Positions 1 through 58,241 of a stretch of 58,241 nt of DNA are shown here, piece by piece. Positions within the stretch are counted from its first letter, which is position 1, and the number at the start of each line of letters is the position of its first letter. The position numbers were made by a program, and so were the translations under genes. The notes below the pieces were generated by a model, which had not been told where the DNA came from, made no database searches, and saw only the letters and a list, made by a program, of their open reading frames with translations. This stretch comes from Patescibacteria group bacterium (lineage in GTDB: Bacteria > Patescibacteriota > Patescibacteriia > Magasanikbacterales > GWA2-37-8): positions 1 to 58,241 of the forward strand of contig JAQTYG010000005.1 of the NCBI GenBank assembly GCA_028688375.1. The letters run 5' to 3'.

Positions 1-841
1 AACTTTGGTAATTTTCCAGATGCGTGTCTTCCGATTTCCAGTCAAAAATGGAAGTAAAATTGTCCGTGACAATCTGTGGCAGGGGATAAGTGTTTGGGTC
101 GCGCGTGATTTGTTCTTTCGCGCCGTCAAGATGATTGACATAAATATGCGTGTCAGCCAAAAACCCCACCAGTTTGCCCGCTTTTAATCCGGATTCTTTG
201 GCCAGTAGATGCAAAAGCAGGGCGTAAGAAGAAATATTGAACGGCAGGCCGAGCATAGTGTCCACCGAACGCTGATTCCAGAGCAGATTTAATTTGCCGT
301 TTATCACCGTGACTTGAAAGGCGTAGTGACAGGGCGGCAGAGCCATCTCCGGAATTTTTATCGGGTTCCAGGCGGAAACAATCATCCGGCGGTCGCTCGG
401 ATTTGATTTTAATTTATCCACCAGTTGTTTTAGCTGATCAATGCCCTTGCCCGTGTAGTCGGTATCGTATGTATTGTAGTCGGCGTTGAAATGTCGCCAC
501 TGAAAACCGTAAATCGGGCCGAGGTCGCGTTCGGCGGCCATCTTTGTTTTAGTTTCTTCATCGTGTCCATAAGGCACTTTTTTCGGACTGGCCCATTCGT
601 CCCAAATGTGGCACTTCTTTTCTTTCAGCCATTCTTTGTCCGTTAACCCTTTGATAAAAAATTCCAATTCCGCGGCCATAATCTTGAACGGCATTTTTTT
701 GGTAGTGAGCAAAGGAAAGCCCAGAGACATGTCGTGTTCAAACATGGCGCCGGCAATGGAAATGGCGTCAACCCCGGTGCGGTTTTCTTTGCGCTCCCCG
801 GTCTCTAAAATTTTTCGGACGATATCAAGGTAGGCCTTCAT
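1..841 (-). CDS. thyA: thymidylate synthase, C-terminus truncated by window edge
   Basis: Minus-strand translation from the CAT at 839-841 reads MKAYLDIVRKILETGERKENRTGVDAISIAGAMFEHDMSLGFPLLTTKKMPFKIMAAELEFFIKG... with SAWNP and LPPCHYAFQ active-site motifs. Confidence 0.95.
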   Translation of the reverse strand, partial: MKAYLDIVRKILETGERKENRTGVDAISIAGAMFEHDMSLGFPLLTTKKMPFKIMAAELEFFIKGLTDKEWLKEKKCHIWDEWASPKKVPYGHDEETKTKMAAERDLGPIYGFQWRHFNADYNTYDTDYTGKGIDQLKQLVDKLKSNPSDRRMIVSAWNPIKIPEMALPPCHYAFQVTVINGKLNLLWNQRSVDTMLGLPFNISSYALLLHLLAKESGLKAGKLVGFLADTHIYVNHLDGAKEQITRDPNTYPLPQIVTDNFTSIFDWKSEDTHLENYQS

Positions 842-850
842 AATTGTTTA

Positions 851-1096
851 TTAAATTTTTTTACCCAGCTCTTTCAGTTTTTCTGCGATCATTTTTTGCA
901 GTTCCGCCGTTTCCTCAGGCGAACGAATGCTGGCGAATTTTCTCAGCTTGTCCTGTTCCTGTCTTTTATTGGCGTTGGCGTCAATTTTATTTTGTAGCGC
1001 CTCTGTTCCCGCTCGAAATTCGGGCGCGTCGGGCGTTGCCCTGCCCATCGGTCCCAGTCCTTTCCCGCCGTCAAACGGCGTGGGTGTTTCCGGCAT
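851..1096 (-). CDS. hypothetical protein (81 aa, charged coiled-coil-like)
   Basis: ORF in gap between co-oriented genes; no recognised family. Confidence 0.55.
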   Translation of the reverse strand: MPETPTPFDGGKGLGPMGRATPDAPEFRAGTEALQNKIDANANKRQEQDKLRKFASIRSPEETAELQKMIAEKLKELGKKI

Positions 1097-1107
1097 AAAA
1101 TATAAAA

Positions 1108-1635
1108 TTATTTTTTAATTTCCTCGTCAAACGCGATAGTTTGGTCTTGCGACGGCGCCGGTTTTTTCAGCTGGCTAGCTGAAGCGCTAACTTCCGCCTG
1201 GACCCGGAGCAGGGCTTTTAAGTGATGTTGGAAAAAATCCAAAGCTTCAGAGAAATCTCTTACGGCCATTTTGCGTATTTCGTCGGTCATGATTATACCG
1301 GTGATGTTTGGGTTGTTTGGTTCAGTGTGAACAACGGCCGGTTTCTTGCCGGTGCTGTTTAATTCCAGTAAATCGCGCACTAATTGCCGGTAATCTTCCT
1401 TCGTCTGGTCGCCGATGTCTTTGTGACTAATGGCTTGCTCCACGATTTTTCCCAATTCCGAAATTTTTTCCGCTATTTCTTCGCGGGTTAACACTTTTTT
1501 TTCCGGCGTTTTCCGCTCTTCTTCCGTCGGTTTAAGTTTAGAAATAATGTTGTTGAGCAACGCTCTAACCCAGCCCATTTTTGTTTCGGGCGATTTTATT
1601 TCTCTGGCGAAATTTGGTTGTAATTTTTCCGGCAT
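1108..1635 (-). CDS. hypothetical protein
   Basis: ORF 1108..1665; start at MPEKLQPNF avoids overlap with dut. Confidence 0.6.
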   Translation of the reverse strand: MPEKLQPNFAREIKSPETKMGWVRALLNNIISKLKPTEEERKTPEKKVLTREEIAEKISELGKIVEQAISHKDIGDQTKEDYRQLVRDLLELNSTGKKPAVVHTEPNNPNITGIIMTDEIRKMAVRDFSEALDFFQHHLKALLRVQAEVSASASQLKKPAPSQDQTIAFDEEIKK

Positions 1636-1636
1636 A

Positions 1637-2059
1637 TTATTTTCCCGTACTGCCGAATCGGCCATCTCCGCGCGAGCTGTCGGAAAGTTCCTCGGCTTCC
1701 ACTAAATCGGCAATGGCCACGGGGTAAATTATTAATTGCGCGAGTTTATTGCCTTTTTTAATTTCGTATGGCTCAGCGCCGAGATTGATGAGCTGGACAT
1801 TATATTCTCCGCGGTAGCCGGCGTCATAGACTCCGCCCATGGTATGAACCCCGCCGTTTTTCGGCAAACTGCCCTTGTCTTTGACAATCGCGGCGAAACC
1901 CGGTTCAAATTCCGTGGCAAAGCCCAAATCAAAAACTTTCCGTTCGCCCGGTTTTAAAATATAGTCCTCCAGCGAATACAAATCCATGCCCACATCGCCC
2001 GGATGAGCGTAGGTGGGCAGAATTGCGTCGGGTTTTAAGCGCTTTATTTTAAGCTGCAT
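1637..2059 (-). CDS. dut: dUTP diphosphatase
   Basis: dUTPase motifs: HPGDVGMDLYS, KDKGSLPKNGGVHTMGGVYDAGYRGEY, C-terminal GRFGSTGK. Confidence 0.95.
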   Translation of the reverse strand: MQLKIKRLKPDAILPTYAHPGDVGMDLYSLEDYILKPGERKVFDLGFATEFEPGFAAIVKDKGSLPKNGGVHTMGGVYDAGYRGEYNVQLINLGAEPYEIKKGNKLAQLIIYPVAIADLVEAEELSDSSRGDGRFGSTGK

Positions 2060-2060
2060 A

Positions 2061-2621
2061 TTAAATAAAATTTTTCCACATTTGGCTGGCCCTTGGTTTC
2101 ATGTCGCCAACGTATTTATTTTGGTTGGCCGCGGAGTATGATTTTTCGCATTTAGACGAGATGTGTTCAAAGGCCATTTGCGCGATCGGCATTTTGTAAT
2201 ATAAGAGTATCGGTAAATTAGCCGTGTTGTGTAACTCCAGCGTCATTTTAAGACAATTGCCAGGGTCCAAAAATCCGGCAGTGATGTGGATTAACAGTCC
2301 CATTCTGCCGACAGAACTCTTGCCTTCAAGCCGGCCGACCATGCCGTCGCACACTCCGGTTTTTTCCATAACCAACCCAAGCGCGAATTCACCCGGATGT
2401 AAAACAAACGGCCTCTGTTCGTTGATTTCCACGGCGCTCATCATATCGTCGAGCGGTTTTTTCGGGTCAATGACGTAATGGCTTTTTGTGTCAAAAATAA
2501 GAAAGTGCTTATCAAGGTGCAAATCAATTGACGCCGGTTGAAGGTATCTCTCGTCAAACGGGTCGATAATAATATCTCCCTTTTTTACCGCTTCCCTGAT
2601 GTCTTTGTCGGACAAAATCAT
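2061..2621 (-). CDS. dcd: dCTP deaminase
   Basis: MILSDKDIREAVKKGDIIIDPF...QPASIDLHLD...EGKSSVGRMGLLIHITAGFLDPG typical of Dcd. Confidence 0.95.
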   Translation of the reverse strand: MILSDKDIREAVKKGDIIIDPFDERYLQPASIDLHLDKHFLIFDTKSHYVIDPKKPLDDMMSAVEINEQRPFVLHPGEFALGLVMEKTGVCDGMVGRLEGKSSVGRMGLLIHITAGFLDPGNCLKMTLELHNTANLPILLYYKMPIAQMAFEHISSKCEKSYSAANQNKYVGDMKPRASQMWKNFI

Positions 2622-2682
2622 ATGTAAAATATTTATGAATAGCCCCCATATCATATCAGTAAAAAGTAGAGTTTGGCAAGCA

Positions 2683-2715
2683 AAAAAACCGCCCCGGTTT
2701 AGGGCGATTTTTTAG
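2683..2715 (-). terminator. intrinsic terminator after rplA
   Basis: Minus strand ATCGCCC-TAAACC-GGGGCGGT-TTTTTTT. Confidence 0.75.
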
Positions 2716-2724
2716 TGTTTTTGT

Positions 2725-3405
2725 TTAAGCTTTTTCCGCGATTTTTATGGCCGGACCCATGGTGGTGTTGATCACCAGGTTTTTGATGTAGGTGCCTTTT
2801 TGCGTGGCCGGCTTGGCTTTGCTCAAGGCATCAATAAAAGCCAAATAATTTTCTTTGAGCGCGTCATTGGCAAAGCTGACTTTGCCGATGATTTGATGAA
2901 TGTTGGAGGTGTCGTCATTCTTGAAAGTGATTTTGCCCTTCTTCAATTCCTCAATCATTTTTTTGACGTTCGGGCCGACGGTTTCGGTTTTCGGATTTGG
3001 CATCAAGCCTTTCGGGCCGAGGATTTTGGCGATAGACGCCAACTTGGCCATCATATCCGGAGTGGTTACCGCCACCTCAAACTCAATCTTGCTGGTGTCT
3101 TTGATTTTTTTGATGTCTTCTTCGCCGTAGACGAAATCGGCGCCGGCCTCTTTGGCTTCTTTTTCTTTTTCCGCACTAACGAAGGCGGCCACTTTTAAAG
3201 TTTTGCCTGTGCCGTGCGGTAAGACGACGGTGGCGCGGATTTGCTGTTCGCCTTTTTTCGGGTCAATGCCCAGATTGGCGTGCACCTCGACCGCGGCGTC
3301 AAATTTTACGCCCGAGGTTTCTTTGACCAGGGCGATGGCTTCGTCCACCGGGTAGACCTTGTTTTTGTCCACTTTGGCGCGAAGCGCGTTCATGCGTTTT
3401 GACAT
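2725..3405 (-). CDS. rplA: 50S ribosomal protein L1
   Basis: L1 signature MPNPKTETVGPNVKKMIEELKKGKITFKNDDTSNIHQIIGK. Confidence 0.97.
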   Translation of the reverse strand: MSKRMNALRAKVDKNKVYPVDEAIALVKETSGVKFDAAVEVHANLGIDPKKGEQQIRATVVLPHGTGKTLKVAAFVSAEKEKEAKEAGADFVYGEEDIKKIKDTSKIEFEVAVTTPDMMAKLASIAKILGPKGLMPNPKTETVGPNVKKMIEELKKGKITFKNDDTSNIHQIIGKVSFANDALKENYLAFIDALSKAKPATQKGTYIKNLVINTTMGPAIKIAEKA

Positions 3406-3418
3406 ATGAATAAATGTT

Positions 3419-3456
3419 AGTGGTTTTAGCCCTCGGGTGTCCGAGGTCCCACCAAA
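3419..3456 (-). promoter_or_regulatory. candidate L1 autoregulatory leader element
   Basis: Minus strand TGGT-GGGA-CCTCGG-ACAC-CCGAGG-GCTAAA-ACCA: two helices around an asymmetric internal loop, about 15 nt upstream of the rplA ATG. Confidence 0.45.
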
Positions 3457-3647
3457 TTAGTGTTCTAGTTATATCAGAAATGGGCGGGGATGTCAAGGGA
3501 CTTGACCGTTTTAAATTATTCACATCAAAAATTTTGGCGCGCGTGTTAAGATATAATTGTTCTTTGGAAAACAAGTGGGCGATAGGCAATGGTGCCTGGG
3601 CCACTCGCGCCAACCTTCAACCGAGCTGTTCCTCAAGGAGTGTCTCA

Positions 3648-4343
3648 ATGGACCTGGTAGCCGACCTAACTGGTGTAGGCGAAGAAGTGCTCGACATGAT
3701 TCGTCAGTATGGAATTGCTGGCGAGCCGGAAGAGGGCGAAGGGGACGAGGACGTGGAGGCGTCCGTGGAAGAGGGGTTGTTCGAGAGCGAAGGCCGGTTG
3801 TGGTTCATACCGCCCGGGAGCTTCGACTGCTTGCATGGCGGGCGGGTCACGCGCGTCTTGCCGGAGCGGTTGCGGTTCCTGAAAAGCCGGCTGATGATCG
3901 TTTGCCGTGAGAGCGGGAGGTATTGCCTGGTGGGTGGAGGCGCCAAGGTGTACTGTTCCGTCAACGGCAAGTCGTTGCGTCAAGTGGAGGCCGTGAACGG
4001 AATCCACGGGGTGTTTCGTTGCCAAGATACGGTGGTTCAGGTGGCTGTTTACCACAGCCCCGACGACGGTCACGACATGGCGCGGATCGAACGCTACAGC
4101 ATCCAGCACGATATCTATCGCGGGATGTTGTATCTCTGGCCGGAACCACGGCTGGTGTGGGCGGGCAAGTGCGCTGAGTTGCCTCGGCGTCTTGAGTACT
4201 TGCGCGATGCCATGACCGCGGCGGTGGAAAAGATGTACTGCCGCAACTGTCTGCACGTCCATTACGCGCCTGATGTTCGCGAAGAGCGCGTTCAGGAAGC
4301 AGCTGATCATTTTTCATCCAGACGGCATTCCCAGCTCCCGTAG
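3648..4343 (+). CDS. orphan hypothetical protein with strong SD
   Basis: SD AAGGAG at 3634-3639 before ATG 3648; TATAAT at 3552-3557; terminators after the stop. Confidence 0.75.
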   Translation: MDLVADLTGVGEEVLDMIRQYGIAGEPEEGEGDEDVEASVEEGLFESEGRLWFIPPGSFDCLHGGRVTRVLPERLRFLKSRLMIVCRESGRYCLVGGGAKVYCSVNGKSLRQVEAVNGIHGVFRCQDTVVQVAVYHSPDDGHDMARIERYSIQHDIYRGMLYLWPEPRLVWAGKCAELPRRLEYLRDAMTAAVEKMYCRNCLHVHYAPDVREERVQEAADHFSSRRHSQLP

Positions 4344-4410
4344 TCCCACTACTTCCTACTGTTCGTTCCGCTCTTTCTCTTTCTCGCCCCGATTCCAGAT
4401 CGGGGCCGCA

Positions 4411-4443
4411 CTAAAAAACGCCACGCGAGGTGGTGTTTTTTAG
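4411..4443. terminator. bidirectional intrinsic terminator
   Basis: AAAAAACGCCAC-GCGA-GGTGGTGTTTTTT between convergent genes. Confidence 0.8.
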
Positions 4444-4715
4444 TGGCGAATTTTGCGATTGGATATTTTTACTCCCTCATTTTTAAGTTTTTGTATTTTT
4501 AATTTTACTCCGCGGTTATATCCGCCAATTTTTCCATCGCTTCGGACAACGCGGTGGCAGGGGATTTTCGGGTCGTAGTTTTTACTTAAAATATTTCCGA
4601 CCGCTCGTGCCGCTTTCGGCCGGCCGGCTCGTTTGGCCACTTCGGTATAGGTTAAAACTCTTCCTCTGGGGATTTTGGCGACAACGGATTTTACTTTTTG
4701 GGTGAAGGTTTGCAT
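4440..4715 (-). CDS. MGMT/Ogt-family (6-O-methylguanine DNA methyltransferase domain) protein
   Basis: PCHRVVRSDGKIGGYNRG motif, 91 aa. Confidence 0.85.
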   Translation of the reverse strand: MQTFTQKVKSVVAKIPRGRVLTYTEVAKRAGRPKAARAVGNILSKNYDPKIPCHRVVRSDGKIGGYNRGVKLKIQKLKNEGVKISNRKIRH

Positions 4716-5224
4716 GGATTCAGTATTTTATTCATAAATTCAATCTTTTTTGTATAATAATCCCGCAAGGACGAACCGTTGTTTTGTAATTTCAGCCTCT
4801 CGTATCTTTTTAGAGCGCTTGGACTGCTTTTCAGGATTTTTTCAAATCTTAATAAATTCTTCCAATCAGAATGATTTTTGTTTATTAAAAATATTTCAAT
4901 TTTTATGCCATCAATATATTTTACGAAGCGAACGCGCCTTAACGGGTAAATACTGCCGGCTTGGCCCAAATGTTTAATGAGCTTATCAAGGTAGGCATTA
5001 AAATTTTTTTCAGAAGTCGGGATATACAGGTCTATCTCTCCCTGGCCGGCGATGCCGAGCGCGGTTGAACCCCGAAGCGATATTCTGGTTTTTCCTAAAA
5101 TTTTTGTCAGGTCCTTTTTTATCAGCTTAAATATTTTTTTAGTTTTTGGACTAAAAGGTACAATGCTGATTTTATTAGTGTCGCTTAAATGATTCACCCA
5201 TTTTCGTTGTTCGGTCGTCAGCAT
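4691..5224 (-). CDS. nucleotidyltransferase-fold protein (GrpB/UPF0157-like)
   Basis: GSTALGIAGQGEIDLYIP motif. Confidence 0.6.
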   Translation of the reverse strand: MLTTEQRKWVNHLSDTNKISIVPFSPKTKKIFKLIKKDLTKILGKTRISLRGSTALGIAGQGEIDLYIPTSEKNFNAYLDKLIKHLGQAGSIYPLRRVRFVKYIDGIKIEIFLINKNHSDWKNLLRFEKILKSSPSALKRYERLKLQNNGSSLRDYYTKKIEFMNKILNPCKPSPKK

Positions 5225-5421
5225 ATCGGGTATTTTATCAAAAATACGCTAAATTAAAAATGCCGCCGGTGGGATGCGCGGGCGGCGAGGCGGAGACGAG
5301 GCGGGGCGCTACGATACTATGATAGCGCGGAAACCAGACTCGGGATTGAAAGGACGAACGAAGCACTCTGTTTGGTAGGCGGCGAGACAAATACATCTTG
5401 GCTAGGTAGGCTCGGGATGTC

Positions 5422-5655
5422 CTAGAATACGCATAGCATTTTACTGCGTCTGTTTGTACGCACACTACGTGCCGCAATGAACTTGTAGAAAGTACGCTTT
5501 GCTTTTCCGACTGTCGTTTTACCGACTGGGCCGCTTTTAGCGACTTCTTCCCACGCCTTTTCTTTGGAGGCGGCCATTAGCAGTACAACCCCGGATGAAA
5601 GAACACTGTCAAGATACCAGTCGTGAGTTTTCACCTCAAAAATGTACAGTTTCAT
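5422..5655 (-). CDS. orphan hypothetical protein (77 aa), second gene of SD-led operon
   Basis: Start MKLYIFEVKTHDWYLDSVLSSG preceded by ATTCCCGAGAGGAGAACAAAATG. Confidence 0.7.
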   Translation of the reverse strand: MKLYIFEVKTHDWYLDSVLSSGVVLLMAASKEKAWEEVAKSGPVGKTTVGKAKRTFYKFIAARSVRTNRRSKMLCVF

Positions 5656-5680
5656 TTTGTTCTCCTCTCGGGAATCGGTT

Positions 5681-5974
5681 CTATTCTCCGGTGAATTCCG
5701 GGACGAAAGGGAGCCGTTTGTCATCCAGCCCGATGACTCTGGCGACGGTGTAGGGTTTGCAGCCGAGGAGCACCTCATGGAGCGCTTCGTTCGAGAAGTG
5801 TCCCCACCAGAGCACCAGATACTCGGGATGATCCTTGTGGGCGCTCACATTGGTGTTTAATCCCTTCGTGAGCCACTTAGCTTCATTGGGCGACCAGCCC
5901 CCACCTTTACGGCGGAGCACTGTCGTTTTCAGTCTGCGACGGTCTTTGGCCGTCAGCATGCGAGTGATGTCCAT
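5681..5974 (-). CDS. orphan hypothetical protein (97 aa), first gene of SD-led operon
   Basis: Start preceded by ATTCCCGAGAGGAGGGAAAAACCATG; promoter at 6021-6049. Confidence 0.7.
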   Translation of the reverse strand: MDITRMLTAKDRRRLKTTVLRRKGGGWSPNEAKWLTKGLNTNVSAHKDHPEYLVLWWGHFSNEALHEVLLGCKPYTVARVIGLDDKRLPFVPEFTGE

Positions 5975-6020
5975 GGTTTTTCCCTCCTCTCGGGAATTGT
6001 TTGTGTGAAGAACTAAACAA

Positions 6021-6049
6021 AAAATAGCACCGAAGCGCTATTTTGTCAA
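6021..6049 (-). promoter_or_regulatory. promoter TTGACA-17-TATTTT with TGC extension
   Basis: Minus strand TTGACAAAATAGCGCTTCGGTGCTATTTT. Confidence 0.75.
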
Positions 6050-6220
6050 TGGCTCTGGGGGTAGGAATCGGCTTCGCCTCTCGTCGGCTTCCGCCGACTC
6101 GGGCTAGCCACCGCCTCGCGGTCGCGCTCGCCATCTTGCGTCGCGCGACATCGCTCCGGCGTTCTCGTCCTGCACGCGACACAAACTATTGTGTCGCTTC
6201 CTATTCGCTCACTTCGTTCG

Positions 6221-6293
6221 CTCTAGGAGCAGGACTCGAACCTGCAACTACTTCGTTAACAGCGAAGCGTTCTACCAATTGAACTATCCTAGA
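6221..6293 (-). tRNA. tRNA-Asn (GTT)
   Basis: Cloverleaf TCTAGGA TA GTTC AATTGGTA GAAC G CTTCG CTGTTAA CGAAG TAGTT GCAGG TTCGAGT CCTGC TCCTAGA G; promoter TTGACA-17-TATAGT at 6402-6430. Confidence 0.95.
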
Positions 6294-6471
6294 ATCAAAA
6301 AACCCGCTTTGGGCGGGTTCGTTTTTACATATAAAAACTCGCCCGCTAGGCAGGATTATTATTGTTATTATTTGTGCGGGTTGTATATTTCATACGTGTT
6401 TACTATAGCACATTATTACTGATTTGTCAACGCCGTTGGATTCCCGATCGGGTCGGGAATGACAAACAACC

Positions 6472-7137
6472 CTAACGGCTATACACGCCGATCAGTTTTG
6501 TTTCGGCGAGGATATAATTTTGTATCGCCGAGAGGAGTATCTTTTTGTCAGTGCTGGCCGGCAGGTCAAGCGCGGTATTAAGTGCATATAAAGCAAAGCG
6601 ATAACGATGCACGCCTTGATGCGGACACGGCCCGCCATATTTGTTCACGCCAAAATCCGTGTGCCCCTGCATGGCGCCGGCCGGCACGGAATTTTCTTCT
6701 ATGCCCGTTGCTTTCGGGTCGATATTCCAAATCAGCCAGTGGGTAAATTCGCCGGACGGAGAATCCGGGTCGTCCACAACCAAAACCAGCGAAACGGTTT
6801 CTTTCGGCACCCCGCCGAATACTAGTGGCGGATTGGTGTCGGTACCGTCGCAGGTGAATTTGGCGGGCAAATAGTCGTTGTGTTTGAAAGCGGGGCTGGT
6901 GAGCATCATATTATTATAGGTTACGCGCGGCGGAGCGGCTGGTTGGCTGGCCGCGTTTTGTTTTATGAAAATAAAAATTAAGCCGATGACGGCCAAGAGC
7001 AGGGTGGAGCCGATAACAATCAGCTGTTTGAGAAGTTTGCCAGAGAGGGCCGGTGAAGTCGGCTCGGCGGGAGTTGTCACCGGCGGTTCGATCGCGATTT
7101 TGTTTTCATCCGTCGGCGGTAGATTATTTTCTGTCAT
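6472..7137 (-). CDS. YbhB/YbcL-family (PEBP-like) protein with N-terminal TM anchor
   Basis: FTCDGTDTNPPLVFGGVP, LVVDDPDSPSGEFTHWLIWNI, PCPHQGVHRYRFALYAL. Confidence 0.9.
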   Translation of the reverse strand: MTENNLPPTDENKIAIEPPVTTPAEPTSPALSGKLLKQLIVIGSTLLLAVIGLIFIFIKQNAASQPAAPPRVTYNNMMLTSPAFKHNDYLPAKFTCDGTDTNPPLVFGGVPKETVSLVLVVDDPDSPSGEFTHWLIWNIDPKATGIEENSVPAGAMQGHTDFGVNKYGGPCPHQGVHRYRFALYALNTALDLPASTDKKILLSAIQNYILAETKLIGVYSR

Positions 7138-7145
7138 TTTGGAAA

Positions 7146-8117
7146 TTAAAGGCCGAGTTTTTTTCTGACGTCAATTATTTTTTTCCGGGCCAGCGCGCCG
7201 GCTTTGGCCGCGCCATCGGCTAAAATTTCTTTTACCTCTTCATCTTTTATTTTCAGAAATTTATTTTGGAATTCAATCAAAAAGTTGTTGACCACTTTGG
7301 CCAAGCCGGTTTTGAATTCAGCGTAGCCGGCGCCGGCGTATTGTTTTTCGATGTCTTTTATTTCCAGATTGCCAAGCAGAGAATAAATGGTGAGTAAATT
7401 GGAAATAGCCGGCCGGTCGGCGGAGAATTTAATTTCCGCGCCGGAATCGGTCACCGCCCGCATGATTTTTTTGGTGGCGACATCGGGTTTGTCCAGCAGA
7501 GAAATGTAATTGGCCGGCGAGGCGGCCGATTTGCTCATTTTTTTCTTCGGGTCATCCAGGCCCATGATGCGCGCGCCGTGTTTTTTTACCAACGGCTCGG
7601 GCATGACGAATGTTTTGCCGAAAAGTTTGTTAAAGCGCTCGGCAATGGTGCGGGTCAATTCCACGTGCTGGAATTGGTCTTCACCGACCGGCACCAGTTC
7701 GGCGTCGTAAAGCAAAATATCGGCGGCCATCAGCACGGGATAATCGAACAATCCCAGATTAATGTTGTCTTTGTGGCGGACGGCCTTGTCTTTGAACTGG
7801 GTCATTCGTTCCAGCTCGGCGATTTTGGTGATGGTGTTGAAATACCAGGCCAGCTCGGTGTGCTCGGGCACGTCGGATTGGCGAAAAATTATGGAACGGT
7901 TTGGATCAATGCCGAAAGCCAAATATGTTTTGGCTACGTTTAAAATATTTTGGCTGAATTCTTTCGGGTCTTGTTTAACGGTCAGCGCGTGCTGGTCAAC
8001 CACGCAAAAAATACAGGCGTAATCGTTCTGCAATTCCACCCAGTTTTTGATGGCCCCGAGGTAGTTGCCGATATGGAGTATGTTGGTCGGCTGAATGCCG
8101 GAAAAGGCGCGTTTCAT
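7146..8117 (-). CDS. trpS: tryptophanyl-tRNA synthetase
   Basis: SGIQPTNILHIGNYLGAIKNW, PVGEDQFQHVELTR, KKMSKS. Confidence 0.97.
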   Translation of the reverse strand: MKRAFSGIQPTNILHIGNYLGAIKNWVELQNDYACIFCVVDQHALTVKQDPKEFSQNILNVAKTYLAFGIDPNRSIIFRQSDVPEHTELAWYFNTITKIAELERMTQFKDKAVRHKDNINLGLFDYPVLMAADILLYDAELVPVGEDQFQHVELTRTIAERFNKLFGKTFVMPEPLVKKHGARIMGLDDPKKKMSKSAASPANYISLLDKPDVATKKIMRAVTDSGAEIKFSADRPAISNLLTIYSLLGNLEIKDIEKQYAGAGYAEFKTGLAKVVNNFLIEFQNKFLKIKDEEVKEILADGAAKAGALARKKIIDVRKKLGL

Positions 8118-8192
8118 AAGGCAATTAACAATTAGCAATAAACAATTAACAAGTGATGATATTTTAGCGTATTTATGGCCGAAGGTCAAAAA

Positions 8193-8672
8193 TCAATAAT
8201 GATATTTTCGGCCGTTGTTTATCATCATCGCCCGGTAGATTTGTTCCAGCAATATCACCCGCGCCATCTGGTGGGTGAAAGTCAAAGAGGAAAGCGAGAT
8301 TTTCAGGTCGGCGGATTTGAGAATTGATTCATGAAGGCCGAGTGGGCCGCCGATGATAATGGTTAAATTACTTATTTGTTTGTTAGTTAAGTTGTTTAAT
8401 TCCGACGCGAGCAAGATGGAAGAAAAAGGTTTGCCGTGTTCGTCCAGCGCGATGATAAAACTATCGGCCCGGCCGACGAGCGCGGATTTTATTTTCAGCG
8501 CTTCTTTTTGGCGGACCTCATCCGGATTATTTTTTTCGCCGAACGATTCTTCTTTCAGTTCCTTAATTTCCACTTTGGCGAAAGCGGACAGGCGTTTCAG
8601 ATATTCGGTTTCGGCCTCGCGCCAGTATTTTTCTTTGAGTTTGCCGAGACAGATGATATTCACATGGAGCAT
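8193..8672 (-). CDS. rlmH: 23S rRNA (pseudouridine1915-N3)-methyltransferase RlmH
   Basis: LDEHGKPFSS, IIGGPLGLHES, LEQIYRAMMINNGRKYHY. Confidence 0.95.
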   Translation of the reverse strand: MLHVNIICLGKLKEKYWREAETEYLKRLSAFAKVEIKELKEESFGEKNNPDEVRQKEALKIKSALVGRADSFIIALDEHGKPFSSILLASELNNLTNKQISNLTIIIGGPLGLHESILKSADLKISLSSLTFTHQMARVILLEQIYRAMMINNGRKYHY

Positions 8673-8736
8673 ATTGCTTTTTGCTTAGGCATGGTTTAAT
8701 CTATAAGGGTAGCTATTATTCATTATAATATACTTT

Positions 8737-9066
8737 ATGCCAAAAAGAGAAATCTTTGGCTACGGCACGGAAGAGGAATTAAAAGGCACGTCGGGTAACC
8801 CGCGCAGTCGTGAGAACGATTTTGTGCCATCTGATCAGGCGCCGGATTGGGATTCCGACAACCCCGAAACAGCCTTGATGAGGAAAAGAGGGGAATTGGA
8901 TGAAGAGGGTTTTGAATTGCCGAGCATGGCGTCAACAGAACCGGCGGAAGACAATACCGAAGAAGAAGACGACGAGCTGTCGGAGACAGACGAAACCGGC
9001 GGTGGCGTCGTCTCACAGCATACGATTGGCAAAGGCGGTAAAGAGAAGAAATCGAACGCAGCGTAA
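8737..9066 (+). CDS. acidic hypothetical protein
   Basis: 109-aa ORF, upstream AT-rich -10-like sequence, terminator at 9076-9112. Confidence 0.65.
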   Translation: MPKREIFGYGTEEELKGTSGNPRSRENDFVPSDQAPDWDSDNPETALMRKRGELDEEGFELPSMASTEPAEDNTEEEDDELSETDETGGGVVSQHTIGKGGKEKKSNAA

Positions 9067-9075
9067 TATAGTTTT

Positions 9076-9112
9076 TAAAAACCCGCCCTGTATTTTACGG
9101 GGCGGGTTTTTA
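9076..9112. terminator. bidirectional intrinsic terminator
   Basis: AAAACCCGCCC-tgtattttac-GGGGCGGGTTTTT. Confidence 0.85.
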
Positions 9113-10378
9113 TTTTACAAATTCCGCGAAGCGGTCTTCCAAAATCGCTTGGCGCGCTTCACGCATGAGATTGAGCATGAAGTGAATGTTGTGAATGGAA
9201 GCGAGGCGCTGGCCGGTCATTTCCTGCGCGGCGAATAAATGGTGGAGGTAGGCGCGGGTGTATTTGGCGCAGACCTCGCAGTCGCAATTTTTATCAATCG
9301 GTCCGGTGTCTTTGGCAAACGGAGCGTTGTTGATGTTTATTCGAGACTCCCCCTCGGTCCCCCTCTTCATAAGAGGGGGAAGCGCGTCCCCCTCCTTTTT
9401 AAAGGGAGGGGTTAGGGGAGAGTCCGTATTTACAAACAGCATGCCGTGGCGGGCGAGGCGGGTCGGGGCAACGCAGTCAAACATATCCGCGCCCATGCCG
9501 ACGACTTTCAATAAATCACTTGGCGCGAGGCCGACGCCCATGGTGTAGCGCGGTTTGTCTTTGGGCAAAATCGGCTTCAGCCAATTCATAATATTGCCGG
9601 TCGCTTCCATATTATAGCCAATTGACTCTCCGCCGATGGCAATGCCGTCAAAATCGAGCGAAGAAATATACCGGCCGGATTCTTCGCGCAGGTCTTGGTG
9701 ATTCGCGCCTTGGATTATGCCAAAAAGAAATTGTTTAGACTCCCCCTTAGTCCCCCTCTTCGTAAGAGGGGGAAGCGCCACCCCTCTCTTATCAAGAGAG
9801 GGGTTGGGGGAGAGTCGTCGGTGTTCCGCCAAACACCGCTCCGCCCAGCGGTGCGTCCGCTCCATTGCTTCTTTGGTGTATTCATACGGCGCGGTATCGG
9901 GTGTGCATTCGTCAAAGGCCATAATAATATCGGCGCCGAGTTTTTTCTGGATTTGAATGGCGACCTCCGGAGTGAAACGATGAGTGGCGCCGTCCAAATG
10001 AGACCGGAAAGTTACGCCATCTTCATCAATATCAACCAAACCGCCTTGTCCATTTTCTTCTTTCTGCGCGCCCAAACTAAAAACCTGAAATCCGCCGGAG
10101 TCGGTGAGAATCGGCCAGTTCCAGTTCATAAATTTATGTAATCCACCGAGCTCGGCAATCAGGTCCTCGCCCGGACGCAAATGCAAGTGATAGGTGTTGC
10201 CTAGAATTATCGGCGCGTCCAGTTTTTCCAAATCGGTTTGGTCCAGACCCTTCACCGTCGCCTGCGTTCCGACTGGCATAAAACAAGGCGTTGGGATGTC
10301 GCCGTGGTCGGTATGCATAATGCCGGCGCGCGCGCCGGTGTTTTTGTCTTCGTGAATCAGCTCAAAGAATTGTTTCAT
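9110..10378 (-). CDS. tgt: queuine/preQ1 tRNA-guanine transglycosylase with two inserted repeat-encoded segments
   Basis: MPVGTQATVKGL, LTDSGGFQVFSLG, FGIIQGA, IGGESIGYN, CDCEVCAKYTRAYLHHL. Confidence 0.97.
   Translation of the reverse strand: MKQFFELIHEDKNTGARAGIMHTDHGDIPTPCFMPVGTQATVKGLDQTDLEKLDAPIILGNTYHLHLRPGEDLIAELGGLHKFMNWNWPILTDSGGFQVFSLGAQKEENGQGGLVDIDEDGVTFRSHLDGATHRFTPEVAIQIQKKLGADIIMAFDECTPDTAPYEYTKEAMERTHRWAERCLAEHRRLSPNPSLDKRGVALPPLTKRGTKGESKQFLFGIIQGANHQDLREESGRYISSLDFDGIAIGGESIGYNMEATGNIMNWLKPILPKDKPRYTMGVGLAPSDLLKVVGMGADMFDCVAPTRLARHGMLFVNTDSPLTPPFKKEGDALPPLMKRGTEGESRININNAPFAKDTGPIDKNCDCEVCAKYTRAYLHHLFAAQEMTGQRLASIHNIHFMLNLMREARQAILEDRFAEFVK
9345..9424. repeat. ~80-bp palindromic element, copy 1, in frame inside tgt
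   Basis: GACTCCCCCT...AGGGGAGAGTC imperfect terminal inverted repeats with two internal hairpins (CCCCCTCTT-cat-AAGAGGGGG; CCCTCC...GGGAGGG). Confidence 0.9.
9738..9816. repeat. ~80-bp palindromic element, copy 2, in frame inside tgt
   Basis: GACTCCCCCTTAGTCCCCCTCTTCGTAAGAGGGGGAAGCGCCACCCCTCTCTTATCAAGAGAGGGGTTGGGGGAGAGTC. Confidence 0.9.
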
Positions 10379-10537
10379 ATAGGGGCATATATACCATCTT
10401 TTGACCAATAAATCAATTCTTGTTAAGATATGGGCTGATGAGTGGAGTTTTGATTTGACTCTTTTCAATTTTTTTAAAAAGAAGAACGCGCCACCCGAGG
10501 AATCTCGAATGGCGCGTGATGAGCTGACAGCGGGTCG

Positions 10538-10834
10538 TTAGACCACCTTCTGAACCTGCATTTCTGAGACGATCTGGTTTGCCTTCTCCCGCCCGACGAG
10601 ACCTACTGCTCTGCGGTAACCATCCTCGCCATCAAACTCGATGAGCTGCTTCGCGAGTTCGTGATCGGATAGCTCCTTTATCGATTCGGCGGGACGCGGT
10701 GGAAGCTCCTGTTTGGGGTGACCCTGCGCCGAGATGCTCTGGACGAGACGATCGATTTCGTCTGCTTCAGCGAGATGTCTGGCATCGTGGTCGCAGTTGG
10801 TTCTTCCGCATTTTGGGCATCGAATCTTGCTCAT
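10538..10834 (-). CDS. orphan hypothetical protein with N-terminal CPxCG zinc-knuckle-like motif
   Basis: MSKIRCPKCGRTNCDHDARH; SD AAAAGGAGGCGCGATATG. Confidence 0.75.
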   Translation of the reverse strand: MSKIRCPKCGRTNCDHDARHLAEADEIDRLVQSISAQGHPKQELPPRPAESIKELSDHELAKQLIEFDGEDGYRRAVGLVGREKANQIVSEMQVQKVV

Positions 10835-10870
10835 ATCGCGCCTCCTTTTGTTGTTTATTCGCGACTTTAT

Positions 10871-10900
10871 TTTATATCATGAGCGTACTTCGCCTGTCAA
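10871..10900 (-). promoter_or_regulatory. promoter TTGACA-18-TATAAA
   Basis: Minus strand TTGACAGGCGAAGTACGCTCATGATATAAA. Confidence 0.65.
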
Positions 10901-10959
10901 GTATCGGAGGACGGAAAAATTTAAAAGAGCTCATGAATTAAGGTAATTATCTGTTCAAC

Positions 10960-13053
<2,094 letters not shown>

Positions 13054-13066
13054 TTTATCCAAAAAT

Positions 13067-13084
13067 ATGCTATAATTATAGCAT
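13067..13084. promoter_or_regulatory. 18-bp perfect palindrome on the -10 box of the toxin-antitoxin operon
   Basis: ATGCTATAATTATAGCAT, containing TATAAT, 11 bp upstream of the first ATG at 13096. Confidence 0.7.
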
Positions 13085-13095
13085 TGAAGTGTATT

Positions 13096-13368
13096 ATGAC
13101 CCTTAAATCATTCGTCAAAACCAAACAATTTTTGTTTTGGGACGCAAAAGACCCGGCTCGCTTATCCGCGCCGGCTGTTTTACAGTCGGTTTTGAATTTT
13201 GGTGATTTTGATGACGTGAAAAAGGTTTGTCAAATCATCGGGCGCGAAAAAGCGGCCGAGATTTTTAATAAACAAATCAAAAGCAAACGTTCAAATTACC
13301 GGCCGGAAATAAAAAATTATTTTCAATTATATTTCAAAAAATATGCGCGCGGAAATTCTGTCCGCTAA
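13096..13368 (+). CDS. DUF6922-like small protein, putative antitoxin
   Basis: FLFWDAKDPARLSAPAVLQSVLNFGDFDDVKKVCQIIGREKAAEIF; directly upstream of and overlapping an AbiEii-type gene. Confidence 0.7.
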   Translation: MTLKSFVKTKQFLFWDAKDPARLSAPAVLQSVLNFGDFDDVKKVCQIIGREKAAEIFNKQIKSKRSNYRPEIKNYFQLYFKKYARGNSVR

Positions 13369-13954
13369 ACAGACAAAATTATTGCCGTTGTTGCCGGAAG
13401 CAGCCAAGGATTTCGGCTTGGTTGGCGGAACGGCAATCGCCCTTCACCTCGGCCACCGCCAATCGGTGGATTTTGATTTTTTTACCAACAAAAAATTCAG
13501 TAATGCCGCCGTACAAAAAAAGATTTTGCGGACAAAGACCATTGACCATGTTTATGTTGACCAAAAAGACGAATATACGATTTTGGTCGGCGGAGTCAAA
13601 TTGACTTTTTTATTTTTTCCGTTCAAATTAAATTTCACGGAAAAATTCGGCCGATTTTTTAAAGTCGCCGATTTGCTGACTTTGGCGGCGCTCAAGGCCT
13701 ACGCGCTCGGCCGCCGCGCCAAATGGAAGGATTATGTGGATTTATATTTTATTTTTAAAAATCATTTTTCCATCGCCAAGGTGGCGGATAGAGCCCGTAA
13801 AATTTTTGGTGAAAATTTCAATGAAAAGATTTTTCGCGCTCAACTAAGCTATTTTAAAGAAATTGATTATTCAGAGGAAGTGAATTATTCGGCGGGTTTT
13901 GCCGTGAGCGATAAAAAAATTAGAGAGGAGTTGAAACGCGTTAGTTTGTCGTAA
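13343..13954 (+). CDS. AbiEii/AbiGii-type nucleotidyltransferase, putative toxin
   Basis: FGLVGGTAIALHLGHRQSVDFDFFT signature. Confidence 0.85.
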   Translation: MRAEILSAKQTKLLPLLPEAAKDFGLVGGTAIALHLGHRQSVDFDFFTNKKFSNAAVQKKILRTKTIDHVYVDQKDEYTILVGGVKLTFLFFPFKLNFTEKFGRFFKVADLLTLAALKAYALGRRAKWKDYVDLYFIFKNHFSIAKVADRARKIFGENFNEKIFRAQLSYFKEIDYSEEVNYSAGFAVSDKKIREELKRVSLS

Positions 13955-14054
13955 GAGACGTTTTTACGGGATATCGAAAATTTATAAATAAAAAAGCCCT
14001 GGAATATGGGTTTTTTTGATTTCAAAAATGGCTAAGATGAGCCAAGAAATATCC

Positions 14055-14083
14055 TTGACAAAAGGGCTAAAATATGCTAAATT
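14055..14083 (+). promoter_or_regulatory. promoter TTGACA-17-TAAATT with TGC extension
   Basis: TTGACAAAAGGGCTAAAATATGCTAAATT. Confidence 0.75.
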
Positions 14084-14136
14084 AATACGTCAAGCAATCT
14101 GTTCTTTCGTAAAACAACGCAAAAAGGAGGGCGATC

Positions 14137-14643
14137 ATGGGAGACGTCATCATAACCGAAGAGTGCTTCCAGGAACTTCAAGCTATCGCAAAAACGCCAG
14201 AGACTGAACTGTTTCCGTCCGCGCTTCTTGCCACCGACCTCATTCCAGAAGGCTGGAAGGTGGTGGAGGATGTGGCCCCGTCCGATTTCGACGTCAGCAA
14301 GCTGGTGCCGATCAATTTCATCAAAAATAGTGACAAGATCTGCAGCTATGGGATCTCCGGCGAGTTGCTGCGCAAGCGCGCCGTCAAATCGGGAAGCAAT
14401 CTCGGATTGGCCGACGGCAAGCGTATCCTGGCCGAGCCGGACAAGCTGTCCGCGGAATTCAGGTATTACATTGTTCCGCTCCCCGGCACGGTTCTGCAAG
14501 ACAAGTTCGGCCGGCTTCACATTGCCGTTCTCTTCGCCGCGATGGACGGAGAAGAAGAGCCCTTTGTGCTGGGCTTCGACGCGCTCGACAAAGACCAGGG
14601 CTGGCGCGACGACGCCTTCCGCCTCGCGGGCATCAGACCGTAG
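14137..14643 (+). CDS. orphan hypothetical protein (168 aa) with strong SD
   Basis: SD AAAAGGAGGGCGATCATG, own promoter and terminator. Confidence 0.75.
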   Translation: MGDVIITEECFQELQAIAKTPETELFPSALLATDLIPEGWKVVEDVAPSDFDVSKLVPINFIKNSDKICSYGISGELLRKRAVKSGSNLGLADGKRILAEPDKLSAEFRYYIVPLPGTVLQDKFGRLHIAVLFAAMDGEEEPFVLGFDALDKDQGWRDDAFRLAGIRP

Positions 14644-14724
14644 TCCATCCGTTCTTTCCTGCCTCTTCCGCCTCATCGGCGGACAAGTCGGCAGGCCCGC
14701 CTCCGCCCGTCCTGGGCAAACCGA

Positions 14725-14757
14725 CCTCGCACCAAAAGTGCGGGGTTTTTCTTTTTT
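14725..14757 (+). terminator. intrinsic terminator
   Basis: CCTCGCAC-caaaa-GTGCGGGG-TTTTTCTTTTTT. Confidence 0.8.
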
Positions 14758-14822
14758 AAAAGGAATAAGGAATAAAAAATGCCGAAGGGATTCTTCGCTC
14801 CGCTCAGAATGACAAAAGGGGC

Positions 14823-14851
14823 TTGACACCTTTTCGTATATAATGTATTAT
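14823..14851 (+). promoter_or_regulatory. promoter TTGACA-17-TATTAT for rpsL operon
   Basis: TTGACACCTTTTCGTATATAATGTATTAT. Confidence 0.75.
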
Positions 14852-14909
14852 ATTTTCCGAACGTTAAATTTCGTTTTGGCCCATCTAACCAAAGCGGAAG
14901 CTAAACCTT

Positions 14910-14951
14910 TAGCAAAAATCGTGGCTGATTTTCACAAAGGTCAGCTTTTTT
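14910..14951 (+). promoter_or_regulatory. leader hairpin plus terminator-like attenuator upstream of rpsL
   Basis: GCTAAA-cc-TTTAGC hairpin followed by GCTGA...TCAGC-TTTTTT. Confidence 0.55.
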
Positions 14952-15154
14952 GTTAGCGACGAGACGAAAAATAGATCCTTCTCCGCCGACTGGCGGATCA
15001 GGATGACAGGGCGACGCCGGAGGGATTCCTCGGCTTTGTCCCGCTCAGCGGGACTTCGCTCGGAATGACAGATGACTGGATTCCCTCCGCCAGCTGGCGG
15101 ATTCGCGGGAATGACAAATTGTTAATCGTTAGTTGTTAATTGTTAATTGATATT

Positions 15155-15583
15155 ATGCCTACCATCAACCAAGTGTTGCGGAAAGGACGCAAAGACAAGG
15201 TCACCAAAAGCAAGACCCCGGCTTTGCAGTTCATGACCGACAACCTGCACCGCAAGAGAACCGTGCTCGCTAAGGGTTCGGCTTTCAAGCGCGGCGTGTG
15301 CACCAAGGTGTACACCACCACACCGAAGAAACCGAACTCGGCTCTTCGTAAAGTAGCCAAAGTCCGTTTGTCGAACGGCATGGAAGTTATCGCCTATATT
15401 CCGGGCGAAGGACACAATCTTCAGGAACACTCCATCGTGCTTCTGCGCGGCGGTCGTGTGAAAGATCTCCCGGGCGTGCGCTATCACATTGTGCGCGGAG
15501 TTTATGATACCCAAGGAATAGAATCCCGCCGGCGCGGTCGAAGCGTTTACGGCACCAAGCGTCCGAAAGCGAAGAAAGCGTAA
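15155..15583 (+). CDS. rpsL: 30S ribosomal protein S12
   Basis: [13 protein letters not shown]...[21 protein letters not shown]...[12 protein letters not shown]. Confidence 0.98.
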
Positions 15584-15585
15584 GA

Positions 15586-15616
15586 CAGTTCACAGTTCTC
15601 AGTTCGCAGTTCACAG
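15586..15616. repeat. heptad spacer repeat
   Basis: CAGTTCACAGTTCTCAGTTCGCAGTTCACAG. Confidence 0.85.
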
Positions 15617-15680
15617 CTGGACATACGAACACGAACTGGCGAATTGCTCACATTGATAATTGCTAATTGTTAATTGATAT

Positions 15681-16157
<477 letters not shown>

Positions 16158-16196
16158 ATTAAAAATTGAAAAATTAAAAATTAAAAATTTTTATTT

Positions 16197-18272
16197 ATGC
16201 CTCGTGAATATCCATTGGATAAAACAAGAAATATCGGCATCATGGCTCACATCGATGCCGGCAAAACCACCATCTCCGAGCGCGTGCTTTTCTATACCGG
16301 CAAGAAACACAAAATCGGCGAAGTGCATGAAGGCGCGGCCGAGATGGATTGGATGGAACAGGAAAAAGAGCGCGGAATTACCATTACTTCCGCCGCGACC
16401 ACCTGTTTTTGGAAGGGTCACCGCATGAACTTGATTGATACTCCCGGCCACGTGGACTTTACCGTGGAAGTGGAGCGCTCGCTTCGCGTGCTCGATGGCG
16501 CCGTGGCCGTGTTTGACGGCTCACAGGGCGTGGAGCCGCAATCGGAAACCGTCTGGCATCAGGCGACCAAGTACAACGTCCCGCGCATCGCTTTCGTGAA
16601 TAAAATGGACAAGATGGGCGCGGATTTTTACATGAGTTTGACCTCCATTCAGGAACGGTTGTCCAAAAACGCCGTGGCCATTCAATTGCCGATCGGCGCC
16701 GAAGGCACCTTCTCCGGCATTATTGATTTGATTGAAAACAAGGCTTTTAAATTCGAAGGCAAGAACGGCGAGAATGTTATTGAAATTCCCATTCCGGATG
16801 ATATGGTGGAAAAAACGAAACAATTCCGCAATACCATGCTGGAAAAAGTGGCTGAAGCCGATGATAATTCCATGACCCGATTTTTGAACGGCGAAACCAT
16901 GTCCATCGACGAAGTGAGAAAAAATATTCGCGCCATGATTTTGCGTGGCGACATTTTTCCGGTGATGTGCGGTTCGGCTTTGTCCAACATGGGCGTTCAG
17001 CTGATGCTTGACGCCGTGGTTTGGTATTTGCCGGCGCCGACCGATTTGCCGCCGATTAAAGGCGTGGACGTGGATACCGGCGCGGAAATGACCAGACAAG
17101 CCGATGACAACGAACATTTCTCCGCTTTGGCTTTCAAAGTGGCCACCGATCCGTTTGTCGGCCGTTTGATTTTCTTCCGCGTGTATTCCGGCAAAGTCAG
17201 CGCCGGTTCCTATATATATAATTCTTCCAAAGGCGAGAAAGAGCGCGTTGGGCGCATCGTCCGCATGCACGCCAACCACCGTGAAGATGTGGATGAAGTT
17301 TACGCGGGTGAAATCGCCGCCGCCATTGGTTTGAAATCCACTATTACCGGTGATACTTTGTGCGACGAAGACCATCAGATTGTGTTAGAAAAAATCGTCT
17401 TCCCGGAACCGGTTATCTCCATCGCCATTGAACCGAAAACTAAAGCCGACCAGGAAAGAATCGGCATGGCTATGCAGAAATTGGCGGAGGAAGACCCGAC
17501 TTTCAAAGTGCACACCGATGAAGAAACTTTGCAGACCATTATTTCCGGCATGGGCGAATTGCACCTGGATATTATCGTGGACCGCATGAAGCGCGAGTTC
17601 AAAGTGGAAGCCAATGTCGGCAATCCGCAAGTCGCCTACAAAGAAACCATCCGCACCTCGGCCGAGGCCGAAGGCAAGTACATCAAGCAATCGGGCGGCC
17701 GCGGCCAATACGGCCATTGCTGGCTGCGCGTGGAGCCGGTGGAAGCGGGCAAAGGCTTTGCCTTTATTGACGAAATAAAAGGCGGCGTTATTCCGCGCGA
17801 ATACTTGCCGGCGATTGAAAAAGGCGTGAAGGAAGCGCTCACCCGCGGTATTCAGGCCGGTTATCCGGTGGTGGATATTCAGGTGACTTGCTACGATGGT
17901 TCATACCACGAAGTTGACTCATCCGAAGCGGCCTTCAAAATGGCCGGTTCCATGGCGTTTCAAACCGCTTGTCGCAAGGCCAATCCGGTGATTATGGAGC
18001 CGATTATGAAAGTGGAAGTGCTGACTCCGGAACAGTTTATGGGTGATGTGATTGGCGACTTGAACTCCAAGCGCGGACAGGTGGAAGAAATGTTTGACCG
18101 CAGCCAGATGAAAGTGGTGAAAGCGAAAGTGCCGTTGGCCAGCATGTTCGGTTATGTCACTTCTCTGCGCAACATGTCGCAGGGCCGGGCCAGTTCCACC
18201 ATGGAATTTTCCCACTATGCCGACGTGCCGAATAACGTCGCCCAGCAGATAGTCGAAGGAAAGAAAAAGTAG
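16197..18272 (+). CDS. fusA: elongation factor G
   Basis: [22 protein letters not shown]. Confidence 0.98.
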
Positions 18273-18288
18273 CTAATTGAAAGAAATC

Positions 18289-18327
18289 AAAAACCCGTCC
18301 GCCAACTGGCGGACGGGTTTTGTTTTT
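18289..18327. terminator. intrinsic terminator after fusA
   Basis: AAAACCCGTCCGCC-aact-GGCGGACGGGTTTTGTTTTTT. Confidence 0.85.
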
Positions 18328-18333
18328 TGTATT

Positions 18334-18771
18334 TTACGCGGCTCGTTTCGTGCGTTCTATATCGCCGGGCTTGAAGCCCCCGCTCAATTTTGGGTCAAGA
18401 TCTACATCGAGCGCGCTGTCCATGGGTATTTCTGACGGCCTCTGCCACATTTCTTGGGCGGCTTTTCTGGCGCCCGAGCGTAAATTATCTCCGCCAACAC
18501 CCGCTGGCGCCGCGCCTGTTTCAATTCTTTTACTACGGTCGACCACGGCTCCGCCATAGGGATTATATTTTTCCGAATCGGTCTCCCGCATGCCGATAAT
18601 TTCCATTGGTTCAGCTTGTTGTAATTGTCTGTCCAGTTCCGCCAATCGTTGGCGCACTTTTTCCGACGGTTCTCGGTTGATATGAAATTCTCTCTCGGCT
18701 TTTGTTCCAGGGATTGTTCCTAATTTAGCGTCAGCCGGTCTTTCTCGTTTTATTAATTCCGCTTTTTGCAT
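18334..18771 (-). CDS. hypothetical protein (145 aa)
   Basis: ORF opposite to the flanking r-protein operon. Confidence 0.6.
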   Translation of the reverse strand: MQKAELIKRERPADAKLGTIPGTKAEREFHINREPSEKVRQRLAELDRQLQQAEPMEIIGMRETDSEKYNPYGGAVVDRSKRIETGAAPAGVGGDNLRSGARKAAQEMWQRPSEIPMDSALDVDLDPKLSGGFKPGDIERTKRAA

Positions 18772-18911
18772 AGGTAATTTAATTTTTAAATTATCTCCTT
18801 TTTAAAGTATATTTCTTTTTGATATTTTAGTCAAAAATTCGAGTTGACAATTTTTGAAGAACTGATAGCATAATAACAAATAATAATTCATCAATCTATC
18901 AGTTTAATGTT

Positions 18912-19517
18912 ATGAAACAAGAACAGTTCAATCGGATTATGAAAATGTCGCGCGAGACGGGCGAGCGGGTGGTGGTGGCTGATGGCGCCAGCGACGAGGT
19001 TTTTGTTTTAATGCCCCTGGATGAATACGAGAATATGGCCGGCTTGAGCGATGGCGGGTGGTTGCCGGGAAAATATGATTTCAATGGCGAGGCTTATAAA
19101 GATAGTGAAATTAATGAGGAGGAAGACGATCTCGCAGGGCCTGACGCGCCTTTTTGGGGGGATATCGGGGAGTTAAGCGAGCAGGAATTGGCCCAAAAGA
19201 TCAACCGCGACATCGCTGATTGGAAGGCGGCCCAGAAAATTAAGGACGACGAGGCCTTGGCCGAGGGTTTGGCCGAGGAAAAGGCCGGCGAGCCGGTTTT
19301 AGTCGAGGAAAATGGCGAAAAAGAGGTAGAATTAGCCAAAAAACCATTCGGCGGCATGGCTCGATTAGGGGATGTTTTGACCACGGAAAAGTACTTAAAC
19401 GGTGATTTTTCAGAGGGTAACCGCCCGGCTACCGGGCTGGTTGACGAAGTGGACTTGAGCGACGTCAAAGAAGAGGCTCCGGAAGAGGAAAAGTTCTATT
19501 TGGAGCCGGTGGAGTAA
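18912..19517 (+). CDS. hypothetical acidic protein (201 aa)
   Basis: N-terminal FVLMPLDEYENM resembles Phd/YefM-like segments; between fusA and tuf. Confidence 0.65.
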   Translation: MKQEQFNRIMKMSRETGERVVVADGASDEVFVLMPLDEYENMAGLSDGGWLPGKYDFNGEAYKDSEINEEEDDLAGPDAPFWGDIGELSEQELAQKINRDIADWKAAQKIKDDEALAEGLAEEKAGEPVLVEENGEKEVELAKKPFGGMARLGDVLTTEKYLNGDFSEGNRPATGLVDEVDLSDVKEEAPEEEKFYLEPVE

Positions 19518-19533
19518 TCCACAATCTACCCCC

Positions 19534-19562
19534 TTGCCAAATTTCAAAAACCCTGCTATAAT
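19534..19562 (+). promoter_or_regulatory. tuf promoter TTGCCA-17-TATAAT with TGC extension
   Basis: TTGCCAAATTTCAAAAACCCTGCTATAAT. Confidence 0.75.
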
Positions 19563-19569
19563 CTAACAA

Positions 19570-19685
19570 CGATAAAAAAGGCAGTTGTGCCGATTTTTAA
19601 TCGGCGACTATTTTTTATCACTATTTAAACCATTTTTTTACGGCTGGATCACAAATCTGCACCGACCACTCGGGAGCAGAGCCGT
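19570..19685 (+). promoter_or_regulatory. structured tuf leader
   Basis: Alternative hairpins GGCA/TGCC versus GCCGAT/ATCGGC, then ACGGCT...CTGC-a-CCGA-ccac-TCGG-ga-GCAG-AGCCGT. Confidence 0.55.
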
Positions 19686-19701
19686 GTAAGTGTTAAATTA
19701 T

Positions 19702-20892
19702 ATGGCTGAGTTTCTCAGAAACAAGCCACACGTTAACGTCGGCACTATCGGCCACGTTGACCACGGTAAGACCACTCTTACCGCTGCCATCTTACAGGTT
19801 TTGAGCGCTCGAGGCGGTATCGCCCAGAAAAAGGGCGTCGATGATTTGGATAAGGCCCCGGAGTCAAAAGCTCGCGGCATTACCATTTCCACCGCTCACG
19901 TTGAGTACGAAACCGACAAGCGGCATTATGCCCACGTTGACTGTCCCGGCCACGCCGATTATGTGAAGAACATGATTACCGGCGCGGCGCAAATGGACGG
20001 CGCGATTCTTGTCGTATCAGCCGCGGACGGCCCGATGCCGCAAACTCGCGAACACATCGTGCTCGCTCGCCAAGTCGGCGTGCCGTACATTGTTGTTTTC
20101 TTGAATAAAGTTGACCAGGTTTCCGATCCGGAACTGATTGACTTGGTGGAAGCCGAAATCCGCGATTTGCTTAAGAAATATGATTTCCCGGGCGACACCA
20201 CGCCGATTATCCGCGGTTCCGCTCTGCAAGCTTTGCAGAACCCGACCGACGAAGCGGCGGCCAAACCGATTGTGGAATTATTGAAAGTGCTGGATGAATA
20301 TATTCCGGAGCCGGCTCGTGAAGTTGATAAGCCGTTCCTGATGCCGGTGGAAGATGTCTTCTCGATTGAAGGCCGCGGCACCGTGGTAACCGGCCGTATT
20401 GAGCGCGGTATCGTCCACGTCAACGATGAAATTGAAATCGTTGGTTTGAATGAAGAGAAAATGAAAACCGTGGTAACCGGTATTGAAATGTTTAACAAGA
20501 GTTTGAAAGAAGGCCAGGCCGGTGATAACGCCGGTATCCTGTTGCGCGGCACCAAAAAAGAAGAGGTGGAGCGCGGTATGGTGTTGGCCAAACCGGGCAC
20601 GATTAATCCGCATACGGAATTTGAAGCCCAGGTAGTCGTGTTGACCAAAGAAGAAGGTGGCCGACACAAACCGTTTTTCAAGGGTTACAAACCGCAGTTC
20701 TACATTAGAACTACCGACGTAACCGGCGAAGTAGTCCTGCCGGAAGGCACGGAAATGGTTATGCCGGGCGATACGATTAGTTTCGTCGTGAAGTTGATTA
20801 AACCGGTAGCCATTGAGGAAAAAATGAAATTCGCCATCCGCGAAGGCGGCAAAACCGTCGGCGCCGGTGTCGTAACCAAGATTCTTAAATAA
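19702..20892 (+). CDS. tuf: elongation factor Tu
   Basis: [35 protein letters not shown]. Confidence 0.99.
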
Positions 20893-20901
20893 CCCAAGAT
20901 A

Positions 20902-20926
20902 AGGGGGCGCTTCATGCGCCCCCTTT
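20902..20926 (+). terminator. terminator-like hairpin between tuf and rpsJ
   Basis: AGGGGGCGC-ttcat-GCGCCCCCT-TTC; short T run. Confidence 0.5.
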
Positions 20927-20949
20927 CTCGTGGAATAATGTTCTTTAAC

Positions 20950-21294
20950 ATGAGCTCAGCCAACCCTACAACCAAGAAAGTCGTTGAAGCGGCCACGCGC
21001 ATCAGAATCAAGATTCGCGCCTACGATAACAAAATTATTGATCAGGCGACGAAAATGATTATTGATACGGCCGAACGCAATGACGCCAAAGTAATCGGTC
21101 CGGTGCCGTTGCCGACCGAGAAAAGCAAATTCACCGTCAACCGGTCAACTTTCGTGCACAAAAACGCCCGTGAACAGTTTGAAATGCGCGTGCACAAGCG
21201 TTTGATTGACATTATGAATGCCTCGCCGAAATGCGTGGACGCGTTGATGAGTTTAAGCTTGCCGTCGGGCGTGGATGTGGAGATAAAAATGTAA
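20950..21294 (+). CDS. rpsJ: 30S ribosomal protein S10
   Basis: RIRIKIRAYDNKIIDQATKMI, GPVPLPTEKSKFTVNRS. Confidence 0.97.
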   Translation: MSSANPTTKKVVEAATRIRIKIRAYDNKIIDQATKMIIDTAERNDAKVIGPVPLPTEKSKFTVNRSTFVHKNAREQFEMRVHKRLIDIMNASPKCVDALMSLSLPSGVDVEIKM

Positions 21295-21317
21295 TTGGAT
21301 GAGGCCGGATCAGGGCC

Positions 21318-21346
21318 TTGACAGACTTGCTGTTTTAAGCTAAAAT
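21318..21346 (+). promoter_or_regulatory. promoter TTGACA-17-TAAAAT inside the S10 operon
   Basis: TTGACAGACTTGCTGTTTTAAGCTAAAAT, downstream of the rpsJ stop. Confidence 0.8.
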
Positions 21347-21467
21347 CGCACAGTAGTTAGTTGTTATTAAAATTCAAGTAAATAAGATTCCTCGCCTCGG
21401 AACGCTAAGCGTCCCTCGGGCGGGCGAAAAACATTTAAGCGAATTTTGATAACAGGAGATAATCATA

Positions 21468-21527
21468 TTGAAAAATCAATTTACAAGCCATATCTATCCG
21501 CCAAAGCGGCGGTTTATTGATGGCTAG
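21468..21527 (+). CDS. putative 19-aa leader peptide (TTG start)
   Basis: AGGAG at 21454-21458, TTG-KNQFTSHIYPPKRRFIDG-TAG; stop overlaps 5' arm of terminator. Confidence 0.35.
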   Translation: MKNQFTSHIYPPKRRFIDG

Positions 21528-21575
21528 AAGCAATAGGATTGAAAGTTATTTCAGTGTTATTGCTTCTAGTTTTTT
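21524..21575 (+). terminator. intrinsic terminator/attenuator upstream of rplC
   Basis: CTAGAAGCAATA...TATTGCTTCTAG (12-bp perfect stem) followed by TTTTTT. Confidence 0.85.
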
Positions 21576-21644
21576 GTTAAGAAGACAATATATTTACGTT
21601 ATCTCCGCCTTTGGGATGGGAACGGAGCAATGACTTATAAAGAT

Positions 21645-22358
21645 ATGAAATTTATTCTAGGAAAAAAACTCGGCATGACGCAAGTTTTCACTCCAACCGG
21701 AGATGTTGTTCCGGTAACCAGAATTCAGGCCGGACCGTGCACGATTGTGCAAGTGAAAAATGCGGGCAAAGAAAACGCCACGGCTGTGGAAATCGGTTAC
21801 GCGGAAATGAAAGACTACCGGATGAATCAGCCGAAAGCCGGGCACTTGAAAGATTTGTCACCGTTGCGATTTTTGCGTTCATTTGATGTGGAAAAAACCG
21901 ACGGATTAAATCGCGGGGATAAGATCGCGGCTGATACGTTTTCCGTGGGCGATGTAGTGACGGTTGAGGGTACTTCCAAAGGCAAAGGTTTCGCCGGCGT
22001 GGTAAAACGTCATGGTTTTCATGGCGCGCCCAAGACTCATGGCCACAAGCACGATTTGCGCGCCCCGGGTTCTATCGGCGCGGGCGGTGTGCAACGCGTT
22101 TTCAAAGGGATGCGCATGGCCGGCCGCATGGGCGGGGCTCCGGTCACCGTAAAAAATTTGGAGATTGTGGAAGTCCATCCGGAGACTAATGAAATTTTGA
22201 TTAAAGGCGCGGTGCCGGGAGCGCGCAACGGTTTATTGGCGATTTTTGCTCCGGGTGAATTGAAATTGAAGAAACCAGCGGCGGAAACAACGGTCGAAGT
22301 CCCCGCTGAAGCACCGATTGAAGTGTCAACCGAATCGGCTGAGGAGCTAAAAGTTTAA
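21645..22358 (+). CDS. rplC: 50S ribosomal protein L3
   Basis: MKFILGKKLGMTQVF, GTSKGKGFAGVVKRHGFHGAPKTHG; alternative start at 21630. Confidence 0.97.
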   Translation: MKFILGKKLGMTQVFTPTGDVVPVTRIQAGPCTIVQVKNAGKENATAVEIGYAEMKDYRMNQPKAGHLKDLSPLRFLRSFDVEKTDGLNRGDKIAADTFSVGDVVTVEGTSKGKGFAGVVKRHGFHGAPKTHGHKHDLRAPGSIGAGGVQRVFKGMRMAGRMGGAPVTVKNLEIVEVHPETNEILIKGAVPGARNGLLAIFAPGELKLKKPAAETTVEVPAEAPIEVSTESAEELKV

Positions 22359-22359
22359 T

Positions 22360-22446
22360 AGTCGACTAGTTTATTAGTTTAATAGTAGCCCCGTAAACCG
22401 ATAAACCAATAAACCAATCAACCGATAAACCGTTCAACCAATCACC
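22360..22446. repeat. octad spacer repeat
   Basis: AAACCGAT AAACCAAT AAACCAAT CAACCGAT AAACCGTT CAACCAAT. Confidence 0.85.
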
Positions 22447-22452
22447 ATATCT

Positions 22453-23088
22453 ATGAACATCAAAGTTTACAATTTAGAAGGTAAAGAAGCCGGTAGTCTG
22501 GAATTGAAAGATGATGTTTTTAACGTAAAAATAAAACCGGAAGTGGTGCATGAAGTTTTTACCGCGCAGAGCGCTAACCGACGCGAATCCTGGGCCGATA
22601 CCAAAACTAAAGGCGAAGTGCGCGGCGGCGGCAAGAAACCGTGGGCGCAAAAAGGCACCGGTCGCGCCAGACATGGTTCGATTCGCTCCCCGATTTGGAA
22701 GGGTGGCGGCGTGACTTTCGGCCCGTTGTCCGTCAGAAATTACAAATCAAAAATTAACAAAAAAACCCGACGTTTGGCCACCAAAATGTGCTTGACCGAT
22801 AAAGCGCAAAGCGCCGCGCTTTGGGTGGTGGAAAATTTTTCTTTTGCCGAACCGAAAACAAAATTATTTGTTAATTTTATAAAAAGTTTGCCGGCCAAAC
22901 AGAAATCGTTCTTGTTGTTAGCCGGTAAAGACGAAAAAAATGTAGTGCGCATGTCCAATAATTTGCAGAAAGTTTCCGTGATGCCGGCGCAAGATGTCAA
23001 CGTGGTTGAATTGATGAAAAACCAAGCGGTGATTGTCAGCCAAGCGGGCATCGGGGAAATCCAAAAAGTTTTAAGCAAAAAAGATTAA
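22453..23088 (+). CDS. rplD: 50S ribosomal protein L4
   Basis: KPWAQKGTGRARHGSIRSPIWKGGGVTFGP. Confidence 0.97.
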   Translation: MNIKVYNLEGKEAGSLELKDDVFNVKIKPEVVHEVFTAQSANRRESWADTKTKGEVRGGGKKPWAQKGTGRARHGSIRSPIWKGGGVTFGPLSVRNYKSKINKKTRRLATKMCLTDKAQSAALWVVENFSFAEPKTKLFVNFIKSLPAKQKSFLLLAGKDEKNVVRMSNNLQKVSVMPAQDVNVVELMKNQAVIVSQAGIGEIQKVLSKKD

Positions 23089-23097
23089 TCGAACAGT

Positions 23098-23559
23098 ATG
23101 GGATTACTTGATCGCTGGCACAAGAAAAGCCAGGCAGAAAAATTAAACCAGTCAGCCGCCAAGGCGGTGGAGAAAAAAGAGGCCGCGGCCAATCAGGCCG
23201 AGCCGGAATTGTCGACCAAAAAATCCGCTCCGACGATCCAAGAAATAGCCGGTAAGACCGGACGAAAAATCAGCGCGCTCACCAGTCGGATTATTATTAA
23301 GCCGTTAGTGACCGAAAAAGCGGCGGTGGCCGAGAGTTTAAACAAGTATTCTTTTTACGTGGCTGATAATGCCTCAAAAACACAGATTAAAATGGCCGTT
23401 GAAGAGTTGTACGGTGTGGCCCCAACCGCGGTAAATGTTTTAAATACCGAAGGTAAAGCCACTCGTTTCGGACGTTTTGCCGGCCGACGCAGCGGTTATA
23501 AAAAAGCGCTGGTTACTTTGCCGCCGGGTAAAACGATCAGTATCCACGAAGGAGTGTAA
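23098..23559 (+). CDS. rplW: 50S ribosomal protein L23 with ~60-aa N-terminal extension
   Basis: IIIKPLVTEKA...YSFYVADNASKTQIKMAVEELYGV preceded by a charged extension. Confidence 0.95.
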   Translation: MGLLDRWHKKSQAEKLNQSAAKAVEKKEAAANQAEPELSTKKSAPTIQEIAGKTGRKISALTSRIIIKPLVTEKAAVAESLNKYSFYVADNASKTQIKMAVEELYGVAPTAVNVLNTEGKATRFGRFAGRRSGYKKALVTLPPGKTISIHEGV

Positions 23560-23572
23560 TTGATTATCACCT

Positions 23573-24412
23573 ATGCCGATTAAAGTTTACAAACCAACCA
23601 GTCCCGGTCGACGCATTTCCAGCGTGGACACTTTTTCCGATATCACCAAACATAAACCGGAGAAATCTTTGATTGCCATTTTGCGTCCGCAATCCGGCCG
23701 TAACAATCAAGGCGTAATTACCGTGCGCCACAAAAGCGGCGGTGCCAAGAAATTTTATCGTTTGGTGGATTTTAAACAGCAAAAATTCGGCGTGGAAGCC
23801 GAAGTACTGGCGATTGAATATGATCCGAACCGCGGTCCGCGCATCGCCTTAATTAAATATGCCGATAATGTTAAATCATATATCCTCGGTCCGGAAGGCT
23901 TGAAAGTCGGTGATAAAATTATCACCTCCGATCAGGCGATTGAAGCCAAGTTGGGCAATCGTTTGCCTTTGGAATTTATTCCCGTCGGTTTGTTTATCCA
24001 TAATATTGAATTGACCCCGGGCAAAGGCGGGCAGCTGGTGCGAGGCGCCGGTATTTCCGCGCAATTGGTGGGTACGGAAGGCGATTACGCTCAAATTAAA
24101 TTGCCGTCCGGTGAAATTCGTTCGGTGTTGAAAAAATGCGCTGCTTCAGTGGGCACGCTCGGCAACGCCGATCGTCGTTTGATCCGCTGGGGTAAAGCCG
24201 GACGCATGCGTCATCGAGGTATTAAACCGACAGTCAAAGGTAAAAACATGAACCCGGTTGACCACCCGCATGGTGGCGGCGAAGGCCACTCTCCGATCGG
24301 CCAGAAGCGCGGTCCGCAAACGGTTTACGGCAAGACAGCTATGGGCGTGCGCACCCGCCGACGCGATAAGTGGAGCAATAAATTTATCATTAAATCACGA
24401 CGGGCCAACTAA
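23573..24412 (+). CDS. rplB: 50S ribosomal protein L2
   Basis: [31 protein letters not shown]. Confidence 0.98.
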
Positions 24413-24441
24413 GCCCCCAACCATATTAACTAGGAAATATT

Positions 24442-24786
24442 ATGTCCAGAAGTTTGAAAAAAGGACCATATATCGACCCTCGCGTGCTCAAAAAAGTTTT
24501 GACCGCGAAGGAAAAAGGCAAAAGAGACCCGATTAAGACCTGGTCGCGCGCTTGTGTTATCTCTCCGGAGATGGTGGGCGTGAACTTCGCGGTTCATAAT
24601 GGAAAAGATTTTTTGAATGTGCTGGTTGATGAAAACATGGTCGGACATCGTTTGGGCGAATTCGCCCCGACACGCAAGTTTGTCCGCCACGGCGGTAAGA
24701 TGGCCAAAGAGCAGGAAGTTAAAGCGGGCGAAGCCGGCGCTCCGGCCCCGGCCGCTGCCGAAAAAGGCAAAGAAAAGAAAAAATAA
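24442..24786 (+). CDS. rpsS: 30S ribosomal protein S19 with C-terminal extension
   Basis: [12 protein letters not shown]...[13 protein letters not shown]. Confidence 0.97.
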
Positions 24787-24797
24787 CCCGAGATTAT

Positions 24798-25202
24798 ATG
24801 CAGGAAGTAACAGCAAAACTAAGATTTTTCCGAATTGGCCCGCGCAAAATGCGTTTGGTCGCCGATATGGTTCGGGGCCACAAGGTATTATTGGTGATGG
24901 ACAGATTGTATGTTTTGGACAACAAAGCGGCCAAAGCCATGTTGAAGCTTTTGCAATCGGCGGTGGCGAACGCCAAGAGCGCTTACTCTTTATCGGCGGA
25001 AACGTTGCGTGTTAAAAGCGTGACGGTTGACGGCGGGCCGGTGTTGAAACGCTGGATGCCCCGCGCTCACGGTCGAGCGACGCCGGTACGTGAACGCACC
25101 TCGCATGTTAATGTGGTTTTAGTGTCGGAAGAACCGGTGGAAAAGAAAGCCAAGAAAGAAAAAAAGACCGTTAAAAAAGAAACAAAGAAAATTAAAGAAT
25201 AG
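24798..25202 (+). CDS. rplV: 50S ribosomal protein L22
   Basis: IGPRKMRLVADMVRG, PRAHGRATPVRERTSHVNVVL. Confidence 0.96.
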   Translation: MQEVTAKLRFFRIGPRKMRLVADMVRGHKVLLVMDRLYVLDNKAAKAMLKLLQSAVANAKSAYSLSAETLRVKSVTVDGGPVLKRWMPRAHGRATPVRERTSHVNVVLVSEEPVEKKAKKEKKTVKKETKKIKE

Positions 25203-25219
25203 TTTAGCTTTTCATCAAT

Positions 25220-25906
25220 ATGGGTCACAAAGTACATCCGACAATTCACCGCACGCCCTATATCTTCGCTTGGGATTCCAAGTGGTTTGCCAGAAAAGAA
25301 AATCTGCCTCAGTATTTGAAGCAGGAAGTTTCTATCCGCGAATTTTTGGGCAAGAAATTGAAAGAAGCGGGGATTGACGCGATTTCCATTGAACGAACGC
25401 CGAAAGATATCACCATCACCATTTTAGCCGCCAAGCCGGGCGTGGTGATCGGCCGTTCCGGTCAGGGATTGGATTTGATCCGTAAAGAAATCGAAAAGAA
25501 ACATTTGCAAGGCAAATTAAAAGTTAAATTGAATATCGTGCCTTTGAAACAGCCGGCTTTGTCGGCGCAAGTAGTCGGACAGAACTGCGTGGCCGAAATT
25601 GAGAAACGCATGCCTTTCCGCCGCGTGATGAAACAGGCGATTGAAAAAGTGATGGCCGCCGGCGCTAAAGGCGTGAAGATTAAAATGTCCGGCCGGTTAA
25701 ACGGCGTGGAAATCGCCCGACGCGAAGTTTTGGCCGCCGGGAAGATGTCGTTAATTACTTTCCGCAGCAATGTTGACTACGCTTTTGTCGAAGCTCACAC
25801 TATTTACGGCAAAATCGGCATTAAAGTTTGGGTTTATCACGGCGAAGTATTCGGCCGACGCGATAAGTTTGAAAAGAAATTAGAAAAAGAAGACGGTAAA
25901 AAATAG
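25220..25906 (+). CDS. rpsC: 30S ribosomal protein S3
   Basis: MGHKVHP, KPGVVIGRSGQGLDLIRKEIEK. Confidence 0.97.
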   Translation: MGHKVHPTIHRTPYIFAWDSKWFARKENLPQYLKQEVSIREFLGKKLKEAGIDAISIERTPKDITITILAAKPGVVIGRSGQGLDLIRKEIEKKHLQGKLKVKLNIVPLKQPALSAQVVGQNCVAEIEKRMPFRRVMKQAIEKVMAAGAKGVKIKMSGRLNGVEIARREVLAAGKMSLITFRSNVDYAFVEAHTIYGKIGIKVWVYHGEVFGRRDKFEKKLEKEDGKK

Positions 25907-25915
25907 CCTATCCAT

Positions 25916-26326
25916 ATGCTTTTGCCTAAAAAAGTACAACATAGAAAATGGCACAAAGGCCGCCGGCGCGCGCTCGGTGTCGCTACCAGAATTAATGCTC
26001 TGGCTTTCGGCGACTTCGGTTTGAAAAGCGCGGACCATGGCTGGGTGTCCAGCCGGCAAATTGAGTCCGCCCGCCGCGTGTTAACTCGTTATGTCCGACG
26101 CGGAGGCAAAATTTGGATTAGAGTTTTTCCGGACAGACCGGTGACTAAAAAAGGCAATGAACAGCCGATGGGTGGTGGCAAGGGTTCGCCGGATCATTAT
26201 GTGGCTGTGGTAAAGCCGGGTACGGTTTTGTTCGAAATGGGCGGCGTGGCCAAGGATCAAGTGAAAGAAGCGATGAAATTGGCCGCTTACAAATTAAGTG
26301 TTAAAACAAAGTTTATTGAAAGATAA
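25916..26326 (+). CDS. rplP: 50S ribosomal protein L16
   Basis: [49 protein letters not shown]. Confidence 0.98.
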
Positions 26327-26335
26327 TTTCCGAGT

Positions 26336-26542
26336 ATGGATTTTGAGGAAATAAAAACTAAAAGCCCGGTAGAATTAAAAGAATTATTGGCTGACAAGCA
26401 AGAAGAATTGCGCGGCTTGCGTTTTAAGTTGCAAAGTCAGCAATTGAAACAGATGCACAAGGTGGCTGACATCAAAAAAACAATCGCCAGGATTGAAACA
26501 TTTTTAGCGGCTCAGGCGAAAGTTGCGACCAAGACACAATAA
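26336..26542 (+). CDS. rpmC: 50S ribosomal protein L29
   Basis: Position and SPVELKELLADKQEELRGLRFKLQSQQLK. Confidence 0.95.
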   Translation: MDFEEIKTKSPVELKELLADKQEELRGLRFKLQSQQLKQMHKVADIKKTIARIETFLAAQAKVATKTQ

Positions 26543-26562
26543 TCAAGATACAATAATCAAAT

Positions 26563-26829
26563 ATGAGTGAAACAAATAAAAAACAAGTTACCGCCAGAGA
26601 GTTTATCGGCCTGGTTTTATCCACGGCGATGAACAAGACGATTGTGGTTGATGTGGAGCGACGCAAAATGCATCCGAAGTATAAAAAATCTTATCGAGTG
26701 AACCGCAAGTACCACGTGCATGATGAAAAAGGCGTGGCTAAAGTGGGCGATAAGGTGAAATTTGTGGAATGTCGGCCTTTGTCCAAGACCAAACGTTGGC
26801 GTTTGGCCGGCGTTATCAGCTCGGTTTAA
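26563..26829 (+). CDS. rpsQ: 30S ribosomal protein S17
   Basis: [38 protein letters not shown]. Confidence 0.97.
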
Positions 26830-26840
26830 TTGTTAAAAGT

Positions 26841-27212
26841 ATGATACAACACCGTTCGATGTTAAAAGTTGCCGACAATACCGGAGCAAAATTGCTCCAG
26901 TGTTTGCGTGTGCTCGGCGGGTATAAAAAAAGATACGCCCGTCTCGGCGATGTGATTACTTGCGCTGTTAAGATTGCCGCGCCGCGAGGTTTGGTGAAGA
27001 AAAGCGAAGTGGTGCACGCGGTGATTGTTCGCCAGAGAAAAGAAGAGCGACGCAAAGACGGCACCTATATCCGTTTTGATGAAAATGCCGCGGTGGTGAT
27101 TGATAGAAAAAGCAAAGAACCGCGCGGTTCGCGTATTTTCGGCCCGGTCGCCCGAGAACTCCGCACCAAAGGATTTCAGAAAATTATTTCTTTGGCTCCG
27201 GAAGTGCTTTAA
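26841..27212 (+). CDS. rplN: 50S ribosomal protein L14
   Basis: [43 protein letters not shown]. Confidence 0.98.
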
Positions 27213-27346
27213 ACAGTTCACAGTTCTCAGTTCACAGTACACAGTTCACAAAAATTATAATCTTATATCGGTTTGCTTCGCAAACGATATAATCTCATTC
27301 GTTCGGAAATAATTAAATAAATTTAATTATTTCGCTCACTCATTTC
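27213..27346. repeat. rplN-rplX spacer: heptad repeat plus two large hairpins
   Basis: CAGTTCACAGTTCTCAGTTCACAGTACACAGTTCACA; TTATATCG-g-TTTGC-ttc-GCAAA-CGATATAA; GAAATAATTAAAT-aa-ATTTAATTATTTC. Confidence 0.8.
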
Positions 27347-27350
27347 GATT

Positions 27351-27659
27351 ATGAAAATAAAAACTAACGATCGAGTAAAAATTACCACCGGTAAAGACCG
27401 AGGCAAAGAAGGCAAAGTTATTCAAGTTTTTCCTGAAGCGGGAAAGATTGTGGTTGAAGGCCTGCATATCATGAAGAAGCATTTGCGCCCGAGAAAGCAC
27501 GGCGAAAAGGGCCAGGTGATTGAATTAGCCTCGCCGTTTAATGCCAGCAACGCGCAATTGGTTTGTTCGAAATGTGCCAAAGTGACCCGCGTCGGTTTTC
27601 GTTTGGATGGTGACAAGAAAAAACGCGTTTGTAAAAAATGCCACGAATTTATTGATTAA
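27351..27659 (+). CDS. rplX: 50S ribosomal protein L24
   Basis: VKITTGKDRGKEGKVIQVFPEAGKIVVEGLHIMKKH. Confidence 0.97.
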   Translation: MKIKTNDRVKITTGKDRGKEGKVIQVFPEAGKIVVEGLHIMKKHLRPRKHGEKGQVIELASPFNASNAQLVCSKCAKVTRVGFRLDGDKKKRVCKKCHEFID

Positions 27660-27660
27660 T

Positions 27661-28203
27661 ATGATGCCGAATTTATACAAAAAATATAAGGATGAAGTGG
27701 TACCCGAGCTCAAGAAGGAATTGGGCTATAAGAATGTGATGCAGGTGCCGAAGATTACCAAAGTGGTGGTCAATGTTGGCGTCGGCAAGTTTTTGAAAGA
27801 GCCGAATTTTATTGAAAACGTGGAAAAGAATTTAATAAAAATTACCGGACAAAAACCGGTACGGACCAAATCCAAGAAAGCCATCTCCAACTTTAAGATT
27901 CGCGAGAACATGGATATCGGCGTGGTGGTGACTTTACGCGGTCCGCGGATGTATTACTTTTTAGAGAAGTTGCTTAATGTTACTTTCCCGCGCACCCGCG
28001 ACTTCCATGGTATTTCCGATAAATCCTTTGATCGACAAGGTAATTTTAGCCTCGGTTTTAAAGAAAATTTGGCTTTTCCGGAAGTTAAGGCCGGTGAAGT
28101 TGATAAAAATCACGGTTTGGAAATCGTATTCTGCACCACGGCCAAGAGCAAGGAAGAAGGCAGAATGTTATTGGCCAAACTCGGTTTTCCTTTTGCTAAA
28201 TAA
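27661..28203 (+). CDS. rplE: 50S ribosomal protein L5
   Basis: [41 protein letters not shown]. Confidence 0.97.
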
Positions 28204-28211
28204 TTTTTATT

Positions 28212-28397
28212 ATGGCCACTCAATCGCAAATCGCCAAATCAAATCGCCAACCGAAATTTTCCACCCGCAAGGTGCGCCGCTGTTGGAAGTGCGGCCGCCA
28301 ACACGGATTTTTCCGGAAGTTTGGTTTGTGTCGCATTTGTTTCAGAGAATTGGCCAATTCCGGCAAGATTCCGGGCGTAAGAAAATCCAGTTGGTAA
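28212..28397 (+). CDS. rpsN: 30S ribosomal protein S14, zinc-binding type
   Basis: [27 protein letters not shown]. Confidence 0.97.
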
Positions 28398-28442
28398 AAA
28401 TTAAAAAATAATTATCTAAAATAAATTAATCAGTCAATAGTT

Positions 28443-28832
28443 ATGATGACCGATCCAATCGCCGACATGCTTACGAGAATACGCAATGCCTCGATGATAA
28501 AAAAACCAGAGGTTGTTTTGCCTTACTCAAATTTAAAAATGGCGATTGCCGGCATTTTGGTGCGTGAAGGATATCTGGCCAAAGCGGAAATGATAAAAGA
28601 TAAAAAACCCCAGTTGGCGTTGACGTTAAAGTACGACGGGCGCGAATCGGCGGTTCAACATATCAAAAGAATCAGCAAGCCGGGCCACCGTCAATACGTG
28701 AAAAACGATGAATTGGGCAAAATTCTGAACGGTTTGGGTCTGGTGATACTCTCCACACCTAAGGGTGTAATGACCGACGCGGAGGCGCGTCGCGCCAAAG
28801 TCGGCGGAGAAGTTTTGTGCGAAGTTTACTAA
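28443..28832 (+). CDS. rpsH: 30S ribosomal protein S8
   Basis: MMTDPIADMLTRIRNA...LSTPKGVMTDAEARRAKVGGEVLCEVY. Confidence 0.98.
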   Translation: MMTDPIADMLTRIRNASMIKKPEVVLPYSNLKMAIAGILVREGYLAKAEMIKDKKPQLALTLKYDGRESAVQHIKRISKPGHRQYVKNDELGKILNGLGLVILSTPKGVMTDAEARRAKVGGEVLCEVY

Positions 28833-28881
28833 GCCCGCAATCATTCCTGCCGGCAAGCAGGTGAAAATAATTTAATGATAT

Positions 28882-29430
28882 ATGTCCAGAATAGGTAAAC
28901 AAATCAGAAAAATTCCCAACGGTGTTACCGTAGAAATTGTTGGTGATGAAGTGGTGGTAAAAGGCCCGAAAGGCGCCTTGCGCCAGACCATTCATCCCCG
29001 TATTACCATCGCGGTGAACAATGGCGAGGTGGAATTTAAAACCGCCAACGAAAACCTGAAAAAAGATCGGGCGCTTTGGGGCACCTTTTCCGCTTTGGTA
29101 AAAAATATGATTGAAGGCGTGGTGAACGGCTACAAAAAAGAATTGGAAATCAACGGCGTCGGTTTTAAGGCCAATATGAAAGGCGACGTCTTGGTATTGG
29201 ATGTTGGCTATTCGCATCAAGTTGAATTCAAATCACCTGAGGGGATTAAGCTTGCGGTTGATAAAAATTTGATTTCTGTGGTCGGGATTGACAAGCAATT
29301 GGTCGGCGAAACCGCCGCTCAGATTCGCGCCATCAGAAAGCCGGAGCCGTATAAAGGCAAGGGTATTAAATATATTGACGAAGTAATCCGCCGAAAGGCC
29401 GGTAAAACTGCGGCTAAGTCCGCGGCTTAA
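28882..29430 (+). CDS. rplF: 50S ribosomal protein L6
   Basis: MSRIGKQIRKIPNGVTVEI, RKPEPYKGKGIKYIDEVIRRKAGK. Confidence 0.98.
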   Translation: MSRIGKQIRKIPNGVTVEIVGDEVVVKGPKGALRQTIHPRITIAVNNGEVEFKTANENLKKDRALWGTFSALVKNMIEGVVNGYKKELEINGVGFKANMKGDVLVLDVGYSHQVEFKSPEGIKLAVDKNLISVVGIDKQLVGETAAQIRAIRKPEPYKGKGIKYIDEVIRRKAGKTAAKSAA

Positions 29431-29453
29431 AATACACCCACTAATTGTAAAAT

Positions 29454-29828
29454 ATGAAAAGATTGTTTAATAAAAATAGAAATGCCAGACGCGGAGTGCG
29501 CCACGCGCGCTTGCGCGCTCGTCTTGGTGGCACTGCTGAGAAGCCGAGACTGTCTGTTTTCCGCAGTTTGCGCGGCGTTAGTTTACAGTTGATTGACGAC
29601 GAGGCGAAGAAGACAATCTGCCAAGCCAACTCGCGCGAAGTAAAGGCGCCGAAAGTTGAAGGCAAGAAGGCCAAAACCGCGGCCGCTTACGCCACGGGCG
29701 AGCTTTTAGCCGAACGAGCGAAAGCCAAAGGAATTGTCGCGGCGGTTTTTGATCGCGGCGGTTATCGTTATCATGGCCGAGTGGCAGCCGCGGCGGAAGG
29801 CGCGCGCGCCGGTGGAATTAAATGCTAA
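29454..29828 (+). CDS. rplR: 50S ribosomal protein L18
   Basis: RARLGGTAEKPRLSVFRSLRG, FDRGGYRYHGRVAAAAEGAR. Confidence 0.97.
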   Translation: MKRLFNKNRNARRGVRHARLRARLGGTAEKPRLSVFRSLRGVSLQLIDDEAKKTICQANSREVKAPKVEGKKAKTAAAYATGELLAERAKAKGIVAAVFDRGGYRYHGRVAAAAEGARAGGIKC

Positions 29829-29853
29829 TATTGTGAAATAATTTTTTGATACT

Positions 29854-30384
29854 ATGCCCAAGCCAATGCGCAATAAAAGAGAAGGCCGTCCTCGAGAAGA
29901 TAAAGAGTTTGACCAGCATATTCTTGATTTGGCCCGCGTCACTCGTGTTACCCAAGGCGGGAAGCATTTGAGTTTTCGCGCTTGCGTGATTATCGGCGAC
30001 CGTCATGGCCGAGTTGGTTTTGGCATTGCCAAAGGCAAAGATGTCCAGCTGGGTGTGGAAAAAGCCGGTCGTCAGGCGAAAAAGAACCTGATTACCGTGC
30101 CGATTATCAATGAAACCATACCGCACGCGGTGATCGCCAAGTTAAAAGCGGCCAAAATTTTACTTAAGCCGGCTCCGGCCGGTTCCGGTATTATCGCCGG
30201 CGGGGCGGTGCGGGTAGTGTTAGATTTAGCCGGCGTGCCCAATGTTTCCTCAAAAATTTTAAGCAAAACAAAAAATAAAATTACTATTGTGAAGGCGACT
30301 TTCGAGGCGCTGAAGAGTTTCAAAATAAAACACGCGCCGATTAAACCGACGGTGGTTGTGGTTGAAGCGGAAAAAACGATTTAG
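29854..30384 (+). CDS. rpsE: 30S ribosomal protein S5
   Basis: [38 protein letters not shown]. Confidence 0.97.
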
Positions 30385-30402
30385 CCAAAGTGATATATTT
30401 TT

Positions 30403-30843
30403 ATGAAATTAAATATCCATACAATTAAACCATCGCGAGGTTCCAAGCACGCCAAAAAGAGAGTCGGTCGCGGTAACGCCTCCGGCCATGGCACCTACTC
30501 CACTCGTGGCGGTAAGGGCCAGACCGCGCGTTCCGGCGGCAGTCATCGCCTGGCCTTGAAAGCGTTTAAACGCTTAATGCAATCTACCCCTAAGTCGCGC
30601 GGTTTCAAAAGTTTGAAGACCAAACCGACCGAGGTGTTGCTGTCTTCTTTGGAAAAGAATTTTGACAACGGCGCTGTGGTTAATTTGGCCTCGCTTAAAG
30701 AGAAAAAAATGGTTAAAGCCGACGTGTTGGCGGCCAAGATTATCGTCAAAGGCGAATTGAAAAAGAAATTGACCGTTGAAGGCGTCGCTTGCACTAAAAC
30801 CGCCAAAGCGCTGATTGAAAAAGTTGGTGGAGAAGTGAAATAA
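30403..30843 (+). CDS. rplO: 50S ribosomal protein L15
   Basis: KPSRGSKHAKKRVGRGNASGHGTYSTRGGKGQTARSG; directly after rpsE with no rpmD. Confidence 0.97.
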   Translation: MKLNIHTIKPSRGSKHAKKRVGRGNASGHGTYSTRGGKGQTARSGGSHRLALKAFKRLMQSTPKSRGFKSLKTKPTEVLLSSLEKNFDNGAVVNLASLKEKKMVKADVLAAKIIVKGELKKKLTVEGVACTKTAKALIEKVGGEVK

Positions 30844-30902
30844 TTTTTTCTTTCTTTTTTATATCCGGCGTGTTATAGTGAATTCCCTATCAATTTATTG
30901 TT

Positions 30903-32180
30903 ATGTGGGAAAAATTACAGCAAATTTGGAAAATAAAAGATGTTCGTAACAACGTGCTGATCGTTTTGGGTCTTTTAGTAATCTATCGTTTGGTGGCGCA
31001 CATACCGGTTCCGGGTATTAATGTGGAGAATTTACGCAGTTTTCTTTCCGGTCAGCAGGCTTTCCAATTGCTGGATCTTTTTTCCGGCGGTACGGTGAAG
31101 AATTTTTCCCTGATCATGTTGGGTGTGGCGCCTTATATCACCTCCTCCATTATTTTCCAATTGCTAACCATGATTGTGCCGAAATTGGAAGAAATGCAAA
31201 AAGAGGGCGAGTCGGGCCAACAAAGAATAAATATGTATACCCGCTGGCTGACCGTGCCTTTGGCTTTTTTACAATCTTTCGCTATGATTCGTCTTTTGGG
31301 CAGTTCTTCCAAAGCGATTCTTCCCCCGGATATGTCTTTGTTCACCATGATTACCATTATGACGGCGATTACCGCCGGCACAATGTTTTTAGTTTGGATC
31401 GGTGAATTGATTTCTGAACGAAAAGTGGGTAATGGTATTTCTTTGCTCATCTTCGCCGGTATCGTCTCGGCCGTGCCGAGCGCTTTTGCCAGCGCCATGG
31501 TTAACTATACTTCGGCCGATTTCTATACTTTTTTGATGTTCGGCGTGATCGCCATCGCCACAGTGGTGGGCGTGGTGTTTATCAACGAAGGCCAGCGCAA
31601 TATTCCGGTTAATTACGCGAAACAGATGCGTGGGCGAAGTGTTTATGGCGGTTCCAGCACGCACTTGCCGTTGCGCGTAAATATGGCCGGCGTTATCCCG
31701 ATTATCTTTGCCATTTCTTTGGTGGTATTGCCGCCGATGATCGCGCAGTTTTTTGTTAATGCCCGCGCCGAATGGCTGAAAAATGGCGCCGAGTTTGTGA
31801 TTCGTCTGTTTGGCAATCAGGCTTTTTACGGGATCGCGTATTTTCTTTTGGTTTTTGGTTTTACTTATTTTTACACCTCGGTTATTTTCAATCCGCAAAA
31901 AGTGGCGGAAAATTTGCAGAAGAACGGCGGTTTTATTCCGGGTATTCGTCCGGGTAAAGAAACCGAAGGCTATTTGCAAGCCATTGTTTCCCGGATTAAT
32001 TTGATCGGCGCCAGTTTCTTGGGTTTGATCGCCGTCTTGCCGATGATTTTAAGTTCGGCCAGCGGTTCGCAGGCCTTGACCATCGGTGGCACTTCTTTAC
32101 TGATCGTGGTGGCGGTGGCAATTGAAAGCTCTAAACAATTAGAATCGCAGATTACCATGCACGAATACGATCGGATATAA
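30903..32180 (+). CDS. secY: preprotein translocase subunit SecY
   Basis: RLVAHIPVPGIN, GVAPYITSSIIFQLL, LPLRVNMAGVIPIIFA, GFIPGIRPGKET. Confidence 0.98.
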   Translation: MWEKLQQIWKIKDVRNNVLIVLGLLVIYRLVAHIPVPGINVENLRSFLSGQQAFQLLDLFSGGTVKNFSLIMLGVAPYITSSIIFQLLTMIVPKLEEMQKEGESGQQRINMYTRWLTVPLAFLQSFAMIRLLGSSSKAILPPDMSLFTMITIMTAITAGTMFLVWIGELISERKVGNGISLLIFAGIVSAVPSAFASAMVNYTSADFYTFLMFGVIAIATVVGVVFINEGQRNIPVNYAKQMRGRSVYGGSSTHLPLRVNMAGVIPIIFAISLVVLPPMIAQFFVNARAEWLKNGAEFVIRLFGNQAFYGIAYFLLVFGFTYFYTSVIFNPQKVAENLQKNGGFIPGIRPGKETEGYLQAIVSRINLIGASFLGLIAVLPMILSSASGSQALTIGGTSLLIVVAVAIESSKQLESQITMHEYDRI

Positions 32181-32235
32181 AAACGTAACGAAATACAAAA
32201 GGTACGAAAGTACGAAAATAAAAGTTTAAAAATTA

Positions 32236-32266
32236 AAATCCGCCTTTTGGGGCGGCTTTTTTTTAA
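32236..32266 (+). terminator. intrinsic terminator after secY
   Basis: AATCCGCC-ttttg-GGGCGGCTTTTTTTT. Confidence 0.8.
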
Positions 32267-32271
32267 AAAAA

Positions 32272-32299
32272 GTTGAGCCCGCTTTTGACGGCGGGCTCG
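32272..32299 (-). terminator. intrinsic terminator after the Nudix-like gene
   Basis: Minus strand GAGCCCGC-cgtcaaaa-GCGGGCTC followed by AACTTTTTTT. Confidence 0.75.
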
Positions 32300-32325
32300 G
32301 GTCGGAGTGCGGGGCGAGAGGTTTT

Positions 32326-32820
32326 TTACATCCCCCAGGCCGCTTTGGCGGCGGGGATAATGAGCGTAGCGTGGGACTCAACAGTGCCGGGCGGGAGAGA
32401 GTTCACGTTGAACCAGTCGCCTCGTTCGTTTTTCGGGGTCCCTTCTATTTCTACGAGATAAACGCGGTCCAACAAGACGGTGTATCGCTCTTCCGGCATG
32501 AAATCATCCTTGACAAAACGCCATGTTTTGATAAGGGTGAAGAACTCCTCTGCGGAAAGCCGGGCAAAAACATCTTTCAAATGTTCTCCGGCTCGGAAGA
32601 AGGACCCGGGGCAGTGCCACTGCCCGCCATAGGCGTCGTTTTCCTTTCTTTTGGTGAGGTACACCTCGATCGCGCCTTCCTTATTCCGGCGGAACAGCAC
32701 GGCCTCGACGGAGACGCCCACGGAGTGGCGGGCGACGGCGTTGAAGAGCCTGGTTCCCAGAGGTTTGTTGGCCGGGATAAAGTTGAGCAGTACGGCTGCG
32801 AGCCAGCGTAAAATGTTCAT
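32326..32820 (-). CDS. Nudix-like hydrolase with strong SD
   Basis: GGQWHCPGSFFRAGEHLKDVFARLSAEEF degenerate Nudix box; GGAGGAGTAACGATCATG. Confidence 0.75.
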   Translation of the reverse strand: MNILRWLAAVLLNFIPANKPLGTRLFNAVARHSVGVSVEAVLFRRNKEGAIEVYLTKRKENDAYGGQWHCPGSFFRAGEHLKDVFARLSAEEFFTLIKTWRFVKDDFMPEERYTVLLDRVYLVEIEGTPKNERGDWFNVNSLPPGTVESHATLIIPAAKAAWGM

Positions 32821-32885
32821 GATCGTTACTCCTCCTCCCTTATTACCGGGGTGTTGTTTGTCTGGATTGTCGCAAAGAGCTATTA

Positions 32886-32914
32886 AATATAGCATAAAAA
32901 TATTTGGGTGTCAA
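32886..32914 (-). promoter_or_regulatory. promoter TTGACA-17-TATATT with TGC extension
   Basis: Minus strand TTGACACCCAAATATTTTTATGCTATATT. Confidence 0.8.
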
Positions 32915-32978
32915 GTCCTTTATCTTGCCAAAAGTGGCCGGTTGTGATATACTGTTTTTGTCTAATCTTAGCCAAAAT

Positions 32979-33647
32979 ATGAAACAAATCCTTATCTTTA
33001 TCGGCCCGCCCGGTTCGGGCAAAGGAACCCAGGCAAAAAAAATCGCGGAGAAATATAAGTACCGCCACGTCTCCACCGGCGACTTGATTCGCGCCTTGCC
33101 GAACGACCCGACGGCCACGCCGGAAGAATTAAAAATTGTTAATGAAGTCAGTTTCGCCGGTCGGCTGGTGCCGGATTGGTTTATTTGCGGTTTGGTTTTT
33201 CGCGCGGTGGAACGTTATGTGAAATTGAGCGAATACAAAGGCATTGTATTCGACGGCGCGGTGCGCACATTAGAGCAGGCGGAGCGCATCCAACAATATT
33301 TGGAAACAAAGGATTTGGATAAAGAAGTCGCGGCCGTGGCGATCATGATCAGCGACAAAGAGGCTTTTGATCGCCTGACCAAGAGACGCGTTTGTTCGTC
33401 TTGCCGTGAAATAATTCCTTGGAACGAAGAGACAAAAAATATTACCGCCTGCCCCAAATGTGGCGGTGAGTTGAAAATTCGGCCCGATGACAAAGAAGAA
33501 GTGATCAAAACTCGCATGGTTGACCAGGGCAGCGCCTCGCTTCAGCCGATTTTGGATTATTATCAAAAGATTGGCGTGTTAAAAATTATTGACGGCATGC
33601 AATCCATTGACGCAGTCGGCCGGGACGTGGAAAAAGCCTTGCTTTAA
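32979..33647 (+). CDS. adk: adenylate kinase
   Basis: IFIGPPGSGKGTQAKKIAEKY, CSSCREIIPW...CPKCGGEL zinc lid. Confidence 0.96.
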   Translation: MKQILIFIGPPGSGKGTQAKKIAEKYKYRHVSTGDLIRALPNDPTATPEELKIVNEVSFAGRLVPDWFICGLVFRAVERYVKLSEYKGIVFDGAVRTLEQAERIQQYLETKDLDKEVAAVAIMISDKEAFDRLTKRRVCSSCREIIPWNEETKNITACPKCGGELKIRPDDKEEVIKTRMVDQGSASLQPILDYYQKIGVLKIIDGMQSIDAVGRDVEKALL

Positions 33648-33652
33648 TCAGT

Positions 33653-34453
33653 ATGTTAATTAAGACGAAGGAAGAAATAAAATTATTAAAAAAGGGCGGC
33701 AAAATTTTAGGGGAAATTTTGTCTGATTTGGCGTTAGAATGTCGGCCGGGCGTGGCTACTTGGGAGATTGATCGTTTGGCCGAAGAAATGATTCTGCAGG
33801 CGGGTGGGAAGCCGGCTTTTAAGTTTTATAAAAATCATCCGACCGAACCGCCATTTCCGGCGACTATTTGCGCTTCATTTAATGAGGAAATTGTTCATGG
33901 TATTCCGCGTCGAGATTTAGTCTTAAAAAATGGCGACATGTTTTCCATTGATATCGGCATGGAATGGCCGGCGTCGCCAACCAAGCGAGGATTGTTTACC
34001 GACACGGCGATTACTTTGGCCATCGGTTCGGTGCCGGCGAAAACGCGCGAGCTGATGCGCGTGACGGCCGAAGCGCTGGAAGTGGGCATCCGGTTCATTA
34101 AGCCGGGCGTGAATTTGGCCGATTTAGGGAAAGCGATTGAGGATTTCGTAAAATCACAGGGTAAATATGGCATTATCCGCGATTTGTCCGGCCATGGCGT
34201 CGGTCATGCCGTTCACGAAGATCCTTGGATACCGAATTATTACGAGCGCAGTTTGGAAAAATTTATTTTGAAACCGGGTATGGTTTTGGCCCTGGAGCCG
34301 ATGATTACTTTGGGTGGTTGGCGTATTATTACCGCGTCCGACGGCTGGACTATAAAAACCGCCGACGGCTCGCTTTGCGCTCATTCCGAACACACGGTGG
34401 TGGTTACGGCCAAGGGTTGCGAAGTGATTACTCGAAGGCCGGAGGAAAAATAG
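33653..34453 (+). CDS. map: methionine aminopeptidase
   Basis: ICASFNEEIVHGIP, LSGHGVGHAVHEDPWIPNY, ALEPMITLG, HSEHTVVVT. Confidence 0.97.
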   Translation: MLIKTKEEIKLLKKGGKILGEILSDLALECRPGVATWEIDRLAEEMILQAGGKPAFKFYKNHPTEPPFPATICASFNEEIVHGIPRRDLVLKNGDMFSIDIGMEWPASPTKRGLFTDTAITLAIGSVPAKTRELMRVTAEALEVGIRFIKPGVNLADLGKAIEDFVKSQGKYGIIRDLSGHGVGHAVHEDPWIPNYYERSLEKFILKPGMVLALEPMITLGGWRIITASDGWTIKTADGSLCAHSEHTVVVTAKGCEVITRRPEEK

Positions 34454-34466
34454 AAAATAGACTCAT

Positions 34467-34835
34467 ATGAATATACTTGGAATTGATTATGGCACGAAGA
34501 ACATAGGGCTGGCTTGGTGCGATACCGGTTTAGGCATGCCCCTGCCTTTTGGCGTGGTCAAAAATATTAATGACATCACAAAAATTATTAAGGAGGAAAA
34601 AATAGATAAAGTGGTGGTGGGTTTGCCGGTGGGTTTAGATGGCAAGGAAAACTTAAATACCGCCCGAGTGAAAAAATTTGTCGAAGAATTGGAAAATAGC
34701 ATTAGCGCGCCGGTGGAATTTTTTGACGAACGTTTTAGCTCGCAAGCGGCGGATCGGTCCGGCGACGGCGCGACCAGAGACGAAAAATCGGCCATGGTAA
34801 TTTTACAAGATTGGTTGGAGGCGAAGAAAAAGTAA
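34467..34835 (+). CDS. ruvX: YqgF/RuvX-family Holliday-junction resolvase homologue
   Basis: MNILGIDYGTKNIGLA, KVVVGLPVGLDGKE, DERFSSQAA. Confidence 0.93.
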   Translation: MNILGIDYGTKNIGLAWCDTGLGMPLPFGVVKNINDITKIIKEEKIDKVVVGLPVGLDGKENLNTARVKKFVEELENSISAPVEFFDERFSSQAADRSGDGATRDEKSAMVILQDWLEAKKK

Positions 34836-34837
34836 TT

Positions 34838-35557
34838 ATGTTAGCTATTGTATTGAGCCGACGGGATTATCGGGAGAATGATCAGTTGGTTAACCTGCTG
34901 ACGCTGGAAAAAGGAAAGATTTCCGTTTTGGCTAAGGGAGTTAAAAAGATCATCAGTAAAAATTCGGCCTTTCTGGAGCCGTTTTTTTTGGTGGAAGTGG
35001 AAATTGTGCCGGGGAGAGGGGCGTTGCTCCTGACCAAGGCAATCGGAGTGAACGGTTTTATTAAAATTAGAAAAAATTTAGATAAAATATTGATTGCCGC
35101 CAAGGCCGTGGCGCTAGTGGATCGTTTGGTGAAAGAAGGCGAACATGAAGGCCGGTTGTTTATTTTTTTACACGATTGGCTGGCCTACGTTAATGATCAT
35201 CGGACGAGCCGAAGCTTTTTATTCGGTTTTATTTCTCGCCTGTTCGGCTTGTTGGGTTTTGCTCCGCAATTAGCCGGTTGTATTGTCTGCGGAAAAAAAG
35301 TTCCGTCCGGGCGTGCGGCTGGCGATTTTGCTTTTTCCCCGGCTGGCGGCGGGTTGGTGTGCGCCGGTTGCGCTAGCTCACACCGAACGGAGCCGCTAGC
35401 TAGGCTATCAACCGACGATCTGATAAATTGGCAAAAAATTATGGATAAAAAAATCGTTGATTGGCCGGAAAAGCTAAGCCCGACATTGGAGCGCGCCATC
35501 CGCCGGTTTGTCGAATATCATAGCGAGAAAAAACTTGCTAAAATTAGCGGAATTTGA
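34838..35557 (+). CDS. recO: DNA repair protein RecO
   Basis: LSRRDYRENDQLVNLLTLEKGKISVLAKG, C..C....F....GG..C..C. Confidence 0.92.
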   Translation: MLAIVLSRRDYRENDQLVNLLTLEKGKISVLAKGVKKIISKNSAFLEPFFLVEVEIVPGRGALLLTKAIGVNGFIKIRKNLDKILIAAKAVALVDRLVKEGEHEGRLFIFLHDWLAYVNDHRTSRSFLFGFISRLFGLLGFAPQLAGCIVCGKKVPSGRAAGDFAFSPAGGGLVCAGCASSHRTEPLARLSTDDLINWQKIMDKKIVDWPEKLSPTLERAIRRFVEYHSEKKLAKISGI

Positions 35558-35658
35558 TAGAATGAAACCCGTAACACATATCCCGTACCCCATAACCTGA
35601 AATTGTTTTTTAGGCTACGGGTTACGGGTTATGGGTCGCGCGCGATAAACTTAACTCT

Positions 35659-36954
35659 ATGCAACAAACATTGATTAAAAATTTGTCCCGACACGTGGGT
35701 GAAACCGTGGTCGTCAAGGGCTGGCTCTACAACAAGCGCTCATCCGGGCCGATTGTGTTTTTGGAATTGCGCGATGGCTTTGGTTTTGTCCAGGGTGTGG
35801 TGGTGCAAAAAGATGCCGTTGAAGCCGTGTGGCAGGCGGCGGAAAAGGTAACGCAAGAATCGTCGGTGGAAGTAACCGGCGTGGTGACCAAACATCCCAA
35901 AAAAGACAATGTTTTTGAATTGCAAATTAAAGATTTGAAAATTTTACAGTTAGCGCACGATTATCCGATTGCTAAAAAAGAACACGGTCCGGATTTTCTG
36001 ATGGACAACCGCCATCTCTGGCTGCGTAGTAGCAAACAGTGGGCGATCATGCGGGTGCGCGACGCGATTATCACGGCGATTGGCGAATACTTGCACCAGG
36101 AAAATTTTATCCGGGTAGATTCGCCGATTTTTACGCCTAATGCCTGCGAAGGCACGACTACACTTTTTCCTGTGCCATATTTTGATTTAGGCACGGCCTA
36201 TCTGTCGCAATCCGGACAGCTGTATAGTGAAGCGGCGATCATGTCGGTCGGCCGTTGTTATGATTTCGGGCCGGTCTTTCGCGCCGAGAAAAGCAAAACC
36301 AAGCGCCATTTGACCGAGTTCTGGATGATGGACGCGGAAGCGGCTTTTGTCGAGCATGATGAAAACTTAAAAATTCAGGAGGGGCTGGTACGTTTTATTG
36401 TCCGCTATTGTTTGGAACATTGTAAAGAAGAATTGGTAATTCTGGAGCGCGACACGGAAAGATTGGAAAAAGCCGACGCGCCGTTTGTTCGTTATACCTA
36501 TGACGAGGCAATTAAAAAATTAAATGAGGTGGGCTCGGATATTAAATATGGCGATGATTTAGGCAATGATGACGAGGGCCTGCTAACCAAAGACAGCGAG
36601 GTGCCGGTCTTTATTGAAAAATGGCCAAAAACCATTAAGCCGTTTTACATGAAGCGCGATGCCGGCAATCCGGATTTGGTGTGCAATGATGATTTAATTG
36701 CCACTGATGGCGGGGGAGAATTGATCGGCGGTTCCCAGCGCGAGGATGACGTGGAGTTGTTGTCGGCGAGAATTAAGGCCGAGGGTTTAAACGAAGAGGA
36801 TTATCAGTGGTATCTGGATTTACGGAAGTACGGCAGTGTTCCGCACTCGGGTTTTGGCCTGGGGTTGGAGCGGACCGTGCGCTGGATTTGCGGGATTGAA
36901 CATGTGCGCGAGACCATCGCGTTTCCCCGTACCATCGGACGGTTGAAGCCGTAG
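35659..36954 (+). CDS. asnS: asparaginyl-tRNA synthetase (class IIb)
   Basis: [82 protein letters not shown]. Confidence 0.93.
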
Positions 36955-36955
36955 A

Positions 36956-36980
36956 TCAGTTCACAGTACACAGTTCACAG
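36956..36980. repeat. heptad spacer repeat
   Basis: ATCAGTTCACAGTACACAGTTCACAG. Confidence 0.8.
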
Positions 36981-37030
36981 GAAAAAATCGGCCGGTTGGC
37001 CGATTTTTTAGTGTTTTTGTTTGGGAGTTT

Positions 37031-37996
37031 TTAAGGCGATAGATTTATCACTGCTACTTCCGGCGGGACATAGAAGCGTAGGGGCGCGGCGCATTCACCG
37101 GCGCCGACCGAAGTAAAAATGGGAATGTTGTTCCAATAATTGAGTCCGCGATAATAGGAGCGGTTTAAAATCGTGTTCGCGGTCATCGGCGGTCCGAAAA
37201 AAGGAATCCAAATTTGTCCACCGTGGGTGTGACCGGATAACACCAGATCCGGTGCCGGTATATTGGTGGGATAGTATAAAATCCCGTCGTTGATGTGAGT
37301 TATTAGTATCAGCGGATCTTTTTTATTCCAATTATTCAACTGAGAAAAATCCGGCTGGATTTTCCAAATATCATCTAAACCAAAGAGGCAAATTTTTTGG
37401 CCTTTTATTTCCGGACAAACCAGGGTGTTGCGTAGAAGAGGAATGTTGTAAGTTTTCATCCGGTCAATTAGCAATTGCGATCGGTTGCCGGTGGATTTTT
37501 CCGGCTGTTGTCGTACTCGTCCGCCGATGCCGTATTCATGATTGCCCAGGACGTAATAAATCGGATAGCGGCCAACTAATTTTTTGAGCGGTTCCAGATA
37601 TTGGCTTTCGTCTTCAAACGTGCCCTCGTTATCAATTAAATCCCCGCCCAAAATTACCAAGTCCGGGTTGATTGCTCCGATCCGCGCCACGACTTTTTCC
37701 ACCCAGGCGGTTTTTTTATGATTGCCAACTTGGATGTCGGTAATTAGAGCGATTTTTATTTCTTGTTTAATTTTGGCGGTGTGGACGACAGCTTTGGTCG
37801 TTACCAATAAATACGGCTCTATCAAAGTGGAATAAAAAGCCAGCACAATGCCAAGGGCGAGGATGGCGGAAAATAATCCGCTCAAAAATCTAAATCGGCC
37901 GAAAAATAATTTCGGATTTCTGCGGTCGCGCAGGATGAAGAAAATCATCAACCCGGCGACCACCACGTAGCCGTAAACGATAACGAGTAAAAACAT
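37031..37996 (-). CDS. membrane-anchored metallophosphoesterase (YkuE-like)
   Basis: LITDIQVGNHKK, ILGGDLIDN, YVLGNHEYG, LSGHTHGGQIWIP. Confidence 0.9.
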   Translation of the reverse strand: MFLLVIVYGYVVVAGLMIFFILRDRRNPKLFFGRFRFLSGLFSAILALGIVLAFYSTLIEPYLLVTTKAVVHTAKIKQEIKIALITDIQVGNHKKTAWVEKVVARIGAINPDLVILGGDLIDNEGTFEDESQYLEPLKKLVGRYPIYYVLGNHEYGIGGRVRQQPEKSTGNRSQLLIDRMKTYNIPLLRNTLVCPEIKGQKICLFGLDDIWKIQPDFSQLNNWNKKDPLILITHINDGILYYPTNIPAPDLVLSGHTHGGQIWIPFFGPPMTANTILNRSYYRGLNYWNNIPIFTSVGAGECAAPLRFYVPPEVAVINLSP

Positions 37997-38180
37997 AGTG
38001 AAAATGACCAAATCCCAATGTCCAATGCCCAATAAAATCCCAAGTTCCAATGACCAATTCATTTATATTGCGGTCATTGAGATTTTTAATACTGAATGGG
38101 AGTATTTTACAGGAAAAAGAGAAGAAAATCAAAAAAACCCGCCAGAGGTCGAGAGACTTGGCGGGGAGCAGTTGGTCTGC

Positions 38181-38762
38181 TCAGTCCGAAAAGGTTCGTT
38201 TGCGTCTAAACACCAGAGCGGTAATCAGACTTATTAGGCTGATTTGAATGACTGGGTACAGCGCGATGGTGAACGTCCACTTATTGATGGCGATAACATT
38301 CGCGATGCTACTCCCCAGGAACAGCGCCCAAGTAGCCCGGTCTTCGCCATCCGGCTCTAAATAGGACTTGCGAATTGTCGGTAGCGCTCCAATGAAGTCG
38401 ATGGCGATGTTCATGAACAGCGCGATAAGCGGCGACTTGAACCACCACCAGAGCAACAGGCCCAGTCCAGCTCCGGCAAGGCAACTGCGGTCAAACCGCG
38501 TCCATCCGCCCTCGCCGTATTTGATTGAAAGGACGGCGATGATCGTTGACCCCAGGCTGTAACACACAGGAACCCAGACGGTCTCTCTTGCTCCGGACGC
38601 ATAATAGCTTACGGCAATTATGCAGCTTACTATCGCCCAAATTATCCAAGTCGCTCTGTTGGGTCTGGCTTTCTTGGCCAGAATTGCCAGAATGAACGGA
38701 ATATAGGCGACGAGGGAAAGGATACCCGCCACCCATCCAGCCACAGCTGCGATGTCAGGCAT
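38181..38762 (-). CDS. multi-pass membrane protein, possible PQ-loop/SemiSWEET-like duplication, strong SD
   Basis: Repeated RPNRATWIIWAI / EDRATWALFLGSSIANVI segments; AAAAAGGAGGGAAAAATG. Confidence 0.7.
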   Translation of the reverse strand: MPDIAAVAGWVAGILSLVAYIPFILAILAKKARPNRATWIIWAIVSCIIAVSYYASGARETVWVPVCYSLGSTIIAVLSIKYGEGGWTRFDRSCLAGAGLGLLLWWWFKSPLIALFMNIAIDFIGALPTIRKSYLEPDGEDRATWALFLGSSIANVIAINKWTFTIALYPVIQISLISLITALVFRRKRTFSD

Positions 38763-38812
38763 TTTTCCCTCCTTTTTGTTTGGGAATTTGCGGATTTTTT
38801 ATCCGACGTATA

Positions 38813-38841
38813 AGTATAGCATATTTTATGCGAAAAGTCAA
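38813..38841 (-). promoter_or_regulatory. promoter TTGACT-17-TATACT with TGC extension
   Basis: Minus strand TTGACTTTTCGCATAAAATATGCTATACT. Confidence 0.8.
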
Positions 38842-38931
38842 GGTGGGCGATAAAAAAGAAGAAGCCGGTCGGAGGTGAGGAACCCGCGGCCGGCTAAGGG
38901 TGCGTTTGTGGGGAATTTTCTCTTGGTGGGT

Positions 38932-39831
38932 TTAAGCGTCGGGTTGAGTGGGTTCGAACATCTTGCGGCGAGGATCGTCCGCGGGCAAGAATTCGAGGAC
39001 TCTGTCAGTGAGCTCCTTGCGAATTCTGGCGCCATCTTTGGACTTGTTGCCGAACCGTTTGGAAGCGGCGATTGCCCGAATGGTGTCAGTAGAGATGTCG
39101 AGCAACTCGTCGATTTTTGCCTGCTGGCATGCGGTCTCATCCTCGAGCTCGACTTTCGCGCGCATACTCCGGAAGAAAGCGAATCCGAGCGGCATGACCG
39201 GTGGTGTCTTGTTGTCGGCCATCATCTGGTTGAAGAGGTCGAGGGTGTAGCCGACTGTCAGGCTTGCTTCTTCGCCGTGGCGAGTCTTGATCGTAACAGT
39301 GGAATTGGTTATCGAGCCGTCATAGGTCGGGTGGAAGCTCCCCAAGTGCCAATAGACCTTGGGGTCCTGGAATTGGTACTCGGGTCCATATGAAATTCGG
39401 GGCTTTTCGTTGAACCACCCTCCGAGCGGGATGACGATGGCGCATGTCGACGTGGGAGAATAACTCACCTGGCCGCGCGGGACAACCCAGCCGACGATTT
39501 CCCGATGTTCCGGTATCAAGTCATTCAAGCGGGTGATCCAGAGGTTGTTACCCCTCACATTGAGTTCCCATATACAGCGGAAGTCGAGGCAGAGGTGGAG
39601 GAACGCAACGAGGGTGAACAGTACTCCACCGCCCAAGCCGAATATAGCCAATGGGCGGTTGTCCAGGAGCGTGTCCCAGAAAAAAAGTGACGCGGTCAAG
39701 AATATGAGGCCTACCACGCCACAGAGCGCCATTGGCGAGGTGTCCTTGCGTCCGCTGACGCTCGTGTAATCTTTCCATTTTTTCAGACGCATGTTGACGG
39801 TGACCGGACTCATGACTCTTCGCTTTTCCAT
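38932..39831 (-). CDS. orphan membrane protein with strong SD
   Basis: AAAAGGAGAAGCGAGATG start; two TM segments near N-terminus. Confidence 0.7.
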   Translation of the reverse strand: MEKRRVMSPVTVNMRLKKWKDYTSVSGRKDTSPMALCGVVGLIFLTASLFFWDTLLDNRPLAIFGLGGGVLFTLVAFLHLCLDFRCIWELNVRGNNLWITRLNDLIPEHREIVGWVVPRGQVSYSPTSTCAIVIPLGGWFNEKPRISYGPEYQFQDPKVYWHLGSFHPTYDGSITNSTVTIKTRHGEEASLTVGYTLDLFNQMMADNKTPPVMPLGFAFFRSMRAKVELEDETACQQAKIDELLDISTDTIRAIAASKRFGNKSKDGARIRKELTDRVLEFLPADDPRRKMFEPTQPDA

Positions 39832-40015
39832 CTCGCTTCTCCTTTTTCCGACGCCCCAAAGGGCAGTGGGTGGCGCGGTGGAACGGCCTTTTTGGCACCA
39901 TGCCAAACAATCCGTTCAATCCGCCAAGAGATAAATTGTCCAAGGAACAACTTCGCCTATCCTACCACAAGCCATTAAAAAAGCAAATAAAAAACACGCT
40001 GGCGCATGTTTTTAG

Positions 40016-40097
40016 TGCCCGGGGAGAGAATCGAACTCTCATGGCCGAAGCCGCACGATTTTGAGTCGTGTTCGTCTACCAGTTCCGACACCCGGGC
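40016..40097 (-). tRNA. tRNA-Leu (CAA)
   Basis: GCCCGGG acceptor, CACGA CTCAAAA TCGTG anticodon arm, long variable arm, GAGAG TTCGATT CTCTC; promoter TTGACA-17-TACAAT at 40111-40139. Confidence 0.95.
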
Positions 40098-40263
40098 AAA
40101 ATGTGCTAACATTGTAGTAAATTTACGACATTTTGTCAAATATCACGCGAAATTTAGCCGTATTTGCCCTTTGATTTTATATTGGTTTATGATATAATAT
40201 TGTAAATTGTGGTTTGGCTTTTATTGGATATTGGTCATTGGAATTTGGTCATTCTTGTAATCT

Positions 40264-41028
40264 ATGCCTCCCGTAATATCCATCGTTAATCAAAAAGGCG
40301 GAGTGGGGAAGACCACCACCGCCGTGAATTTGGCCGCCGGTTTGTCAGAAGCCGGCAAGTTTGTTTTGTTGGTTGATTTGGATCCGCAAGGCAACGCCAC
40401 TTCCGGTTTGGGCATTAAACACGAAGAGCTGGAACAGGGTTTGTATCATTCGATCATGGGCGAAGCTCGGGTGCATGACGTGATAAAAAATACGGCGCAC
40501 ACCGGTTTGCGCGTCGCTCCGGCCACGCCGGACTTAGCCGGCGCTAATGTGGAATTGGTGAACGTGGCAGGCCGGGAATCTAAATTGTCCGACGTTCTGG
40601 CCGAAGCCAAACACGCTTATGATTACATTATCATTGATTGCCCGCCCTCGCTCGGCATCTTGACTCTCAACGGTTTGGTGGCGGCCGACCACGTGTTGAT
40701 CCCGGTGCAGGCGGAATATTACGCGCTGGAAGGACTGGGCCAGCTGTTAAAAACCATTGATTTGGTACGCGAAAATATTCGACCCGACTTAAATATCCTT
40801 GGCGCGGTGCTGACCATGTTTGATTCGCGCAATCGTTTGTCAGAAGAAGTTTTGCACGAGCTTTACAAATATTTTCCCAACAATATTTTCCGTTCGGTCA
40901 TCCCGCGCACCGTGCGTTTGGCGGAAGCGCCGAGTTACGGCCAAAGTATTTTTCATTACGAATCAAACGGCAAGGGCGCGAAGGCCTACGAACGCTTGAC
41001 GCGTGAAATATTGGAAAAATTCGTCTAA
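40264..41028 (+). CDS. parA: chromosome partitioning ATPase ParA/Soj
   Basis: NQKGGVGKTTTAVNLAAGL, LVDLDPQGNATSGLG. Confidence 0.96.
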   Translation: MPPVISIVNQKGGVGKTTTAVNLAAGLSEAGKFVLLVDLDPQGNATSGLGIKHEELEQGLYHSIMGEARVHDVIKNTAHTGLRVAPATPDLAGANVELVNVAGRESKLSDVLAEAKHAYDYIIIDCPPSLGILTLNGLVAADHVLIPVQAEYYALEGLGQLLKTIDLVRENIRPDLNILGAVLTMFDSRNRLSEEVLHELYKYFPNNIFRSVIPRTVRLAEAPSYGQSIFHYESNGKGAKAYERLTREILEKFV

Positions 41029-41054
41029 AGATTTTTAAATTAGATTTTTATTTT

Positions 41055-41924
41055 ATGTCACTTGGACGCGGATTGGGGGCGCTGATCTCTTCCACTGCCG
41101 GTCGGCAGAAAAAAGAATATGCCACCGGGAGCGCGAAAGAGCCGGTGTCCGGTCAATCGCCCAAAATTTGGGAGGTCTCGTTGAGCGAAATTACGCCGGC
41201 GCCAAAACAGCCGCGGAAATATTTTAATCCGGAAGAATTGGATGAGTTGGCCGCTTCCATTAAAAAACATGGTATTTTACAACCCCTGCTGTTATCGGAA
41301 AAAGCCAACGGTGGCTATGAAATAATTGCCGGCGAAAGACGCTGGCGCGCCGCCAAATTAGCCGGCCTGGCTATTGTTCCGGCGATTGTTAAACAACTGC
41401 CGGATTTGGAAAAGCTGGAAGTGTCGCTGATTGAAAATATTCAGCGCGCCGATTTGAATTCCATGGAAGAGGCCTGCGCTTATAAACGATTGGTCGATGA
41501 ATTCAACTTAACTCAGCAGGAGGTGGCGGACAAAGTCGGCAAGAGCCGGCCGGCGGTGGCCAATACGATCCGCTTGCTGGAATTGCCTAATGAAGTGCAA
41601 AAAGCGCTGGTGGAAAAGCGAATTAATACCGGCCAGGCGAAGGCGTTGTTATCGCTCCGAAATGAGAAAGAGCAATTGGACGCGCTCTCCTCCATGCTTG
41701 GACAAAAAATTTCCGTGCGCGAATTGGAAAGAGCGGTGCAAAAAATACGGCCTGCCGGGTTTTCTCGCCGGGACCCCAATCTGGCGTATTTGGAAGAAAA
41801 ACTGCGCACCGCGCTTGGCACCAAAGCGAATATCACGCAAAAAGGCGAACAAGGCATAATCGCCATTAATTATTATTCCAAAGAAGAGCTGGCGCGAGTG
41901 ATAAAGAAAATTGTGGGGGAGTAG
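41055..41924 (+). CDS. parB: chromosome partitioning protein ParB/Spo0J
   Basis: QPRKYFN, GILQPLL, IAGERRWRAAKLAGL, LIENIQRADLNSMEEA. Confidence 0.96.
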   Translation: MSLGRGLGALISSTAGRQKKEYATGSAKEPVSGQSPKIWEVSLSEITPAPKQPRKYFNPEELDELAASIKKHGILQPLLLSEKANGGYEIIAGERRWRAAKLAGLAIVPAIVKQLPDLEKLEVSLIENIQRADLNSMEEACAYKRLVDEFNLTQQEVADKVGKSRPAVANTIRLLELPNEVQKALVEKRINTGQAKALLSLRNEKEQLDALSSMLGQKISVRELERAVQKIRPAGFSRRDPNLAYLEEKLRTALGTKANITQKGEQGIIAINYYSKEELARVIKKIVGE

Positions 41925-41939
41925 GGTACAAAAAATAAT

Positions 41940-41972
41940 TAAAAAACCCGGTGTCACGCCGGGTTTTTTTAA
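41940..41972. terminator. bidirectional intrinsic terminator
   Basis: AAAAAACCCGG-tgtca-CGCCGGGTTTTTTT. Confidence 0.8.
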
Positions 41973-41976
41973 ATAA

Positions 41977-43482
41977 TTACTTTTTAATCGGCAGTGGGAA
42001 AATCGCTTTCAGCCAACTTTGTTTTTTGGCGTTCAAACTTTGTTTGATGCGCGATTTAGCCACGTGGGTTTTGACAAATTTTAGCCAATCCGGACTTGGC
42101 CCCTTACGATTTTTATCCACCAGCACCTCCACCACGTCGCCGCTTTTTAGCGGAGTGTCCAAGCTGACCATTTGTTCATTGATTTTTACGCCGTTGCATT
42201 TATTGCCGATATCGGTATGAATGTGGTAGGCAAAATCCACGGCGGTGGCGTTTTCCGGCAGATCAATGACGTCGCCGTTTGGCGTGAAGACAAAAATTCT
42301 ATTTTGGAAAAAATCTATTTTCATTGACTCCAAATCCGACAAATTGTTCAGTACTTCTTGTTGGATTTTGGCCAGCTCCTTGGCCCAGGAAATATCTTTT
42401 CGATCTTTTTTCGCGCCGCCTTTTTTTTCGTCGTAGTGCCAATGCGCCGCCACGCCGTATTCGGCCTCGTCGTGCATTTCCGGCGTGCGGATTTGGAATT
42501 CCACGATGTTGCCGTCGTCGCAAAACACGGTGGTGTGAAGCGATTTGTAGCCGTTGGGCTTGGGTTGGGAAATAAAATCTTTGATGCGCCCCTTCAGCGG
42601 CCGCCAGAGCTGGTGGATAATGCCGAGCGCGGCGTAGCAATCGCCGACATCGGGCACGACAATGCGCAAAGCGACAATGTCGTGAATCTGCGAGGCGTCC
42701 CAATTTTTTTGGATTAGTTTTTGGTATAAACTGTACAACTTTTTCTTGCGGCCGTGGATGTCCAGCACTTTGATGCCGGAATTTTTCATTTCCGTTTTGG
42801 TCGCTTCCATTATCTTGTCCAGATATGGCCCTTCTTCGGCGATAACATTGTCGCGCAGAGCTTTTACTTTTTCGTATTCTTTGGGGTAGACATAGGGAAA
42901 AGACAGATCTTCCAGCAGACCCTTGAACTCGCCCATGCTCAAACGATTGGCAATCGGCGCATAAATTTCCAAACTTTCCATGGCGATGCGGTACTGCTTG
43001 TTCGGCGGTTGCGCGTCCAGCGTGAGTAAGTTGTGAATGCGGTCGGCGAATTTAATAATCATTACCCGGATATCCTCGGCCATGGCGATAAACATCTTGC
43101 GCAAATTTTCCAAATAGCGTTCCACGCCGCGATATTTGATTTTTCCCAATTTGGTGATGCCTTTGACCATTTGCGCCACATCTTTACCGAAATTTTTTTC
43201 AATTTCTTCCAAAGTAACTTGCGTATCTTCCGGCACGTCATGCAAGAGCGCGGCTACAATGATGTTGATATCAATGCGCATTAGGGCGAGAATGTAGGCG
43301 GCGGCCAAGGGGTGGGTGATGTAGGGCTCGCCATTGTAACGAACTTGGCCTTTGTGCGCGTCAGCGGCAAAATCATAAGCCAACCGAATCATTTCAATAT
43401 CGGTTTTGCGGCAATATTTTTTTAATTCCTCCACCAGCGTTTCAATGGTGATGTCCGGCGGAAGGACGATGGTACTTCTCAT
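41977..43482 (-). CDS. RelA/SpoT-family (p)ppGpp synthetase/hydrolase, HD+synthetase+TGS, no ACT domain
   Basis: ALLHDVPEDTQVT, RIVVPDVGDCYAALGIIHQLW, FISQPKPNGYKSLHTTV, C-terminal TGS. Confidence 0.95.
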   Translation of the reverse strand: MRSTIVLPPDITIETLVEELKKYCRKTDIEMIRLAYDFAADAHKGQVRYNGEPYITHPLAAAYILALMRIDINIIVAALLHDVPEDTQVTLEEIEKNFGKDVAQMVKGITKLGKIKYRGVERYLENLRKMFIAMAEDIRVMIIKFADRIHNLLTLDAQPPNKQYRIAMESLEIYAPIANRLSMGEFKGLLEDLSFPYVYPKEYEKVKALRDNVIAEEGPYLDKIMEATKTEMKNSGIKVLDIHGRKKKLYSLYQKLIQKNWDASQIHDIVALRIVVPDVGDCYAALGIIHQLWRPLKGRIKDFISQPKPNGYKSLHTTVFCDDGNIVEFQIRTPEMHDEAEYGVAAHWHYDEKKGGAKKDRKDISWAKELAKIQQEVLNNLSDLESMKIDFFQNRIFVFTPNGDVIDLPENATAVDFAYHIHTDIGNKCNGVKINEQMVSLDTPLKSGDVVEVLVDKNRKGPSPDWLKFVKTHVAKSRIKQSLNAKKQSWLKAIFPLPIKK

Positions 43483-43565
43483 ATATTTTTTTCTGTATGG
43501 CGATATTTTAACACGAAGAACGCTCTGAGGTCAAAAAATGCGGAGATACGGCGGCGGGGGTTGAT

Positions 43566-43601
43566 CCCTCACTCACCCCGCAAATGCGGGGTGAGTGAGG
43601 G
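43566..43601. repeat. perfect 16-bp stem hairpin
   Basis: CCCTCACTCACCCCGC-aaat-GCGGGGTGAGTGAGGG. Confidence 0.95.
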
Positions 43602-43603
43602 AC

Positions 43604-43632
43604 TTGACAAGGGGCCGTTTTTGTGCTATATT
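43604..43632 (+). promoter_or_regulatory. promoter TTGACA-17-TATATT with TGC extension (orphan transcript 1)
   Basis: TTGACAAGGGGCCGTTTTTGTGCTATATT. Confidence 0.8.
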
Positions 43633-43638
43633 ATACGC

Positions 43639-43700
43639 GTGATGCTAAGTCAAACTTAGTGCAACGATCCCCCGCCATGTAAATGACGGGGGATTTGTTT
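43639..43700 (+). ncRNA. candidate short two-hairpin RNA (~60 nt)
   Basis: CTAAGT-caa-ACTTAG then ATCCCCCG...CGGGGGAT-TTGTTT. Confidence 0.5.
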
Positions 43701-43754
43701 ATGAAGGATTTTAGCTGGCTTGACGGGTTTTTTAACCCATGTTAGACTGTTTTT

Positions 43755-43976
43755 GTTGATCCCGGGGCATGAGGTGGTTCTCGCGCCTTGTGGCCCCACA
43801 GCTGTTCATTCGGTACTCTCGCCTGTGAGAGTACGCTGCGGCTTGAGAAGCCCAGAAAAGAGCGGTAGATTCGCCAACCCAAACGATAGCGGTAACCCCC
43901 CGACCGCGAACCATTGGCGAATATACGCGACTCAGACAGGTATCGGGCTCGCTCCATTTGTACGGACGAGCCCTTT
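43755..43976 (+). ncRNA. candidate multi-stem structured RNA (~220 nt)
   Basis: Promoter TTGACG-17-TAGACT at 43720-43748; five hairpins; terminator GGGCTCG...CGAGCCCTTTTT. Confidence 0.6.
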
Positions 43977-44079
43977 TTAATCCGAAAAGATTAATGCTTG
44001 CATCAAAAAAGGCGATATAGTATAATGTTTTCGTCAACTTTCATTCTGGGATAACCCCGGAGAAGGAGGCAAAAGGGCC

Positions 44080-44202
44080 ATGGATGTGATGAACAGGAAG
44101 GCGGCGGGGGCGATGACGGAAGAGCCGAGGGTCCTCGGCGGCGCCGTCGAGAAGATGGCCAAGAGAACGGCGACCTTCATGGTCGACGTGGTCGGGGGCT
44201 AG
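44080..44202 (+). CDS. small protein, 40 aa, strong SD
   Basis: GAGAAGGAGGCAAAAGGGCCATG; MDVMNRKAAGAMTEEPRVLGGAVEKMAKRTATFMVDVVGG; promoter TTGCAT-17-TATAAT just upstream. Confidence 0.6.
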   Translation: MDVMNRKAAGAMTEEPRVLGGAVEKMAKRTATFMVDVVGG

Positions 44203-44320
44203 CGGGAGAAGACCCGAAAGCTCTCAAGAACCGACAACCTCGGAATCGGGGAAACCCCGAAACAGGAGGCACGAACATCGTGTACACGAAGACCCCGATG
44301 TAGTACCAGAGGACAAACGT

Positions 44321-44488
44321 CAGCCCCACGGCGCGAGGGCAGTTCGCGCAAAAAGAGGTTCGCGACCGGGCGAAAAACCCCCAATGCTAGTTGTGGCCTG
44401 AAGATGGCCGCTCCTCGCTTGGCGGCAATCGCCAAACCTGCTCGTTTGGTCAACGAGCGCAGCCCCACGGCGCGAGGACAGTTCGCGC
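44321..44488 (+). ncRNA. stem-loop array bounded by 29-nt direct repeats
   Basis: CAGCCCCACGGCGCGAGG(G/A)CAGTTCGCGC at 44321-44349 and 44460-44488; hairpins GGCC/GGCC, TTGGCG/CGCCAA and GCTCGTT/AACGAGC between. Confidence 0.55.
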
Positions 44489-44497
44489 CTAGTCATT

Positions 44498-44530
44498 GAC
44501 CCCGGACGAAGTCGGGGTCTTTATTTTTTT
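44498..44530 (+). terminator. intrinsic terminator of orphan transcript 3
   Basis: GACCCCG-gacgaagt-CGGGGTC-TTTATTTTTTT. Confidence 0.85.
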
Positions 44531-44661
44531 ATCAACCCATGTTAAGGTAGCCTCTGCGGGCGGCGACCGGTCCTTGGCATCACCATTGGCATTAAGGTTA
44601 ACCTCTCGCCCCCGCAATTAAAAAACCCGCCTCTTCGGCGGGTTTTTTAATTTGTTTTTCA

Positions 44662-44745
44662 CCTTCCTCCTCTTTTAAAGAGGAGGACTGAGGTGGAGTC
44701 AGACTCTCCCCCGGCCCCTCTCTTTAGAAGAGAGGGGAAGCTCGA
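44662..44745. repeat. two abutting half-copies of the ~80-bp palindromic element
   Basis: TTCCTCCTCTTTTAAAGAGGAGGACTGAGGTGGAGTC joined to AGACTCTCCCCCGGCCCCTCTCTTTAGAAGAGAGGGGAAGCTCG. Confidence 0.75.
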
Positions 44746-44749
44746 TTTT

Positions 44750-46972
44750 TTATTTATGTTCCGGGCGTTCCTTATTACTGCAGATCACTTCGCCTTTTTT
44801 GGTAAAGACCATCGGCGCTTTGCACTCAGTACAGCTCTCGCCATTCGGTCGATCCCAGAGAGCGAAGTCGCAGTCCGGATAGCGGTTACAGCCGTAAAAT
44901 ATTTTTCCCCGGCGCGTTTTGCGCTGGATGATTTCACCGGTTCCGCATTTCGGGCATTTCAGATTTAGTTTGATTTCAATATTTTTTATATTCTTGCATT
45001 TCGGATAGGCGGAACAGCTTAAGAACGGACCAAAGCGTCCGACTTTGCGCACCATCGGTTCACCGCACTTGTCGCAGACCTCATTAGTCGGCTCGGCCGC
45101 GGCGGCTTCTTTTTCTCCGCCGATCGGCTTGGTAGTCTTGCATTCCGGGAAACCGGTGCAGGCCAGGAATTTTCCGAAGCGCCCCATTTTTATCACCATT
45201 GGTTTGCCGCACTTCGGGCAGACCTCGTCGGTTTTTTCCTCGGTCAACTCCTTCTTGTTCAGCTCCTTGTCTTTTTTTATCAGGTTTTCTTTAAACGGGC
45301 CGTAAAAATCCGCAATGACCGGGCGCCATTCTTTTTCACCCTCGGCCACCTGGTCGAGCGACTCTTCCATTTGCGCGGTGAATTGATAGTCAACGATATG
45401 GGGAAAATGGGCGACCAATAAATCATTGACCAAATAGGCGATTTCCTTGGGAAACAGTTTCTTTTTGTCGTCGCGCTCTACATAACCGCGGTCTTCAATC
45501 GTAGCGATGGTCGGGGCGTAGGTGGACGGTCGGCCGATGCCGAATTCTTCCAGCGCCTTAACCAAAGTGGCGTCGGAATAGCGTCCCGGCGGTTCGGTAA
45601 AATGTTGTTCCGGCAGAAGTTCGGCGCAATTTACCGCTGTGCCGGTCGTCAGCTTGGGTAAAATATTTTCTTTGGTTTTTTCCGGATATAATTTTAAGAA
45701 ACCCTCAAACACGATATTTTGTCCGTTGGCGCGGAAAGTATAACTGTTGTTTGAAGCGATATCAATCACCGCGTTGTTGATTTTGGCCGGGGCCATTTGC
45801 GAAGCCATTGCTCGGCGCCAAATCAAATCGTAAAGGCGGAATTGGTTTTTATCCAAATGCTGTTCTAAGGAATCCGGGTCGCGTCCGGCTTCTGTCGGCC
45901 GGATGGCTTCGTGCGCTTCTTGGGCGGACTTGCTTTTTGTTTTAAAAATACGCGGTTCGCCGGCGTAATATTTTTCACCGAAATCGGCGCTGATTTTTTC
46001 CCGCGCGTCACCGAGAAATTTCTCCGATAAATTGGTGGAGTCGGTACGCATGTAGGTAATCAAACCGACCGAACCTTCGGCGCCGAGTTCCACGCCTTCG
46101 TAAAGCTGTTGGGCGATGCGCATGGTTTGTTTAGCGGAAAAACCCAAACGATGGTTGGCCTCTTGCTGGAGAGTGGAAGTGGTGAACGGCGCCGAGCTTT
46201 GTCGGCTGGTCTGTTTTTCTTCGGTGTTGGCGACGGTATAAGCCGCGCCGTCAAGCGCTTTTAAAATAGCGTCCACCTGTTCCTTGTTTTTCAAATCCAT
46301 TTTGTCCAGCTTGCCGTCCGGCGTGGCCGTCAGTTTGGCATTGAATTTTTCTTCACCCTGGGCGGAAAAATCACCGCCAACGCTCCAGTATTCTTCCGGC
46401 GTGAATTTTTGGATTTCCCGCTCGCGTTCCACCACCAGACGCACGGCCACTGATTGCACCCGGCCGGCGGACAGACCTTTGGCCACTTTGCGCCAAAGAA
46501 AAGGGGATAATTCATAGCCGACCAAACGGTCCAGCACGCGGCGCGCCTGTTGCGCGTCCACCAATTTCATATCCAAGGCGCGCGGGTGTTCCAAGGCGGT
46601 TTCAATCGCGTTTTTGGTAATTTCATGAAAAGTAATGCGCTCAATTTTTTCCGGATTCAGTCCGAGCACGTTGGACAGATGCCAAGAAATAGCTTCACCT
46701 TCGCGGTCCTCATCAGACGCGAATAAAACTTTGTCGGCTTTGGCGGCGGCGGTTTTTAACTCCTTGACAATTTTTGATTTGTCTCGGCTGACGACATATT
46801 GCGGTTCAAAATTTTTCTCCACATTGATGCCGAGTTTGTGTTTGGGCAAATCGCGAATATGGCCAAAAGAGGACTTTACCACAAAGTCCTTATCTAAAAA
46901 TTTGGTAATGGTCTTGGCTTTAGCCGGAGATTCGACGATTACCAGAGTTTTTACCGCGTGTTTTTTGGTCAT
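44750..46972 (-). CDS. topA: DNA topoisomerase I
   Basis: VIVESPAKAKTI, GLITYMRTDSTNLS, C-terminal CPKCG zinc fingers. Confidence 0.97.
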   Translation of the reverse strand: MTKKHAVKTLVIVESPAKAKTITKFLDKDFVVKSSFGHIRDLPKHKLGINVEKNFEPQYVVSRDKSKIVKELKTAAAKADKVLFASDEDREGEAISWHLSNVLGLNPEKIERITFHEITKNAIETALEHPRALDMKLVDAQQARRVLDRLVGYELSPFLWRKVAKGLSAGRVQSVAVRLVVEREREIQKFTPEEYWSVGGDFSAQGEEKFNAKLTATPDGKLDKMDLKNKEQVDAILKALDGAAYTVANTEEKQTSRQSSAPFTTSTLQQEANHRLGFSAKQTMRIAQQLYEGVELGAEGSVGLITYMRTDSTNLSEKFLGDAREKISADFGEKYYAGEPRIFKTKSKSAQEAHEAIRPTEAGRDPDSLEQHLDKNQFRLYDLIWRRAMASQMAPAKINNAVIDIASNNSYTFRANGQNIVFEGFLKLYPEKTKENILPKLTTGTAVNCAELLPEQHFTEPPGRYSDATLVKALEEFGIGRPSTYAPTIATIEDRGYVERDDKKKLFPKEIAYLVNDLLVAHFPHIVDYQFTAQMEESLDQVAEGEKEWRPVIADFYGPFKENLIKKDKELNKKELTEEKTDEVCPKCGKPMVIKMGRFGKFLACTGFPECKTTKPIGGEKEAAAAEPTNEVCDKCGEPMVRKVGRFGPFLSCSAYPKCKNIKNIEIKLNLKCPKCGTGEIIQRKTRRGKIFYGCNRYPDCDFALWDRPNGESCTECKAPMVFTKKGEVICSNKERPEHK

Positions 46973-47017
46973 AATTGCCACTATATTAATGAAAAAGCTA
47001 GATAATGTCAAGAGCCC

Positions 47018-48100
47018 CTAGCGGGCGGTGATGTATTTCATTCCACCCAGATTTTTTATCAGGCCTTTAATTTCCATCATGGTGAGAGCGCTGCCGGTGG
47101 CGGCGCTATCCAAGCCGATTTGTAAAATAATTTCGTCAATGTGTTTTGGCTCGCGGGTCAGCGCGCCCAGAATTTTTTCTTCAATCGGCAACAGGTTGGC
47201 CAGGGTTTGTTTTTTGGTTTCTTCGGCGATGGCTGCCAAATTAAGCGCCTCTAAAACATCATTCGGTTCGGTAATAAAATGCGCGCCGAATTTTAGTAAA
47301 TTGTTTCCGCCGACGCCGGTCAAAGAAGTGGCTGAATGTGGCACCGCCATCACTTCGCGATTATAATCCAGGGCGACTTTGGCGGTAATCAGCGCGCCTG
47401 ATTCCGTCGGCGCTTCAATCACCAGCGTGCCGAGCGACAGGCCGGCGATGACGCGGTTGCGCGCCGGAAAACTGTATTGCGTGGCCAAAAATCCGGGCGG
47501 ATATTCCGAGATTACGGCCCCGCCTCGGTCAATGATTCTCTCCGCCAGCACCCGATGCGCCGTTGGATAAACCGTGTTCCTGTCCACGCCGGTGCCCAAT
47601 ACGGCCACGGTGATGCCTCCGGCTTTGAGAGTGGCTTCGTGAGCAATGCCGTCCACGCCATAAGCCAGCCCGCTGACAATAACCAGGCCTTGGCGGGCTA
47701 ACGCGCCGGCTAATTCGTCGCATATTTGCCGGCCGTAAGAAGTAACTCGGCGCGTGCCGACGATGGCCAAGGTCGGCTGGTCCGCGCGAGGCATTTGCCC
47801 GCGAATAAATAAAGTATGGGGCGGGTCGGTGATTTGTTTGAGCAGAGGCGGATAGTCCGTTTCATTGATGGAGATAGTGGTGATACCCTCGCGTTCAATA
47901 ATATTTTTGTAATATTCCAATGGGCGCGACTCACGCCAAACGATAAATTCATGAGCTACTTCCGCCTCAATGCCGGCGCGCGCCAAATCTTCAAATTCCG
48001 CCGACCAGATTTTTTCCAAGTCGGAAAAATAAGCCGCCAGTTTTCGGAACCGGCGGTTGTAAAATTTGGGGAAGAAGGCGAGAGCGGGCAAGGTGGACAT
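47018..48100 (-). CDS. dprA: DNA processing protein DprA/Smf
   Basis: AIVGTRRVTSYGRQICDELAGALARQGLVIVSGLAYGVDGIAHEATL. Confidence 0.96.
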   Translation of the reverse strand: MSTLPALAFFPKFYNRRFRKLAAYFSDLEKIWSAEFEDLARAGIEAEVAHEFIVWRESRPLEYYKNIIEREGITTISINETDYPPLLKQITDPPHTLFIRGQMPRADQPTLAIVGTRRVTSYGRQICDELAGALARQGLVIVSGLAYGVDGIAHEATLKAGGITVAVLGTGVDRNTVYPTAHRVLAERIIDRGGAVISEYPPGFLATQYSFPARNRVIAGLSLGTLVIEAPTESGALITAKVALDYNREVMAVPHSATSLTGVGGNNLLKFGAHFITEPNDVLEALNLAAIAEETKKQTLANLLPIEEKILGALTREPKHIDEIILQIGLDSAATGSALTMMEIKGLIKNLGGMKYITAR

Positions 48101-48110
48101 GACGCGGAAG

Positions 48111-48635
48111 TTAGAGGCCAAAGATTTTTTTAATTATCTCTGTCAGCGCGCTGTTTATTTTGTCCTGTTCCGCTTTGGGCATTTTTTTTAATACGAATTC
48201 AGCCGTATCTTTTATCGCTCGCGCCGGTTTGATGCCGATACGAACGCGCGTAAAATTTTTAGTGCCCAAGGATTCAATGATTGACTTAACACCATTGTGC
48301 CCGGCCGGTCCGCGGTCTTTTTGTATCCGGTATTCGCCCAGCGGGATATCCTTGTCATCATGAACCACGATAATTTCCGCCGGTTTTATTTTGTAGAAAG
48401 CCGCCAGCGTCCGCACCGCCGCGCCGGAGATATTCATAAAAGTTTGCGGTTTAGCCAAGATTATTTTTTTACCGCCAACTTCTCCTTGGGAAATTTCAGC
48501 TTTGAGTTTGGCCGTTGGGCTGAAAGCGGGCAGTCGCCAGTCGCCGATCGCCCGATCGGCGAAGATGAAGCCGACATTATGCCGTGTGTTGGCGTATTCT
48601 TTTCCCGGATTGCCGAGGCCGACGATTAATTTCAT
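48111..48635 (-). CDS. pth: peptidyl-tRNA hydrolase
   Basis: MKLIVGLGNPGKEYANTRHNVGF, VVHDDKDIPLGEYRIQKDRGPAGHNGVKSI. Confidence 0.97.
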   Translation of the reverse strand: MKLIVGLGNPGKEYANTRHNVGFIFADRAIGDWRLPAFSPTAKLKAEISQGEVGGKKIILAKPQTFMNISGAAVRTLAAFYKIKPAEIIVVHDDKDIPLGEYRIQKDRGPAGHNGVKSIIESLGTKNFTRVRIGIKPARAIKDTAEFVLKKMPKAEQDKINSALTEIIKKIFGL

Positions 48636-48641
48636 AAAAAA

Positions 48642-50015
48642 TTATCGTTTTATTTTTTTCATTTTAATAACAATCGGTGAAGCAAAAAAACCATATTGTT
48701 CGCGCAAGCGATTTTTCAAGTAATTGACATAGGAGATGTGCAGGGAAGTTTTGCTTTTAATATCCAGTTCGAAGACCGGCAAGTCGGCGTCCAGCTGTTT
48801 GAAGCCGAGAATTTTCGGATGGCGCACGCCCATCCCTCGCGCCGGTCGTTGGGCTTGGGTGATTTTTTTGAAAAATTCCTGCAAGTCGGCCGGCGGGATG
48901 ACTATTTGCTTTTCCAAATAAGCGCGTTTGATCATGGGGAAAATTTGGTGCACGCGGTATTCGGTCAGCGCGCTGACAAAAACGATCGGAGCATAGGACA
49001 AATGAGGAAAATAGGAATAAATTTTTTCCCGCACTTCGTTGCGGAAAGGGTCTTCGTTGCCTTCGGCTAAGTCCCATTTGTTGATGATAATAATGGCGCT
49101 TTTGGCGTGTTCTTCCATAAAACCGCCGAGCTGTTTGTCTTGGTCGGTAATCGGTTGGGAGGCGTCAAGCACGAATAAAGCCACATCGGCGCGGGTAATC
49201 GCTTCCAAACTTTTGCCAATGCCCTGGCGTTCCAAGTCGCCCGAGACTTTGGTCTTCCGACGGATGCCGGCGGTATCAATAAATAATATTTGGTCGCCGT
49301 CGATTTCCACCAACGTGTCGTGCGGTTCGCGGGTAGTGTGGGGCATGTCAGAAACAATCACGCGCGGTTCACCGATTAATTTGTTAAATAAAGATGATTT
49401 GCCCACGTTAGGTTTGCCGATGATCGCCGCCTTAATGGTCGGTTTGATCACGATTTTTTTCGGCCGTTTTTTTAATTTGCCCAGATGTTTATAGAGCGCG
49501 TCTAACAGGTCGCCGGTGTTGCTGCCATTTATCGCCGAGACCGGGATCGGTTCGCCCAAACCGAGTTTTTTCCATTGCGGGTCAAAGACGCGGCTGCGAT
49601 CGGCGGCTGAGTCGGCCTTATTGCCCACCAAAATAATTGGTTTTTTTCCGCCGTATTTTTTGAAAAGTTTTTTAGCCAATTCTTTTTCCTGGGGCAAGAG
49701 CTCGTCTTGCAAATCAACGACAAAAATAATCAAGTCGGCACTCTTAACGGCGATTTCCGTTTGCTCGATAATGTTTTTTTCCAAAGGTACGGTATCGTCA
49801 AAAGTCAGACCGCCGGTGTCTACTAGCTGGAAATTTTTTCCGCGCCAAGCGACCGTGCCGATATTGCGAGTGCGAGTGGTGCCGGGCACGGGAGAAACCA
49901 AAGCGTGCGATGATTCGGTCAAGCGATTGAATAAAGTGGATTTGCCAACATTAACTCGGCCGACCAGCGCGGCGGTCGGTAAATTCAAGTTGATTATTTT
50001 CGCCGGTGAAGCCAT
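48642..50015 (-). CDS. der: ribosome-associated GTPase Der/EngA
   Basis: Two G domains: GRVNVGKSTLFNRL and GKPNVGKSSLFNKL. Confidence 0.97.
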   Translation of the reverse strand: MASPAKIINLNLPTAALVGRVNVGKSTLFNRLTESSHALVSPVPGTTRTRNIGTVAWRGKNFQLVDTGGLTFDDTVPLEKNIIEQTEIAVKSADLIIFVVDLQDELLPQEKELAKKLFKKYGGKKPIILVGNKADSAADRSRVFDPQWKKLGLGEPIPVSAINGSNTGDLLDALYKHLGKLKKRPKKIVIKPTIKAAIIGKPNVGKSSLFNKLIGEPRVIVSDMPHTTREPHDTLVEIDGDQILFIDTAGIRRKTKVSGDLERQGIGKSLEAITRADVALFVLDASQPITDQDKQLGGFMEEHAKSAIIIINKWDLAEGNEDPFRNEVREKIYSYFPHLSYAPIVFVSALTEYRVHQIFPMIKRAYLEKQIVIPPADLQEFFKKITQAQRPARGMGVRHPKILGFKQLDADLPVFELDIKSKTSLHISYVNYLKNRLREQYGFFASPIVIKMKKIKR

Positions 50016-50022
50016 ATGGTTA

Positions 50023-51594
50023 TCATTCTTTAGCGTCAGTTCCTAAAATTACTAAAATGTCGGTTTCCGGATTGAACTTCGCGCCCGCCTCGCTCTCCGC
50101 AGTGTTCGGGTCATCATAATCGTCGTGTAGCCAATTGGGCAGGGTCATTTCTATTTTACCTTTAATCTGCTTGGAAAGATAGTTGACGATATCGTTGGAC
50201 ACGGTTTGATTGATCAGGTAAATGGTAGTGGAAGCGATCGGTCGTTTGCCGCTGTTGCCGATGGTGACGATGGTGAATCCCTGATCGGATAATTTGGTTT
50301 GATAACGGCTGGCCAAGCCGGCGCGCCAAGTGCCGTTTTGCACTTCTATTTTCGCCCCTTCTAAAAATTCCAGGTGGGGCGTGGGCGTGGCCGTAGGCAT
50401 GGGGAAGCCCGGTGACGTGCTACTGTTAACGCGCTCATTAGCCGTGTAACCGACAGACGTAATCGGCGCGCTCGCCTTGAAATTTGGATCAAAGACGCCG
50501 GCGATGGCCGCGTTGATGGCATCAAAATTTCCGGTTTTTGGCGCCAGCATAAAAGCGCCGGTATCGGCGATGTAGGAATAAAGGTAGCCCTGCGGTCCGC
50601 TTTCTAAAACCAAGCTTTTTACTTTGCTCGTGTCAATATCTTTGGCCACACTGGCCAGGTAAGCGATTTGGCTGATATCTAAATTAGTGGTGACATTATC
50701 AGCCAGAGACGCCCAGATATTTTTAATGACGGTCGGTGACGTAAAAGTGCCAAAAGAAAATATTCTCTGTTTGAGCGCGGAAAGAATTTGCTGTTGGCGC
50801 CGGGAGCGGGCGAAGTCGGAACTTTCGCCGTTGGTGCCGTGGCGTGAACGGGCGTATTGCAGTGCTTTAGTGCCGTCCATCATTTGTGTGCCGGAAGAAA
50901 AACCAACGGTTTGGTAGGCGTAATTATCCGCCGGGAAAGAGTAGTCGATGAACGGATTAGTTACAGTCACCTCCACCCCGCCGACGGCGTTGATTATTTG
51001 TTCAAAGGCCGTGAAGTCGACTCGGACATAATAGGGGATATCCAATTTAAAAGTTTCGGAAAAAATTTGGCGCGCGTATTCTCCGCCCTGGCCGGGATTT
51101 TTTTTCTCTCCCCAAGCGTCGGCGTAATTAATGCGCCAAAAACCGTTGTCTCCCATTTTTACTCCCAAGTCCCGCGGGATGGAAATTAAGGCCACTTCTT
51201 TGGTGCTCGGCTTGATGCTGGCGATAATATTGGTGTCGCTTAAATACGGCCCTTCGTGCCCCGGTCCGCCGATACCCAAAAGTAAAATATTCACGCGGTC
51301 ATTTTCTTGGCCGATCAGCGTGTTTTCACCGCCGGCGAAAAAGAAATTTTTTACCGCTTGGAAGAGGCCGAATTTTTTCGGTTGAAGGGTGTTGCCACCG
51401 TAGTCCGGCGCGTTTTGACCGGCCAGCCAGGCGCGCGCGCCCAGTGTGCCGAGCAACACTAAAATTAGGACAATTAAAAAATAAAGAAAAAGCGGTTTTT
51501 TCTTTTTTGGTTTATTCAGGTTGATCTCTCGGGGAAAGGTTTTTTCCGTCGGAGCGTCACCGATATTCTGTCGGCTAAAATCCGGTTCTTCCAT
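50023..51594 (-). CDS. LytR-CpsA-Psr (LCP) family protein with C-terminal LytR_C-like domain
   Basis: NILLLGIGGPGHEG, TKEVALISIPRDLGVKM, LQYARSRHGTNGESSDFARSRRQQQIL. Confidence 0.93.
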   Translation of the reverse strand: MEEPDFSRQNIGDAPTEKTFPREINLNKPKKKKPLFLYFLIVLILVLLGTLGARAWLAGQNAPDYGGNTLQPKKFGLFQAVKNFFFAGGENTLIGQENDRVNILLLGIGGPGHEGPYLSDTNIIASIKPSTKEVALISIPRDLGVKMGDNGFWRINYADAWGEKKNPGQGGEYARQIFSETFKLDIPYYVRVDFTAFEQIINAVGGVEVTVTNPFIDYSFPADNYAYQTVGFSSGTQMMDGTKALQYARSRHGTNGESSDFARSRRQQQILSALKQRIFSFGTFTSPTVIKNIWASLADNVTTNLDISQIAYLASVAKDIDTSKVKSLVLESGPQGYLYSYIADTGAFMLAPKTGNFDAINAAIAGVFDPNFKASAPITSVGYTANERVNSSTSPGFPMPTATPTPHLEFLEGAKIEVQNGTWRAGLASRYQTKLSDQGFTIVTIGNSGKRPIASTTIYLINQTVSNDIVNYLSKQIKGKIEMTLPNWLHDDYDDPNTAESEAGAKFNPETDILVILGTDAKE

Positions 51595-51806
51595 ACATTA
51601 ATATTAAATATGGCAGGGGCATTATAACACAGCTGTTTTTTGTTTTCAACCCTGCTATTTTTCGCCCTATCTTTCCCAGCCGAGGCCTTTTTTATGGGAT
51701 TTTCTGGGGTTAAATAGGGCCAACCCTTGATTTTTTTCTTTTATTGTGTTATCATTCCAGGTAGAAATATCGGCTTCAATCATGCCTGGGAAGCTCTATT
51801 CCAATT

Positions 51807-51880
51807 GGATGATTAGCTCAGCTGGTTAGAGCGTTGCATTCACATTGCAAAGGCCACTGGTTCGAATCCAGTATCATCCA
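51807..51880 (+). tRNA. tRNA-Val (CAC)
   Basis: GGATGAT acceptor, TTGCA TTCACAT TGCAA anticodon arm, CTGG TTCGAAT CCAG. Confidence 0.95.
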
Positions 51881-51904
51881 CAGGGTTAATTTGTTACCCA
51901 AAAT

Positions 51905-52411
51905 ATGCCCCAAGATTTATTAAAGCAAAACGTGAACATTGGCAATGTGGTTTACAGTTGGAACTTCAAGGAATATGAAAAGTTCGATCGTGGCCGGAAA
52001 TGGTATTTGGTGATGGGCTTAATCGCCGCGGCATTGATTTTTTACGCCGTGACCTCGGGGAATTATCTTTTTGCTTTGATTATCGTGTTGTTCGGCATCA
52101 TTATTTTATTGCAAGAAATGCAGGAGCCGGCAGAATTGGCTTTCGCCATTACTGACACCGGCGTGATCGTTGGTTCAAAATATTATCCGTATAATGATTT
52201 AGAAAATTTTTGGCTGGTGTATAATCCGCCGGAAGTGAAAGTCTTATATTTCCAACCCAAAAGCATTATTAAACACCGGCTGCATATTCCGCTTTTAGAT
52301 ATCAACCCGGAAGAATTGCGCAATTATTTGAATCAATATCTGTCCGAGGATTTGGAGCAAGAAGAAGAACCGTTGAGTGATCGGCTGAGTCGTTTATTCA
52401 AAATGCAGTAA
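51905..52411 (+). CDS. hypothetical protein with two TM segments
   Basis: GLIAAALIFYAVTSGNYLFALIIVLFGIIILLQE hydrophobic pair. Confidence 0.75.
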   Translation: MPQDLLKQNVNIGNVVYSWNFKEYEKFDRGRKWYLVMGLIAAALIFYAVTSGNYLFALIIVLFGIIILLQEMQEPAELAFAITDTGVIVGSKYYPYNDLENFWLVYNPPEVKVLYFQPKSIIKHRLHIPLLDINPEELRNYLNQYLSEDLEQEEEPLSDRLSRLFKMQ

Positions 52412-52480
52412 AATCGGGCAGAGGCCGAACGTCTCACCCCCAGGTGAGATGTTTTTTTCAGAAAAATGAAGTAATTTATT

Positions 52481-52555
52481 GACCTCGTCGTTTAACGGAT
52501 AGGACACTGGCCTGCGAAGCCGGAAATCAAGGTTCGATTCCTTGCGAGGTCACCA
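52481..52555 (+). tRNA. tRNA-Arg (GCG), CCA encoded
   Basis: GACCTCG TC GTTT AACGGATA GGAC A CTGGC CTGCGAA GCCGG AAAT CAAGG TTCGATT CCTTG CGAGGTC A CCA. Confidence 0.93.
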
Positions 52556-52598
52556 GTTTAAAAGCCCCCTGATCGGGGGTTTTTAATTTACCGAAGAG

Positions 52599-52627
52599 TT
52601 GACGTCGGCCGTTTTTTCTGTTAGCAT
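52599..52627 (+). promoter_or_regulatory. promoter TTGACG-17-TAGCAT
   Basis: TTGACGTCGGCCGTTTTTTCTGTTAGCAT. Confidence 0.55.
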
Positions 52628-52726
52628 AATCCGTTAAGCTATATAAACGTTCGATCTTTTAAAATTCATCCTATCAAACAACAGCCACCGCCTTAGTCGC
52701 GGTGTGGACAAGAAAGGGGGCCGAAA

Positions 52727-53155
52727 ATGACATGGTATGCGTCGGGTCCAAAAATCCCGCCGATAGACGAGAAAAGGGTAGTCCAGTTGTACCAGCGCAT
52801 CCAGCCGGTAGTGCGCTTCACGCGCGTTAACGGCGAATTGACACCCTCATCCGAAGGCGGGCTGCGGTTTATTGAACCGGTAGATCCGTTTAATCAGCCA
52901 TTCACTGTCAACCCGAAACCGCGAGGCCAGGCGACCCGCAAACTTCGTTTTGTTGGCAACGCCGTCACCTATCACACTTGGTGTATTTTCCCCGAACTTA
53001 AACCGTTGGTATCGGAAGTGTTGATGCAGATTAATGCCGATTATCTCTCCTTCATCACCGCCTTCGAGACAGTTACCGATGTCGGCCCGGAGAATATCGA
53101 AGGGAATTACATCAGAACGATCACCCGCCTCTATGCGCCAAAAAGGGAGGGCTGA
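52727..53155 (+). CDS. orphan hypothetical protein, SD-led
   Basis: GAAAGGGGGCCGAAAATG start; 2-bp gap to next gene. Confidence 0.7.
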   Translation: MTWYASGPKIPPIDEKRVVQLYQRIQPVVRFTRVNGELTPSSEGGLRFIEPVDPFNQPFTVNPKPRGQATRKLRFVGNAVTYHTWCIFPELKPLVSEVLMQINADYLSFITAFETVTDVGPENIEGNYIRTITRLYAPKREG

Positions 53156-53157
53156 AA

Positions 53158-53814
53158 ATGGAAGACCAAATTCCTTTGATCCTCAAGGCCGTGGCTAGAA
53201 GTCGGCCGATTCCGCGCGGGTGGTTTTGGTTCTTGCTGGTGATGTCGATGCCGATAGCGGTGGCGGTACTCGGCAATATGTATCTGGCTCCTTTGATGAG
53301 AACCAGCCAAGTATTGCCTGCCGTTTTGGCGGTCGCTCTGATGTGGACCGCCTATGCTATCCAGCGTTCCATCACCAATCCGAAAAACAGCGGCGACGGC
53401 AATTGGCTCGTTGATTTCTGGAATAAGAACGTCATCGGTCGGACCATTTATTTCTATCTGGATAAAACCGGGGAATTACAATGGGGTATTTGTCCGAAAG
53501 AGGTGCGTTTTATGCCGGGGAACGTGGTGATTAATTTTTCACTCGGTGGTTGGCGCCGAGAGACAGCGGTGATGTTCGGTGAACGCGACTTGCGACGCGA
53601 GCTCAACCCTAAAGTGGTTTTGCGTCCGAACGCGGAAAAATGGGTGGTCAAAGACCTGGTCTCAAGCGCCCCGCCCGTGGTGATCGATTTGCCCCGTTTT
53701 GATACCGAACTTCATGGCGGAGAGATTTTTCAGCTTCCTCGCTTGATTCGGGACCTGGCTGAAACGGCGCTTTTCAAAGAAGAACAGGTGGCGGCGAAAA
53801 AAGCCTTGAATTGA
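53158..53814 (+). CDS. orphan membrane protein, SD-led
   Basis: AAAAGGGAGGGCTGAAAATG; N-terminal TM pair. Confidence 0.7.
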   Translation: MEDQIPLILKAVARSRPIPRGWFWFLLVMSMPIAVAVLGNMYLAPLMRTSQVLPAVLAVALMWTAYAIQRSITNPKNSGDGNWLVDFWNKNVIGRTIYFYLDKTGELQWGICPKEVRFMPGNVVINFSLGGWRRETAVMFGERDLRRELNPKVVLRPNAEKWVVKDLVSSAPPVVIDLPRFDTELHGGEIFQLPRLIRDLAETALFKEEQVAAKKALN

Positions 53815-53919
53815 TAGGATGTCTTGTTCGTTCGGCTCGGCCCGTCCGCCTCAGGTGGACGGGCTTTTGTTTTTCGAGTATTGCCAGGCTGGCTGTGACT
53901 GATATAATTAGTCTGCCTT

Positions 53920-56124
53920 ATGGATATTACTTTTAAAACTCCGATAAAAAATTTAACCCGCGTCGGCGCGACCACCGCCCGGCGCCTCAAATATCTCGGC
54001 CTGGAAACGGCCGGTGATTTGTTGTATTGGTTTCCTTTTCGCTATGAAGATTATCGCCGGATCGTGCCCATTGGACAATTGGTCGAGGGTGATTCCATCA
54101 CCGTTTGCGGTCGTTTGGAACTGATTGCCAATAAACGCAGTTTTCGGCGCCGAAAAATGATCACCGAGGCGCTGGTGACGGACGACACCGGCAGCGTGCG
54201 GGTGATTTGGTGGAATCAGCCGTTCATCGCCAAGAATTTAAAACCGGGAGAAATGATTTTTTTGTCCGGCAAGGTTAAAGCGGATATGCTCGGCCCGCAG
54301 TTTGTCAGCCCGGCTTATGAAAAAATGACCAAGACCGAGACGGCCCACACGGCGCGATTGGTGCCGATTTATTCCATCACTTCCGGCTTGACGCAAAAGC
54401 AATTGCGTTTTTTAATTACGCAAATAATTGATTTGACCAAGAGAGTAGAGGATTGGGTGCCGTCGAATATTTTAGAAAAATATGATTTGTCCCCGCTCGG
54501 CGACGCGTTGCGTGGGATTCATTTTCCGGTTGATGAACATGATTTAAAACAAAGCACCGAGCGTCTTAAATTTGACGAATTATTCCTACTTCAACTCAAA
54601 GCGGAATTGTCACGCTTGGCGCGAACCAAAGAGCGCGCGCCCAAGGTCGCGTTTAAGGAAAAAGAAATCAAGGAGTTCGTTGGCGAGTTGCCTTTTACAC
54701 TGACTAAAACGCAAAAAGTGGCGGCTTGGGAAATATTAAAAGATTTGGAATCGGGTATGCCGATGAACCGCTTGCTTTCCGGCGATGTCGGTTCCGGTAA
54801 AACGATTGTCGCGGCCATGGCCGCTTACAATACGGTGCTAAACGGCTACCAAGCGGTGATTATGGCGCCGACGGAGATACTCGCAAGGCAGCATTATGAT
54901 ACTCTGTGCAAATTATTAAGAGATAAGATTAAAATAGGGTTGTTAACCAGAAGTCAGGCTGAAAATTTCCAATTTCCAACTTTGCCTACCGGCAGGCAGG
55001 TTTCCAATTTCCAATCAATTCCCAATTCTCAATTTTCAAAAATGAAAAAAAGGATGCTGGCCAATATTGAAAAGGGTTTAATCAATATAGTTGTCGGCAC
55101 CCACGCCCTGCTGTCAGAAAAAGTGGAATTTAAAGATGTTGGTTTGATTGTGGTGGATGAACAGCACCGTTTTGGCGTGGAGCAAAGAAAAGCGATAAAA
55201 GACAAAACAGCGGATATCTCGGCGCACTATTTAAGCATGACGGCCACGCCGATTCCCCGCTCGCTGGCACTGATGATTTATGGCGATTTGGACGTGTCGG
55301 TGATCAACGAATTACCGCCGGGGAGAAAGCCGATTATTTCCCGGCTGGTGGAACCGCGCAATCGGGAAAAGGCGTATGAATTTATCCGTGGCCAAGTGAA
55401 GCAGGGCCGACAGGTGTTTGTGATTTGCCCGTTGATAGAACAATTAGCAACGAGCAAAGAGCAATTAGCAAATAACATTGAAATTATAAATTATCCGCTT
55501 TCGGCATCTGTCGGAACGGAAAAAAAGTCAGTGATGAGCGAATATGAAAAACTGGCCAAGAAAATTTTTCCTGATTTACGGGTTGGTTTTTTGCACGGCA
55601 AGTTACCCGCCCGAGGCGGGTCCGCCTTTGGCGGAAAGCCGTCAAAAGAATCCGTGATGAACGATTTTAAGAGTGGTGCGATAGATATTTTAGTTTCCAC
55701 CTCGGTGATAGAAGTGGGCGTGGACATCCCCAATGCGTCGGTGATGATGATCGAGGGCGCGGATAGATTCGGTTTGGCGCAACTGCATCAGTTCAGGGGC
55801 CGGGTGGGGCGGTCGGTCCACCAGTCCTATTGTTTGCTTTTTACCGACAGCGATTCAGTTGGGGTTACCGATCGGTTGAAATTTTTTGAAACGCACCGCG
55901 ACGGCTTTAAATTGGCGGAAAAAGACCTGGCCAACCGCGGTCCGGGCGAGGTTTATGGCACGGAACAGAGCGGTTTTGCCAATTTACGGCTGGCCAAACT
56001 GACCGACGTTGAAGCGATTAAAAAGGCCAGAGAAGCGGCCAAGGAAATCGCCGGCGAAGTTAAAAATTACCCACAAATTATGGCTAAATTTGCCATTTGG
56101 AAGAAAATGACGCACTTGGAATAG
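53920..56124 (+). CDS. recG: ATP-dependent DNA helicase RecG with repeat-derived insertions
   Basis: LSGDVGSGKTIVAAMAAY, VVDEQHRFGVEQR, LSMTATPIPRSLA, GRVGRSVHQSYC. Confidence 0.96.
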   Translation: MDITFKTPIKNLTRVGATTARRLKYLGLETAGDLLYWFPFRYEDYRRIVPIGQLVEGDSITVCGRLELIANKRSFRRRKMITEALVTDDTGSVRVIWWNQPFIAKNLKPGEMIFLSGKVKADMLGPQFVSPAYEKMTKTETAHTARLVPIYSITSGLTQKQLRFLITQIIDLTKRVEDWVPSNILEKYDLSPLGDALRGIHFPVDEHDLKQSTERLKFDELFLLQLKAELSRLARTKERAPKVAFKEKEIKEFVGELPFTLTKTQKVAAWEILKDLESGMPMNRLLSGDVGSGKTIVAAMAAYNTVLNGYQAVIMAPTEILARQHYDTLCKLLRDKIKIGLLTRSQAENFQFPTLPTGRQVSNFQSIPNSQFSKMKKRMLANIEKGLINIVVGTHALLSEKVEFKDVGLIVVDEQHRFGVEQRKAIKDKTADISAHYLSMTATPIPRSLALMIYGDLDVSVINELPPGRKPIISRLVEPRNREKAYEFIRGQVKQGRQVFVICPLIEQLATSKEQLANNIEIINYPLSASVGTEKKSVMSEYEKLAKKIFPDLRVGFLHGKLPARGGSAFGGKPSKESVMNDFKSGAIDILVSTSVIEVGVDIPNASVMMIEGADRFGLAQLHQFRGRVGRSVHQSYCLLFTDSDSVGVTDRLKFFETHRDGFKLAEKDLANRGPGEVYGTEQSGFANLRLAKLTDVEAIKKAREAAKEIAGEVKNYPQIMAKFAIWKKMTHLE
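54964..55038. repeat. AATTTCCA-type spacer repeat plus GCCTACCGGCAGGCAGG element inside recG
   Basis: AATTTCCAATTTCCAACTTTGCCTACCGGCAGGCAGGTTTCCAATTTCCAATCAATTCCCAATTCTCAATTTTC. Confidence 0.8.
55438..55480. repeat. CAATTAGCAA-type repeat inside recG
   Basis: CAATTAGCAACGAGCAAAGAGCAATTAGCAAATAACATTG; similar to intergenic 8118-8152. Confidence 0.7.
55606..55635. repeat. 30-bp double-hairpin element, copy C, in recG
   Basis: CCCGCC-cga-GGCGGG TCCGCC-ttt-GGCGGA. Confidence 0.9.
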
Positions 56125-56140
56125 TTAGGGATAACCGCTG

Positions 56141-56169
56141 TTGACTTTTTTCCTCTTTTGTGCTATTAT
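56141..56169 (+). promoter_or_regulatory. promoter TTGACT-17-TATTAT with TGC extension
   Basis: TTGACTTTTTTCCTCTTTTGTGCTATTAT. Confidence 0.8.
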
Positions 56170-56251
56170 TATGCTTTCGTGTTTGAAGGCGCGCGGAATA
56201 AGCCGTCGCCAAGAGAGCGCGAGCGCACATTTCTGAGGAGGGAAGAGGAAC

Positions 56252-56605
56252 ATGGAGACAGGGAAAAAGGCGTTCAAGAGCGAGAAGGAGGACGGTGAGT
56301 TCATCAAGGCTGTGGCCGACATCGGCGAGGTGAAAGTGGCAGTTTTCGTGCGGGGCCGCGTCAACGGCGTCAAGCCCAACGAGATCCACGGCCGCCTCAC
56401 CAAGAACGACCGCGACCGGACCCACCAGGTGAGAGCGATCATATTCCGCACCGTGGAGGACCAGATCGCAGCGGGCTACGGCCTGTACATCGCGCGTGAT
56501 GGCGTGTACGTGGACCCGAAGGCCTTCGAGTTCAGGCAACCGTCGGTGTTCTGCGGCCGCCAGGGCGACACCCAGGAGGACTTCGTTCAGGCCGCCGTCG
56601 GCTGA
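56252..56605 (+). CDS. orphan hypothetical protein (117 aa), strong SD, GC3-rich
   Basis: CTGAGGAGGGAAGAGGAACATG; AAG/GAG/ATC-rich codons. Confidence 0.75.
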   Translation: METGKKAFKSEKEDGEFIKAVADIGEVKVAVFVRGRVNGVKPNEIHGRLTKNDRDRTHQVRAIIFRTVEDQIAAGYGLYIARDGVYVDPKAFEFRQPSVFCGRQGDTQEDFVQAAVG

Positions 56606-56649
56606 ACCCCATCAACCCCCGCCATATCCCCCCCCATCCTCAACAAGAA

Positions 56650-56687
56650 ACCCCAGCGCGTCATACGTGCTGGGGTCAATTTTTTTA
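56650..56687 (+). terminator. intrinsic terminator
   Basis: ACCCCAGC-gcgtcatac-GTGCTGGGGT-CAATTTTTTT. Confidence 0.8.
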
Positions 56688-56729
56688 TTAGCTTACCCGC
56701 TTACAAACTTATTAGCTTACTATTTCGCA

Positions 56730-58094
56730 TTAAGTATGTTTAATTATCTCGTCGATATTTTTTATATTCAAAATTTTCAGTCCGCCGGCCCCGACGCGAG
56801 GTCGGGGTGCCGACTTCACGTCGGCACTTTTCCCTAAATTAGTCAGGGCGCGTTTTAAACCTAACTGTTCGCATTCACGAAGGCGTTTTTCCGTGTAAGA
56901 CACCGGTCGGATTTCTCCAGACAAACCAACCTCGCCGAAAGCGGCCATATCCGAACCGAGCGGTTTATCTTTGTAAGCGCTGGCGATAGCCATAGCCACG
57001 GCCAAATCCGCCGCCGGTTCGTCGGCTGTTAAGCCGCCGACAATATTCAAATGGATGTCATATTGTTCCAAATGCAAACCGGCGCGTTTTTGCAGGACGG
57101 CGATTAAAAGATGCAGACGATTGATATCAAACCCGCTGGATTTGCGCACCGGATAACCGAAAGCGGTTTTGCTGACCAAGGCCTGTACTTCGCAAAGAAT
57201 CGGGCGCGTGCCTTCCATCAAACAGGCGACTACATTGCCGGGCGTGTTCTCGGCTCGTTCGCCTAAAAATGCCGCTGACGGATTTTTTACTTCCTGCAAA
57301 CCGTTTTCTTCCATGGAAAATACGCCGACTTCGTCGGTGGAACCGAAACGATTTTTTGCCGCGCGTAAAATGCGGAATTGATGGAAGCGATCGCCTTCCA
57401 AATATAAAACCGTGTCCACCAGGTGCTCCAGTGTTTTAGGCCCGGCCACGGTACCTTCTTTGGTCACTTGTCCGACCAAAACAATAGTAAGCCGGGCGCT
57501 TTTAGCCAATTCCATCAGTTTTACTGTGCAGGCGCGCACCTGCGATAGATTGCCGGACTCGCCTTCCACTTCATCGGAATAAATCGTCTGCACCGAATCA
57601 ACCACGGTCAGAGCCGGTCGTTCTTTTTTTATGGTGGCGATAATTGTTTCAATGTTGGACTCGTTGGCGATTTTTAAATTCGGCGCTTTTAAAGTCAGTC
57701 GTTCGGCGCGCATTTTTATTTGTTCGGCCGATTCTTCGCCGGAAAGGTATAGCGCGTTGGCCAACAGGGGAGCAAGTTGCAGAGCGAGGGTGGATTTACC
57801 GATGCCCGGTTCACCACCAAGCAAAATCAGAGACCCCGGCACCAGCCCGCCGCCCAAAACTCGGTCCAGTTCGCCGATATTGGTTTTCACCCGCGCGATA
57901 TTCTCATTTTTAATATCCGTCAGATTCAATAATTTTGCCGGCGCGCGGCTATCCGTTTCATTCTGGTCATTGGTCATTTGGATTTGGGGTTTCTCGTCTA
58001 TCGTGCCCCATTTGCCGCATTCCAAACAACGCCCAACCCATTTTTGAAACTGGGCGCCGCAGTTATTGCAGGAAAAAATAATATTACTCTTCAT
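56730..58094 (-). CDS. radA: DNA repair protein RadA
   Basis: CNNCGAQFQKWVGRCLECGKWGT, LGGEPGIGKSTLALQL, KNRFGSTDEVGVF. Confidence 0.97.
   Translation of the reverse strand: MKSNIIFSCNNCGAQFQKWVGRCLECGKWGTIDEKPQIQMTNDQNETDSRAPAKLLNLTDIKNENIARVKTNIGELDRVLGGGLVPGSLILLGGEPGIGKSTLALQLAPLLANALYLSGEESAEQIKMRAERLTLKAPNLKIANESNIETIIATIKKERPALTVVDSVQTIYSDEVEGESGNLSQVRACTVKLMELAKSARLTIVLVGQVTKEGTVAGPKTLEHLVDTVLYLEGDRFHQFRILRAAKNRFGSTDEVGVFSMEENGLQEVKNPSAAFLGERAENTPGNVVACLMEGTRPILCEVQALVSKTAFGYPVRKSSGFDINRLHLLIAVLQKRAGLHLEQYDIHLNIVGGLTADEPAADLAVAMAIASAYKDKPLGSDMAAFGEVGLSGEIRPVSYTEKRLRECEQLGLKRALTNLGKSADVKSAPRPRVGAGGLKILNIKNIDEIIKHT
56789..56827. repeat. double-hairpin element (second type) inside radA
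   Basis: CCCCGAC-gcgag-GTCGGGG / GTGCCGAC-ttcac-GTCGGCAC. Confidence 0.85.
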
Positions 58095-58241
58095 ATTTGA
58101 GAGAACTTGCCCCGCCCCCCCGCTTTTATGGTAGCGAGGTTGTAGAAATTAAGGATTCGGCCTCGTTACTTCTATTAAAGATTCCGGAGGAGAACAGCTG
58201 CTTTTGATACAAACCGTCCCCATACTTACAATTTTTCCCCA

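Follow-up and report, generated by a model that had tools for sequence, protein, structure and literature searches.

The described systems closest to the RNA pair reported here are CopA-CopT and similar plasmid antisense pairs, in which two small structured RNAs likewise use a loop or a 5' tail for contact, possibly with strand exchange afterwards. Kolb et al. 2000 (cited in PMC10798244) describe CopA-CopT in their title as an extended kissing complex whose helices lie side by side, and binding of pMV158 RNAII starts at its 5' tail (PMC4485353). The antisense transcripts CJnc180 and CJnc190 of Campylobacter jejuni overlap, and CJnc190 has an mRNA target (PMC8687705). In the CopA-CopT type, both strands of a single DNA stretch are transcribed, one into each partner, and the two are fully complementary from the outset; one partner is an mRNA leader. 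Functional RNAs may also be built from two pieces, as in two-piece tmRNA, where the pieces are cut from one precursor and work as a base-paired complex.

The island analyzed here fills the gap between relA (5' end at 43482, minus strand) and topA (3' end at 44750, minus strand), positions 43483-44749 of the window, by which we mean the whole stretch of 58,241 nucleotides under analysis. With a probability of roughly 0.7, judged from the sequences, we consider this island to be a module of two small non-coding RNAs, RNA A and RNA B, which would be made from separate transcription units and base-pair in trans, with two further units (units 2 and 3) lying outside the module. In contrast to the CopA-CopT type, A and B are separate genes without opposite-strand overlap, and they share only two short complementary segments, whose pairing appears to be kept by selection through compensatory change. 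Neither RNA is an mRNA leader running into an open reading frame (ORF); each ends in its own terminator, and no plus-strand ORF of at least 40 amino acids lies within either of them. Like CJnc190 and CJnc180, they are neighbouring small non-coding RNAs, one of which possibly controls the other through pairing, and for A and B the base-pairing of one RNA with the other is indicated by covariation; unlike the Campylobacter transcripts, they do not overlap and lie up to 21 kb apart. The pairwise covariation and joint loss expected of two-piece functional RNAs such as tmRNA are both observed, whereas A and B differ from two-piece tmRNA in having their own promoters and terminators, and no sequence or structure relation to it was found. 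The arrangement does not resemble that of a riboswitch or other leader: RNA B runs towards the opposite-strand topA, RNA A runs away from relA, and one pair (L136) has neither gene nearby. Nor does it resemble a type I toxin-antitoxin system, as the longer ORFs are absent from both RNAs and the frame read from the first GTG of RNA A stops after six codons in the window and after two in L072.

We found no convincing protein gene in the relA-topA gap, in agreement with the original prediction, and four ORFs within it have no Pfam match. That prediction listed three successive plus-strand promoter-to-terminator units. All three are present with the named promoters and terminators in place, but a fourth plus-strand unit within the same span, RNA B, had been missed, although it is the best conserved part of the island. 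Promoter-like sites in the region 40000-48000 number 16, about twice the shuffle mean of 8.1 (sd 2.5), while the 20 terminator-like sites exceed their shuffle mean of 15.1 (sd 3.6) by only about 1.4 sd. Compared to dinucleotide shuffles, units 1, 2 and 3 have fold z-scores of -4.69, -3.63 and -4.21, respectively. At the gathering score, an Rfam 15 scan of the whole window returned tRNAs only, which leaves RNA A, RNA B and the other units without a family, and a permissive scan of the gap gave sub-threshold matches only, mostly at hairpins or terminators. Upstream of the island, a tRNA-Leu at 40015-40097 was detected by ARAGORN and is missing from the Rfam scan at gathering level; it is followed by ParA- and ParB-like genes at 40264-41924, as read from the ORFs.

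RNA A corresponds to unit 1 and spans about 65 nt on the plus strand (43639-43702). Its promoter (43604-43632, plus strand) consists of TTGACA at 43604-43609, a 17-nt spacer ending in TGTGC, and TATATT at 43627-43632; TTGACAA and TG-TA---T are invariant among 18 aligned relatives. The distance to the -10 element predicts a start at 43639. Segment a, GUGAUGCUAAG (43639-43649, plus strand), and segment b, CUUAGUGC (43655-43662, plus strand), are each complementary to a segment of RNA B, and they are followed by a terminator hairpin (43666-43696, plus strand) with a short, weak U tract on its 3' side. RNA A is conserved in a subset of relatives, in which a TTGACA-N17-TATAAT-like promoter leads into GTGAT, then a short hairpin and finally a terminator; nucleotides 1, 2, 4 and 5 of the RNA are invariant within the main type. 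Many matches to the RNA A model, of up to 32 bits, covered the promoter only and were left uncounted; RNA A of genome G033, which scored only 28 bits, was accepted on position and pairing. Directly 5' of the RNA A promoter, at 43565-43602, lies a perfect 18-bp inverted repeat, TCCCTCACTCACCCCGCA, with a 2-nt loop, and short stretches similar to it occur at other sites of the genome.

RNA B begins downstream of a -10-like element, TAAGGT (44543-44548, plus strand), which is preceded by TG and is weaker than that of its relatives. A 60-nt hairpin (44556-44615, plus strand; 82.7 bits with a covariance model built from ten sequences) comprises outer stems P1 and P2, an inner CCUU/AAGG stem and an apical loop that carries segment a', CUUGGCAUCAC (44573-44583, plus strand), and segment b', GCAUUAAG (44589-44596, plus strand), the predicted partners of a and b. 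Directly 3' of the hairpin, an AT-flanked terminator with a 16-bp stem (44616-44652, plus strand), which could also be used by topA on the opposite strand, brings the unit to about 100 nt. In relatives, RNA B has a roughly 10-bp stem enclosing CCTT.GCATCACC...GGCATTAAGG, followed by a terminator, and the stem usually starts 6-7 nt past its -10 element. The stems of RNA B covary on their own account: among 25 sequences, 90.4% of the cells are paired and 84 cells are changed on both sides compared to a shuffled mean of 27.3, with a covariation score of 0.578 against 0.219 for shuffled alignments (0 of 500 reaching it) and at most 0.111 for slid versions. These counts lean towards the structure, since a model-fitted alignment was used in place of a MAFFT alignment, in which the 3' arm was misaligned.

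The covariance model of RNA B found matches in distant families of the same class, beside topA and/or relA, and these had an RNA A once it was sought. A phylum-wide search of 389 genomes, with filters strict enough to lose weak matches, returned RNA B only within this class. Named matches to an exact pattern of the RNA B core belong to Candidatus Magasanikbacteria and other Patescibacteria; exact-pattern matches outside Patescibacteria (in Bacteroidales, Prevotella, Mucilaginibacter, Brevundimonas, Marinobacter and others) came without a topA or relA match and without RNA A, and were rejected. The same applies to five matches of the RNA B model (L120, L122, L125, L126 and L128), which have neither topA nor relA nearby and lack a credible RNA A. 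One B-like sequence adjoining topA (L118) was excluded from the pairs, as RNA A was not found on its short contig. Likewise, a B-like hairpin adjoining topA at about position 2493 on the minus strand of L163 (G075) has no detected RNA A on its short contig; its a' segment would require a partner beginning with GGGAAUGCAUGG.

Complementarity between the 5' end of RNA A (mostly 10-13 nt) and the apical loop of RNA B was found in 29 genomes, the pairs having been gathered partly via this complementarity and by hand, from at least eight families of a single class, which we take to be ABY1 of GTDB. The 11 nt at the 5' end of the window's RNA A, GUGAUGCUAAG, have their complement, CUUGGCAUCAC, in the loop of RNA B. 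Elsewhere the letters have changed and the two segments are still complementary, as in GUAAUAAUAAGG/CCUUAUUAUUAC (L091), GUGAUGUUAGGG/CCCUAACAUCAC (L099), GUGAUACGGACC/GGUCCGUAUCAC (L104), GUAAUAUAAAGG/CCUUUAUAUUAC (L131) and GUUGAUGAUAGG/CCUAUCAUCAAC (L121). For this helix a, the duplex energy of the first 14 nt of RNA A with RNA B has a mean of -18.2 kcal/mol over the 29 cognate pairs compared to -11.0 kcal/mol (sd 0.58) for swapped partners, and none of 20,000 permutations of partners matched the cognate energy, shared ancestry being ignored in these tests. Among 20 aligned sequences, both sides have changed in 8 of the 12 base pairs of helix a, and its covariation score of 0.423 compares with 0.153 after shuffling (0 of 500) and at most 0.148 after sliding. 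Three pairs are less clear (L105, L102 and L117), having only 7-9 contiguous base pairs, and the cognates of L105 and L102 are not the best-ranked. Segment a starts 4-8 nt (mostly 6-7) past the -10 element in all 29 pairs and therefore represents the predicted 5' end of RNA A.

The second helix, formed by b (CCUUAACGCC-like) and b' (GGCAUUAAGG-like), behaves similarly, with -13.8 for cognate and -9.9 for swapped partners and again none of 20,000 permutations matching. Clear examples are CCCAAUGAC/GUCAUUGGG in L117, AACCUCAAAA/UUUUGGGGUU in L121 and GUUGGCC/GGCCAAC in L104. Within the window's own family, the cognates of helix b are not separated from swapped relatives, and the support comes from other families. 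As shown by comparison between genomes, compensatory changes maintain the predicted complementarity of RNA A and RNA B.

The pairs differ in their genomic arrangement, which offers natural controls for this pairing. topA and relA were each detected in 58 of the 59 genomes of the set, often adjacent to each other, and 40 topA-relA gaps were taken and read. In the window, RNA A and RNA B lie on the same strand, about 900 bases apart, and most genomes with the pair have little sequence between them. In five genomes, however, namely L102, L104 and L105 of family f7 as well as L124 and L127, the two RNAs are encoded on opposite strands, which turns a and a' into direct rather than inverted DNA repeats, and the transcripts are still predicted to pair. 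In G007, RNA B adjoins topA at a contig end that overlaps the start of another contig, and RNA A is found about 21 kb away from it, about 2 kb from relA and with other genes in between; the pairing is kept. It is also kept in L136, where RNA A and RNA B stand together beside a tRNA-like sequence and the fetched 8 kb contain no match to topA or relA. In L161, the two RNAs are about 3 kb apart. The persistence of the pairing across strand flips, a separation of 21 kb and sites away from topA and relA argues that the transcripts, rather than a DNA repeat, account for it.

These arrangements bear on the idea that the complementary stretches are a DNA feature, such as inverted repeats bordering an insertion hotspot or a recombination site, with transcription being incidental. 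The sequence between A and B is indeed variable in the window and in G001 and G016, the last two having sequence unrelated to units 2 and 3 at the same place, and an 11-bp direct repeat, AACCCATGTTA, brackets units 2 and 3 in the window (43734-43744 and 44534-44544). We nevertheless regard a DNA feature as highly improbable, given the direct orientation of a and a' in the five opposite-strand genomes, the covarying stems of RNA B itself, the coincidence of a with the predicted transcription start in every pair and the scarcity of intervening sequence in most genomes.

Presence and absence of the two RNAs go together. Among 39 genomes searched for both, 11 contain both, 27 contain neither and one (G015) contains RNA A only (Fisher 7e-9, ignoring ancestry). 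In this last genome (L082), a deletion apparently joins the start of RNA A to the end of RNA B, and only RNA A was counted. Both RNAs are missing from over half of the wider family's genomes, which indicates that the module is dispensable. This distribution is unexpected for a housekeeping RNA such as the SRP RNA, of which A and B might be thought to be diverged, split halves. The small and large bacterial SRP models gave no match in the island or in seven genomes, the window's genome and six relatives (G000, G001, G003, G006, G010, G014 and G016), while most control genomes were positive, and such a gap could be filled by a split RNA. An SRP-like pattern search yielded one-mismatch matches only, none of them within an SRP-like hairpin; the SRP RNA of Magasanikbacteria is either strongly diverged or absent. 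Yet RNA B has neither a GNRA loop nor an SRP-like conserved internal loop, what is conserved in A and B is their complementarity and not fixed letters, and both are without Rfam match. A descent from a known housekeeping RNA therefore appears to us the most remote of the explanations considered.

Units 2 and 3 have a different standing from RNA A and RNA B. Unit 2 (43720-43978, plus strand) runs from a TTGACG-17-TAGACT promoter (43720-43748) to a terminator at 43945-43978 with its hairpin at 43945-43973. Unit 3 (43998-44527, plus strand) ends in a terminator hairpin at 44498-44519; the proposed TTGCAT-17-TATAAT promoter is found at 43998-44026, but its -35 element matches in 3 of 6 bases and the promoter scan did not list it. 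No DNA relatives of either unit were found in 58 related genomes, one of the same genus included, the sole match being 26 bases at the terminator end in G046; comparison with phages gave nothing and that with plasmids a 32-base match only. Unit 3 is G+C-rich (up to 0.62) and has Shine-Dalgarno-like sites before short ORFs, so that part of it may be coding, or it may represent the remains of a gene; none of its ORFs tested has a Pfam match. It also contains two 29-nt copies of CAGCCCCACGGCGCGAGG.CAGTTCGCGC that are 97% identical, at 44321-44349 and 44460-44488, 139 bases apart.

That all three originally listed units are functional, insulated RNAs is thus doubtful. Units 2 and 3 do fold better than their shuffles and have promoter- and terminator-like ends, which would be in keeping with such RNAs; against this stand the missing relatives even within the genus, the absent or unrelated sequence at the corresponding place in other genomes and the possible coding character of unit 3. 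Function as orphan RNAs accordingly holds up for unit 1 and the unlisted fourth unit, which are conserved in related genomes, covary with each other and have no Rfam match, and is not supported for units 2 and 3. Measured against the refuting conditions set out with the original prediction, units 1 and 4 stand and units 2 and 3 fall. Rather than three retained transcripts, the island is better described as a pair of conserved partner RNAs separated by lineage-specific sequence, and units 2 and 3 look like lineage-specific cargo outside the A/B module. One copy of the direct repeat AACCCATGTTA falls within the promoter region of unit 2 and the other within that of RNA B, as would be seen if an insert had duplicated or captured the RNA B promoter. 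At the place of units 2 and 3, G016 has a G+C-rich ORF of 198 amino acids (L075:339-932), which combines a lipoprotein-like start with a Shine-Dalgarno-like site and gave no Pfam match. In two members of family f6 (L095 and L107), the topA-relA gap contains ORFs with Shine-Dalgarno-like sites in place of A and B. The topA-relA gap seems to be tolerant of insertions.

A model of how the two RNAs of the module might meet can be drawn from their folds. In RNA A and RNA B of the window, the strands that would form the intermolecular helices serve at the same time as inner strands of the local hairpins, and the 5' end of RNA A and the loop of RNA B are both partly unpaired, which suggests a contact between tail and loop followed by strand exchange. 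The partly free 5' end of RNA A would first touch the loop of RNA B, whereupon the inner pairs of both hairpins would be swapped for intermolecular ones, and the outcome would be a compact two-helix complex resembling an extended kissing complex. Helices a and b cannot form one continuous duplex, since the order of a and b in RNA A is parallel to that of a' and b' in RNA B; the simplest geometry would place them side by side. Such a complex would bury the 5' end of RNA A, just as the 5' end of RNA B is buried by its own stem. A nested cofold of the full RNAs A and B of the window predicted no contact, the local hairpins winning over it.

As for the role of the pairing, a dedicated two-RNA complex or a small RNA with its antagonist fits best. 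The letters drift while the complementarity stays, and we take this to mean that the complex, more than the recognition of a fixed set of mRNAs, is what has been selected; most likely, the selected state is the A:B complex itself or the removal of RNA A by RNA B. Under one possible explanation, held tentatively, RNA A would be a small RNA that regulates mRNAs, RNA B would serve as its dedicated antagonist or sponge, and pairing would titrate the regulator, the conserved function lying in the regulated mRNAs; the roles of A and B could also be exchanged. The covariation evidence for pairing, in the energies as well as in the columns of helix a, is consistent with this, as is the strength of the promoters, near consensus for RNA A and weaker for RNA B, with which the amounts of the two RNAs may differ. 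The invariant nucleotides 1, 2, 4 and 5 of RNA A are what a seed might look like, and an adjacent small RNA with its antagonist has a precedent in CJnc190/CJnc180 of Campylobacter (PMC8687705). On the other hand, the seed drifts between families along with RNA B, which a fixed target set would hinder. The other explanation, which we hold just as tentatively, sees RNA A and RNA B as the halves of one bipartite non-coding RNA that would work only as the crossed two-helix intermolecular complex, a clade-specific particle of a kind undescribed in bacteria. We also considered, and discarded, an action of the RNA A sequence GUGAU on the 3' end of 16S rRNA, which reads AUCAC; the match would be lost in genomes that have GUAAU or GUUGAU instead, while RNA B follows the change.

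In the literature covered, which left many journals and all preprints outside, such RNAs were not described in these bacteria, and their novelty is therefore provisional. Magasanikbacteria and their relatives are tiny, mostly uncultured bacteria, and the non-coding RNAs of Patescibacteria seem little explored. Here, two RNA families absent from Rfam were found together, and their intermolecular covariation predicts the contact base by base, with strand flips, relocations and joint loss available as natural controls. More generally, covariation between separate genes can reveal RNA partners. RNA A and RNA B would thus constitute a small RNA-RNA machine from organisms with minimal genomes, one that is directly testable in vitro.
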